A stretch of 64,000 nt of DNA from Coprinus comatus (lineage: Eukaryota > Basidiomycota > Agaricomycetes > Agaricales > Agaricaceae): contig JAWPGT010000037.1 in the NCBI GenBank assembly GCA_034638255.1, positions 62,001 through 126,000 of the forward strand. The letters run 5' to 3'. A program made the position numbers and the translations under genes. Shown here piece after piece: positions 1-64,000 of this stretch (positions are counted from its first letter, which is position 1; each line of letters starts with the position of its first letter). The notes below the pieces were generated by a model that was not told the origin of the DNA, searched no databases, and was given only the letters and a program-made list of their open reading frames with translations.

Positions 1-827
1 CGTAGTAAACGTCACCCTCTACAGCATGATATTCGTTTCTCCTATTAGCCATAGTCTTGAGGAATGTACTGCAGCCCGATCCGGGTCGTCCGAGCACAAC
101 TGCATACTCCTCATTAGCTAACTGTAGGAGATAGGAAAGACGAATTGACTCACGAATCATTTCTCCAGGCCTGACAACACCTTCAAAACCGCTGAGGATA
201 TCTCTAACAGGAGGCTTCATGAATTTGCGAATCTCACTGACGACCGTCAAAGGACTCAAAGTGGAGCCAAGGGTGGGTTGGAAAGAAGCATCTGCACCTA
301 GACCTACGACACGAAGATTTTTGAAGCCTACACCCAATTCTCTGGTTTTCACATCATTCTCCTCGCGTCTAAAGAAAAAGAAAAATAATAAATAGATAAA
401 TAATAAAAAGGTAAGGATTGACGTACTTTTGAACAACCTGTCGCAACATCTTTGCAAGGTCGAATTCTTCTCCAAGCGTCGCACCCGAACTCAAAGTCTC
501 CCTAGACCCAAAATGAAAGTCCTTGGCCTCACGCATTGACTTTTGTGTCATTGACCTCCTCAACTCCTGAACACCAGTAGGATCGAAAAACTCCATGCTA
601 ACTCGAGATACCGCAGAGTTCCGTCTACGACGCGCTTGTTGATGAGCTTTTGCTATATGATCATGAAGAGAGTGCTGTTCATGATGATGTTGGTCTTTGT
701 GTGTTTCTTCATATTCAGTACCATTAAAGCCAGCTAGAGTAGGTTGAGAGTTAACTCTAGAAAGGGCGGCAGAGTGGGACTCCTCCAAGATATCCGTAAG
801 ATGATGTGGTTCATGTGGTTCAGTCAT
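1..827 (-). CDS. PDR-type ABC transporter, N-terminal part (partial)
   Basis: This is the first part of a pleiotropic-drug-resistance (ABCG full-size) transporter; the rest lies beyond the left edge. The family pumps drugs and lipids across the plasma membrane using ATP. The start is the ATG at 827 (MTEPHEPHHLTD). A hydrophilic N-terminus with a His-rich stretch leads to the PDR signature FFDPTGVQELRRS, then FDLAKMLRQVVQK. An intron (about 367-424, GTACGT...TTTAG) follows, then GVGFKNLRVVGLGAD. The Walker A motif GRPGSGCSTFLK, in its PDR form with Cys in place of the usual Lys, is seen near position 75. Before Walker A the frame reads through about 12 extra residues (GEMIRES...), which could be a 36-nt intron. 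The family is secure; substrate and subfamily cannot be told from this part. Confidence 0.9.
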
Positions 828-3800
828 TTGGTAGCGATAAAGAGCGTGGTAAAGGAGTGGAGAGGTTGGAGCGTTTAAGTAGAAGATGATAAAGCCAGAA
901 AAGAAGGGCAAATATTATATCTTAATAGGCCCATATTTGACGCAACCGCATCGGCATTCTGTCTTGCCAGTGCCAAGCAGGATCGAAGATCTTGAGGATA
1001 ATCTTCTCTTCCGCTCATTACTAAGCTCCCCGGCCCCGCATTGTCTTGCTGCCTACAATCCATTAACGCGAAAATAATGAGTCAACAAAGGCCCGCAGCA
1101 GAGGTCAAAGCGAGGTCAAGGTAATATAACAAAACAAGTGCTGATCCCCTCGGCCCGACTCTGTAATTCCCGCTCCGTCCATCACATAAGCAACTCCTTC
1201 GGCCCATATCTGGAATCAACTACGCAAATCCGTACAAAATTCCCAGCACCAACACAACGGTGGACTCAAGTTTTGCGCCACCATTGTCCATATACGCTCG
1301 TCTTTTAGAGGGTAAGCAGGGGTAAGCACTCGTGGACGGAGATCAACTCCGTCAAAAATGATCCCTTTCGGGGGCCGAGATGATGGCTGATTAAAATAGC
1401 ATTAATCAGTAATCTTAACCTACCCAAGCGCCCACTTTCAAGTTCTCCATGCTGACCCCCACATTTGTACATACGAAATCCCACCAACCTGACTAAAATC
1501 ATACCCAAATGTTCCTACATATACCCAACCATAATTGTATCTTAACCCTGACCTCCACCTAAATGAAATTAAAAATCCTTACCTCGGTGCGATAATAATA
1601 GGACTCGTCAAGGTTAAATCACTCAAAATGTACCAGTCATCGTCACTCGGATCCTTTCTAGATCTGTAACGACTTGCGCTAGGTTACGTTTACATGAAAC
1701 GGGTCACTGAAATTCACTTTATTTGACAACGACCGAGTCATACTACCATCACCCTCTAGACTAACAAGCTTGAGCGACTGGTCATGAGTCATCTTCCCAT
1801 CTTATTGGCTTAACAATCCCGACATATCCATTTTATGTTTAAAGTTTCAACGTATATATAAATCCCCATTAACTACGTATAAGGACCTGCTATGCACACA
1901 ATCTCGGTACCTCGACTCGACTCAAATCTTTCCAGACATAACCACTCATAACTAAACGTTTAAATCCGCATGACATAATTTGTGGCATTTCAAACACTGA
2001 CAACTGAGTCCTATTTTTATCTCACACCTCCGCGAAGGCATCTTTGTCAAACATATTCACGTCATCCGCCCTTTATCAAATTCAAAATATTTATAATCTA
2101 CATTCTAATTCTCTTTTCTTTTACAACTTTTGTTATCAATCGCATAATGCATTGCTTAACAAGTCAGACTTTAAACTTCTATATGTATATAAATATGAAT
2201 ACTCCTGTGCACTCCTTGACAGGAATGAACATTGTTATTGAACTGTTAGACTACCTACTCTCTCCTGTACTTAAATACCTGTACTGTAGTTACAATGTAC
2301 ATAACAAATGAGTGGTTCTGGATTCTACTGTAGATCATGTCGTGTCCATTGTAAGGAAGGTGTTCCATACACTTTGATAGTATTTAGGAATTCCATAGCC
2401 TTCCCAAACACCTAAAAAGTACATCCAATTCCAATGAATAATTCAAATAAGAAAAACAAAAAATGCAATTATAATTTATACTTACTCATGGATCACGACG
2501 GTCCCAATCTTGAAGCCACTTATCTCCCCCTAGAACATTAACTGGTATTAAGTAAAAGGAGGAGAGGGAGGGAGGAGCAAGTTAGTAATCCAACACAACC
2601 ATAACCTTCGATAAAAATTAATCCAAAATAATACTCACCATAACTCATCTACACTTCAGCCACCGTGATCCGGAAAATCCAATACTTCAACTCCACAACT
2701 ACCACCATACATGACTCCAAGTGAAAAAATGAATAGGTATGAGACGGACACGGACACGGACACCCCATCTTCAACCTATAAAAAAACGGCTTAGTCTCAA
2801 ACTCCAAGTCCTTAATATCAACGAACTCAAAACCAGACAACTGTCAACAACAAATGTTAAAACGAAATAAAATGAAATAAACAAATCAATCTTGTACCAG
2901 GGTGAGTGAGTGGTATTGGACATTAGTACATCACATGACATCGCCGTAGTATAAATTCCTGTACCAGACGATAATATAACTTAACCTCGTATCATCATCA
3001 TCTCAAGAATCTTATAAGTGGCTCCAATGAGTATACCGAGTTACTGAGTAATAAGTACACAATCCAGAATCCAGATTCACAAATCATCCTAATCAAAACC
3101 AAACATTGTATACAAAATCTAATCGATAATCCATCATGTAACATCTATCGGCCTTTACCGGTCTACATACAATTCGACATACAAAGCACTTTTGAATCAG
3201 GATTCAATATTCAACAATGCCAAAAACTTGAAAAAATGAGGCACTCCTTCAACCAAAAAAGCGGCCTTATCTTGAATCATTCGTGTACCCTACGACTCTA
3301 ACCCCAAATTACCATACCCTATCAAAACAAAGCTATTACAGTTCACAAAGCAATATTTCTATCAAGATATAAAACCATACGTCATGCATCATGTACTTAC
3401 TGTACACGGTATCGCTAAAATTAGATCATCAATGTCCCACCTGGACTTGAACGTTTGAACGCGTTGCTTGAACGAATCACTCGCGAGCCAATGAACCATG
3501 TATACATCAGTACTCCGAGTCCCCACACTCCAACACTCCAAAAAAAAAAAACTCACACATCTCAAATCCAAATCCAAACACAAACCTAGGGAGTAAACCT
3601 AGAGAGTAAACCAGAATAGAATAGAATAGAATAGAATAGAGATTCGAGAATAATACTATAAATATGTACACAAAAAAAGAGCCTAAGTAGTCTGTATATG
3701 ATCGTACTATGTAATCGTTGCGTTGCGTTGTGGTTGCATTGTATGTACAAAAGGAGAGAGAAAATTCAAACTTGTAAACTTCAGACACAAAAAGTGAAAG

Positions 3801-4182
3801 TGAAAACAAAAGTGAAAGAACACAAACATTGACCAATTATTGAAACTGAACAACGTCAAGGAAGGGAAGAAGTGATGCGAAGTGTGGTAAAAAAAAATTG
3901 TAGAGCTACGAATGTACGGTTGTACGATTTGGTAATGATAATGGTGTGTGATGGGGAGCATAATGGGTAATGGGTAACAGACGTGGATGGTTCATGTTGC
4001 TGTTGCTGGTAAAAAAAAAAAGGTTCAAACCTGGAACTAGACAAGGGAGAAAAAAGAAAAAGGGGAACGGGAACAAATGGGACAATGAAAAGAGAATCCA
4101 AAGGACCAAGCCAATGGACAAATCAACAACCGAAAGAAAAAAGAAAAAAACGCCCGAAAAACGACACCTCTCCTCTCAACGT
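828..4182. other. Gene-free interval between ABC transporter and Polo-like kinase
   Basis: This 3.3 kb AT-rich stretch should hold the promoter of the ABC transporter (its right neighbour ends here, as both are on the minus strand). No reading frame has recognisable protein features. A small TAGAA pentamer repeat lies at about 3613-3640 and a short CGGACA repeat near 2745-2762. A minus-strand segment at 2649-2840 has an acceptor-like TTTATAG and some coding appearance, but I could not build a gene from it. Confidence 0.5.
3613..3640. repeat. Pentanucleotide microsatellite (TAGAA)n
   Basis: About five to six perfect tandem copies of the AATAG/TAGAA unit in non-coding DNA downstream of the Polo-like kinase gene. 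Confidence 0.8.
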
Positions 4183-4304
4183 CTACCGAAGTGAAATCCT
4201 CGAAGCCCTAGGAATAACATTCGTCGTAGTCGTAGTCCCAGCAGCAAGTGAATACCCTGTCGTCTTCTTAACCTCCAACCTCTGTTCCTGTCCCTGTCCC
4301 TGTT

Positions 4305-4340
<36 letters not shown>

Positions 4341-7300
4341 TTTGTTGTCCTTGCTGCGCTTGAGGTACTTGGACATGAGGTTGATCTCGCTCTTGAGCCT
4401 CACCACCACTCTTCGCAGCAACACCAGCACTAGCTTCTTTAATACTAACCAAAACCTCCTTACAATATTTCAACTTGTCCACCAATTTCTGATTAAACCT
4501 CATCACTTCTGGATCATTCGTTGATGGTGTAGAAGAGGAAAGACTTTGAGCCATGACATCTTCAAGTTTATGTTTTGTAAGGTTATAATTCTTGTCGATA
4601 TGTGTGATCAATAATCCATGTGAAGACAATATCAACTTTGAATGATCATAAAAGTTGAACTATAGGGGAAGAGTGTGAGTAATCGTCTTGATAAGAGGGA
4701 ATAAACGAAGAGTGAAAGGGAAAACGAATGATAGTAGAGAAAAAAACGAAGAGAAAGAAAAACAACACACCTGCAAAACATCATGCGACATCTTAAACAC
4801 AATAACATGTTTCATCCTCAAATACTTATGTACCCACTCCATCCCCTTCTCTCTCTCCTTATCCTGAAACACATATTCATGTTGATTAAACAATCTATCC
4901 ATGATATAAGTTTCAAAACTCTTCAAAAGATATACTTTACTCTTCAATTCTTCAGGATACGTATTAATCGTGTACGATTTCCTGATATATGCATTTCCTT
5001 GATGACGTGATGTAATGTAATCGAAATGCCTAATCACCAAAAAAAGAAAGAAAAAAAGCCCGATTAATATATAAATGCAGAAAGGGAAAAGGGGAAGAAA
5101 AACTCACACTTTATCAGGACTCAAAACGCAACTAGTCGAATCATTAAAATAAACACCAACACTCCCATCCGTAAGAGCATATCCCATCCCATACTTATTA
5201 CAATAATCCACCCAACTAACAATAAAAACCTTCTCATCCTCCAACACCGTCCCTGAAGGATCTTTAAACACCTTACCAGCAGCTTTAGCTTCAAAAGCCG
5301 CTGTCAGAACTTGCGCAGCCGCATCAAATCCATTAAGTTTATGTGTTGTATCACTGTCTACTGTACGTTTTAGAGTTTGAGCGTTAGCAGTGGTGATGGT
5401 GTTGGCAGTTTCGGTTTTTAGAGGTGCTACTGAAGGTCCTGCGACTAGACGAATCGACATGAGTTTTATTGGAATTTTAAATTAAGTTTAAAGAGAAACT
5501 CACCAGCGGTAGGCACATTCTCCTTCTCTCGAACATTAAGAACAACCCGTTCTTTCCCTTTCCCCTTCAAACTTGCTATCGTACCAACTCCCGTACCAGC
5601 ATCACTTCTCACAAGTGTAGCAGTAGATCCACCAAACCCAGACGAAGAAGGTAAATTATCCCTAGTACTTCTCGTCGGTCCCAAAGTTGCTCTTTCCCTT
5701 TGGACTGGAATCTGAGGTAATGCTCTTTGAGTATGTGTATGTGCAGGTGCAGGTACAGGTACAGGTTGTTGTTGCGGCACAGGCGGAAGTTTCTCCGCAA
5801 GTCGAATATATTTTTCTTGCTGAACAGGTCCAGGTCCAGGCTCATCCTCATCCTCTTCACCTTCCTCATCCTCATTCTCTTCTTTCACAGGAGCCATCTG
5901 AGCAACAATCCTAGCTTTCTGAGCTTCAAGTTCCTTTCTCGCTCTCTTATCCTCCTCCCCATGAGCGTCTTCATCAGGATGAGTATAATGACGACGCAAA
6001 GGACTATCCTTCGCAGCTTGTAACCTCCTCATCAACAAATTATCCTTCACACCGACAGCATTCGCCATTCCATCTGAAGGACTAGCCGAAACACCCATAA
6101 CCAAAGGTTGTCTCGCTGAACTGAGTAACGCAGAAATAGGTGAACCAGGTTGAATAGCCTTCTGGAATTCCTTTTCTTGTTGTTGAATCGTACTAGTCAT
6201 AGTCTTATTACTAGCACTAGAAGGTAGGTTTCCACTCGCGCTAGAAGGGATATTCGCGCCTTGATCAAGGAGAGCATAACGCCGAAGGCGTCGAAGATTA
6301 CTGTCGGAAATGGATTGTGTGATATTTAAAAAGTTGGGAGCAACATCGTGGGCTGAAGCTGGGATATAAGCGGGTACGGGTCCTTGAGTGAAAAAGGTGT
6401 TGTCTAGAATTTCGTAAAGGGTAGGTCTCTCGGATGGGTTCGGTGTAAGGATTTGCTGAACAAGGGTTTTTGCAGCACCGCCGACCTTTCGTTCGACGGG
6501 GAATTCGTAATCATTATCACGAATACGTCTAGAGACAGAAAGATATTGTTAAATAAACGAAACAAAAAGTAAAAAAATCTCACTTGTAGATATCTTTCAC
6601 GTCTTTGGTCTGGAATGGTGGTCGGCCAACAATTAGGGTATAAAGGATGACACCGATCGACCAAGTATCGACTTCAAAACTATGACCATTGGCAGTATCA
6701 AACAAAACCTCTGGTGCGATATAATTTGGAGTTCCACAAATAGTCTTCTTCCTCTCTCCGGGATTTTCAATAAGCGCAGCAAGACCGAAATCCGCGACCT
6801 TGATATTCATATTTGCGTCCAGCAGTAGATTTCCCAATTTGAGATCCCGATGGATGACTTGATGGGTATGCATGTAATTACATGCGCCAATCAATTGAAC
6901 CATAAAAAAACGAGCTTCGGGTTCGGTAAATCTTCTCCTCCGACGTAGCATATCCATGAGGGAACCTGAGGGACATAGTTCCAGAGTCATATAGACATTA
7001 TCGCCGTCCTCAAAACAATCATGGAAATGAACAATATTTGGATGTTCGAGCGAGCGATGGATTTTGATTTCAGCCCATAGCTGGTTATAACGCGTCAGAA
7101 ATGGATTAAAACGGAGGCTGACGGCTATACCTTTGTTTTTGCCTTTTTTGTCTTGAGCGAGCTTTTGGTAATGACCTTGCAGGCCAGGCGAGTACCTCGA
7201 GGATCAGTAACCTCGAATACTCTAGCAAAGCCTCCTTCTCCAAGGAAGCCAACCCTATTAAACTGAAACCTATTATGCCTATCGACAATAACCTTTGGCG

Positions 7301-7565
7301 GAGTTGGAGGAGCAGTCTTGCTGTTCTGTCTTGGCAAAGGCGGAGAGTTTGTAGTCTTTGGAGGTGGTTTAGGTGGTGTCTGTTGTTGTTGCGGCTGAAC
7401 ATTATGATTTCCTAGGGGATGTCTACGCTGTGGCTGAACTTGTTGAGGATGCATAACAGCCACTCTGCGTTTGTAGTCCACGTTCATTGAGCTTTGTCGG
7501 TCGATTTCGAATGGCCTAACGCCTTTGTTGAGAGAAGAAACGTTTTTCCAAACTAAATTCAACAT
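4183..7565 (-). CDS. CDC5: Polo-like kinase (Cdc5/Plo1/Plk1 family)
   Basis: This is a Ser/Thr kinase of mitosis (entry, spindle poles, cytokinesis) that docks on primed targets through its polo boxes. Six exons give about 1007 aa: 7565-7131, 7080-6584, 6528-5504, 5438-5108, 5029-4771 and 4659-4183. The kinase domain shows the Polo-specific loop [11 protein letters not shown], the lysine in [22 protein letters not shown] and the activation segment [14 protein letters not shown] with the phosphorylatable Thr. Polo box 1 contains [16 protein letters not shown] (the pincer Trp). Polo box 2 contains DHSKLIL, whose His and Lys match the phosphopeptide-binding pair of human Plk1. The linker is long and has an acidic run, and the C-terminus ends in a GQ-rich repeat encoded by CTGTCC units, so the protein is longer than the yeast one. 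The start could instead be the ATG at 7487 ([14 protein letters not shown]). Confidence 0.95.
4282..4340 (-). repeat. CTGTCC-type hexamer repeat coding the Gln-Gly tail of the Polo kinase
   Basis: Tandem CTGTCC/CTGTTC hexamers translate on the minus strand into alternating Gly-Gln with occasional Glu. The tract lies after polo box 2, so length changes would alter only the disordered tail. Confidence 0.8.
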
Positions 7566-7672
7566 GAGGCAATCGCGTTGGTCAGTCACGTGAACGTTCG
7601 ACTTCACGTCCCATCACATGATCGCGTCAACTCTTTCATTCCCACGCTCATTATTAATACATATTGGCTACT

Positions 7673-8264
7673 TTATAAATCAGGCATTGCCTGAACTTGT
7701 CCTGCTCCGGCAATCTCAGGAAGAGCAGCCCACTTATCCTTCACAAAGACTGTAGATAACATCATTATCAGTATAAAAATCACTTATGATATTTAGAAAC
7801 AACACTTACTTTCAGCACCAAAGGGAATCTTAGCGAATGCCTCAACGTTTCCAGTTTGGATAGCCTGCTTATCACCAAAGAGAGGTGAATAGTGTGAGAG
7901 TTGACTTCCACAGTTGGAGCAGAACCAACGAGACACTGTTTATTTCACATATCAACTTTCCACGCCTGTCATAGATAATCTTACCAATAAATACATACCA
8001 GTTTTCCCACTATTTCCCGTAATATCGAATTGCTTCGTAGGTCCTTTGATAGCAACATCGCTCCTTGGAACGAGCACATTGGTACTATAAGGACCTCCAC
8101 TAGCTTGCCTACAATCTTTACAATGACAAGCGATCTACAAAAAAAAAACAGTTTATTAGCATACTCAATCTTTGGTCCTAGGTTCAAATACGTACTTGAC
8201 TATCAAAAGTCCCAGTAAACTCGACGGTAGACTTTCCACAAAGGCAAACTGCAGTGTAACTCAT
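7673..8264 (-). CDS. GFA/CENP-V-type zinc enzyme (glutathione-dependent formaldehyde-activating-like)
   Basis: This is a small (about 135 aa) single-domain protein of the GFA/CENP-V fold, which binds zinc through pairs of cysteines; known members act in formaldehyde-glutathione chemistry, but many are uncharacterised. Four exons join without frame breaks. Visible zinc ligands are CLCGK at the N-terminus, CHCKDCRQASGG after the first intron and WFCSNCGSQL after the second. The C-terminus reads FVKDKWAALPE and ends MPDL. The start MSYTAV is the first ATG after a TATA box about 50 bp upstream. The substrate cannot be told from sequence. Confidence 0.92.
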
Positions 8265-8312
8265 AGTTAGATGTCAAGATGAGATTGACAACCGACAACA
8301 ATCAGAGCAGTC

Positions 8313-8319
8313 TTTTATA
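8313..8319 (-). promoter_or_regulatory. TATA box of the GFA-like gene
   Basis: TATAAAA on the minus strand, about 50 bp upstream of the ATG at 8264. Confidence 0.55.
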
Positions 8320-8777
8320 TCAGAGAGAAAGTCCCAATAAAGATATAATTGATTTCCACATGTCAGTTCCCTTGAATTCTTTCGTCAAGACAATACAACC
8401 AATAGGTATCTCTCGGAAATCTCTTAAAGCCTTGAAATTCCGTGTGAATTCAGAGCATTAATGGTTCGGTCTGGACGGCCATTTCAAACAACGGAAGTGG
8501 TTTAAGTGGAAGGTATCATTAGACCAGAAGTCTATTCTCACACGTATGTGAGAACGCTTAAAATACAATACTTATATTACAAATTCTCAACAATTTGAAT
8601 CACTGATTTCGAACACCAAATAGATTTATATTGCTGGATTCCACACCTGAAGTAAAGAAAGAAAAAACACAAGTTCGTACGCTAAACACAAGACAAAAGG
8701 TACCAAGAAACATGGGAAAAGGGTGCACAGGGACAAGAGAAAGGAAAGACAGAGGAAAAGGGTGAAATTTGAAACGT

Positions 8778-10099
8778 TTACAAAGTAAGGTTATACTCAT
8801 ACTCATTACTAGTATGCTGCGCAATCCAAAGGACCATAGAAGACAACATAAGAGCTACACTCTGGGAAACGACCGCGTATCCATAATACGTGAACTGTGG
8901 AGTATACCCAGGAAGGACATATTTCAAAATCAACAATGCCTGAACACAAAGTCAAAAAAGGGGTCAGTATAAAAACCAGAAACCAGTAGGGATTGAAATA
9001 GAAAGGGAAGGGAAGAAGCAAATGAGTAAGAAGCAAAAAAAGCACGTACCACACTTCCAGCCAATCCACCAGCCATAAGCGCAAACCCAATAAACAAGAA
9101 AAACCTAGCTCTCCAAACTGCTCTAGAATCTCCAAAAGAACCTTCATCACCACGAACTCTATCCTTATCAATCAAAACAATAACAAAATAACCCAACAAT
9201 GAACATATTCCAGGTACCCAATCAACAAATGTAACATGAATAGGTGCTTCATCGTCCCATGTTGGTTTAGCATGGGCAGAAAGGATTGCTGCGTCCAAGA
9301 ATATCCAATTTGCTAATGCGAACTATATAATATGGCATGGGATATATGTGAAAAGTTGAGACGTTAACAGCGGGTTTCTCTTTGTGGAGAGAAGGGATGA
9401 AACTGTACGTACCAAAATACCAGAAAGATAAACACCAATAGTTCGTTTATGTTTACCCAAAGTAAAATTCGGGAAAGGGTTTAAACAAACTCTTCTTGGA
9501 TCATAATCAGATCTAGGTAACGAAGCCATAGTAATTCTCCTATTCAACGTCCTATTCCCTTCCAAAGTTGGCGCCCGTAGTTCAGGTTGTGTTGGTGTCA
9601 AGTTCAAATTCAAGTAATACCTCTGATGATCCCTTGCTCTTGTTTGAATCGTATGCAAGTCAAAGTCGTTGGTTGATTCTGACGAGGAGGATGACGGTGA
9701 TGCTGCAGCTGCGTGAGTGTTGTTGGTGGTGGTGGAGTTACAACGAAGCAGTGGGGTACGTTCTGACCCTAACCCCAATCCCTCTTCTGGATCGTGAGAA
9801 TTTTGGTCTAAAGAAGCTCTCAATCGTCGCCTCCTACTATTATCACCTCCCCCTCCCCCTTCATTTTCTAGTTCCTGTTCCTCTTCATTATCTCCTTCTC
9901 CTTCTCTTTCATATCCTCTTCCTCCATTATCTCCTTCTTCTTCTTCTTCCCTCACAATTTCTATCAGCTCCCCAGTATAATCAACTTCAACCTCCCTTTC
10001 AATTCTTACTTCAATCTCAATCCTCTCTGGTACCCTTCTAAAATAATTCCAACAAAAATTACATCCACAACGATAACAAGAATAACAAAATGAAGGCAT
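8778..10099 (-). CDS. VPS68: VPS68/TMEM50 family membrane protein with long N-terminal extension
   Basis: Vps68 is a small four-TM endosomal/vacuolar-sorting protein that works with Vps55 in yeast. Three exons join in frame (introns about 9322-9411 and 8951-9049). The C-terminal part carries the whole family core: FALANWIFLDAAIL, HVTFVDWVPGICSLLGY, ARFFLFIGFALMAGGLAGS and LKYVLPGY, ending in a last TM segment (MLSSMVLWI). The odd part is the N-terminus: about 210 residues precede the core. It begins with a Cys-rich segment (CYSCYRCGCNFCW), continues with acidic and Gly/Ser/Arg-rich tracts, then joins the core near SDYDPRRVCLNPFP. Yeast Vps68 is about 180 residues. The start is the ATG of MPSFCYS; a later ATG (MASLPRSDYDPRR, about 9530) would give a normal-length protein. 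Confidence 0.88.
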
Positions 10100-12179
10100 G
10101 GTTATATGTAGATACACTTACTAGTTACACAATACACACACAATACAAAAAAAATCAACTTTTAATCCACGTCTTCAGTTTCGGGAGACTATAATTACAA
10201 CGACCTTGGGGGGGAGGAGGAGGAGGAGGAGGAGGAGGAGGAGGAGGAGGAAGAGGTAGGTATGTTTCGTTTCGTTTTTGAATGGATGTCTATGACGTAG
10301 ATCCAGGTGAATAGTGTAGAGGAGTAGAGAGAGAACTTGGGAGTTTATGATTTATGATTTGAGTTTGAAAAGGGCCTATGAAATTGCTGCCAAAGGTGAA
10401 AAGCAATATTGAAAGCAAGACTGGAAGTGAAAGCACAAGAGATTGTAAGTGAGAGAAGAAAGACAAGAGCGAGTTACGAAAGAGAGTAAGTAAGTAACAA
10501 AAAGAACAAAACGCCAAACTGAGGTCGGTCGTTCACAAAACCCGTTCATCTTCTACTTAATTAGTATCACTAATAATGTATAGGTCCAGTCTATTACCAG
10601 CTCTTACTAGGAGAGTCCGGAGTCCGACATTCCGAGATTTCGATTTCAAGATTGATTGGACTCCTCAAGTGGCACTGTGGCATGAATCACAACTTGTTTC
10701 AACACTTATAACTTAACTGACCAGCAGCAAGCTATGCTTACTTTTTGATGTCAAGGCAAACACCGAAAAAGCTCATGGTATCACAACATCAATGTCAATG
10801 TCAATCTATCTCGGTAGAGGTGTACTATAAATTAAGTACCTCAGACTCCACAAATCGGTTAGTGACCGGTGACTACTTGGTCACCGGGATAGTGTTGTAG
10901 TGCCAATGCATGGTGAATGGTGTATGAATAAGAATAAAAAAAATAGATGAAGCGAAGTTAGTGATGTCGATTGTAACTACATATCCATATCATTATCATC
11001 ATCGTCATCATTTATGCGCTATGAACCGAGGTCGGTCCATCATTACCCTTCGTGACTAATAAACAGTACCATCACTCTAGGCTAACAGTCTTACATAGCA
11101 ACATGAACATGGCAATTGCCTCCGAAGAACCTATTCCATCTTTCATATAGAAATATGATAAACTTTCATCATGAAGACTTGTCAAACTTGAAGTCAGGAA
11201 CACTCTCACTCTAAGTAAATGATGAAAAACAAAAAGTATAAAACAAGCAAGGCACAAAAAACAGTGAAGCATACAATATGATTCCAACAAAACCGCCGGA
11301 AGCCGAGGATAAAAGGTACTTCCGATTCACAACATCCCGAGTCTGGTAAGTCGTGCTACAAGTGATCAAATTTCAAACGAGTGTCCAGGCAGAACTTGAG
11401 AAAACTCTAGCCCTGTAGCAATACTAGTAACAGTACTAGTATGTACTACGTTTGTCATTGCAGCGTCACCACAGAGTCAACAATCTAAGGGTGAATGATA
11501 ACCAATATAAATGATTAATGAACATATCACTTCAGCGGCAAGGTTCAACATTCAACGTACGCCACCCAAAAGTTTCTTCAACATTTTGTCAATATGTAGT
11601 AACACACTGTAGTAGAGACAGAAAGATATGGCAAGACAACTGAATTCTGAACGCTGTCTAACAATAAATTAGGAATGAGACTGTAACCCGGAGGCTAACC
11701 AGTTATTTTCAAACAAGAAAAAAAGTCTCACATGAGACGACATCGTTTGATGAAATCAATGGAACACTACTGTAGTAGTGCGTCCAAAAATACAACCCTG
11801 TGTACCCTTCCTCTATTGGACTTCCACCGCATTGATGTATAATCACAGATGCGAATGTAAACGTGTTAGCACATGTTCGAGGGTGTATATATGACATCCA
11901 CATGTATTGTAAAGATAACCATCCTGGATCAATATATTGATCAGTATATATAGTATTCAATGACTCGTAACAACGTTTCAACGCTTCCGTCAATTTCAAC
12001 ATTTTCCTATTTATCTCAACTAACTACTAACTCCTCCATTTCCATTCCATCTCATCTCAACTCCTATTCCACTGAACCGACGTTCCTGTCTTCGTTTTCC
12101 TAATTCAAGTACTACCTAACACTCATCCTACTCCTACTCCTACTCCTACTACTCTTCCGAATCTCTTCATACTCATGGA
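10100..12179. other. Gene-free interval upstream of VPS68-like gene
   Basis: No coding gene could be supported. The stretch contains the GGA microsatellite, an imperfect palindrome around GGTGACTACTTGGTCACC near 10866-10883, and a TACTCC triplet-like repeat at about 12128-12150 just downstream of the GH43-like gene. Confidence 0.5.
10208..10253. repeat. (GGA)n trinucleotide microsatellite
   Basis: A G-run followed by about thirteen GGA units lies about 110 bp upstream of the VPS68-like start, in its probable promoter or 5' leader. On the minus strand it would be a pyrimidine (TCC) tract. Confidence 0.85.
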
Positions 12180-13699
12180 CTATTGCTTTAATACAGTTCC
12201 ATGTCGAACGAATCCACTGAGACCAGGAATCGTTTGGTATGCCGACCAGGTATACAAATCACTCGAATCAGAGTAGATGTACTTGCCTACAACATAATAG
12301 GAAACATGAAAGAGGATGTCGAAAATCCAAAAAAAAAAACACACACACACACACACACAATCAGACAGTTCGATCAGATTCAGAACGAAATAAAATAAAA
12401 GCTAAATTTAGACTCACCGCTACTATATCCATCAGCGTACCTAATAACCCAAAAAAGAGAAGAAAAAACCAATACATCAGTAACTCGGTTATTTCATTCA
12501 ACTAGAGGAGGAGAAACTCACAATCTAAACTTCCCATTCGGTAAAACCGTAACACAAGAACCTTCAGCTTGACCCCATCCAGCAAAATCACCTTTTTGTA
12601 CAAAACTATAAGGTCCCGTAAGTGAAGAAGCAACAGCGTGTTCGACATGTTTTTGTCCATTTGTTTCAGCTTTTGCGAATATGTGGTATTGGTTACTGGA
12701 GAAATGAATACACGAAAATGTAAATGTAAAGGAATAAAGTAATCAGCTTCCTTGCCACACTAGTTATGAAAAGGAAGGGGAGGTAAAACTTACTTGAGAT
12801 AAACAGGGAATGTATCAATATACCCAAGACCTGAATTTGAAATACCAGACATAACGACAGGACCAGACCAAGATTTCAAAGTACTATCATTCGCGGTGAA
12901 TACGTAAGGAAGGAAAGGACCATAGCTTCCTGTCGATAATGAAACGATGATATTGAGTTTACCGGTTTTGGGGTCTTTGAAGAATTCCTACAAAAAAGCG
13001 AGAGAGAGAGAGAGAGAGAGAGAGAAGTGATATCAATATTACTTAACTCGGAGGGAGTAGGAAATTAATAGAGCTAGACTTACGGGCGCCCATGTATTAA
13101 CTGGTTTAATGACAGATGTAGATCCTGTTTGGATGGTTGCAATTAATGACCAGTTGATCAAATCTGAGCTACTCTGTATATGGTGAATTTATTATTTATT
13201 GATGAGACATTTAAAGGTACTCGTACTCACAGCAATAGCAAAGTTTTGTCCGCTCCAATTGGTGGTATCTACAATAACAATCAACCCTATACCCAGCCTT
13301 AAGCATGCCAATGAAAGGCTCACATGCGATATAATATTTTCCACTACAAAAATCATCAATCATGGCACGAAGGAAAGAAGATAGAGAAATAGGTACGTGT
13401 ACTCACTCAGTATGCAAAATAAGACTAGGATCCCTGATAAGACCGCTTGGAGGCGTATAAGCTGGACCCTTCAACAAATTAAAATTGGTCCCATCATTCG
13501 AAGTATAAACATAAAGATTCGACTCTGAAGCAGATGTGAAAGCTGTGAAGACATAAGGAGAAGCAACAGCTCGTTTGAATAACTCCGCTGATAACGCCGG
13601 TGTAGTATCAGTGACAGTGTTGTTAAGAGGTGTTGGTGACGATAAAGTTAAAGTGCAGAGTGCACTTAATATTAGAGTTACGAAACCAAGCGAGAACAT
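12180..13699 (-). CDS. Secreted GH43-like five-bladed propeller glycosidase
   Basis: This is a probable extracellular arabinan/xylan-type hydrolase. The start MFSLGFVTLILSALC is a signal peptide. The mature part opens with SPYVFTAFTSASESNLYVY and has the GH43-like catalytic-base region IRDPSLILHT, then DGKYYIAYTTNWSGQNFAIA, SSSDLINWS, NTWAPEFFKDPKTGKL and QAEGSCVTVLPNGK (candidate acid Glu). It ends FVRHGTVLKQ. One exon is only 20 nt (13324-13343); without it DGKYYIAY is lost and the frame breaks. The last intron (about 12300-12415) holds a (CA)n run and an intron near 12990-13080 a (GA)n run. A TATA box lies about 90 bp upstream. Family is likely, substrate unknown; it stands alone without other carbohydrate-active genes nearby. 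Confidence 0.88.
12341..12359. repeat. (CA)n microsatellite in the last GH43-like intron
   Basis: About nine CA units preceded by an A-run; intronic, so a TG/T tract on the transcribed strand. Confidence 0.8.
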
Positions 13700-13789
13700 T
13701 TCTCTTTGCCGACAAGAAATACAAGTTGAAGAACTCAAGGTGTAAGGAGTTGGAAGAAAGTAGAAGGACGAAAAGATGATTTAGTGATG

Positions 13790-13796
13790 TTATATA
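13790..13796 (-). promoter_or_regulatory. TATA box of the GH43-like gene
   Basis: TATATAA on the minus strand, about 90 bp upstream of the ATG at 13699. Confidence 0.55.
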
Positions 13797-13799
13797 TGC

Positions 13800-14690
13800 A
13801 TGCGGTGTTTTAGAGAGAAGACGTTGTTAAGGCTGTTCAGAATATCCTTCGGTTGAATTATGTTGAAGTTAGGAAAAATAACGGGTCTTTAGAAGCATAT
13901 GGTCTCAGTAGTTCTGAGTCGCTTGGTCCCATCTTGTGACAGTGAGACGGCCCGCTTTGTGTTCGTATATTCAATTATGCTGATCAAACGGTGCGGGGCG
14001 CTCTGAAAGTGTTGAACGTTACATCGTCAATTGCTATCATTATACTAGTGGTAACTCCATGGCTATACCTTCAAAGATGGTACAAGGCTATTGTACGCCT
14101 GTACAGCTTCTACTAGAGCTTCAAGTGGCGTGGATACATGAGGTACAGCGCATATCAAGAAAAAGAGAAGGCCCGTCATCTGATAACCCCTTCTCTCACA
14201 TGCAGCTTGAGAATGACGTCATCATAACACCCAATGCCCGGAATTGACGCGCGGAATCATGTTGAGACTAACTTGTACATTACTTTGTACACTGGTTGCA
14301 AGGTGTATAGTCCAACCACAATATTTTGACTTGGTGTGATGGAGATTAACTGAGGTATGTGCTGGAGGGATTGTTATTCGGGCCAAGCCCACACTGTAGA
14401 TTGCTGTGGAGTGAAATTGATGGATTGATGCACGCCAATTTATTGTTAGCAACCGATCACAACTGGTATATCGTTGTTAACCTCCCTTACTTGATCCTCG
14501 CAGTTTGGTGCATACGATACGAATGTAAAAAGCTGATAAAACTTCAATAGACGCTTGCTTTGTTTAAATAGCCTCGACACTACACTAGGCAAACCGCCAC
14601 ACTGCTTTTGATACAGATAATAATGGTGTGCCATATGCTATTCTCGTTATTCATGTAGACTCATGAATGCCAATACGGGAGGGGTTCAGA
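13800..14690. other. Divergent intergenic region
   Basis: This lies between the minus-strand GH43-like gene and the plus-strand Gly-rich gene, so it should hold both promoters. No coding gene is supported. Confidence 0.5.
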
Positions 14691-14695
14691 ACCGT

Positions 14696-14702
14696 TATAA
14701 AA
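14696..14702 (+). promoter_or_regulatory. TATA box of Gly-rich family gene 1
   Basis: TATAAAA about 72 bp upstream of the ATG at 14768. Confidence 0.55.
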
Positions 14703-14767
14703 TGTGTATGCTTCTATTATACTCTCTCACATCTACTAATCGCCCTCTCGCTCACTTTGACTTCACT

Positions 14768-15864
14768 ATGTTCATCCCAAAAATCTCCACATCAACAGAA
14801 CTTGAGAGGAGGCGTGTTTTGAAGAAGAAGAAAACAGGGAGAGGCAGCGGAAGTACCAGTTCGACTTCAGACAAAGAGAGTAGTAACAAAGGCTCCAATA
14901 TCTGTTTTTCTGGACAATGTAAAAAGGCGACACCATATAGTAATGGTGGTGGACCTACTACTACCATTCCTGCGGGACAACGTTTCTCCGGTCGATTGAT
15001 TGGTGGAGGTACACGGGAAGAAATTTATGGCAATAGGTATGTAGGTCATAGACTTCGAAAGTATTGTATTCAATTCTTTGATATGAAGTACCTACGGAAG
15101 CGGCTATGGTACGCATTGCTCATCTTGCCATGGTCCAGGTGTAAGAGGTCGACCATTCCCGTTTTACTTTTGGCCAATAGTATGGGGTGGAACATCTCTA
15201 GTTATTTTTGATTCCTATCTTGACTCCAACTCAGAGGTAAGCGCTTAACCGAAACCTCGGCACTCGTTCTTTTTTATTTCGATTCTGACGCTTGTTTATC
15301 CAGTATGGTGGAATTGACGATAGCGAAAGACCAGGCGGTTCTCTTTTCGTTACTTCACTCTCTTCTCCATCTACCAACACCATATTCCGTCTCATCTCGG
15401 ACAGTACAACCGTTAACGAGCTAGTCATCGATATCAGTACAGAATGTCAAATCGAATTGGGCAACAACACACCTCTCACTCCCATATCGTTGTTGGACTT
15501 TTCCGCCCAAACTTCTCCTAACGAGTTGGCAGCTCCTAGACCTGAACAAGCAGTTCAATATTATCGTGCAAGCTCGATCGTACTCACATTAGACGGGTAT
15601 AACAACTCCGCCACACATGCCATTGTTACTAATTCCCAGTCGGATATTAATAACTCACTCTTATTTCCACTGGAAGATTCTCCACTACCCCAGAATATTG
15701 ATCTCCAGCTTTTGACATGTTTGAATGAGACAATTGGGATGACTGCTCCTTTGATTGATTCCACTACTAGCAGTGGGTGCAATAGAGGGTTTTCGGATAT
15801 TGTACCTTCGTACTATAATTTGGTTTCTTTGGTTTTGTCGCTGTGGATGTTGATATATGACTAG
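14768..15864 (+). CDS. Gly-rich family orphan protein, copy 1 (325 aa)
   Basis: I do not recognise this family. Three exons (14768-15036, 15089-15236, 15304-15864) give 325 aa. Order of parts: basic Ser/Gly-rich N-terminus; block YSNGGGPTTTIPAGQRFSGR; TYGSGYG; GRPFPFYFWPIVWGG; YGGIDDSERPGGSLF; a polar region with VQYYRASSIVLTLDGYNNSA; CLNETIGMTAPLID; then a hydrophobic C-terminus (LVSLVLSLWMLIYD). It has no clear N-terminal signal peptide, so it may be tail-anchored, or the hydrophobic end may be a GPI-type signal. The start MFIPKIS is supported by the paralogue's MFVPGIS and a TATA box upstream. The second exon is 148 nt, the same as in copy 2, and intron positions match, so the two are true duplicates with marked protein divergence. 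Confidence 0.82.
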
Positions 15865-16840
15865 TTGATTTGGATTGTATGTTTTTGAGTAGTAGTTTGT
15901 TCGAGTTTGTTTCTCGTCTTTTGCGACTATTCTTGCGTAACAGCACGTGACCCCTTTTTTGATCGTAATATATATGTAATAACATTGTTCTAGACTTCTA
16001 GTTCTTACTTCAATGAAGTTGGTCTTGTTTCAAGTTCTTACGCCATGTTCTTTCCTCCATCCCGCTAAACACGCGCTTTTTCGTGGCTGTGTGACATGCG
16101 TACAATGTAGTAGGTGATTTAGAAGATCAATTAAGAAGACTCAATTTCTCAACCAAACAGGTTCAATGGTTACAATTTGAATGCTGTGTATCCGAGAAAA
16201 GAACAAATACTCACAATGCGAATCTGGTGTCTTGTGGGTTGAATAATAGTAGCTATATTCGCATAACAAAAAGAAGACACCAACACATTGTGTACTGGAA
16301 TTTAAAAGGCATTTGGGGGCTCGGAATCGAAAACAAACAAAAAAACATCACTGAACGATGAAGACGACTTATCCTTATCATTGATTTCTGAACACAGAAC
16401 CATCAAGTCTATTAACAGCCTCCTTGCTTGTTGTACCATTAGTTCTTCGTTCTTCTCTGTCCCAGACAGAATACAAATACCAATATCAACAACAGCCTCA
16501 AGGTTGTTACAGTGAGTCATTTACACATTCACACAAACGAAAATGGTAATTGACAATTGTGAAGTGCTGCGGCAAGCGACCCTGGCTGCTTCGGCAATAA
16601 CCTTTTTAGACCATTTACTATTTTAGAGTCATCCCGCCATTGGACACCTTGCTTTCTTTGACTCTTGAGCGCGATTAATCATCATGAGAAGCTCCATTTG
16701 GGGTTTGTCCAAGGTACGACCAATACTTCAACACATTTCTAAACAGCAAAATGTAACGAAAACAAGATATGGGTTTGTGACAAGCGCAGTGTGGTTCATT
16801 ACAATAATGTGGACTTGGACTTGTCACGACTTTATCCCGT
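15865..16840. other. Interval between the two Gly-rich genes
   Basis: 3' flank of copy 1 and promoter of copy 2. No gene supported; a short minus-strand frame at 16302-16520 has no recognisable features. Confidence 0.45.
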
Positions 16841-16844
16841 GGGC

Positions 16845-16851
16845 TATAAAA
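16845..16851 (+). promoter_or_regulatory. TATA box of Gly-rich family gene 2
   Basis: TATAAAA about 140 bp upstream of the ATG at 16990, in the context GTGGGCTATAAAAGAAGG. Confidence 0.5.
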
Positions 16852-16989
16852 GAAGGCGTAGGCGGCCTGGAATTATCATCATCATCTTCCTGCCCTTTCT
16901 TCTTTTCTCTTGAGCCTTAGTAGTCTCAAAGGCGAATCGCTCTGAACGTCCTTCAAGAAATTTACGACCCCTCCTCCGAACCATCCGAT

Positions 16990-18068
16990 ATGTTTGTACC
17001 AGGTATCTCAGAACCGGAGAGACTCGAAAAGAGGAAGGGCGGTGGTCGCGGTGGAAAGGTCGGTAGCGGTGGTAGCGGTGGTGTTTCTCATTCAACAGCC
17101 TCTGGTGGTGGAACCCATAGCTATGGGGCAGCTCCTGTAGGTTTCCCTGGTGCCGGTACTCACTCCACAAGGTCATACAGTAATGGTGGAGGTCATACTT
17201 TTCCGATCCCCGCTGGTCAAGCTTTCAGTGGTCGACTAGTGGGGGGTGGAACACGGGGGGAAATTTATGGCAATAAGTGAGAGTTCTTTCTTATTTATTT
17301 ATTTTACCCCGGCGGCTCTAATTCGACTATGATCTTCTTAGGACGTACGGAAGTGGGTACGGGGAACAGTACCCCATGCCAATAGAACGTGGTGTGGCAG
17401 GTAGGCCATTCCCGTTTTACTTTTGGCCAGTCGTTTGGGGGGACAACAATAATCGGACTGTCGAGGCATATCTCAATGCCACACAAGAAGTGAGCACTAA
17501 CTTACCGTGTAATTACTAATTGCTTACTTACAATGATCTCGATTATCTTTACTAGTACGGTAGTGTCGATAACACGACAAGACCGGGTGGAATACTACTG
17601 AAAGTTCCACTCCGTTCCGGTAAATCTTCTAACACCAGCTTGGTGTTACTCGCAGACTTTGGAACCATCAGGTTCCTCATAACTGACATCGTCTATGAGT
17701 GTCATGAGCTACTTGGAGTTAGTGAAGACGACGTCAGGAAATTCAATGCGACACCGGTGAACTTTGACTTGACACCAATACCTCGACCAGAAGAGGTCAT
17801 ACAATACTACCGGGCATCATCAATAGCGCTCACTCTTGAGGGTTATAAAAACTCAGCTACACGTACGAATGTTTCCAATGGTAAAGAACCTCAAGATACT
17901 CCGATACCTGATTGGGTCGATATGAATCTCGTCACCTGCGTTAATGAGACCATTGGTACCGCGGCTCTATTAGTCGATGGTGGTCCTGGAATGCTTATGG
18001 CTATCCCTTCAAATTCTGGTTTGGTCTTTTTGGTTTTGGTTGTTTCGACTATCCTGAGAGTTGTTTGA
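16990..18068 (+). CDS. Gly-rich family orphan protein, copy 2 (315 aa)
   Basis: This is a paralogue of the gene at 14768 with the same three-exon plan (16990-17276, 17342-17489, 17556-18068), giving 315 aa. It has a longer Gly/Ser-rich N-terminus, then YSNGGGHTFPIPAGQAFSGR, LVGGGTRGEIYGNKTYGSGY, GVAGRPFPFYFWPVVWGD, YGSVDNTTRPGGILLKVP, VIQYYRASSIALTLEGYKNS, CVNETIGTAALLVDGGPGM and the hydrophobic end SGLVFLVLVVSTILRVV. Conservation of the WP-VWG block, RPGG, the RASSI-LTL-GY-NSAT block and C-NETIG between paralogues marks the likely functional core. Asn-X-Ser/Thr sites are present, which would suit an extracytoplasmic location if the protein enters the secretory pathway. Function unknown. Confidence 0.85.
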
Positions 18069-18980
18069 TAGTATGGCTTAACTCCTCGGCCTCGGTCTCG
18101 GCTTTTGTGTGTGATGATTTTCCCGGAACATTTGTGTTCTCCTTATTGTTTCTGTTGCGTGTTCGGTGAAGATGTTTAGTGGACAGTTTTCTGCATTTCT
18201 TTTTTTAGAAATAATGTCTTTTTTATCCTGAAGAAGACGGAAGGAGGGTGTTCTCATCTTCACTTGGTTTTTGTCGCATGAGTATCCTGCATTCTGCATT
18301 GTATTGTCCGTTTCTCTTACTATGCTTATACCAAATATGATGTGCCGTTTGTAAATTTCGATACAGGCTGGCTGAGGGTCGTGTGAGGGTCAAGATTCAA
18401 TTGACAATACGAAAATTCGGTGAAAGTCAATCAAAACATCAACGCCATCGGCCGATACATAATCTCGGAATCCGGAACGTGATTGAATATGTAGTGAATA
18501 TGTAATATATATGTATTTTTGATTGAACATGTTACTACAGATATCGGAGAGCGATCGGAGAGTGCATATATGTGTATTCAAACGATCAAAACCCCTTGCT
18601 TCAGCTCCTCCTTCAAACATCAAAGTTGTCATATAGCTGTAGCGCCTGATATCCCAATCGCGTCTGATCTGATAAGCAGTAATTGAGACCAGGCTCTGGC
18701 TTCCGAATTCCCGGTCTTTCGAGGTAGAGTCGGACTTCGATCGACATATATATGACACTGTAAGTAGCAATTCTCCATTGTTGAATCTGATTAATCATTG
18801 AGTTCCGTGTTTCATATTGACACGTTTTGTTCAATGGGATAACAATGGCAATCAATGTAGCAGCTAGACCAGAGCTAGACCAAAGATGTGAACATCATTA
18901 TTCGATAATGGTTGCCGAATTAAACAATTGGGTTCTATGAGGTTCGAACCTGGGACCAACTTCGGACAAGTCCCACGTCC
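18069..18980. other. 3' flank of Gly-rich gene 2 with duplicated motifs
   Basis: No gene supported. The motif pair CATCGGCCGATA ... CAGATATCGGAG near 18449-18549 occurs again near 19950-20027 after the decayed third copy, so the duplication unit included this flank. Confidence 0.5.
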
Positions 18981-18989
18981 CACGTGACA

Positions 18990-19690
18990 TTGAACGCGTA
19001 ATGGGTGCACCCAGTCCCGTCTCCTCGTTTCAATCATCTCCTACATCTATCTTTATCTTGGACTATGGACACGATTTGGATGTAAAACTATTTTATACGG
19101 GTCAAGGACAAATACTGCAATTTAAGCACACAACTGATGGAAAACTCGACTCGTCACGACTTCTTTCTTTCTCGCGGACCGCTATGGATTATACTCCATG
19201 CCCTTTCATTCCTCTCAAGCTCTAGTCTCTAGTCTCGAAGTCAAGTCAATTTGAATGTCCACACACCATAACTTAGCTTAACTTCTACTGGATGTTTCAA
19301 AGTCGAAAGCTCGGGGAACTTCTGTGCCTTCTATATAGTGATAGCATCGGACGAGGTGATGGTTATGGCGGTCCAAGTGTCATAGGTTCTAGTAGAGGTG
19401 GAACTTACCACAGACCCATAACAGGCTTCCGCTGGAATTTTTCAGGTCAACTATATTACGTGAAGGTAATGGTTGTAATTTTGTAATTTCTAATTGTGGG
19501 TCATTTACAGGCCAATCGCTCAAGCGCTCAGGCTTTATGTTGACTCTCGACTCAATGTGTTGCTGTCTCTGTCTCTGTCTCTGTCTCTGTCTCTGTCTTT
19601 GTCTTTGCGATAGAATAATGGGCAACTTATCTTTGATTTTAATGTTATTGCCGTTGTATTTGATGTCTGATGAAGGTGTTTAGGTACGAG
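18990..19690 (+). pseudogene. Decayed third copy of the Gly-rich family
   Basis: Nucleotide colinearity with copy 2 shows a former third tandem copy. The promoter-side block CGTCACGACTT followed by a C/T-rich stretch ending in CTCTAGTCTC matches the copy-2 leader. At 19390-19460 the translation SSRGGTYHRPITGFRWNFSG resembles the STRSYSNGGGHTFPIPAG/FSG region. The 3' flank (CTTTTTGTCGC...TATCTCTTACTA...ATATGATGG) matches the copy-2 downstream sequence. No continuous reading frame survives and the second and third exons are not found. A TCTCTG repeat (about 19567-19600) sits inside it. Confidence 0.5.
19567..19600. repeat. (CTGTCT)n hexamer microsatellite
   Basis: Five to six tandem CTGTCT units inside the decayed third Gly-rich copy. 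Confidence 0.8.
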
Positions 19691-19699
19691 TGGGTGGGT

Positions 19700-22600
19700 T
19701 TGACGTTTTTTTTATGACATGTTTTTTTTCCTCTTACTAACTTTTTGTCGCTTCAATATCCAGTATGTAGTATATTCTTCGTATCTCTTACTAAGTGTTA
19801 TGATATGAAATATGATGGCTTGGGTTTGAAGATTTAACGCTCTGAAGGTTCAAGTGGGTTGTCTGCGGAAATGCTTGAATGTGCTTGGAATCAATCACGA
19901 TCGATTCAATACATGATGCCAAATGGTAAAAATCAACGTCGGGATCGACACCATCGGCCGATAATGATCGGAGAGTTGATTGCTGTTAAATCTATTGAAT
20001 ATTTAGAGCTGACACAGATATCGGAGGTGTAGATATGATGTTCAACCTTTCAATGAAGCACCAACTTAGAGTCATTAAATCTGATATTCGACTCATGTGT
20101 TTGATAAGTAATAATGACTCTAGACTTCCCGAGCTACCGTAAGAGTCGGAGTCGGGGATTGCGAATTGGACTCCTTTTAGGAGAACACCTGTTCGCTAGT
20201 ACCTGTGACATCATCTTCAAGCCCACATCATACTCTGAGTACTTGAATGCATCATTCCTAATACAATGATTCACAGAATCACTCCGTAGAGTCAATCTCA
20301 TAGCGCTTTTTTGATGGTTAGGGCTCTATTTACTTACAGTAAGTACATTTGAGACGGTCCTTCGCCGATGCTGTACTATTTGCCACCAATGATACTAGTA
20401 CCTCCATAGCACTAGTCTCAAGACTGGTTGAGTTACCAGATCTATTTCAGAACTTGTTGGCGGAATAAGTTTGGATGATACTATGCAATGATCACTGATC
20501 ATCAATCATCATGCATCAGCACATCATGCACCAGTATCATTAAGGAGCATCATTGGCGACTCCAAGGACCCCAATATACAAGTCGAAGGTTGGTTGGTAA
20601 TAGTACCTCTAACTGTTTGATTGCCAGCCTTTTCGGAAATAGGTTACCTACCATCATGTTGAACAATTTGAGACTACATCACAATATTAATCATTGTGAT
20701 TACTTTTGCGATGAAAAATCAAAGTTTCTAACAACTCCTAGAATCGCAGACTACCGTCAGATACTACATCATCACCATAGTGCATCATGATTTTCAGACT
20801 CTTTTTAAATTTGTATGTCATTTCAAAGTGTAGTTGCATTTGGTCTTGGTCCCGTCAACTCTAATTGTTGAGGCTACTCGGTACTAGTATAGTAAAGGTG
20901 AACTCGTAGCACTATCATCATGCCACCATGGGTGTATAGTGCTTAGTAAGTAATACAATATCTAATCTACTATAGCGTTACTCTGTAATTGGTGAAAGTG
21001 ATATAAGTGTAAAGTAGTACATCTGGTAGTAGTACTTGACCTCGAGGCCTTCAAGAAGAGTTCAAAGTCGACCTTGCAGAGCTTCACTCTTCTGGGTAAA
21101 ACTAATAGTAGAAGGACCCAATCAAGAAGCTTCGATTCGACCTCGACTTTAAATATCGGAACTTTGGTCATTACCCCATTGAAGGTTAGTTCTGGTGATG
21201 AAATTATGCATATGAATAGGTATGGAAGAGTTTGGATTTCGAATTCGAGGGTTTCATGATTAGTACACGTGTGTTTAATATTACGCAGTTCTTTAGAATT
21301 CTCAGGAAGACCAGTCGACTCTTCACTAGTACTCTTACTACATTGAGCATGATTTTGATTCAGGGTGGGAAGTCCAGAGTACCATCCTTCAACCTCAACT
21401 TGATGTGTTTAAAAAGAAAACGTTCATAGTTCGAGTTCAAAGGATATCGTATCTGATTGAAACTCACCAACTTCGACCATGAAGCCAATACTTTTTAACT
21501 AAAGAAAAAAGATAATATACATGAGGCCAAGCCAATAGTAAGTGGTTTGGTGGCGTAGACTAGATACATGAATATCTTTACGTTTTCTCTCTTGCAGAAC
21601 CACCGGAGGTTTCCAGTGACCGGGGAAGCCGTGGCATACTGTATAGAACGATGTAGTAGTACCAGTCTGAATAGGGTGCTTCTTGATGCTAGCCAATACC
21701 ACTACGAATTCGGACCCGCCTCGTCTCTCATGGAAACAGCTTACAGTATTACATCATAACTACTATTCCGTGTGTTCTGAGAGCTGAGGTTAGTAATTGA
21801 TATTCCGAAGGAAAAAGCACCTGCACTCTAACAAGGGCTCTAAGCCACAGTAGTATTCTCCTTTGTCGTCGTTACTGTATTATCACATCAAAAGGGAGCA
21901 TGATATTAATTAAAAATGTAGAATGTAGGGAAGCAATCAGATGGCGCGCTCATAAAAACATTTGAGCCTCGCAAATATACGTACGGTAAATTCAAATGAT
22001 TCTCGCTAGATGAATCATGAAACACGAGAGGGTACACACTGAAGAGAATCCCCTATCTACAAAGCCTTACGAAAGAAGCTTTCTGTGGTTCATCCTGAGC
22101 GGTTTATTATGATCCACAACACACAGCCTACGAATCGTTGTCAAGGTCATCCTAAAATACCACAGCCCGCGGATCTGAAGTTCTTGTATTTCCGTTAACT
22201 ACATTATCCCATTACACAAAGGGAAGTAAAAAGAAGTACACACAAGTGCCCATAACCATCAGGGTCCTGAGCCGACGGACGCTTGACATGTAGAATGAAA
22301 GATGACTATATGCAGTCTTATGTAGTGGGAAAACGTCGCGAAATGGGACGAGTTAAGCACAAAGGGATTTTTGAATTGAATTCTGAGGTTTTTTTTCGTG
22401 TATGGACGCCGGAAGAACGGACGTTGAGTATGTCGAAACTTGATGATTTGATGAATCATACGTGCCGAAATCAAGAGCTTAGCCAGAATCTGTAACCTGG
22501 TTCCAGAAGATAAACACGGAACTAAGGACCGAAGGAGATGAAAGCAAGGTAAGAAGTTCTGAATTCTCATGGTTGCCGATGGGCGTCCAGAGGCGTCAAT

Positions 22601-23120
22601 CTTCCCTGATAATAATGTAGAGACAGGACTGAGACAGGATGATCGAACAGAGATTGCTTTTCATAGTTGATAATATCTCGAGCCTCGAGTAGTGATTGAA
22701 GTGGGGGGAAGTGTATAAATGATCACGAGGCTAGTTGAGGTTAGTTTCTGATAGGAAGAATTTCCGAAAAAAGATGGTACCGAATGGGAGAAGTTCGAAA
22801 GAGAACAAGAGCAGAAGGACAAACGACGCACCAAATCCGACGGGATAAACTAATGGACGGATTTGGCAGGCAGGGCTCCCTCGAGTATAATACAAGACCC
22901 CGCCATATAAGATACAAGGGATTCGTTAACAAGTGTATCCTGTCCCGTATCCTTTCTTAATTATATCTAACGAGCAACCGTTGCACGGTTGACGATGTGA
23001 GTGCACTGCTCTCTCTGATGACCGATCTCAGAGAGCTGATGGAGGAACTGCAGTAATTAGCTCTAGCCTATATTACGACAGCAGTGACCGGGGTCTGTTT
23101 CGAAGATCTGCCCTGAAATC
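19700..23120. other. Gene-free interval upstream of the HMG gene
   Basis: About 3.4 kb with no gene I can support. The first part (to about 20060) is the duplicated flank of the Gly-rich family. Short frames near 20488-20790, 21074-21430 and 21568-21759 lack domain features and introns. The last kilobase should contain the HMG-gene promoter. Confidence 0.5.
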
Positions 23121-23127
23121 ATCCGCC

Positions 23128-23134
23128 TATAAAT
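23128..23134 (+). promoter_or_regulatory. TATA box of the HMG-box gene
   Basis: TATAAAT about 45 bp upstream of the ATG at 23173. Confidence 0.5.
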
Positions 23135-23172
23135 CCAGCCATCCAGCCTACCAAATCTCTGCCCACTTCAAC

Positions 23173-24865
23173 ATGCCCGCCTTCCGGTATCATAGCAGAA
23201 GACGCTCGTCCGTAGCCAAGCTTTGTACGTTTTTTTTTCCAATATCATTAACAACATATTCTTATTGCTTCAATAGCTTTTAACCCAGCAAAGCCTGGCA
23301 TCTATGGCATTGGTCTCCCGCCTCCTGCGGCCAAGCCAGTCACATTTGCTCCTAACGTTACTCCAGGAACTTATGTTGAGCCTGACGATGCCTTCGATGA
23401 AACTCTCTTACTGTCTTCCTCTCTCTTTCCTCCCTCGGAAATTCCTGCCCAGATGCAGTCACGTCGTCGAGTACCGCCCGGCAAGCGCCGTTCACAGGGT
23501 TACATTCCCCGGCCTCCAAATGCCTTCATGCTCTTCAGAGCAGATTTTGTCCGTCAGAAACATGTACCTGGCACCATTGAGACCAACCATGGATCCTTGT
23601 CTAAGATAATCGGTCAGTTTTTTGTTTCACGGCTTTTAACCTTATATCTAATCTTCTGAATTCTTATTTGGATAGGAAATTGCTGGAGAGCCCTTCCACT
23701 TGAGGAGAAGAAAGTTTGGGAAGTCAGGGCTAAGCACGCCAAGGCAGAGCACAAACTAAAATACCCAAACTATCGATTCCGCCCGGTGCATAACAAGAAC
23801 AAGGATAAAAAGAAGGATAAAACAATGCCAACCCCTGAGGATGAACGTAGATGTGAAGAAGTTGCTCAATTCCTGCTTGAAGGCAAGAAAGGTGAACAGT
23901 TGGCAGAAGCTGTTCGCAATTTGGACCGGATCCGTTCGCAAACTCCTGTTATTGCGCCAGCACCCGTTATGCAACATCGTCGCTCTTCGTCCGTGCCACT
24001 ACCCAATGACTATTACAATCCTTATGCAACTAACATCACACTGCCCACTACGTCATTCTTTTTGCAACCGATGCGACCTCCATCCCCATCTCGACAACAA
24101 CGAATTATGCATGGTCAACAGCAACGTCGTCCTTCTAGCGCTGGACCCACCTTTTTCCGTTCATGGAATACCTTGATGCATAACGACATATTTGAACAGG
24201 ATGAGACTATTACTCATTTCCCCGAGCCTGATCCATCGTTACTTCAAGACTTCAGCAATTTCAACTTTGCCTCTCCAGCTCAACAGACCCCACCTTTCGG
24301 TGTTAACGACTTGATGCCGACTTTACCCCCTCATGAAAACGTCCATGCGCATCAATTACATTTGGACCCCTTACAGTCACTCGGACCCCAGGACGTCCTC
24401 TCACACATGTATTCTGGTAGCGCACCAACTCCTTCTGATCAGAATTCGTTAGAGTCTAACAATAACTCGAATGAAATGCCGGATTTGGATGTGAATAATT
24501 GGCTATCTGGTGCTCTTGAACAAAGTCCATCTATTCCGTCATCACAGACCTCATCTTCCTACTCGGGCTCCCCTCCGCCTTCTGATAAAACTTTGCCACC
24601 TATGTTTGCTCCTCAACCCATCCACGCAGGACAGACACCAACAAGTCATATGTTCACCGGTATGGATAATCTAGGTGGAGTTGGAGTTGACGTTTGGGGT
24701 CAAACTGGTGTTGGGTATGGTCAACATGATCAACTCACTCAGTCGCTGTTCCAGCCCGAACACGGCGTCTGTGGGAATGGAGCTGACTCATACCCATATA
24801 TTGACCATGGATTTGATTTCGGCACAGGTAGTCAGATGGCCGAATATGCCAAACGGGAAGCATGA
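23173..24865 (+). CDS. HMG-box transcription factor (MATA_HMG type; PCC1/Prf1-like)
   Basis: This is a nuclear DNA-binding regulator of 525 aa in three exons: 23173-23224, 23277-23612 and 23676-24865. The start MPAFRYHSRRRSS follows a TATA box. The HMG box spans about residues 105-180: YIPRPPNAFMLFRADFVRQK, then SLSKIIGNCWRALPLEEKKV, then a basic tail HKLKYPNYRFRPVHNKNKDK. The second intron cuts the box at I-G, a usual place for these genes. PRPPNAF and YRFRP are the MATA/Ste11-type signature. The C-terminal 300 residues are Pro/Ser/Gln-rich with acidic patches, like an activation domain. Homologues in mushrooms (PCC1) and smuts (Prf1) act in sexual development and dikaryon control; that role here is inference. 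No mating-type homeodomain, receptor or lipopeptide pheromone gene was seen nearby. Confidence 0.92.
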
Positions 24866-27800
24866 TTGATCGTGATCGCACTGATAGATATCCGTTTTTT
24901 TTTCTTGACCTTTGTGTTCTTCCTGCAAAAGCGTCTCAAATGTGGGTTTGCCGTTTTACGTTATGTCTCTTCTACTACAGGTCACAAGACTCTGTATGTT
25001 GCTCTTAATTATGTCGTGTGTTTTTTCTTTCTCCAGTTATCGGTCCAATTTTCTCGTATCAATGCATATCCCCCCTCCCCCCAATTTTACTGTATCCATA
25101 TCCGTCCCGTGTTTCAACGTTTTTTGTTGCTCTGTTTGAACTTTCTTTGATGATTGTAGCCTTATAATGTTTCACCGTTTGTTACATAGATCTTCTCGAT
25201 GATGATCTATCTATCTGTTCCCTATCTATTATTTTATAAAACTGTATTTTGTAGATCTTTTGAATGATATCCCCTATCCGAATGATGTGTGAACTTGTGA
25301 ACATTCGTTCAGATTACTTGAATATTCCATGAATTTGGCGTTTCAAACGTTCGAAAGCCCCTATACCATTTTTCCGATCTATCGGTGTGAAACTATCTTT
25401 TGAAGCTATTTGAATAGTTTGTGTGTACATAATGTGAACAGTAAAGGTCGCTTGAATGACTCTCTGTTACGTGGTATGATTACTTTTTCATGTGTGTATC
25501 GTACGTAGTTCAAATTCAAACTTCAAACCCCCTAAATCAAAATTCTTTCACTGAGTTTACTATAATAAATTACCCATCTCACACTTTTCCTTGATCTCCT
25601 CGCTTCGGACTTGTACATTCTCATTATTATTAGGCTGAAAACTTAAATCCCAAGCCCACTGGCATGCGGACCAATATCATATGATTGCTTGAAGTCATTA
25701 ATCAGATCACTTTTTATCAGAGTATTGGACATAAGAATTCTTTAGAGTCTCAGGCGTCCTAACCATTTGCATATCGCTGGGATACCCCGGGGGAGTAAGA
25801 GGTTATATATAATACGAGTGATTTTTGAGGATCTAGTATATGTTGGAGTACTTTTTCGCGGTGAGTCGCTTTGGACTTATTCACTCCTGAGTATATATCC
25901 CGATATATAGTATATGCTGATTTAAGGTGCACTCAGAAGAATACAACTAAATACCACCCTGTATAGCCTAGTATAGGACAGTTTTGGTACACTGAATAAT
26001 CTCGCAGTTTACCCATTGATTATGCTACTAATCAAGGTATGATGCCCCTAATTTTATTTCAAGACCCGCGAAGTCGAATGAAGCTTCGGAAGCTGTTCAA
26101 TTAACAGCTATTAAAGGTGGGTTAACAACGCGGAACAGAGCTGGTCGGCCCAGTACCCACTGTTCTGGTGAGTTCTCAGATTTTCAAATCTCCGGTGAAT
26201 GTTGCTATGTTCCTCGGGATTTGACATTGCAAACGAGGCCTTTCTTCATGTTTTTAATATATCACGAAGCTGAAGGAATATGGTAATGATCAGTTTTGCT
26301 AACAGGCCAGTGGTCTAGGTCCAAGGAAGTCAGAGTGGTAACTTTGAAGTAATACTAACAACGTAATAATCACCTCTTTCTTTTTGTTGGACTATGAAAC
26401 TTCTTCGAGGCTCGTTGCATTTTCTTCGACTTCTAATGAGGCCCTGTCAATACAACCATCAATATTTCATTTCATTTTTAATCTATATTTGTCGGTTTGG
26501 ATTCCTAAATTACTCTACCGTCCCCACCGAACAATTTCATTTCTTGGCTGTGGTACCTGCTAAGGTGCTTGTGAAAGAAGTTCGAACCCGAACACTTCGT
26601 ATCGCTCGGGATTCCTTTTGGATCTACATTAGAGCGAGGACTAGAAATATAAAATTTGTACTACTATCGCCTACGATTTCAACGTCTGATCTCCAGAAGC
26701 CAACACAAATCCGACCTCGAACTTGTACCGAGCTCCAACTCATCATGGTCCTGTCCTGAAGGTATTCGTCGTCGGTAAGCAACCGTATCTTACAACTGTC
26801 TCCCTTGGTGGCCTCGGTTTTACGAATAAATTTCCAGACATTATGACCAGATGTCGAAGGAGAAGACACTGGCCACCTCAAATGGGTTGTATGTGGCCTA
26901 CTTCTGACTGACTGGAGTTTGGACTTTCGGCGGCGCATCAACGGAATACCGTCAACTGTGCATGGTTTCGGTAATTATTACGAAGTTCAACGTTCAGGGC
27001 CAAATATGAGTTAATCAGGAACGGCTTTAGCTTCAACTAAATGGGAAATATATGTACTTGTCATTGATACCCCTTCGAAGGCTGGGGTAAGCTTACTACA
27101 AGTGGGACACACATACAGCATAAGTACATCATATTAACACATTATCATGTTCTCTTATGACACAGTGGTAACCGTGGCAACTTTTACAACTGCTCCGTTT
27201 CAAAAGGGAAACCACTTCACTTTGGAGCTTTTTCTATGTCATGCCACTGCCAGGCAATCTCTCGATCCGATGGAGAAAAAGTTGCCCAGTTTCATTTCGT
27301 TATATCTATGCCGCGGGTAAACGCTTTTGATTCCATTTACTACTCTGGATCGTAAGTCAACTCATGACTTGAGGGATACCGCTGGCCTTTTCTCTCACTG
27401 GAGATACTGAACGAATACTTTGAGCAGCGAGAGAAAAGCGTTGAATTCTGCCTCCGAGTATAATTTACCTTAACTGTGGAGCCTGTCAAATATTTTTAAT
27501 ACATGACGTATTTCCATGGGTTGCATTTTTATACGTCGACATTCTTAAGACGGCACTGTTAAGAAGCTGGAGCTCCGAAAGTGACAGCAAGAACACTGAT
27601 CGTCACTTTTCATAAGTTGGGAGTAACAGTTCATAACTTCTTGTTATCTTGTTACTCTGTATTTATCCGTATTTCAAGGAAACCGTCGGCACTTGTGAAC
27701 CCCGAACAATGGTTCCTCGGCCCAGTGGTAGGACATTTCACCCGCATCTAATAACATCTAGTAACATCTAGCCAATCGAAACAAGGCGGCAAACTTTTTA

Positions 27801-29680
27801 AAAGCCCCGTTGTCTAGCACATAAGCTATATTCGAATCCATTTCAGGAAACTAAGATTCCAGTTTTGTTTAGCAAGAAGTTCAATCTCTTTTCCGACTCC
27901 CTCGGTGTGAGATTTCGGTGCCTTTCTTGTGTTGGCGTTCCTTGAAGTTGATTATTTCTCAAAGTTAATGCCCACTAGGTTAAAATGCTTAGCATTAGTC
28001 GTTCCATTTCATATTCTGCGACAACTTAAGAACCATCACAGTTAGAAGGTAGTCGGAACTGTAGCCTTGACACCGCTGGTTGTGTAGTCGACAAATGCTT
28101 TGAATTTCTCGATCTCCTTGGATCAGCCGGGCAGGAACATGACTTCTGGGTTTGTAATTCCTATATTCCACCTTGACGACCTATCTTACTACGGGGATGA
28201 CCAGTGGTAACTACTCATGTACTAGTGGCAAGTCAGAACTTAGAAGTCAAGATTCTTCTGGGCCTAGTCAGCTCCGAGGACACTAGAGGTAACTGGTAGC
28301 CGTTTTACCGGCTTTTAAGTGCTTAATGGTGTCAACGTATCAGTGGGGGAGTTCTATGTACTACCTACCTTGGGAGAGACTTCGGGGAATCGGAGCACAT
28401 AAACTCAAATTGTCAATGTAATATCTGGGAAGAATAGTCGATACTCTGTCCTGTTAAGGGTAGCATGGGTCTGTTGCTGGTACTGGTTAGAGGCTTATGA
28501 ATAGAAGGTGATGGAGTACTTGGGTGGTTAGTATGTCAAGTTCACTTCTTTTCTGATGGTGGGAGAGCTATCTGTTTTAATATTCATTTAGACGTTTTGA
28601 TTTCATTATTTATCCGACTATTCAATGTACCTCAGTTTCGAGTGTAACGCTAAATCGGGAGCGTTTTACCGATAGTAACCACTAGTGAGCACTTCTAAAT
28701 TCTTGGCGTAAGTCATCATTCAATATTCAGCTGATACCACTACTAAAAGGTTTCTGATGAAGATGGATGTGTGCCATTTATATTTTTAAAAATACTAACC
28801 CATGTGCAATATCACCACGCGACTCGGACAAGTCACTCTCAAGTTTTTCCCCGTTCAAATAACTTCGGTACGCTAATCCCTTTCGGCGAGATCAATTCAA
28901 TCGGTAAAATATCAGAATTGTCAAGGTTAATCTAAGCATTGGAGTAGATTATTAATCAGACATATGTCCGGTGGCACCTTCCCGATCTCTCCTTTTATGA
29001 GATCATGAAATAAACCACGCATGGGATCATTATAGTAAGAAATTTCGTTCTATACAGTGTTAGGAATTATTTTCCTAAATTTCAATTTCTTTTCAATTGT
29101 CCTAAGAGAAAGATAGTACAAACCGACATTAAATATCTCTAAAAAAAGAGATGAGGCGGTATCGGGAGAATCCACCTATAATACGAGAATGCCATGTGTA
29201 TGCACGTTGCTATCGGGGTGCACATGGTTTCTTCTAAAAGGACGATGAGCAACGATCATGGGTTAGTAACACCACAAGTCATCGATGCATCTTCTGTTAA
29301 GTGGGAATTATGTAAACAAATTGGTGCGGAAAGCTGAGGATAGATGTCTTGGTGTTCAAAGTCTTTTTGAAAGGCGGCGTTCAACGTTGAGGTACCCGTT
29401 TTTTTTTTTTTGTGCAAACAAGGTTGTGTATTTGTGTGTAAGTGAGATAGCGAGAGAGATCGCAATAAGCCGGCGTATTAGTAAAGTGATTTACCATTCT
29501 GGATATCATGCTGCTCTTAGTAGATAGGAATTCGGACGAGAAAGAACTCGCTTAACCCATATGGGGATATCACACCACTTTTGAAAAGGAACCATGCCAG
29601 GCAAACTGTGACGCATGCTTCCTGATCTCAGGCACCTGAACGTCCGAGAGTCGTCCAAGACCAAATCTGAATCCTGCGGA
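24866..29680. other. 4.8 kb gene desert
   Basis: No coding gene is supported in either strand. The first 250 bp is the T-rich 3' region of the HMG gene. The rest is AT-rich with frequent stop codons. Short frames near 26394-26941 and 29256-29527 have no domain, signal peptide or matching splice sites. It may be old, mutated insertion sequence; I see no terminal repeats. Confidence 0.5.
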
Positions 29681-29683
29681 GCA

Positions 29684-29690
29684 TATATAA
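29684..29690 (+). promoter_or_regulatory. TATA box of the repeat-peptide precursor gene
   Basis: TATATAA about 90 bp upstream of the ATG at 29776, consistent with a short leader; it supports this being a real transcription unit. Confidence 0.55.
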
Positions 29691-29775
29691 CATGAGCATT
29701 GCGTTCGCTTAATTTGAGCTGTACTCACAAAAAACCTTCTCTCTCCACGTCCCCCACAAACTCCCCTCCTCAAAA

Positions 29776-30472
29776 ATGCGTACCGCTACATTTTTTGTTC
29801 TGTGTGCTTCATCATTAGCTGTCGCTGCGCCTGTGGTGTGTCCAGTTTAAAAATGGCCCTAAGACATGTTTTAAATGATGAGAATCTCCTTTCCTAGGCC
29901 AGCTCAAATAATGTCGATCGTGAGGCAGGAGTAAAAAGTTCGGCGAACTCAGAGGTTGGTACAATTTGAACGACTGCTCAATCGGATATTCATGCTAATG
30001 CCCGTTAATTCCTTCCAAGACTACTCCCCCTTGGAAACGCAATGATGGAACTCCTGGATGGAGGAAAGATGTCATTGCGGCACCAGGCTGGAAACGAGAT
30101 GATGCTGGTGCACCGGGATGGAAGCGAAACGACGCTGGTGCGCCGGGATGGAAGCGAAATGATGCTGGTCCACCCGGTTGGAAACGCGAGGACGCTGGTG
30201 CGCCTGGATGGAAGCGTGAAGAACTCGGTGCTCCTGGTTGGAGGCGTGAATCCGAGGAAGTCTCCTCCACACCACCGTGGAAGCGGGAGTCAAAAGGTAC
30301 TAGTACGCCTCCTTGGAAACGGGCTGAAGAAAAGGCGGCTACACCTCCCTGGAAGCGTACTGGGGAAAAGGTGACAACACCACCCTGGAAACGAACGGAA
30401 GATAACGTGGCGACACCACCCTGGAAGAGAGAGGCTAATACAGATTCCATTGAGCCAGCTGGTGGTTGGTAG
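29776..30472 (+). CDS. Secreted kexin-processed repeat peptide precursor (PGW-KR / PPW-KR)
   Basis: Three exons (29776-29835, 29898-29954, 30020-30472) code for 189 aa. Exon 1 is a complete signal peptide (MRTATFFVLCASSLAVAAPV). Exon 2 codes a short pro-segment (ASSNNVDREAG...). Exon 3 codes 13 units, each ending in Trp followed by two basic residues: one TTPPW-KR, one TPGW-RK, six of the APGW/PPGW class, then five TPPW-KR. The protein ends PAGGW, so every released peptide would end in Trp. Spacers are acidic (NDAG, DDAG, EDAG, EEL, ESEE). This is the plan of fungal kexin-processed repeat proteins such as alpha-factor precursors and dikaritin precursors. It has no Tyr in the units, no Cys and no CaaX box, so it is neither a Tyr-based dikaritin nor a farnesylated mating pheromone. 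Both introns are 62-65 bp and the first two exons end in phase 0. Exon 3 has no ATG in frame. No modifying enzyme lies nearby. The function is unknown; the gene model is inferred from splice sites and repeat logic. Confidence 0.85.
30020..30430 (+). repeat. Degenerate coding tandem repeats of the peptide precursor
   Basis: Units of 24-39 nt centred on CC-GG-TGG-AAR-CGN. The first block (about 30047-30247) has short PGW units, the second (about 30250-30430) longer PPW units. Third-position changes (AAA/AAG, CGA/CGC/CGT/CGG/AGA) with constant Trp-Lys-Arg point to selection on the peptide. Confidence 0.85.
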
Positions 30473-32224
30473 TTGATGTACGACGGCGAATAGGTTCTGG
30501 TGAAAGATTATGGACGTGAAGGACGTTTGTATCTACCTTAGTAGGCTGAGCTCTGCATGGACCTTAAAACTCGTTGTTGTCTTTCTGCCTTCAATCCACA
30601 AATCACCAGATCTCCAGAGTGTGGTGTGATTATTTGTTCCTTTAAATACGATTTGACCATTTTGTATCTTCGTTTAGTGACTAATTGTATGTCTTTAACA
30701 ATGAAAATCGGAGACTGTTCACCTTTCATAGCTAATTTGAGTAATAGTCGACAGGAGCTACGGAGAGCGGACTTACCCTCAGTAACGGTCACGAATGCCC
30801 TGAATTTCAATAGAAGCAAAAAGAACGCAAGAGATAAAATTATCGATCCTAAAAATTGCAAGTTCGGTCTGGTGATCAAGCGCCTTAAATGTTAAGGTTG
30901 AGAAACTGGAGATGTTCATGTGGTTATGCTCACATGCTTTCGGAACTATGAGGGGTATAATGCGTCAGTGGATAACGTTTCCGCACGTTCCAGAATTATA
31001 CCAAGCCAGCTTGGGTCGTCATTACTGAATTGGTTAACATCTTCCTTAGTATATTGCAACGTGCCAGAACCTGGGGTTAATTTTGTGATGGACCTTACCT
31101 TAGCGATATACCCCTCTTCTATTGCTATTGGTGGAACTGGGCCTTGATCTTTGTAGCGTGTGGCGGTTCCGCTTTCGCGCGTCCTGGGAGAGGTATGCCA
31201 AAATTATGGGATGCAGATTTCGATTGGGTGCTAGAATTCACAGCGGGGATCAATGGAACGATAGATAAACTCATAATACTGAGAATAGCGGTCCGTAGGC
31301 TGCATTAAGTTGTAGTTTTAGTAAACCGTTTTTCTCTTTAGACAGTTAAGCACCACTCACGTTTTTTGTACTTTGCAAACAAGCGGAAAACACGTTGTGA
31401 ATGACTAGCAGCCCGTGAGACTTTACACGTGAACCTCTCGGCAACTCGCGTGTCAACTCGAATTCAAACGAAAGTACGTTATTTCATGATTTGGCTATCC
31501 TACGGAGGATCACCTTTATACAAGTGCATTTATTGACTGGGAGATAATTTCATAGCACTAATAGCATGTGTGTAAATCGTAAGCGTCGTCGAGCCGACGG
31601 TTGTCTACCAAGGTGATAATAGATGTCGCTACCGTTTATGCATAGTTTTACTATATTACCGCTGAGGATGGCAAATACTTGCCAAGAAAGTCACGACTCA
31701 CTGGTCCATTGTAAGAAGACTGAATGTGTGACAACTATCTTTGTTATCTATAAGGCTTAGCATATACTTCGCTAGATCTTTTCCGGGATATCGATCTGTG
31801 AATACTATAGCATGGCATCTTGTCTGTAACTCTACAATGTTCGAACGTTCACTACAAGCTTCTACAAAGAGGCTTCCGTCGCCTTCCTTGTTTTCTCATT
31901 CTATTTTCTGTGTACGCAAACGCTGACACAAGTCAAATCGGACATATTCAATCCACTCCAAGGGACCATCAGGGAATGCGGCAAGCGTATACACAATCGG
32001 TTCTCGAGAATGAAGAGGAATTAAAGCGGACTTTGATGATTCAGTGTTAAGATGGTTAGAGTTTACCGATGACCAGGAACTATCGCTCGACACTGGCAAA
32101 AGCGTTTCCGCGATAAGTACTTGTTATTTTTTGATATTTTTCCACGTTATTTTTTCCGAATTACCCGATGCGGCAAGATGCGATGAGGCCCTTGACTAGG
32201 CAGAGATTGTCGTCATTGAAGACG
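30473..32224. other. Intergenic region between peptide precursor and dihydrofolate synthase
   Basis: No gene supported. A minus-strand frame at 30538-30879 begins with a hydrophobic run after an ATG (MITRPNLQFLGSIILS), but it has no other support and lies in the 3' flank of the peptide gene. Confidence 0.45.
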
Positions 32225-33643
32225 ATGTCCATCAACCTCAGCCTTGAACGCTTGAAACGCGCTGTAGAACACCTACCGAGGTATACGCGGCCAACATGCC
32301 ACATTGCAGGGACAAACGGCAAGGGTAGCGTCACTGCAATTCTTTCTTCCATTTTTCGGTCAACAACTCCGCCGCTACGTGTTGGCAGATACAACAGTCC
32401 TCATCTGGTTACATTATACGATTGCATTGCAATTGACGAGGAGCCCGTGGGCGAGGAGCTTTATAAACTAGCGAGAGCAAAGGTAGAAAGCGTGGACGCA
32501 GAACTGGGAACAAAACTCAGTAATTTCGAGTTGCTCACTTTGACGGCCTTGCAAGTTTTCGAGCAGGTTCAAGTAGATATTGCCATTGTCGAAGTGGGAA
32601 TGGGTGGAAGATTGGACGCGACCAACATCATTCCTGATGAAGCTATCCTCGTATCTGCGCTCACCAACGTGGGACTCGATCATCAAGCTTTTCTTGGCGA
32701 TACTGTCACAGAAATTGCACGAGAGAAGGCTGGCATCGTGAGGAGTGGTCGCCCTTTTGTACTGGGTGTACAGCGACACCAAGAAGTAGCTCGTATTATC
32801 GACAAGATTACCCAAGAAAGAGGCTCAACACTTGTTCCACTCCTTTCCATCATTGTTGCCAGTGAGGAGGATACACCTCTGTGTTTCAATCCCAAATCAT
32901 TCATTCCTCCATCACCTCGCCGGATCTCTTGTCATATTCCAACAATGCATTCTGAAGTAGTTGCGGATTTCTCCCTGCATGGAGATCATCAATTTGAAAA
33001 CTTATCCACTGCCTTGACCATCATTTCCGCCCTTCACGAACACAGTTCATCTTTGAAGGATAGATTATGTACTCTTCTTACTCCCTTGGCAATCGCGAAA
33101 GGAATTGGTAATGTTCAATGGCGCGGTCGACTTTCATTCCATACTATCACCTCCCCTAAGCCACTGGTCGTACTTGTTGATGGTGCTCATAATTCTGCAT
33201 CCGCAGAGACTTTGAGCAACTATATCACTTATCTCCTTGGCCTTGCATCACTTAATCAACAGACCTTTCACCTGACGTTTATCCTTGGACTTTCCCATTC
33301 ACCACCAAAAACTCCTCATCAAACATTTTCTCCACTATTACCCCCGCACATTCCCACAAAAAGTCATATTGATGTCAAGACGCACATTGCTCTTGTAGAC
33401 TTCTCAACTCCGGAAGGAATGCCATGGGTTAAGTCAGTTCCGCCCAAAGACCTTCATGACGTTGCGAAAGAACTTGTACCTGACGCCGATTTCTGGGTCG
33501 TCGAGGATGATTCCCAACCCAATCAATCTTTATCTGCAGCTTTGGAGTGGGCTTCTAAGATGATGGGGGGTGATGGCTTGGTTGTTGTCGCTGGTAGCTT
33601 ATACCTTGTGGCTGATTTTTATCGTCTTACTCGTCTCAGGTAG
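32225..33643 (+). CDS. FOL3: Dihydrofolate synthase / folylpolyglutamate synthase family (Fol3-like)
   Basis: This is an intronless Mur-ligase-type enzyme that adds glutamate to dihydropteroate (Fol3) to make dihydrofolate. The P-loop is HIAGTNGKGSVTAILS (about residues 28-43), followed by GRYNSPHLVTLYDCI, VEVGMGGRLDATNII, the metal-site region TNVGLDHQAFLG and REKAGIVRSGRPFV. The Mur C-domain shows VVLVDGAHNSASAETL. At 472 aa from the ATG at 32225 (MSINLSLERLKRAVEHL) it fits the yeast Fol3 size better than longer folylpolyglutamate synthases. An in-frame ATG at 32168 would add 19 residues that do not look like the family start. It is the only intron-free large gene in the window, which is unusual beside its intron-rich neighbours. 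Confidence 0.93.
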   Translation: MSINLSLERLKRAVEHLPRYTRPTCHIAGTNGKGSVTAILSSIFRSTTPPLRVGRYNSPHLVTLYDCIAIDEEPVGEELYKLARAKVESVDAELGTKLSNFELLTLTALQVFEQVQVDIAIVEVGMGGRLDATNIIPDEAILVSALTNVGLDHQAFLGDTVTEIAREKAGIVRSGRPFVLGVQRHQEVARIIDKITQERGSTLVPLLSIIVASEEDTPLCFNPKSFIPPSPRRISCHIPTMHSEVVADFSLHGDHQFENLSTALTIISALHEHSSSLKDRLCTLLTPLAIAKGIGNVQWRGRLSFHTITSPKPLVVLVDGAHNSASAETLSNYITYLLGLASLNQQTFHLTFILGLSHSPPKTPHQTFSPLLPPHIPTKSHIDVKTHIALVDFSTPEGMPWVKSVPPKDLHDVAKELVPDADFWVVEDDSQPNQSLSAALEWASKMMGGDGLVVVAGSLYLVADFYRLTRLR

Positions 33644-34122
33644 TCAGGACCCAGCAATTGTCCCCATTATTTGTGAATATGGGAACTACCATTTGACCAC
33701 TATACCCTGACAGAAATCTGAAATCATTCTATCAAGTACACGAATTCAAACCGTGGTCTCGGCACTATTAATCGGAAGTATTTTTTGAGGCTCAAGACGC
33801 GATTTGCAGAATTTCCTGTGATTTTCAAGACATCGATCTGTTCGGTTACTTTCCTCAGTGCTTGAGCCAAAATTTAGAACGCACAACAGCACCCTTGTTT
33901 CACCCTTTTAAGGGAATATCGTACGCGTTTAAAGCATCCGGTATTCCTTCGCATTTCTCCGAAAGTCACTGGACAACTCTACGCGATCACTTACTACTAC
34001 GACCACTTCACTTGTGCAAATGTGGCTCTGAACGGCTGCATTTAAGGCATGCGAGAGGTCTGGGGTTTCTAAGATTTAAAGTTGAGAACGAAGCAATCGT
34101 GAATTTGCCATTATACTTCGGG
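33644..34122. other. Intergenic: fol3-like gene to carboxylesterase
   Basis: About 480 bp; 3' region of the synthase and promoter of the esterase. An open frame runs from 33862 into the esterase first exon, but the signal peptide fixes the start at 34123. Confidence 0.5.
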
Positions 34123-36401
34123 ATGAGGCTCCAATACTTATTTACACTGACGCTCGCTATAGGCGTCTCAGCTGTACCTAATTTACTAGCTGCTCCTCCA
34201 ACAATTACGCTCGACCAGGGTACCTTCACTGGTAACGACTCATCAATATATCATTCATTCCTTGGAATTCCTTTTGCCAAACCTCCGTGAGTTCTCTCAT
34301 GTTATTGCGCGTAAATATTGACACAAACCGTTCAATAAAGCGTTGGTGATCTTCGTTTCCGTCGTCCAGTTCCCTTTGGATATTACGAAGGAAACTTCCA
34401 AGCCAATAAATATGGATTCTCTTGTGTCGCACAAAACTCTTCTCTTGGAGGTCTCAACTCCACGTTCTTGGGGAACTCATCTCTCGGTGGTCTTCTTGGT
34501 GGGATCAGTGCAGGAGCACCAGAAAGCGAGGATTGTGAGTTTTAACCCTATTACTATCCTAAGTATGTGCTAATAGCAAACGATTTAGGTTTGACTATCA
34601 ACGTTGTTAAACCAGCTGGTGCTACCGCAGCCTCAAACTTGCCTGTTTTAGTTGTAAGTCTACCACGTCATACCTTTACCTCGGATGACAATGCTGAGAC
34701 AAATGATTTAGTGGATTTATGGAGGTGGTTTCTCTATGGGTTCTAGCTCCACTTATGATGGTGGTTTGATCGTGAATCGTTCTATTGCATTGGGTAGTCC
34801 TGTGATCTTCGTCAGTATGAATTATCGGTGAGTAACGTGTTTTGGCTCACTACAAGGGAGTTTACTTACTAGCCTTTTATAGCCTCTCCGGTTAGTTTTG
34901 TTGAAGGTTTCTTCTTTGTACGCAGGAATCTCATCCAAGATACTGTCTTGTAGCTCTCGGTTTTCCTGCTGGTGCTGAGGTCAAGGCAGCCGGCGTAGGC
35001 AACCTTGGGTTGCATGATCGTGGGTATCTCAGTTATATATGGGGTTTGTTCCACTAAATTTCCCCTTTCTAGAACGCGTGGCGCTTCATTGGATACAAAA
35101 GTATATCGGCAAATTCGGTGGTGACCCCACGAAGGTTACAATGTGAGCTCCTCCCGACCCTTGAGTTACGCGCTTACTACAATCTCATGAAAAGTTGGGG
35201 TGAATCCGCCGGTGCTGTCTCCATTGGCTTACACATGGTTTCGTATAATGGAAATCATGAAAATCTATTCCGTGCCGGTGTTATGCAATCCGGAGCACCT
35301 ATCCCAACTGGTGATTTAACCACTGGTCAAAAGTTCTGGGACACATTTGTTATAGATGCAGGTTGCGCTAGTGCTTCTGATACATTGGCTTGTTTGCGTA
35401 CAAAGCCTCTCGCTGCCATCAAATCGGCAATGGATAAAGCTCCGAGCTTGTTTTCTTATCAGGTTCGATACTAGTAGTTATGTATATTGTTCTCCTTTGA
35501 TGTGCTCATGGATCATTCATTCTTCCAGGCGACTAATCTTGCATTCGGGCCTCGGTCCGACGGGGATATTCTACCTGAACCGCCTCTCAAACTTGTTCAG
35601 CAAGGAAAGATTGCCCACGTACCTTATATCACAGGTAACTGTGACGATGAAGGAACCCTCTTCTCCTTCTCCACCCTGAACGTAACGTACGTTTACGATC
35701 CACGTGAATTAATATTATTTGCTTAATTTCTTGCTCCTTAGAACCGAACTAGAATTTAGGAGCTGGGTTTCCAATTATTTCATCCCTGGCATCTCGACTA
35801 CCAACCTCAACCAGCTTGCATTGTCATATCCTCCTCTTTTGAGTGCAGGATCTCCCTTCGATACGGGACTTCTTAATGCTGTAACCCCTCAATTCAAACG
35901 TATTGCGGCTCTTCAAGGAGATGCTGTATTCCAGGCTCCGCGCCGATGGCTTCAACAGAACACTGTTGGAAAGCAGAACTTCTGGGTGTTCCGTATGTGT
36001 TTATTACCCTCCCTAACTTTACCCTCTAACACTTCTAATATTGAATGTGTCAATAGTCCACAAGAAGATGAAAGCTCTTCCTTTCCTCGGTGCTGTAAGT
36101 CTTGATTCCCGATCTCACCTTAGAAAATTGAAGGCACTTACAAAAATATTAGATGCACGCTAGTGACTTACAAGATTCCTTCTTCGCCGGCGGTGCTTTA
36201 CAAGATTATATCATTCGATTTGCAGATCAACTCAATCCAAACTCGGTATCATCAGCCTTCCAATGGCCCGCTTACACTTCAGCTCTTCCAAGGAATCTTG
36301 TTTTATCTTCTGGGGTTGTTGAACAGGCGATCGGATTGGATAATTATCGTGATGATGCGATGAATACCCTCATCTCGGTCTCCCTGCAGACTGCTATGTA
36401 A
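34123..36401 (+). CDS. Secreted type-B carboxylesterase/lipase
   Basis: This alpha/beta-hydrolase is probably secreted (signal peptide MRLQYLFTLTLAIGVSA) and hydrolyses esters outside the cell. Exons joined in frame give LDQGTFTGNDSSIYHSFLG, GIPFAKPPVGDLRFRRPVP, the oxyanion-hole loop WIYGGGFSMGSSS, NYRLSALGFPAGAEVKAAG, GNLGLHDQRVALHWIQKYI, FGGDPTKVTIWGESAGAVSI (catalytic Ser), NCDDEGTLFS and the C-terminal core ending SLQTAM. The SDG-E region (RSDGDILPEPPL) fits the family. About ten exons are present, one of only 8 nt (34883-34890). Cys pairs for the usual disulfides are present (ESEDC, GCASASDTLAC). Substrate is not predictable; the wider lipase family of Candida and Geotrichum is the nearest by motif. 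Confidence 0.93.
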
Positions 36402-37840
36402 AGATAGGATGTTTCAAAAACTCTGTTTGGTAAATAGGGCGGCCTTTACGTTGTAAAACCAATTGTGCTATATATGTACAGTGGCTTCTGGAGAGTCTCC
36501 GTTGACCCCATTTCCTTCTTTTGAGGTTGGAGTGAGCACTTGGGAAGCCTTGGAAGTATTATTATCTGCTCAAACACCAGTCTAAGAATAGGAGGAATGG
36601 ATGACTCCCCCGAGCTCATAGCGTCCGAAATATGACGTACATACATCAATATACCCCCCAAACCCCATTGCACCAGGGACGATGAAAGAGTGCCCACCTA
36701 TACATGGATTCGAAAAACATACAAGTGCATGTTGAGTATAAAAGGATAAAGGTGGGTACAGGGCTTATGAGATAACAGTGGCTGAAGCTCCGCTAGCCCC
36801 AAGTTAAGTTCCGATAGAACTCCAACCCCTTTTATGACCTCTACTTGACTGAGAGAATGGAGCAAGAAAGGGATTTATATAGCCCAGAAAGTATAAATAA
36901 TGCTATGTTGTATACTAAATAAAGTTGATCTTGACTTTTGTTACGAATACGGTCTTTTACTCCGAAATCAAACTGCACTATTCCTGAATACTGCTATCAG
37001 CCTAGGTCCTCCGGAGTTCCGACACTCATATCATAAAACGAAACAATCAAGAAACACTGCCGGCGGTACAATGATGATACTGAGGCTTTGACTCGAAACG
37101 AATTTTTTCTCCCAAGCTTGCGCCAGTGATGCAATTTCAATTCTGAACATGTGCCTTCCATCAAGTAATAGATTCAGGGAAGATATAGAAGGCGGCGAAG
37201 CGTTGTTTTTTCTATTTTGTTTGTTTGACAGTTATCTGACCGCCGAACTTGGTAAGTACGTCCAATCTTAGAGTTGATGCACGTGCCAGCCACTGTTACC
37301 CCATCACACGCACGAGCACATACACACTCTATTACCAATTCCTCCAGGGTCAATGGTAGTATCTAGTGGCACAGACCGCTACATGCACGCAGTACACCGA
37401 AACCCACCTCACTCCTATTGTTCTGTCGAGCGAAATACACGGAATCTGAAATACACCGGTCATCGGAGAACTTGGAAGATGAGCCGCAGCTAAGTCTTTC
37501 CATTGGTCACAGCGTACAAAACGGATATTAATGAGTGTGAATGCATGGAGCAGGTACGTGGAACTTCTTTGACCGAAAATGTATCAATACTCATAAGTAT
37601 GTATGGAGATGTCCGAATAGGTTTAAAATAAGGGACTTGCTGTACAGAGAGATCTAGTTCCAGGTTCGCCTGTGCTAAATCCCTACCCAGTGCAGATCAT
37701 TTAATTCAGTTCATCCATTTCGTTGGTTGTGTGTAGTAAACTATGTCACACGCACCATCACGATCTCGCGGGCTTCTTTTTCCTTTAACCCACGGCGGTC
37801 AGTTGCTTGAATGTCCCGGATCCACCATTTTACAAGTCAC
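36402..37840. other. Intergenic: carboxylesterase to inositol oxygenase
   Basis: No gene supported in 1.4 kb. A TATAAAA at about 36739 has no convincing gene after it. Confidence 0.5.
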
Positions 37841-37847
37841 GGCAAGC

Positions 37848-37855
37848 TATTTAAA
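37848..37855 (+). promoter_or_regulatory. TATA-like box of inositol oxygenase
   Basis: TATTTAAA about 50 bp upstream of the ATG at 37903. Confidence 0.5.
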
Positions 37856-37902
37856 GGGAGGAAAGATCAAGTAACGTTTTCCTTAACAACTCCCACAACA
37901 AA

Positions 37903-39230
37903 ATGTCATCTGAACGACTCGCACAACTTGAACAAATCTCCGACGCTGTAGACGAGGGTTTGTGTTCTTTTCTCCTGACTCAGTTGCATTCGTTGACCTA
38001 CCCCCTCCGATAGTCAACGTCTTAAAGGGGGAAATATGGAACTCTACCTCCAAATTCGACGACAAGAAAGACAAGACGAAGTTCCGACAGTACGCTACGG
38101 CTTGTGACAGGGTAAAAGATTTCTACCTTGAGCAACACAGTAAGTGTATCAACCGGTAGTGATATCCCAAAAAACTCAACCACGCGTAGCAAATCAAACT
38201 CTACAATTCAACATCCAAGTCCGTGAACGATTTTCAAAAACGACCAGAGCGACCATGAGTAGGCGCAAAGTCAATCGTCCTTTTTTATTAAATTACTGAA
38301 GTGCTTTAGGTGTGTGGGAAGCTATAGAACTTCTCAACACCATCAAAGATGACTCGGATCCCGATGTGAGTGTGTTCAACTTCCAGTGAAGTGTGAATGT
38401 AAACTAAGCTCGAACAACAACAGACAAGCCTAACCCAAATCGAGCACCTGCTTCAAACAGCGGAAGCGATGCGACGAGATGGCCAACCAGAATGGATGCA
38501 GGTTGTGGGACTTGTCCACGACCTCGGCAAGCTGTTATGCTTTTATCAACCAGAGTAAGTTTCTTCCTGTTTTCTTAATCCCGCAACGTACTCAGCTCAA
38601 CCATTAGGGGCCAGTGGGCTATAGTTGGGGCAAGTAACTACATACCTCACTATAAAAATACCGGTATTGACCATAGTCACTACTTTTAGGATACCTTCCC
38701 CGTCGGATGCAAGTTCTCAGAAGATATAGTCTATCCCGACACGTTTGGAAAGAATCCGGACTTTAATAACCAAGAGCTGATGACAGAGTGCGGTATATAC
38801 CAATCAAACTGTGGCTTGGACAATGTATTGATGTCATGGGGCCATGATGAGGTACGCGGAACCATAATCTTAGAGGTTTATAGATACTCATAGACATTTA
38901 CTCCAGTATCTCTACCGTGTCCTGAAAGATCAGTGTACACTCCCTAAAGAAGGACTATGGATGATCAGGTATCATTCGTTCTATCCGTACGTGTTGTCTT
39001 ATGTGACTCATAGAAAGGTATGAAGTACTGAAAGTGACCTTAGTTGGCACAGGGAAAACGGCTACAAGTTTCTTTGCAATGAATCCGATGAACATGCTCT
39101 CGCTGCTGTAAGAGCATTCAACCCTTACGACCTTTACTCCAAGAGCGATGGAGCAGTTAATGTGGAGGAGCTGAAACCATACTATCTCAACCTAATTTCC
39201 AAATTTTTCCCAAAAATGATTCAATGGTAG
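37903..39230 (+). CDS. MIOX: myo-Inositol oxygenase
   Basis: This di-iron HD-domain enzyme cleaves myo-inositol to D-glucuronate, the first step of inositol catabolism in the cytosol. The start MSSERLAQLEQISDAVDE follows a TATA-like box. Iron-site motifs are all visible: GLVHDLGKLLCFY (His-Asp), NCGLDNVLMSWGHDEYLY, RYHSFYPWHRENGY and AFNPYDLYSK; the end is YYLNLISKFFPKMIQW as in animal and fungal MIOX. About nine exons join in frame. One intron (38630-38689) has a GC donor (GGG|GCAAGT...TTTTAG); using any nearby GT would lose GDTFPVGC. No other inositol-pathway gene is next to it. Confidence 0.95.
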
Positions 39231-40597
39231 GATTGCTTTCTCATGGACTAGCTGTGTTACCTTCTCGAATAGATATTGCATGTGTAGTAATGGACTCCAA
39301 TGAATTGACCGTCACGTATATTCTAGAATGGCGGGTTGGCGACCCTAGTCCAAACGGATTAGTATATCCAACTACAGATCATCCCTGCAGGTCCACTTAG
39401 TAGCCTTCAAACCTGCAACCTCAACCTACGGCTTTATCACCGATCATCCTTCCTCTAGCTCCTTGGAGGAAGTGGCCCTAGTGGCTTTTAGAAACGTATA
39501 TACAGCACCGTGGGCACTGGTTGAATTTGTAGTCAAGCATGCTTTTGCTGGGGACTTCTAATGTAAAGATATCAAAAATCCAACTATCCACTTTAGAGCT
39601 TTCGGGCACCAAGTGAAAACGGCACAAAACGTATTCCATACGCGCCAAATGCTGAGCTTTTTAATCTTAGAGAAACAATAACTCATTTAATATAACGATC
39701 GCAGTTAGTCCTAGTCTCTCTTTCTCCGCACCCCTTTGGACTTGTGACAATTCAATTCTGTTAGATAGGCGAGATCTATCGTAAAATGGTAATACCGTGT
39801 TAAGGGTTGAAGACTTACGAATGGGCACAGCGGTCCCTTTAATTAATACTAATCTTTCTCCCAAGCGTACCGCATTGCTGATTAAGTACATGGTTCATTT
39901 TTCTTCCACTTGGCCTTAGAAACTCGGGGTGCCTCGGTAGCCGAGACCGACAAACCGATGATAGAAAGTCTACTGAAAAGACTAGCATTGGGCTACTTAA
40001 TCTGCTACTTTTAACCGCAGTAATTCCTCTCGGACAATGGCGGCTGACCCACGCTCGAGCTCGACGCCGAAAGGAAATTGAAGACAGTTTGTTTCGTGAG
40101 CCGGAATGTTCAATTGTTCGAGTCCATATTGGACTATGCTCAAAACGCTGACAGCCTGGTCGGTTTAACCCTGAGATTTTGTGAGATTTTGATTTTGGAG
40201 GTTACCTTACCTACCAGAATAAGGCCGGGAGCCGAGGCCAAAACCGATGGTCGGCGGAGCATTGTATGACTCAATATCTCACCGGTTCACTAGATACATG
40301 TTTCTAACCGAAGTCGTTCCCTCGATTTGCATTGCTAAATTCCAATCAAGCGCCTTCAACATGATGTCAACATGAGGATGATTGGTTTAGGACCCAAATA
40401 GTACTTATTGCATAAAAGGAGATGGTCAAACTATGGTAATTATAATTGGAGTTTCAAAGCATGTAGGAGTGACTTATGGCGCAAGCCGTGTTTATATATA
40501 TGGTGATATCAATAAATGGTAATGTAGGGGGGAGAGTATAGAGGAAAAAATGTAATTTCCCGGGATAGTGGTGAAAAAGAGTTACTGATGTGCTCAT
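39231..40597. other. Intergenic left of the inverted repeat
   Basis: No gene supported; AT-rich DNA with short frames only. Confidence 0.45.
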
Positions 40598-40986
40598 CTT
40601 TGTGTTTGAGCGATTTTCTTCTTTCTACGATCTGAATGTAAACTGTTAAAGAAAATGGAAGACTCAAGAGACTGCAGTACTCACTTGAGCGTAAAAAATT
40701 TCGGGGTCAATGGTTTCCGCCACTTGATACGGGGCGTTCGTGGACGTTCCGGTGCCACTCCAATGAGGACGGTCCTATTGTGTATATGTGTGTGTACATC
40801 AGTCAGTATTAGCACTAGGGAGGAATGCGATAGAAAGCTTACCGGAACCATTTTTCGCGATTTTCCACCATGATTGTGCTTGCATAGGCGGCATTGTTTG
40901 TTCTATGTTTTAAAATAGCATTTAGAGTTATAGCAGATGAGGAATAACATGTCCGTACAATGGGTGCCAATGTACAAATATAATGG
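40598..40986. repeat. Left arm of a ~390 bp inverted repeat
   Basis: This arm is the reverse complement of 44594-44987, roughly 90% identical by eye, with small indels. Read on the minus strand it resembles two exons of a gene: an ATG-led segment (MPPMQAQSWWKIAKNGS), GTAAGC donor, ACACAATAG acceptor, a 90-nt segment, then GTGAGT donor. The protein of the second segment is open in more than one frame, so I cannot assign it. Confidence 0.85.
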
Positions 40987-43900
40987 CCATTGCGGAGAGC
41001 CGAAGAATGTTAAAAAATATGTTAAATAGTAGGTAGAGGGTTCGAAGGGGAGTAAATAAATTTTGTTAGGTCGTTCTGTCGAACGCTAAATTTACACGTG
41101 ATGCCCACCAAAGTTTCAACAACTTGGCTTTCCACCACATACCACCGTCGAGTGTGGTCGATAAATTCACTGGACACCTAAACTTGCTTCCTGTACCGGC
41201 AGGATGCTCCCAAGCAAAGTTTCTACGAATGTATGTCACTCATCACCTTTCAAGTGCATTGTCCTCACCCTCTACCATATTCTACAGACTTACTGGTGTC
41301 CACAGTGTTATCAGACACCTACTAAGGTTAATGACCAGCTTGAATATACACGACGTTATACGCCCACTAGTCCACGTTAATCCCTTGAAAACAATTTCGT
41401 CGAGTCCTCTACGAAGTTGTGTTTCGAACACAATTCCTCGGCCCTTCCATTCCATGAATCAAGTGCAGTGGTTGCCTCTCCATCGCCCTTTATTCTGAGA
41501 CATGCGGGTATCTCGACCGGCTTCGACAACCCCCTTTAACCGAGGTGACTTTTGCACACTAGATGTTATATTTAGCGTGAAGGACCTCAAAAATACCGGG
41601 CTGTACTTCACCTCATTTCTCCCACCGTTTAACAGCCATTCCTATTGTCCTCCTACTCGACGCGTGGCTTGTGATAGATCAACGTTGATTTCACTCGCGA
41701 TGAATAGTCCTAGGTTAGAGCGGGTGGAAGAAAGCAGAAAGGGTCAGTCACTGCTTCATACCAATATTGCAGCCTAGCCGCTAAACCACGGAAGATCAGA
41801 CTGTTGTTGCTGCGCACCGGGCGTGTACCATTGCGAACGACAAAGGGTTTGGTGTCAACTCTCCATCCTTGTGACGGTCTATTCCACCAACGTCGGATGC
41901 CCTATTTTCCATTAGTAGCCTGAACTTCTACCCAAATTGATTCTTGGCTTGCTTTCCAGCCCGACCGGACCTGTTGAGTATTGGAAGAATACCCAGTCTT
42001 TCCACCACCAGATTGTTCAGCCATAAACGACAAGGCAATCGTAAGCTGCAAACTATCCTTCCTAGAGCTTGTGGATTACAAAGGTAAGCAGTGAAACGTC
42101 GCAAGGCACAAGTGCTATTACTGAGAGTGAGAATTTAGGCTCTAGACAACAATACTTATGGACAGGGAGTTAAAGAGTCAAGCCCGAGAATTGGAGTCGT
42201 TTTCATCTCTGCACCAAGGCCCAAGGTTGGAACATTCAACAAGCCGCGTTCAGCTGTCCAGTAGTCTTAGCGTTCAAGTTGCGATGGTCCTCTTCATACA
42301 TATACCAATTCATGCATCCCGATCAGCGCCAAAGCATGTTACGCGACCAATGGACCCAAACGAATCAGGAGACGGTGTCGACTATCCACGACGGACGTCG
42401 GAAACACCCTTCTCCTCCACAAGGTCCGAATAAACTGTAAAAGTATTAATCCCAACGGGTGATCATGGTGATGCTATTGTGTAGCGTGCAGCTTATTCAA
42501 GTAACGAAATGATCTCGACGCTCATGAAATGGATACCAAGGAAAGCTGGAGAAGTAGGTGTTCTTGGTTATGGAAGTAGCTTGTGTTTGGGATCGCCTAG
42601 TTGCACTGGCAGGTTGATGACCGCCACATGTGACAGTCCATTCAAAAAGGTGATATGACTCATTTCGTTACAACCAAACACCCTACTCCTTGCCGACTCC
42701 GACAAGGCCTCCTGGATACATTTCAAGTGGTTAGTACGTCTGCGTTCGGAATCCGGATTGGAGCATGGTTTTGGGTAATAGAATGGAAATCGGGGAATGC
42801 AATTTACTCAAGGTTCGTTCATTTCAACCTTCTTATTTGTGTGTTTTATCAACATTCACGGTATTTTATAGAACAAAGAAAACTATAAGAACGGCATGTT
42901 ACCAAAAACGTGTACTGTGCGCGTAATTTAACCATCAAACGACCATAATCTATGCGTCATTTATGAACTGGATTAGGAATTATCCTCAGCAACGTTTTTG
43001 AATGAACTTATGACAAACTGGCATGTCATTGTTTTCTTCAAAACGCCTTTTTTCTTAACATATTTAGTTGTGTCTAGTATCCTTCCGGCAGCATAATCAT
43101 ATAGTTACAATGCTATATGGCGTCTTAATATTGAGAGCGATAGGACAATTAGGAGTGGTCAGGTTATTAACCTGGAACACCAACAAGAGCATGGTCTCCT
43201 TACGCGGGATCGACTTAAACTGACTCCGCAGCTTCAGCTGTGAATGAGGTCAAGGTGACGAAAAATATGGAGTTTAAGTTCAACATTCACCCTCTAGTCC
43301 ATGCTTCCCGGTGGTAGTGCGCAATGATTCAGATTAGGCAGAGGTGAAGGTAAAAGGATAAGGACTAAATTCAAAGAACCAGTACTCTTGGGATGACGGA
43401 TACTAGAACTTCAGTGACTTCATTCTACGGCAATGTTAATATGTTACATCCTCGAGGCTACGATTATCAGTGGTCCAAACACCGCACTGCGGCCTCAGAG
43501 CGTTGTCCGACTATTCTATTTTAATCTGGACTTTATGGCCATATTGGGTAGGGGACTGGTATGAGTATGATTGGCTTACCTTTCCGGGTGGTTGAGGAAC
43601 AAGATCTGGAGGAACTGTGGTCACGCCGGATATCACCGGGATCAGCATCAATCTCTATTAATAAGTGATTGGTCCAAAATTCAAATTGCCACAAAACCTC
43701 ACTTAAAAGAGAGGGTCACTGCATCCCCGCAACTTTCCGATTCTAGATGAACTTTTATTCCTACTTTTTTATATTACCATAAGCCTTTATATCGCTTAGT
43801 ACCTGGATAACGCTTACTGCAAATTGCTTTGTCTTTCCCATTTATCACTGAAACAACAGCCACAACAACGGTAATAATAATAACAAAACAATAACACATT

Positions 43901-44593
43901 CATTTCTTTCAACCCCAACAGTTAAGGAACAATGTAAGTTGCATAAAATCGCAATAGGACTGACAACCCGGGGTTCAACGTTCAGTCCGGAAAATTGAGA
44001 TGTGATGACAACATTACTTTGTCCCAATGAGAAACACAAGACCTCGCGGTATCCTGATTATTTGACATTTGCAGAAGGTTCCACCAGTCTGAGAGAACAG
44101 TCTTCTACATATAAGGATTCCTTTGGCCTACTAACCCTTGTTATGATAATCACCTGGACATCGTATCATGTGTCCTATGATGATTGCTTTGTGATAATAC
44201 CGGTGCTTTGTATTATTCGTTGTATCGATTTATTTCAATGACCTCACCATGGTTGCCACTGCTGATAAGAGTAATACAAGATACAAGTGCGGGAGTATTT
44301 AATCGGTGTACGCTTCATACAGAATCACTAGTCAATATTCACTATTATTCCTCCGACGCACAAACTACTTTCTTGCTAGTACTACAGCTTTCGTAAATGA
44401 ATTGGATTACCCCACGAAATATTGTGCTGAACACAATGATTAAATTTCACTTAGAAGAAAGTCCATGGTAGGGTAAGCCTCAATCTCCTAATATCACATT
44501 TGTCTACGACATTGAACGATCGTGTTAGTGATATTGAACCCAGACATAACTTGTAAGCAACATCATTGAACTTAATTTCAAGTCTCCACAATA
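40987..44593. other. 3.6 kb loop between inverted repeat arms
   Basis: No transposase, reverse transcriptase or other gene is recognisable. Short frames near 41124-41777 and 42158-42433 lack domain features. The loop could be a degenerate non-autonomous element or simply sequence between two independent insertions. Confidence 0.45.
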
Positions 44594-44987
44594 ACCATTA
44601 GGTTTGTACATTGGCACTCATTGTACGGATATGTTCTTCCTCATACACTATGATTCTAACTTGAAATGCTATTTTAAAGCATAGAACAAGCAATGTCACC
44701 TATGCAAACACAATCATGGTGGAAAATCGCGAAAAATGGCTCCGGTAAGCTTCTATCGCATTCCTCCCTAGTGCTAATACTGACTGATGTACACACACAC
44801 ATACACAATAGGACCGTCCTCATTGGAGTGGCACCGGAACGTCCACAAACGTCCCGTGTCAAGTGGCGGAAATCATTGACCCTGAAATTTTTTACGCTCA
44901 GTGAGTACTGCAGTCTCTTGAGCCTTCTATTTTCTTTAACAGCTTACATTCAGATCGTAGAAAGAAGCAAATCGCTCAAACACAAAG
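44594..44987. repeat. Right arm of the ~390 bp inverted repeat
   Basis: Reverse complement of 40598-40986. On the plus strand it runs in the same exon-like order as the left arm on the minus strand and leads directly into the Gly-rich family pseudogene. Just after its end, GCATTCCTCC..AG..CTAATA..CACAC (45009-45034) repeats a piece of its own first intron-like segment. Confidence 0.85.
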
Positions 44988-45045
44988 TAAAATGGCTCAT
45001 CTCCATTGCATTCCTCCAATAGCACTAATACACACAAAAAAACAG

Positions 45046-45490
45046 GGCGATTTCTTCCTGGTGGCGGTACTCACTCCACTAGATCATACAGTAATGGAGG
45101 TCGTACTTTTCTAATCCCCGCTGGTCAAGCATTCAGTGGCCGACTAGTGGGGGGTGGAACACGAGGAAAGATTTACTGCAATCAGTGAGAGTTCTTTCTT
45201 AAATTTATTTATTTACTCCGACCCTAATTCGACCCCAATTCTTTTGGGACATACAAGGGAAGTGGTACGGACCAACGGAATGTGGTGTGGCAGGTCATAT
45301 AGCTTCTAGCAAGTCATTTTGGAAGCAATAATAATCACACTTCCGAGGGATATCTCAATGCCACACAAGAAGTGAGTAACTTTTTAACGTCTAAATGTTG
45401 AACTGTTTATCGCTTACGACGATCTCGATATATTCACTAGTACGGCTGTGTCGATAACACGACAAGGCCGGGTGGCATACTTTATGATTT
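45046..45490 (+). pseudogene. Broken fourth copy of the Gly-rich family
   Basis: This is a clear nucleotide copy of the gene at 16990, far from the tandem pair. Exon-1 end: GGGTHSTRSYSNGG, then LIPAGQAFSGRLVGGGTRGK. The intron following is kept (GTGAGAGTTCTTTCTT). Exon 2 is shortened and frame-broken (the PFPFYFW block is lost), but its end TCTCAATGCCACACAAGAA and donor survive. Exon 3 begins TACGGCTGTGTCGATAACACG and RPGG is readable before it stops matching. The N-terminal exon and the C-terminal half are missing. It is closer to copy 2 than to copy 1. Confidence 0.85.
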
Positions 45491-46145
45491 ATATCTATAA
45501 CACCATGTAATAATAATAAACTCTTTGTTATTTCAGAAAAAATAGGGCTGAGTCTCTCGGTTTTGAGGATACGTGTGTGAATTTTTTCGACATAGAGGTA
45601 CTTAGTATTCAAGAGTGCAGCTCATTTAATAACTCCCGAAAAGAACAAGTTCCAAGTTCGGGATTAGGTGGAGCCTGGACTCGAACGATTCAATACAGAA
45701 GGTCATATTTGATGTCCTGTTTCTTTGTGCGGTTGATACTTCATTCACTTGTGGCTCCTTGCGATTTACCACCCTAATAACCATGGCTGTGACTCAGCTT
45801 ACATCAACGTTCAGCACCTCAACGCCCCACTGACCAAAAAAAAAAAAGATTGTGTACAGTATATTTCGTACGAATCGTCGAAACGATAAGTCTAACGAAC
45901 ACACCTTCGAGTCTTCAGTCTTTCTAACAGGAATACCCGGGCCACAGGCAGAGATCACAGGTCATTCTTGTCGAACTCGGCTCACAATTGTGCCTTGGTA
46001 GATTGAGATTCTTCTTCAGTATCACAATGTTCTCAACAACATTACGCTCAAGCCAAAGTAAAGTATATTACAACTCTCGAGAATCCTAAGGAAAATAAGA
46101 AAACAGAAGAGAAAGCGCATTTCAAACCTAAATATTAATATTCAA
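45491..46145. other. Intergenic, 3' of the 2-oxoadipate dehydrogenase gene
   Basis: No gene supported; 3' flank of the minus-strand gene and right flank of the pseudogene. Confidence 0.45.
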
Positions 46146-48304
46146 TCACAACCCCTCAAAAACACTATCCAAAACCTCCTTCTGTTGTTTCTTATAAATC
46201 TCTCCAATCCCAGGAGCAGGAATCGCACTTTGTCTTCTTCCCAAATATCCTTTCCACTCAAACTCCACTTCCCTATCCTTCACCTTGAACGTTTCCAAAA
46301 CACTTTCAATCCTTTCTTTAACATGTCCCCAAGCTCCTTGATTCCTACATTCTTCTTGAACCCAAACGACTTCAATCTTTCTCTTCTCATGTCCGTTTGT
46401 ATTGGTATTGGTATTTGTTGACGTTGATGATTGATAAGCTTCCAAAACTTCACGAAGTCTTTCGAAAGGGAACGGAGCCAACTCTTCAATCCTAATAAAA
46501 TCAATAACTCCATCATCCTTAAACGATTTCATTTCCCTTTCTTTTATCAATTCATAATACAATTTCCCAGTTAACAATACCACTCTTTTCGTTTGTGAAG
46601 GTTTGGAAGTTGGATCTGGTAAAATAGGTTGGAATTTCGTTGTTGGTTTGAATTCTTCCAATGACGAAGATGCCGCCTATGATTTTGGAAGAAGAGAGCG
46701 AATGAACGTGCGAGAGAAAGAGGAAGCGAGAGAGAGGGGAGGGAGGGAAAGAGAGAGGGGAGGGAGGGAGAAAGAATCAGTAAAGCCTAACATCCATTAA
46801 CAGCAAACAAAAAAAACAACTCACAGCCAACCTCAAAAGACCTTCGGACCAACAATAACCAAAGGTTTCCTATAACTCCTCTTCATCTGTCTTCTCAAAA
46901 GATGGAAATATTGAGCAGGAGTAGTAGGAAACACCACATGCATATTAATTCCTTTTCCAATCTCTACCATTCCCTTTCCTCCTTGTCCTTCATTCGAGTT
47001 GGAGTTGGAGTTGTAGTTGTAGTTGTAGTTTTGAACAGTTACAGCTTCAGAATACGAATACTTATCATTAGTAAGTTGAAGCATTCTTTCCATTCTACAA
47101 GATGAATGTTCTGGTCCTGCTCCATCTAAACCATGTGGAAGCATCAACACAATTCCACTTTGTCTTAACCATTTAGCTAAAATAAATAAATAAATCAAAC
47201 GTCAATGGTCACAAGTGAGAATGAGTAAAGTTTAAAAAAAAAGTGGAAACGTACTTTCAGAAGAAGCGATATAAGTATCGATAATAACTTGTGCTCCATT
47301 AAAGAAATCTCCAAATTGAGCTTCCCAGATAGGTAACAATGTAGGCCGTTCCCAACTAGCACCATATTCGAACTAGAAACATTCAATAAGCAACGAACAC
47401 AGTACAAAAAAGAAGAAGAAGAAAAAAACTGAACAACGTACACCAAGTACCGCAAATTCACTCAACGAGCCTTCAGAGAAAGAAAGAAAAAGTAAATTCA
47501 TCAGTAAATCATTAATAACAACACCACACTCCACACATAACAAGAAAAATACTCACTATTAGCCAACTCCAACCTCCCAACACTCTCACCTTCACCTTCT
47601 CCCACCCCTGCCATCCTTCCCAAACTTTCATTCAACGGAACCACCACACTCTCACTTTTCTGATCCACAATCATAGCATGTCTATGACTAAACGTACCTC
47701 TCCCAACATCTTGTCCCGAAATCCTAACATCAAACCCTTCCTTCATTAAACTACCAAAAGCCAAAGCTTCACCTGTAGCCCAATCTAATCCAATTCCTTT
47801 ATCTAAACTTGTTTTTCGATTTTTTATATGTCGTAAGACTTTTGGATGGACTTGGAATGTTGTTGGGAACCAAATACTTGATTGACCGATGTTTTGAAGT
47901 GTGGTTAAGTCTACGCCTGTTTCTGGTGATGATGTAGATGTAATAGATGTAGATGAAGGAGGATGAGAGATTGAAGACCATTGTGCTTTGAGCGTTGACG
48001 TATTTGGTACGAATGAAGGAGGTGAAGATATTGTTGGTGAAAGTGAATTAAGTTTTGATTCAAGGTATGATTTATATTCAGTTCGAGTGTTGGTGATATC
48101 TTCTTGTGTAATCACATTTTCCGTCTTAAACAATTAAAAACAAATATTTTGGAGATCATTTGAATATGAAAATGCGGAATAAAGGGAAAAAAAGACGTAC
48201 AAGAAGTTTATGTTCATATAACTCTGGTACCGATTTCCTAGCCGCAATTTGTTCATACATAAGCGGACTAGTTATTCCCGGTAAATCAAGTTCATTATGA
48301 CCCC

Positions 48305-48344
<40 letters not shown>

Positions 48345-50642
48345 CATCCACATCAGCCGTGTGTGGTTGGTTGAACAAAATTTAAAAAACATACCAACGT
48401 CTATAAACCAACAGATCCACAATAATATCCTATCCAAAAAAAAACCATACAACGTCAGTCAACACATCTTTATACACTCCTAATCCAAAAAAAAAAAGCA
48501 CTCGAACAGTGAACTCACCTTCCTAAAGTAATTCCGATACCTAAAAGCAATATCCATAGCTCTCGCAACATCTTCCGGATAATCTCCATTAACATGTAAC
48601 ACTGGAGCATTAATCATTTTGCCAATATCCGAACAATATAAAGATGATCTAGCATTCGAAGCTGGTGTTGTATATCCGATATTGTTACTATAGGAAGAAA
48701 AAAAAAAGAAAAAAAAGAGCGTCAGTTTACTAGTCGTAAAATTTGTCAAATTTGAATAAATGACACTTACTCCACTACGATATGAACACTTCCACCACTT
48801 GTAAAATGAGGTAAATTGCCTATATAAATAGTAATAGCAATAATTAGTAAAATTTACCCCACATCCACACATCACATAAATAAATAAAAACGTACTCAAA
48901 CCAAGACTTTCCATAACAACACCTTGCCCAGTAAAACTCGCATCACCATGTAACTGAACACACATAACTTTATCTCCCAATTGACAACCTTCCTCTGAAG
49001 TTTTCAATAACGAAAATTGTTTCGCTCTTGTTTTACCTAAAGCAACAGGAACCGCCGCCTCTAAAAAAAAAAAAATCGATAAAGGTCAAAGTTCAGAGTA
49101 GTTCAAAAGTAACGAAACAGTTGGATGAAGACGTACCGAGATGAGAAGGATTAGGTAATAACGAAACTTTGACTTTCGATCCACTTCCACTTCCATGTTC
49201 TTCCATGTTCATTTCCATCATGATCATACTCAAGTAAAGGAGAAGAAACCAAATGACTCAAAACATCACCTTCAACACCTAAATCATTAGGCCATTCCGA
49301 ACCTCCTCTAATTTTATGAAATAAAGCTTCAGGTGAATAATCTAATAATCCAGTGAGTAGATTAAGTCTTCCTCTGTGTGGCATCGCTAATAGTAAACAG
49401 TAAAAAACAATGTCAGTTTTCGGTTGTCGGTTATCGGTAAATGTAATTCAAATGATTGGAGGGAATGAAATTGGGAGGAGATAAGGTGATAGGATAGGAC
49501 GATTAGGGTAGATAGGACGATCAAGATTATTTGAAATCTTTTTGGCGTACCTAACATGATATGTTCAATACCACTTCTAGCTGCTACATCGAATAGAGTA
49601 TCGAGTGCCGGTAGCATCGATTCACCACCTTCAAGTCCATACTAAAATAAAAAAAAGTTAAAAAAAATCATATTAGTATTTCGCCAAAAAGAAAAAAACG
49701 TACCCTCTTCAAATTAGGAAACTTTGCCTGTAAAAACCTATCAAAAACTTCAGATTTAACAAGTAACTCCCAAATCCTCTTCTTCCTTTCTTCACTAACA
49801 ACATTCAAAACCGGTGGTTTCACTTGACTTTCCTCTTCCGGCAAATTCTTCGATTCCAAAAGATGCGAAAACCATAAACGTTCAGTTTTACTGGGTGAAT
49901 GCATATACTAGAGAAAAATACAATTTCAGTAAACCAGTCGTAAAAACAGAAACGAAAGAGAAAAAGAAAACCAACCTCATATCCAATCCTACCAACATAA
50001 ACACTTTTCAAATGTTCTTCAACTTCTTCCAACTTCCACATCCTCTCCCCATCTTCACCCAATTCATTACCATTACGATTGTTATCATTCCAAACAATCC
50101 CATCAACATCATAAACCTTCTCACTACCTCTTTCCAAACCATATCTCTCAGGATCCAAAGCACCTACTTTATGAGGTTCTCTTTCGATAATATCTAAAGG
50201 ATCAATATTTGCTGCTCTATGACCATGTGTACGCATTGAATCTACGTATCGGAGTAATGGAGCATTCAGGTGACGGTTTTGGATTTGTTTTGGAGTATCT
50301 GGGTAAAAAGGAGTTTTTAGTGTCGAGCAGAGCGAGCGAGAAACGAGAGATAGAGAGGGGGGGGGGGAGAGAAAGAGGGAGAGAGAGAGAGAGGGAAGGA
50401 AGGAAGGAAGCAATGTCATGGAAGAACGAAATAGAGGAGAGAGAGAGAGAAAGACATACAATCAGGAAAAACATAAGAAGGTACAGGTCTATACCCAAAA
50501 CTCTCATCATGATACTCTCTACCTCTCCCTCTCTCTTTTCCAAACCCTCTCCCAACTTTTCCATTCCCAACCCAACACCAACACCAACACCAACATTCTT
50601 CAAAACACAAACACGTTTCGAACTCCTCGTCAACAAAAACAT
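46146..50642 (-). CDS. DHTKD1: 2-Oxoadipate dehydrogenase E1 (DHTKD1 type), mitochondrial
   Basis: This is a thiamine-diphosphate E1 of the 2-oxoglutarate dehydrogenase superfamily. Its sequence is closer to animal DHTKD1 than to Kgd1, which points to 2-oxoadipate from lysine/tryptophan breakdown. Motifs: [51 protein letters not shown] (ThDP site), [109 protein letters not shown] and [14 protein letters not shown]. The ATG at 50642 begins MFLLTRSSK; a 59-nt intron (50614-50556) then joins it to [20 protein letters not shown], giving an Arg/Ser-rich start fit for mitochondrial import. The next intron (50459-50299) is a C/T-rich tract. Many introns carry long A/T homopolymers. It is probably about 950-1000 aa. 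Confidence 0.93.
48308..48341. repeat. 34-nt poly(A) run in a DHTKD1 intron
   Basis: An uninterrupted A-run on the plus strand, so poly(T) in the transcript's intron next to a GTACTT donor side. Shorter runs of the same kind are in the neighbouring ArgRS introns (55381-55404 and about 55830-55847). Confidence 0.9.
50340..50410. repeat. Purine-rich GA/GGAA tract in DHTKD1 intron 2
   Basis: G-run (12 G) followed by (GA)n and (GGAA)n; on the coding strand it is a long C/T tract between donor 50459 and acceptor 50299, which could serve as an extended polypyrimidine tract. Confidence 0.8.
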
Positions 50643-51946
50643 AATTTGATAACTAGTAAACCCCTTATTTCCTTATGTTAACCGACGACTAGGTGGTTTT
50701 GAGTGACTTGAATAAGAATAAGAAAAACAGTGAAGGTTTGAAGGTAGCTCAGGGGTTGGTCAAGGTTTGTCAAGAGGTGAAAAGAGAGGTGGTGTCTTAG
50801 AATCCAAAATCCCCAAGACGTGGTTAGTGGTCAATGGGTCAATGGGGTACACAGAGTAAAATATACCTTTATATATAAATAAAACCAACAAAAGGTACAA
50901 GACCCGTACTTGTATTAACACATGGGGATTTCAAGCGATAGCGAAGGGTGTTAACATAATATCCTCCCAGGATGGTCCGTCCGATAACCAACCAAGCGTA
51001 ATATAGAAAAGGGTGGGGAGTGTGACAACTTGGGTCACATGAAAACGGATACATTGGGGTTTGCAATAATTGATGGATGTATGCGTTAATACAAAATCGG
51101 ACACGGAAAAATCCGTCCTATTGTGTATCGATAGTTTCTCTTACTTAAGTAAGTGTATAGCAAGTGTTCTAACCCGACTTAAAAACAATATACGGGTCTT
51201 CTGGGGGCATGACTCCATTCATCAAGTTACGAAACAAAACAAAACGAAAAAATAACTATACCAGCATCCATATCAAACTCCAAATCATGTATTCATCAAA
51301 ACAAAAATAAAAGGAGAGTGAGAGTAGAAAACGAACGAAAAAAAACGAACGCATTAAATATACCATTACTACCATTACTCTAATTAAAAAAAGTCAAAGC
51401 CAAAAAAAGCGTGAATGAAAAACGAGTGTCTGTGTATCTTATCTGTAATGAAAATGAAAATGAAAATGAAGAAAAAAAAGATTCTTGCAATGATGTCCAA
51501 GTACCAACTCTCTCTATATAAAAAAACGATAAACCGTAAACTGTAACCGTAACCAGTGTGTGGAAAAAAAAAAGAATTCGGTGATAATAGTCTTTAGTCC
51601 AGAGTCCATTCATCGCTCTTGTTTGCAAAAAAAAGGGCATGGTGTGAAGTGTGGGGTGTGTGTGTGTGAAGTGTGGTGTGTGGTGTGTGGTGAAGTGAAA
51701 TGAAATGAAAAATAATCCCAGGCGAATCTTGACTATAATAAAAAAAAATAATCCCAAAACGCCAAACTCAAAAGTCATAAAAAACGACCAAATCCTGAAA
51801 CCATAAAAAAGGGAGGGAGGTGGGGAACAGAACCTGAAAACTGAAGAAGAAGAAAAAAACAGAACAAAAGATTGGAAGGTGGAAGGTGGAAGATGAAAGA
51901 TGAAAGATTGGAAAATGGAACACGGAAACGCATCAAGCTGAAATCC
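50643..51946. other. Intergenic: DHTKD1 promoter and tetraspanin 3' flank
   Basis: No gene supported in 1.3 kb. It contains simple repeats: [16 protein letters not shown] near 51645-51690 and AAAATGAAAATG near 51450-51470. Confidence 0.5.
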
Positions 51947-54054
51947 TCAATCCTCAATTTTCCCAAACGAATCATACCTCCCACCCATCCCATTCCCACT
52001 CCCACTCATCGAACTTCCAAACTTACTTCCTCCATTTCCACTTCCACTTGTATTTCCACTTCCATTTGTATTCCCAGTTCCAGTCCCAGTTCCAGAAGCA
52101 GAAACAGTTCCACTAGCAGGTCTCGACATTGACAAATTATTCAACGTCATATTCGATTTTGATCTTTCTATCACTTCAGAAGCCACATCATTTCCATACT
52201 GTTCCGCCAACTGACTAATAAATTTTTAAATCAACACTACAATCATCAAAAAAACAATCAATCAAAAAACTCACTTCGCATACTGATCAACAATAACCTT
52301 CATACTCTCCAAACTCAATCTATACTCCTTCGGCATCATACCCTTCCCAAACCTATACGTAACATGATTCGAACACAACAAACTAACCACCATAACCACC
52401 AAATGTAACGGCACCAAACTAAACACAATCGTATACCATCTCTTCAACACCATCCTTTCAAAAACCATATACGGCAATTTACATCCTGGTAATACCGATC
52501 TTGAATAACATGTTTGACTTATCGTGGCTTCTATAAATGGTGAAAAGTATCCACAACATTCTAATTGATTTTGAATTCTCAATCGACCTGAGGTTCCTAA
52601 ATCTCTAGACCATTGAGCATTAATTTTTCCTTCCAAATTGAATGAATGTTTTTTATATGTGATGTATCCTGGTGCCACGAGGAAGATGAATGTGATCCAA
52701 AGTAGTAATGCATGAATTGCCAAGAAAGATCGGTTGTTTAGAAGTATACCAGCCCATCCGATAAGTGATGTGAACACTCCAAATGCCATAGCCAATGTTG
52801 ATAATGCAAGTTCGGTTGTGTTGCCAACACGTATGACGTCCACTTTTGACCAAACGCCGAAATAGGTTAATAGACAGATGATTAATCCTATAAGCGTATA
52901 CGCCGATAGCTATTTGGAAAAATCCATTTTCAGTTCTTCAAATAGAAAAAGGTAAAAATAACTTACGCAAAGATTCGCAAAGAATAAAGTCCATTTAAAC
53001 CTATTCCATCTCATCTTCTTTCTCTGCCCTCCTTCCGCAGCGCCTCCACCACTAAGGGTAGCAAACAACCCACCCTTGATATTAACCCCATCATAATCAT
53101 CATCCCCTTCAACTGGCATTCTAGCTTCACCACTCCTAAACGCCTCTGATCCTCCTCCCATTTTTGGCATTTTCATTCCCCCTCCTCCCCCTCCTCCTCC
53201 TTTTCCTCCTCCATCTCCTCCCTTCCCCAAACCCTTTCTCTTTCTAACACCCCCATTCAACATCGTACTCGAAAACTTGTTAGGTAAAAAATGCGCCGAA
53301 AGTGAAACAGAACTATTTTCACTTGTCAATTTATGTTCCATTCCTAATAATCCCGGACTTTCCCTTTCACTTCCACTACCACTACCATTTCCCCCGCCTA
53401 AAGTCGAAACCGATCCTCTATTTGAAGAACTCATAAATGGTGGATGAGGAATTCCTAAATCACTTATACTCATTCCCACAGCTCCAGTCCCATTCCCATT
53501 CCCATTCCCATTCCCAGTTCCAACCGCAGTCCCAGTTCCCACTGTACCACCCATACCCATACCCATACCCATGTTGGTCACAGCGGTATTAGTATTAGAA
53601 CCAAATGTAATAAAAGGAGGAACAACAGAACTAGATGTAGGTGTGGTAGAAGAAGGTAAAGAACCAATAAAGACGTTATTGTTGACGTTTACATTCGAAA
53701 TCGGTGACATCCCGCCGTTATTGACACTATATATAAATTATAAATATATGCATAAATAATCAATAATTTATTTTTTTTTCCCGCTGAGATTTAAAAAAAG
53801 CCACTGACGTAATAGGATTAGCGAAAGGATCTCTTTCATGGTGGTGGTGGTGGTGATTTGAAGAAGTGAATATATGTTGAGTAGATGATGCCATAGCTGA
53901 ATAACCTTCATCTAGTTCTTGAGATTGAGAATCGGATGAAGATGATGTTCCCCTAAATTTATTATTAGTATTATTATTATTATTATTCATTATTATTGTT
54001 TAATATAATGAAAGAGAAAGAGACGTACGACGTGTTACTAGTACCATAATCCAT
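51947..54054 (-). CDS. Tetraspanin-like membrane protein (Tsp2-type) with long N-terminal tail
   Basis: This is a four-TM protein of the fungal tetraspanin type. TM1 is LSAYTLIGLIICLLTYFGVW, TM2 LAMAFGVFTSLIGWAGILL, TM3 FLAIHALLLWITFIFLVAPG and TM4 IVFSLVPLHLVVMVVSLL. Between TM3 and TM4 the large loop has the tetraspanin CCG motif (LECCGYFSP) with further Cys (TCYSRSVLPGC). Before TM1 lies about 300 residues of Ser/Gly/Asn-rich low complexity, with a His-run (SSNHHHHHHERDPF), GMGMGMGG and GNGNGNGNG repeats, and a basic stretch. The C-terminus is Ser/Gly-rich. Exons: 54054 (MDYGTSNTS), then about 53961-53812, 53730-52966 and others, ending at 51947. Basidiomycete Tsp2/Tsp3 proteins have such long tails; the exact subgroup is not certain. 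Confidence 0.88.
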
Positions 54055-54905
54055 CTTATTATAGTAACAAAAAAAAACGCGTCACGAGGGGTTGAAGTTA
54101 CGAGGTTACGAGTGTTGAAGGATTGAAGGTTAGAAGTTGAGTATATCAGTCGAGAGTGTAGAGAGTCGAATATGGGGAATCGAAATATTGAGTTGTCGAG
54201 AGTGTCGAGTGACGGATGTCGAGTGACGGATGTCGAGTGTCAAGAATGTCAAGTATCGAGATTCAATGAGTCAAGGTATCAATTTCCCAAAAAGAAAAGT
54301 TTCAAAAGAGAGGTCAGCCAACAAAACTCTCCTAGTCGGAAACCCTTTTCTCTTTGATTCCAAGGGACAATATAAAAGAAAGAGCGAAAGCAAAGAGAGA
54401 GAGAGGGAGAGAGAAGAGAGAAGTCTAGAATCTCTTTTTGTGGAATAGTAAAGAGAAGTAGAACGAGGAAGCAACGGATGAATATTACGACAGACAACGT
54501 GTGACCGCCGCGCCATCCCTTGCCGCTGACCAACACAACACAACAAACTCTCGGCTTCGGTCCGCCTCCGATGTATTGTATATTTTTCGCTTCCTAATTA
54601 ATCAAAGACAAGTACTTACAGGTGGAGAACTGAGATATTCAGACCATACTCTCTGCATAACTGTACAATTGAAGAGACGGAAAGTTGATGTGAAGAAGGG
54701 AGGAGAGGGATGAATGATAATAAAATACTCTCGAATTCAAATTCAAAAACCCGAACAACAAAGGACACATTTAAAACTAAACCGAACAAAAACAACACCA
54801 CCAACTTCCCTCCTAAGAATCCTTTCCGATCACCTTCTGATAACGCTAAGTCCTTAGTCCCAATCCCAATCTCCCAAAAGCCTCGGGTTTCCCTTCATTC
54901 ACTCT
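54055..54905. other. Intergenic: tetraspanin promoter and ArgRS 3' flank
   Basis: No gene supported. A short tandem repeat with the unit CGAGTGACGGATGT occurs near 54207-54238, and a GAGA tract near 54396-54420. Confidence 0.5.
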
Positions 54906-57186
54906 TCACATCCTCTCCAAAGGTCTAATACTCAACAATTTCATAGCCTGACCAAGTACAACTCTCGCCATCTCAAACATAAACAACTTCGCCTTCGCCT
55001 TTTCCAAATCCTTTTCACCAAGTACAACAACATGATCCCAAGCACTTGAAATCCCATGAGCAAGTCTAAAAGCAAACGTAACAACTCCACTTGGTTCATG
55101 AGTTTTTAAAGCTGTCATTACCACATCTGGATATGTTCCTAATAAGAATGTTATCTCTCTAGCGTGAGGATATTCTTTTAATAAGGATGTGTTGATTGAT
55201 GATGCTGGTCCAAGTGGTAATAGATGTGGATTTTTACGTCCGATTGATGCTAATCTGACGTGTGCGTATTGAAGGTAAGGTCCTGTATCACCTTCAAATG
55301 AAAGCATTCTGTCCCAGTTAAATGTATAATTATTGATACTATCGATGAAATAATAAGTTTTTGATTTTGATTTTTTTGGAGAAAAAAAAAAAAAAAAAAA
55401 AAAAGACGTACCGTTTCGCAGCCATATCTTGAATCTTAATACCCGTAATCCCAATCTCTCTACTAGTTTCAACAGGTTCCTCAACAGCTTTATACTTCTC
55501 TTCATTCTTCATCATCTGTTCATGCATAGTTTGCGTCGCTTCATGAATAATTTGTTCCAAAAACACAACAGTACCCTTCCTAGTACTCATTCCTTGAACC
55601 AATCCATAATTAATATGAACCAAATCCTTCGCCCATTCGAATCCCATTAATTGAAGTACTTTGAAGAATTGTGCAAGATGAAGATCTTGTTGAGATGAAA
55701 CGACATAAATCATTTTATCGAATTTGTATTTCTCGTATCGTTCGATTGCACCACCGATATCTCTAGTCAAATAAATCGACGTTCCATCTAAAGAAAAACC
55801 ATTAACACCCAATAATAATTTTAAAAAAGAAAAAAAAAAAAAAAAACGTACCTCGTTTCCTAACAACAGCCTTCCCCAACTTCCACTTTTCCAAATTAAC
55901 CAACTTAGCACCCTCACTATCCTCAATAAGACCCATCTCATCCAACTTAATCAAAGCCTTATCAATAGTATCCTGACCAACCTCACTTTCCCCAGTATAA
56001 ACTTCAAAAAACACATTCAACCTTTCATATTCCTTTTCATACTTCTTCACACTTAATTCTCTCCATATTTTCCAATTTTGTAATGCTTCAGGTTCATAAT
56101 TTTCCATACGTCTAAACCAAGCTGCGGCTTCTGATTTAACTTGTGGATTTGTTTCTGCGTCTTTGTTGATTTGAACGTAGATTTCAAAGAGATGTTTGAT
56201 TGCGTCTTGTTCTAGTTTTTCTTTAGATCCGTATTTTTCAAACCCGACTGCGATCAAACCGAACTATAAATCCAAATCATTAGCATACGTGACCGAAAAT
56301 AAATGTAGAATGGAACAAAAAGAGAAAGAGTGTGGACGGGTTGTGTGGTAACGAAAGAAATGAATCGAGAAAGGACGGAAAAAAGTGTGGTTGGATGTGT
56401 GGTATCGAACGAACATACCTGAGTACCCCAATCACCCAAATAATTCAAACCAACAACCTCCCAACCACAAGCCTTATACAAATTCCTCAAAAAAGCACCA
56501 ATAATCGTACTTCTCAAATGTCCCACATGAAAACTCTTTGCAATATTCGGACTAGAATATTCAATAACCACTTTTTTTCCTTCACCACTTCTATTACATC
56601 CATATCCTCCTACACCTCCTTCTTTCATTTCATCGTTGTCGTTATTGGTTTCACTGCCGGTACCAGTGCCGCCTTTCAATTCATCAACTTGTCCCAAAAC
56701 ATCCTTCAACAACCCTTCAGTATTACACATAAAATGTAAAAAAGCTTTATCACTCTCCACACTCTCAACATACTTCCTAATAACTTCATCTCCCTCTTTG
56801 GATAAATTATTAAAATAATCAATAACCAAAGCAGCATTCGACCCAACAGATCCAGAAAGTTTAAATCTAGGTAAAGCAACCGTAAAATCAACACCTTTTT
56901 TACCATATTGAACAGCAGGATAAATGAGTTCAGGTGAGATGTTTAATGATTTTGATAAGAGATGGGATATTGCTGTACGATAGGTATCTAGGATACATCG
57001 TGTTGGATCTGTGTCTGGGATTGTTGGAAGAGTTGAAGAGGGTGATGAGATTGATAGGTTTGAGAGGTTTGGAATTGAGGATCTTGTTGTTGTCGTAGAA
57101 GGTTTTGATGTGGGTGCGTTTGAAGTGGTAATAGTAGGAGGAGGAGGAGGAGGAGGAGTAGCAGGAGGAGTAACAGGAGTAGTCAT
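54906..57186 (-). CDS. RARS: Arginyl-tRNA synthetase
   Basis: This class I enzyme charges tRNA-Arg. The first exon has a Pro/Thr/Ser-rich start ([18 protein letters not shown]), then the N-terminal additional domain, and the signature [20 protein letters not shown] containing the HVGH (HIGH) motif, followed by [12 protein letters not shown]. Later exons give [59 protein letters not shown] (MSTRKG stands for KMSKS, as in yeast ArgRS) and the C-terminal anticodon-binding helices ending [11 protein letters not shown]. Introns near 56260-56418, 55790-55852 and 55322-55409 are rich in A/T homopolymers. Only one ArgRS gene is in view, and yet a mitochondrial one is needed; see the upstream extension. 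Confidence 0.94.
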
Positions 57187-57324
57187 CTTTCGTTGAAATA
57201 CCAACGTACGCGTTGATATCGTATATGGAGTCTGAGTAGATGAACGCAACGATGAAGAGGAAGATAAAGAAGTCGATCCAAACGTTCGGAATCTGAAACG
57301 GAAACGGAATAGATTAGCCAGCGT
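57187..57324 (-). other. Possible non-AUG-initiated mitochondrial presequence of ArgRS
   Basis: In frame with the ArgRS ATG, 46 codons are open upstream from an ACG at 57324-57322 (context AAAACGC, A at -3). The translation has no Asp or Glu and is rich in Arg, Ser, Thr and Phe ([18 protein letters not shown] ... TRTLVFQRK), typical of a matrix-targeting peptide. An in-frame TAA lies just before, and there is no ATG. Yeast ALA1 and GRS1 use ACG and UUG in this way for mitochondrial isoforms. An upstream intron ending at TTTCAG (about 57291) is the main alternative. Confidence 0.5.
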
Positions 57325-58067
57325 TTTTTTTTTTGTTGCTTATTATCGATTTTGAGTCACAAGGTTTTTTTGCCCAACCAAGGCAATTTAGTGCGTGTCA
57401 CGTGCTGGTCATGAGTCAAAAGAAAAATAATCCAAAAATAACTAACTCCCTGAATTGAAAGCGCTATATAAGTAGGACCCTGGAACAGATATTTCGACCT
57501 TTTTTTCCGCTCAAAACTTCTCAAAAATTCTAGAGTACGCCATCTCTGTTTTTTTTACCGCAGAACCGTCGTTTTATTTTCTGTTTTCGGGGTTGTGGAA
57601 GCTTGCCTATACCGATAACTGTTCGAGAAATAATAATATCTACTATTGATACTGATGATTAAACTTTCTATAACTTCAACCACAACCCTGCGATCAGTAC
57701 CAGTTTTACAACAACGCAAAATTTTATTGATAGTTTTCCGTTCGATTTCCACGATCCGTGACCATACTAAGAAGGGAAAAACTCGCATCAATTGACCACC
57801 TCCATGGATAGATTGGATTCACTAGTACTCTAAGGCGAATGTAACAATATTTCTGACTCAAGCCTCTTCCAGCCTTTTATAAACCTAACGTTCATTCTCA
57901 CTTTCTATGCCACTTTCTCTCCAATACTCTTTCACATAGAAGATTCTCCCTCCAGGCTTTCATCCCTCGTGTTCCTCTACCAAACGGTTAGTGATTCTTG
58001 TATGGGAGAGGGTATGATACAATGACATGCCAGTGTACCCTGGAGGGCTTATCACGATCGGGAATCA
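57325..58067. other. Intergenic upstream of ArgRS
   Basis: No gene supported. A plus-strand TATATAA at about 57465 and TTTATAAA near 57880 have no convincing gene after them. Confidence 0.45.
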
Positions 58068-58733
58068 TCATTTTTCGAGATTCCCGGTGTGCCGATTTTC
58101 CCCACCATCCTCACTTGCTATTTCTTGCAATGCGTGAATATTCCCCTTTGCTTCTTCTTCCAAGTCCTCATACGCGGCATCACCGGGTTCTGTCTTGTTA
58201 CATGGTACTACAGTTGGGTCGTGGCCGCGCTGTAATGGTGTGGCTTGAGAATAGCGCAAGAAAAACTCGGCAAGAGGGCATTCGACGTCTTTTCCATATT
58301 CAAATTTCTCTGTGATAATGGCACGCTGGCGATCCCATACTGCCAGTCTCGCACAGTTATCTATAATTAACACGGAAAAGATGAATAGGCGAAAATGTGT
58401 GTCGAGGATTGCAGAGGACTGCAACAACATCCGACCTCGACAATATCCTGCATTTTGAGTTTTGCGCTCCCATAAGTACGGAGACCCGAATCCTTTCAGT
58501 CCCATTTCATCGTCAAATGGGTCTGCATCTTGCGTTGCAATGGATTCTCCTCCAGGCTTGAAATGGGAATTCGTTCTGAACATGATGGGGAATTCCATGC
58601 ATGACCAATCGAGGCAATTTGTGTCCATTTCCGCCGTATTGTATACAGATATACTTGGCCTACAGGTAACGGGTATCTTAGAATGGGTATCAACAAACTT
58701 GAGGTTGGGTGTCAATTTCCTTGCGGACATCAT
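58068..58733 (-). pseudogene. FunK1-type fungal kinase, N-terminal fragment without kinase domain
   Basis: The 221-codon frame matches the N-terminal region of basidiomycete FunK1 proteins: PSISVYNTAEM, LFIFSVLIIDNCARLAVWDR, IITEKFEYGKDVECPLAEFF and RYSQATPLQRGHDPTV are the family's landmark blocks. It then ends at a stop before any kinase motif. On the next kilobase of the minus strand I find no HRD or DFG-like segment, and upstream I find no N-terminal exon. This looks like a gene remnant, though a short expressed protein cannot be excluded. FunK1 genes are numerous and often broken in mushroom genomes. Confidence 0.7.
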
Positions 58734-59058
58734 CTTTCAATACAGACAGTGCTAGCCAAGAACACGACCTTTAACATTGGTTGATATAATATGGTCAACC
58801 TTCCAAGACTACAACACTAATCCCTTCTAGTTACCATCGAATTATCATATATACATATAAGAAAGAGTCCAAATTGAAGTTTTAATACGAAATTAATTGT
58901 ATAGAATTGTCTTCTTTCCCTGATGATCGATGACCCAGGGTACCCTTTTTATTTATGGGTGGGAGAGTCTTACAGCATCTTATTGATGAGAAAGAGGACT
59001 GTGCGGCTTCATGATCTTCTCCCATCACCGTTAACTGTAGCGTTCACTGCCACTTATT
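58734..59058. other. Intergenic between FunK1 remnant and lectin-like copy
   Basis: About 325 bp with no gene supported. Confidence 0.45.
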
Positions 59059-59669
59059 ATGCCAGAAAGCTTTTTTCCTACCGGATATTTTTTTATTCGT
59101 AACGTGCAATACGGAAAAGTACTTGACGTAGAGAAAGACAGCACATTGGTTGGTATTCTCTTCCAAAGTTTAACCTTCCAAAAGCACATTTCCTGAATAT
59201 AATGTGGCGTTTTCTTCTCTAGGTGGGAGCTCGAGTTGTTCTCTACGATCGAAAGCACGAAAATTACGACAACCAACTTTGGAAATATGAAGATGGTTTG
59301 TTGGTTAACAAAAATTCAGGTCTTTTCCTTGAAGTTGCAGGATACGGTGAGTTGTTCAGTTTTAACACCACTTTTTTTTTGGCAGAAGCATTTACAATTC
59401 ACATTGTCTTATTTTATTTTTTTAGATGATGGTGACGAATCAATTATCCCGTTATCCTTACACAAGGAAAACGAGGGATACCACCTGCAGATATAAACCA
59501 ATTATGGTTTTACCGGACCCAGATGTTATTTCCTTATGACCCAAGAGTTGCCATTACACCTAAGGATGGTCGCGGTCATTCAGGTAATACCATTGTGGTA
59601 GACGCGAAAAGATTGAATGATCTCAAATTCAAGTGGTCTTTTGACAGAGTTTCAATTGTTGGACGTTAA
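59059..59669 (+). pseudogene. Ricin-B-type beta-trefoil lectin-like gene, copy 1 (frame-broken)
   Basis: Exons at 59059-59148, 59223-59346 and 59426-59669 describe a small carbohydrate-binding beta-trefoil protein: MPESFFPTGYFFIRNVQYGK, KVLDVEKDSTLVGARVVLYD, NYDNQLWKYEDGLLVNKNS (QxW motif) and GLFLEVAGY, then INQLWFYRTQM and KFKWSFDR. The third exon starts in one frame (DDGDES) but the conserved remainder is in another. The shift falls close to 59445, where one base appears to be missing relative to copy 2, so the copy is probably inactive unless splicing differs. No toxin-type catalytic domain is present. Confidence 0.65.
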
Positions 59670-59899
59670 AAAAAGGACGATACTACTAGAAGTTGTAACA
59701 ACGATGTGACAGTTGGTGTAGTACACAGTTGAAACCAGGACTGTTCCCGTATTATTACATATATCGCATGGGGCTCAAGCGATGTACGATGTATACGAGA
59801 GCAATGCTGGGTATAGAATTGCGGATTAAGTTAGTTTGTGAATTTTCTCCTGATGGAATACCAACTGCTAGTTTTCCTTATTTAGTGACTGGGATATAA

Positions 59900-60436
59900 T
59901 GTGGATAATTGGATTTCTTAAAGGAAGGCGCTCAAATTATTATTGACCGAAAGCGCCGGGAGAACTGCGATAATCAACTTTGGAAATACGAGGATGGCTT
60001 ATTTATGAATAAACATTCAGATCTTTTTCTTCAAGTTCCAGGATACTGTGCGTCAGCGTATATCTTCAAGGAAGGTTTTTTGGTTACTAAAGTGCGTACA
60101 TTTTACATTGATGTTATAGAGAATAACGATGAGATCAACTATCCTGCTACCCTTACACAGGGAAGGAGGAAACCGCCTGCAGATAAGTATAAACCAGTTA
60201 TGGTTTTATAGGAAACAGATGCTATATCCGTACTATAAGATTCTTGGAGATGATGATGTTACGAGGTTAAGTTATATTGACGTTGATGAAGACAATATAT
60301 ATCTACAACTACATCATGTGATGTAATGTCTATCAGACCTAGGGGTGGATTCGGCCGCTCACGCAATATGGTTGTTGTGGACGCGAAACAATTGGGTGAC
60401 CCCAAATTCAAGTGGGTTTTTGACGCTGAAGTGTAA
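59900..60436 (+). pseudogene. Ricin-B-type beta-trefoil lectin-like gene, copy 2 (broken)
   Basis: This is a tandem duplicate of the previous feature. The middle exon is readable (EGAQIIIDRKRRENCDNQLW, KYEDGLFMNKHSDLFLQVP) and so is the last part (INYPATLTQG, later VVVDAKQLGDPKFKWVFD). The first exon is missing, and about 4 extra bases near 60183 shift the frame relative to copy 1. It is a decayed copy. Confidence 0.6.
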
Positions 60437-60940
60437 TCTTAGATGTATATGATAGTCCAAACTTAAGAATAGAGAGAAATTATTATACTAGAAGTTGCGG
60501 TAATGCGTTAATCTAATACACAATCGAATTTATAACTGGATCCGTCAAATTATCAGTGCCCAAACGATATGTGTAACGCATACGAGAGCAAGACTGGGTG
60601 CAGAACTTCATATCTCCAACCTGAGCTCGAAGGTTAACGTTAAGCGCCGAACCTGGTTGATGTGTGTTTGTCCAAGTGTTACAATTTTTGTTACACTCCT
60701 TATGCGATACTCAACACGTTGCATGAGACCCCGGGAAGGCTGTACCAAGGAAGTGGACGGCGCTGCACCTCGAGGTGAGTCGAGTAGTGTCTGATCGCTT
60801 CGCTTTACATAACACACTGTAGTGCAGGAGCCCATTATATCACTCTCACGTTGTGGCAAAAAAAAACAATGTTCTGCAGGCTTGCATTCCATTGACACCT
60901 GCTCTCTGTCTCATCACACAATTGCTGCACTCGCTAATCC
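60437..60940. other. Intergenic upstream of the orphan gene
   Basis: About 500 bp; probable promoter of the gene at 60941, with no gene of its own. Confidence 0.45.
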
Positions 60941-62615
60941 ATGACAGCCTGGACGACTTATGCCATACATCGCAGCCTAAACAATGCTCAATATCAACAA
61001 CAAACCGATGCATCCAATGCTCACGCACATACCTCTACTACTCGCGGAGGACGTGCTTGGCTCGTTTATGAAGACGACGATGGATGTATTCACCTCCTAC
61101 CCCAGTATGCACCCAATGGCTCAAATCATTTGCCATCCGATCCTATCCCTCAATGTGAAGATAGACTCCGACCTCACGTGGTAGGTAGTGCCCACTGTAA
61201 ATGTTAAATGCCTTACAAACCTTCCTCTGTCCACTCAGAACGGCCTTTATGCCTATACAAACTCTTTTCCCGAACCTCACCATCAATCACTTGAATACGA
61301 CGAGTACAACCACACTACCAATACACAGCACTTTGTTAACGGTCCGGATCCCGGGCCGAGCAGCGCCAATCGCGAACCTGATAACCATGACAGTGATGAA
61401 TCCGAGCCGCCATTATCGATTCGTAGACTGGGCGAAGGATTACTCCCCCGTTATTCATATTCCAATGATCAACTTCCAGAGACACCTGTGATTGCTGGAC
61501 AGGGCTACATTCGTTCGCAACCTGAGGAACATTCATTCTTATTTCATCCTGGAAGTCTCAGCCCTGCCTCGAACCAACTTTTCTTAATTCCCCAACCACA
61601 CATAACCCTCTACAACAACTTCGCGCAAGACTTTTCGACAACCCCGTTGCCACTCAGAAGTTTGAATGATGGTTCGGAAATTCAAATTCTTCAGACATCC
61701 AATAGTCATTCGCATGTTGACGTTAATGATTCTGGCTACTATGAGGAGAATAGCCGAGATATCACCCAGGAATTGTATCCAAGTTTAGGTCTCTCGAGAA
61801 CCAGTGAAACTACAAACCATTCCGTTCATTCTGGAGTTGATGAAATTACGACTGAGAGTCCTCTGTTGGCCCAAGAAGAACCTACAAGTGGGAACACTGA
61901 TAACGCAATACTTGAAGATTGGTTACATACTTTACAACGTAACCCTCCTCGGTATCCCAGAGTTTATCCCGATTCCGAAGTTCGCCAACCCCAACCTCGA
62001 CGCCCTGTGAATTACTTCAACCAGCTACGACCCTTAGAGGCCATGTTACACGGTCCTACTGAAGAATCCTTCCTGTCAAATGTAGCAATCCACATATCGG
62101 CTTCCAGCCCACAAATTGGTGATCCAAATAATGTTTCACCCCAGAATGGAATAATTCTGGGTTTGCCGTCTATTCCGTCTGTTCCGTCTGTTGGGTCTAA
62201 CTCTGATGGGGTCAATAACAAATCACAAGTGAATCTGCCAAACCCGAATCCGCGCGGGATCCTTCAGTTGGAAACAAACCATGCAGGACCATCTACAGCT
62301 CAGTCGCCACCTTCACGTAGGGTTACATGGGATCCATCCATCCCCCGCCGTCAAGATAATCACGCTTCCTTCCCTAATCACATAGCCTCAACACCAACCT
62401 TGCCACGACCCAATTCTACGTTGCATGAACTGATTCTACAAGACGGGTTCACACCACATATGAGAGAGCATGAAGGGTCATCCCACACCAATCAAGATGA
62501 TCCCGTCTTTCGCCAGACTCTATCAGTACGATCTCGGGATGATCTCCCTTTTGAGCAAAGAGCACGTAGATTCGAGTTTACGGAGGCCGACGGGTCCGAT
62601 TGGGATATATTATAG
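60941..62615 (+). CDS. Ser/Pro/Asn-rich orphan protein
   Basis: The family is not recognised. Exon 1 (60941-61180) reads MTAWTTYAIHRSLNNAQYQQ ... RAWLVYEDDDGCIHLLPQY; an intron of about 60 bp (GTAGGT...CACTCAG, about 61181-61239) leads to a long exon (NGLYAYTNSFPEPHHQ ...). Most of the protein is polar and low in complexity, without TM segments or Cys pairs. It has RRVTWDPSIPRR near the C-terminal third and ends GSDWDIL at 62615. That stop lies directly in front of GTCAGC, and the next open frame (62632 on) has no starting ATG. The two may therefore be one gene, spliced for instance from a GTACGA donor at about 62527 to the CAG at 62631. I give the read-through form here and the next part separately. 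Confidence 0.6.
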
Positions 62616-62631
62616 GTCAGCGTCATAGACA

Positions 62632-64000
62632 GGAATCGTCCCAACGCGTAGTCACGCCACACCAAGCATTCAACGCCCGTGCCAACCCGAAGAATATTTC
62701 ATGCAGTTATTGTAAGACGTCTAACTGTCATTGGCAGAGCAAGTTGAGGTTCCGACCGTACGCAAATCCTAGACCACAAAATCACCGGAAAACTTCGTCT
62801 CAGAAGCGAAAGGAAGCACGAGGACTTCGAAGAGAACCATACCTAGTTTCTAGAAGTTTAAAACGCCGTTATCACTCAGACAGATCACAGCGAACGGTTA
62901 CCAGACGACATATTGGTATCGGACATAAACGCTCACGTTTTATGCCATGGTATAATCCTGCAGGTGTACCTGCAACGGAGCCTTTCCTGCCAATTTTATC
63001 TGTCGATACATCGAAGTGGAAGGATTTACCTCAATTACCGTCTAATGAGCGTTGGAGTAGAATGTTTCCTACGCCTGAAACTAGGAAGTGGATGCCTGTT
63101 CCTCCGTTTCCGCAAGGTGAATTAGTGATTGGATTTCCCCCAGACCCCCCAAATTTGAACGAGATGCATTATGTGGATGTGGATCCCGAAGAGGCTTGTC
63201 CTTCGTTGAGTTTATTTGGTGAGCTGGTTTATGATTGATTCGTAGTTCTGGGAACTTATTGTACATAACGTTCTTCTACAGATCCAGTATATATAACATC
63301 AAAGAGAGCGAAACAGATCGTAGAAGATGTAGCGAAATATGAGGATGAAAGGATGAGAGGACAGAGGCCAATAAAACGGGTGTGGAGAAAAGTGGTTAAG
63401 GATATAAGGACCTATATCTGTGAGTTATGCTTATAACTCCTGAACAATGTTCTGACCGGAAATCCAAGCATCGGCGAAACAGTTATCCCTCACAGTAACC
63501 ACAAAAACCACTATCCGAATCCGGAAACGCTTATCTGCTATTCAGCTACCCAAACTATCTTTATTGAAATCCTCGAAGGAATCGAAAGGCAAAGGACGCG
63601 AAATCAATCAAGATGTAGAAGAATCAAGGTCAACAGACACATTATCTACATTCTCTGTTGGAATCTTCACACCAGTTTCACGACCTTCCACTCCTATCCA
63701 AACACCTCTCACTTTCGAGCTCAATCCATTACTACGTCATGATCCTCATTCACCCGAACGTTCCGTTATTTGGCACGTTTCCTTAGACCCTTGTACAGCA
63801 CTTTATCCTCCTCTCGATCCTAACTCGTTCCTCACTAGTCCACCTGTACTTCCAATTAATGACGTTCACTTTCATGGTCCTGCTACAATACCACCAATCA
63901 CGAAAATGAAGATCGACAAATTAGCTGATTTCCCTTTGGTCAAATGTCTCAAACTCAATTCGAAACTTATTCCTAAACGAAAACGAAATGGAGAACCAGA
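62632..64000 (+). CDS. DUF6699-like protein (partial; may be continuation of the orphan gene)
   Basis: Coding segments at about 62632-63220, 63283-63419 and 63547-64000 run off the right edge. The first is basic (CSYCKTSNCHW, many Arg/Lys) and ends in LPILSVDTSKWKDLPQLPSN, RKWMPVPPFPQGELVIGFPP and VDVDPEEACPSLSLF. The second is helical and basic (SKRAKQIVEDVAKYEDERM). The third has the pattern FELNPLLRHDPHSPERSVIW, HVSLDPCTALYPPLDPNSF and HFHGPATIPPITKM, resembling the DUF6699 domain common in mushroom genomes (NPLL ... W-V ... PAT-PP). Function unknown. The splice from the second to the third segment is uncertain (donor GTGAGT at about 63420, acceptor TTCAG at about 63546). The first coding exon is probably upstream, see the previous feature. 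Confidence 0.55.

Follow-up and report, generated by a model that had tools for sequence, protein, structure and literature searches.

A small spliced gene at positions 29776-30472 (+) of the window (C37:62001-126000, a stretch of 64,000 nucleotides with 41.6% G+C, from a Coprinus comatus genome of 35.7 Mb in 134 contigs) is, as judged from its sequence, a new member of the KEX2-processed repeat proteins (KEPs), with cores ending in Pro-x-Trp. It is almost certainly a precursor of Trp-ending peptides. The gene is well supported and apparently was not annotated before; small spliced genes of this kind are easily overlooked by annotation.

The three exons join into a frame of 570 nt that encodes 189 aa and a stop codon, all on the forward strand. 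Exon 1 (29776-29835) carries the start codon and the signal peptide MRTATFFVLCASSLAVAAPV, which by eye has a hydrophobic N-terminus and an AAPV end; signal-peptide cleavage probably takes place around VAA-PV. A TATATA box, found by pattern only, is located at 29684-29689 (+), with 86 bases between the box and the start codon. Exon 2 (29898-29954) encodes a pro-region of 19 residues and is flanked by two phase-0 introns: intron 1 (29836-29897; 62 nt, GTGTGT...CCTAG) and intron 2 (29955-30019; 65 nt, GTTGGT...CCAAG). The frame stays open across both joins. A CTAAT branch-point-like motif begins 25 nt upstream of the end of intron 2, and a pattern search for CTRAY found no such motif in intron 1. 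The splicing is a prediction, based on the sequence and on the matching plan of a paralogue described below. Exon 3 (30020-30472) contains 13 unit ends of the form P[GP]W followed by a dibasic site. The first, TTPPW-KR (30020-30040), completes a unit whose N-terminal part is encoded on exon 2. Units 2-8 (30041-30247) read NDGTPGW, DVIAAPGW, DDAGAPGW, NDAGAPGW, NDAGPPGW, EDAGAPGW, and EELGAPGW, and units 9-13 (30248-30430) read ESEEVSSTPPW, ESKGTSTPPW, AEEKAATPPW, TGEKVTTPPW, and TEDNVATPPW, each with its dibasic site. The C-terminal peptide EANTDSIEPAGGW and the stop codon TAG occupy 30431-30472, so that the protein ends naturally in Trp (...EPAGGW). Trp precedes all 13 dibasic sites (11 KR, one RR, and one RK), the signal peptide contains the only Cys, and the 189-aa protein has no Tyr. 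The preliminary description of this DNA had proposed for exon 1 a complete signal peptide, followed by a pair of short phase-0 introns, 13 units ending in Trp plus KR, RK or RR, and a natural C-terminal Trp, and the sequence analysis agrees with each of these features.

The repeat ORF is not a chance product. When the window was simulated 100 times each with order-1 and order-2 Markov models and PxW[KR][KR] was counted per ORF, the maximum in the 200 simulated windows was 1 versus 13 in the real frame. Over the common 21-nt blocks of the aligned repeats, the coding frame had a pN/pS of 0.286 and the other five frames had values of 0.417, 1.217, 1.358, 1.455, and 3.738; the value of 0.417, also below 1, belongs to a reverse frame and is weaker than that of the coding frame. 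By the Nei-Gojobori method, with two shorter units left out, six PGW units had a dN of 0.191 and a dS of 1.805, and five PPW units a dN of 0.359 and a dS of 2.921; in both sets dS approaches saturation. When each of the 13 units was included with its final six codons, pN was 0.171 and dS was infinite. Pairwise differences at codon positions 1, 2, and 3 amounted to 27.5, 21.6, and 58.1%, respectively, and the almost invariant Pro at -2 and second basic residue use four and six codons, respectively. The units are thus constrained at the protein level, which favours a working gene; the antisense ORF at 29995-30507 and the other frames were ruled out by the frame-specific constraint. It might still be argued that the locus is not a working precursor at all, and represents another kind of GW/WG-repeat protein, a relic, or an unexpressed frame. 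The Pfam model RDM3_C does match the protein at 28.9 bits; the curated cut-off is 35, and we took this match as composition and rejected a GW/WG-repeat protein. The signal peptide, the dibasic site after every internal Trp, a dN well under dS between units, and a plan shared with the paralogue and with relatives make a non-precursor extremely unlikely.

The same genome contains a second gene of this type on contig C22 (34573-34984, corresponding to L009:4574-4985). Its best model encodes 96 aa and has a signal peptide that ends in AAPV and two phase-0 introns (GTATGT...TAG and GTACGT...TAG) at positions that correspond to those of the window gene. All five units are on the last exon, with one GAPGW core and four YPPGW cores; Tyr is therefore present in 4/5 cores. 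A triple Trp-Lys-Arg pattern gave nine matches in the whole genome, six in the window gene and three in the C22 gene, and the reversed-pattern control gave none. A protein query of the genome found the same two genes only. A triple Trp-Arg pattern matched the genome three times, always in a Gly/Glu-rich repeat on C1 (control: four), and a looser double pattern remained under the control level (25 vs. 37 matches) and so was uninformative; these pattern searches could overlook KEPs with only one or two such units. A tRNA-synthetase-like ORF, recognised by eye, is found close to the paralogue.

Protein searches yielded 14 relatives beyond the two genes of this genome. The family thus counts 16 members here and may exceed that number, as the profile search scored only the 7996 candidates sharing most words. 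Three relatives are weak (P0010, E 3.6e-4; P0011, E 4.9e-3; P0014, E 1.3e-3). The organism is named for 11 of the 14 (all but P0002, P0010, and P0012), and all are Agaricomycetes: Hebeloma, Mycena (two), Leucocoprinus, Rhizoctonia (three), Volvariella, Favolaschia, Lyophyllum, and Arthromyces. P0005-P0007 are near copies, close Rhizoctonia sequences named partial, that were kept in the counts; P0002 is close to P0001 and both were counted. Pro occupies -2 in 93 of the 94 Trp-dibasic units of the 16 proteins, a proportion inflated by the collection of relatives through shared 5-residue words. Less exposed to this bias is the C-terminal Trp present in 10/16 proteins, a count that includes the three Rhizoctonia near copies. 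Six of these ten C-termini read Pro-x-Trp and four have no Pro at -2 (...GGW in the window protein and ...SDW in the three Rhizoctonia sequences). These natural C-terminal Trp residues support a free C-terminal Trp on the predicted peptides. AAP[VI] was found within the first 45 residues of the C22 paralogue and 4/14 relatives. GAPGW, itself among the searched words, is present in five of the 16 (window protein, paralogue, Leucocoprinus, Favolaschia, and Lyophyllum). No annotated copy of the window protein was among the search results, and the gene looks unannotated in the searched protein database.

The preliminary description had regarded the gene as encoding a secreted kexin-type repeat precursor, which the signal peptide and the 13 Trp-dibasic units bear out, and had in addition proposed a peptide family of its own. 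The latter proposal was not upheld. KEPs have already been established as a class (PMC6339444, PMC7329392), reported to number 7878 in 1345 of 1461 strains (PMC7329392) and described as widespread among fungi with largely unknown functions (PMC9769878); basidiomycete KEPs with C-terminal Trp have already been reported and linear products detected (PMC9769878). The window protein has a KEP signal peptide (by eye) and internal repeats parted by dibasic Kex2 sites, and a kexin gene in the same genome is a supporting feature. This kexin (L034, on C5) contains an S8 stretch with E 1.1e-71 to PDB Kexin and matches Peptidase_S8 at 85 bits; the P-domain model gave no match genome-wide, scoring 14 bits in the L034 ORF, which is under the cut-off. 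DPPIV_N matched two stretches on C7, an assignment at the family level.

The closest parallels come from the work of Vogt et al. (2022), in which mass spectrometry is reported to have detected linear QYKAPSW and QMRPPSW after Pichia expression, GPPAPSW in Coprinopsis culture fluid, and the linear, Trp-ending peptides SGTGEASAADW in Lentinula and SGVAADW in Pleurotus (PMC9769878). The detection of such similar agaricomycete peptides supports the linear-peptide reading of the window gene. Like the window gene, Coprinopsis cinerea KEP 490115 and KEP 447393 are described as secreted dibasic repeat precursors with Pro-x-Trp linear cores; in a comparison by core peptides alone, their cores have Ser at -1 whereas those of the window gene have Gly or Pro. 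KEP 490115 is further described as using RR and Ste13 motifs, and the window gene has no Ste13 motifs. A BLAST search with KEP 490115 is reported to have found many other basidiomycete KEPs that carry Ste13 motifs and whose cores end in Trp (PMC9769878). Within open-access main text, outside of which lie supplements such as figure S10 of Vogt et al., APGWKR, TPPWKR, and YPPGWKR were absent from 5.39 million papers and GAPGW was found only in three that by title concern other subjects. The Pro-x-Trp sub-kind with GAPGW, YPPGW, and TPPW cores seems to be undescribed in open-access main text.

DPPIV enzymes take off X-Ala and X-Pro dipeptides and halt once Pro is the following residue. We computed trimming by a script with this stop-before-Pro rule. 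In the C22 paralogue, where Ste13-type EA/VP/AP ladders precede YPPGW and GAPGW, each of the four Trp units that follow the first would be shortened to GAPGW or YPPGW. In the window gene 0/12 units after the first carry a ladder, and only the C-terminal peptide starts with Glu-Ala. Some units of P0011, P0012, P0013, and P0014 trim to a pentapeptide by the same rule; it gave no pentapeptide in the other 10 of the 14 relatives. Basidiomycete KEPs with alpha-pheromone-like Ste13 signatures were described by Le Marquer et al. (2019), who proposed that they are hormones or effectors (PMC6339444); the C22 paralogue shares the EA/VP/AP ladders of that group whereas the window-gene units do not. Lacking a Ste13 ladder, the window gene is not of the alpha-pheromone type by the X-Ala/X-Pro criterion. 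Ascomycete alpha-pheromone precursors share the signal peptide and the Kex2 units with the window gene, and some are reported to end in Trp (PMC6339444), but their core differs from the window cores. No STE2 match was found in this genome, and the control genomes were silent as well.

Three known peptide classes had been set aside in the preliminary description, and the present results agree. A CaaX lipopeptide pheromone is excluded by sequence, as the protein ends in AGGW and has a signal peptide, with its only Cys therein. Molluscan APGWamide precursors share APGW followed by Lys-Arg with the window gene. Amidation needs a Gly that separates Trp from the basic pair, and in 13/13 units of the window protein Trp is directly followed by Lys or Arg, with no Gly donor; this feature and the natural Trp C-terminus in 10/16 members led us to reject an APGWamide precursor. 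Dikaritins of the ustiloxin type also derive from a Kex2-cut repeat precursor, with Tyr cores as in the paralogue and unlike the window gene. We found 11 UstYa (DUF3328) stretches in the genome, on C1, C3, C9, and C31, and none on C37 or C22, which makes a dikaritin unlikely; this candidate was set aside for the lack of Tyr in the window protein and of UstYa on either contig, even though the paralogue does have Tyr in most cores.

A broader reading would make the gene a RiPP precursor whose cores undergo cyclisation or some other modification prior to release. The precursor plan shared with dikaritins, the UstYa-family genes in the genome, and the Tyr-containing cores of the paralogue are compatible with such a pathway, and a DUF3328 gene is reported near 17 of 76 KEPs resembling putative basidiomycete pheromones (PMC7329392). 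Set against these points are the 0/11 UstYa stretches on the two relevant contigs, the Tyr-free window protein, and the linear form reported for similar peptides in other agaricomycetes (PMC9769878). In addition, a Pfam scan of 15 window ORFs gave matches for seven, none of them to a peptide-modifying family, and no biosynthetic cluster was seen among the ORFs scanned. We consider modified cores very unlikely and prefer unmodified linear peptides.

Closest to the window gene, the Pfam matches indicate an HMG-box protein, a protein of the Mur-ligase type, which we take to be folylpolyglutamate-synthase-like, and a carboxylesterase. The HMG-box gene (23252-24865, +; PF00505, 25.9 bits) precedes the peptide gene by ∼5 kb. 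Two neighbouring ORFs without Pfam match (15289-15864 and 17556-18068, +) have by eye a common QYYRASSI.LTL.GY.NSAT stretch and are perhaps a tandem duplication. An inverted pair of ∼400 bp (40598-40998 and 44583-44987) is 83-96% complementary in four pieces, with inner ends 3.6 kb apart; its members may be two copies or mark the ends of a mobile element. Elsewhere in the genome, 19 of 25 STE3-type receptor stretches are clustered on C8 at ∼445-496 kb, as expected of an agaricomycete B mating-type locus, and there are 19 OPT-family stretches.

From the observed gene structure, constraint, paralogue, relatives, and kexin and DPPIV-family genes of this genome, we infer the following path of processing and secretion. 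The signal peptide would route the window precursor into the secretory pathway, Kex2 would cleave after every dibasic site, and Kex1 would strip both basic residues and halt at Trp. Secretion would then yield about 13-14 linear peptides, several variants from one precursor, each with a free C-terminal Trp; those from units 2-13 would be 7-11 residues long, the last 13 residues, and the first longer. The peptides of the C22 paralogue would also be trimmed N-terminally to about GAPGW and YPPGW. We hold a precursor processed into linear peptides to be highly probable. Structural cell-surface peptides like the Ustilago Rep1 repellents could likewise be cut by Kex2 from a basidiomycete repeat precursor, but Rep1 peptides are given as 37 residues (PMC6339444) versus 7-13 here, mostly polar by eye, and a structural role is highly improbable.

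By analogy with alpha-pheromones and Cryptococcus Qsp1, the secreted peptides would most likely act as a signal, in hyphal self-sensing or in dialogue with neighbours, through a receptor or an importer. We find the case for signalling in the producer alone evenly balanced. Qsp1 is described as a secreted 11-mer ending in Pro-Trp that acts on its producer and is imported through Opt1 (PMC7537855, PMC5959073). The likeness, by description, consists in a secreted basidiomycete peptide ending in Pro-Trp and in the OPT-family matches of this genome; on the other hand, Qsp1 is reported to be matured extracellularly by Pqp1, and the descriptions in these sources contain no repeated Trp-dibasic plan (PMC7537855, PMC5959073). 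Single knockouts of six kep genes of Coprinopsis are reported to have no visible phenotype (PMC9769878). This result, together with the biotic-interaction view of its authors, does not favour an essential self-signal. The same precursor might instead supply peptides for defence or biotic interaction with bacteria, other fungi, animals, or plants, and not for the producer, a possible use to which we give clearly less weight. The release of several sequence variants from one precursor would suit this use, and the authors of PMC9769878 favour it from the absence of an axenic phenotype in their knockouts; however, the synthetic peptides of that study are reported as without antibacterial activity on five strains (PMC9769878), and the units are by eye acidic or neutral, unlike cationic antimicrobial peptides.

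Beyond signalling by this one gene, the Pro-x-Trp KEPs could form one old Agaricomycete peptide-hormone family, in which two processing styles, with and without Ste13 ladders and both present in this genome, converge on a common C-terminal pentapeptide such as GAPGW that is perceived by a single conserved receptor or importer of oligopeptides. We put this forward as a doubtful proposition. If true, it would mean that mushrooms possess a Trp-peptide self-sensing system, comparable to Cryptococcus Qsp1, that runs parallel to the lipopeptide pheromones and does not depend on them. Two precursors in one genome with a common core end and different N-terminal processing, whose relatives range from Agaricales to Rhizoctonia, provide a defined peptide set, which allows testing for a mushroom peptide hormone apart from the mating pheromones.
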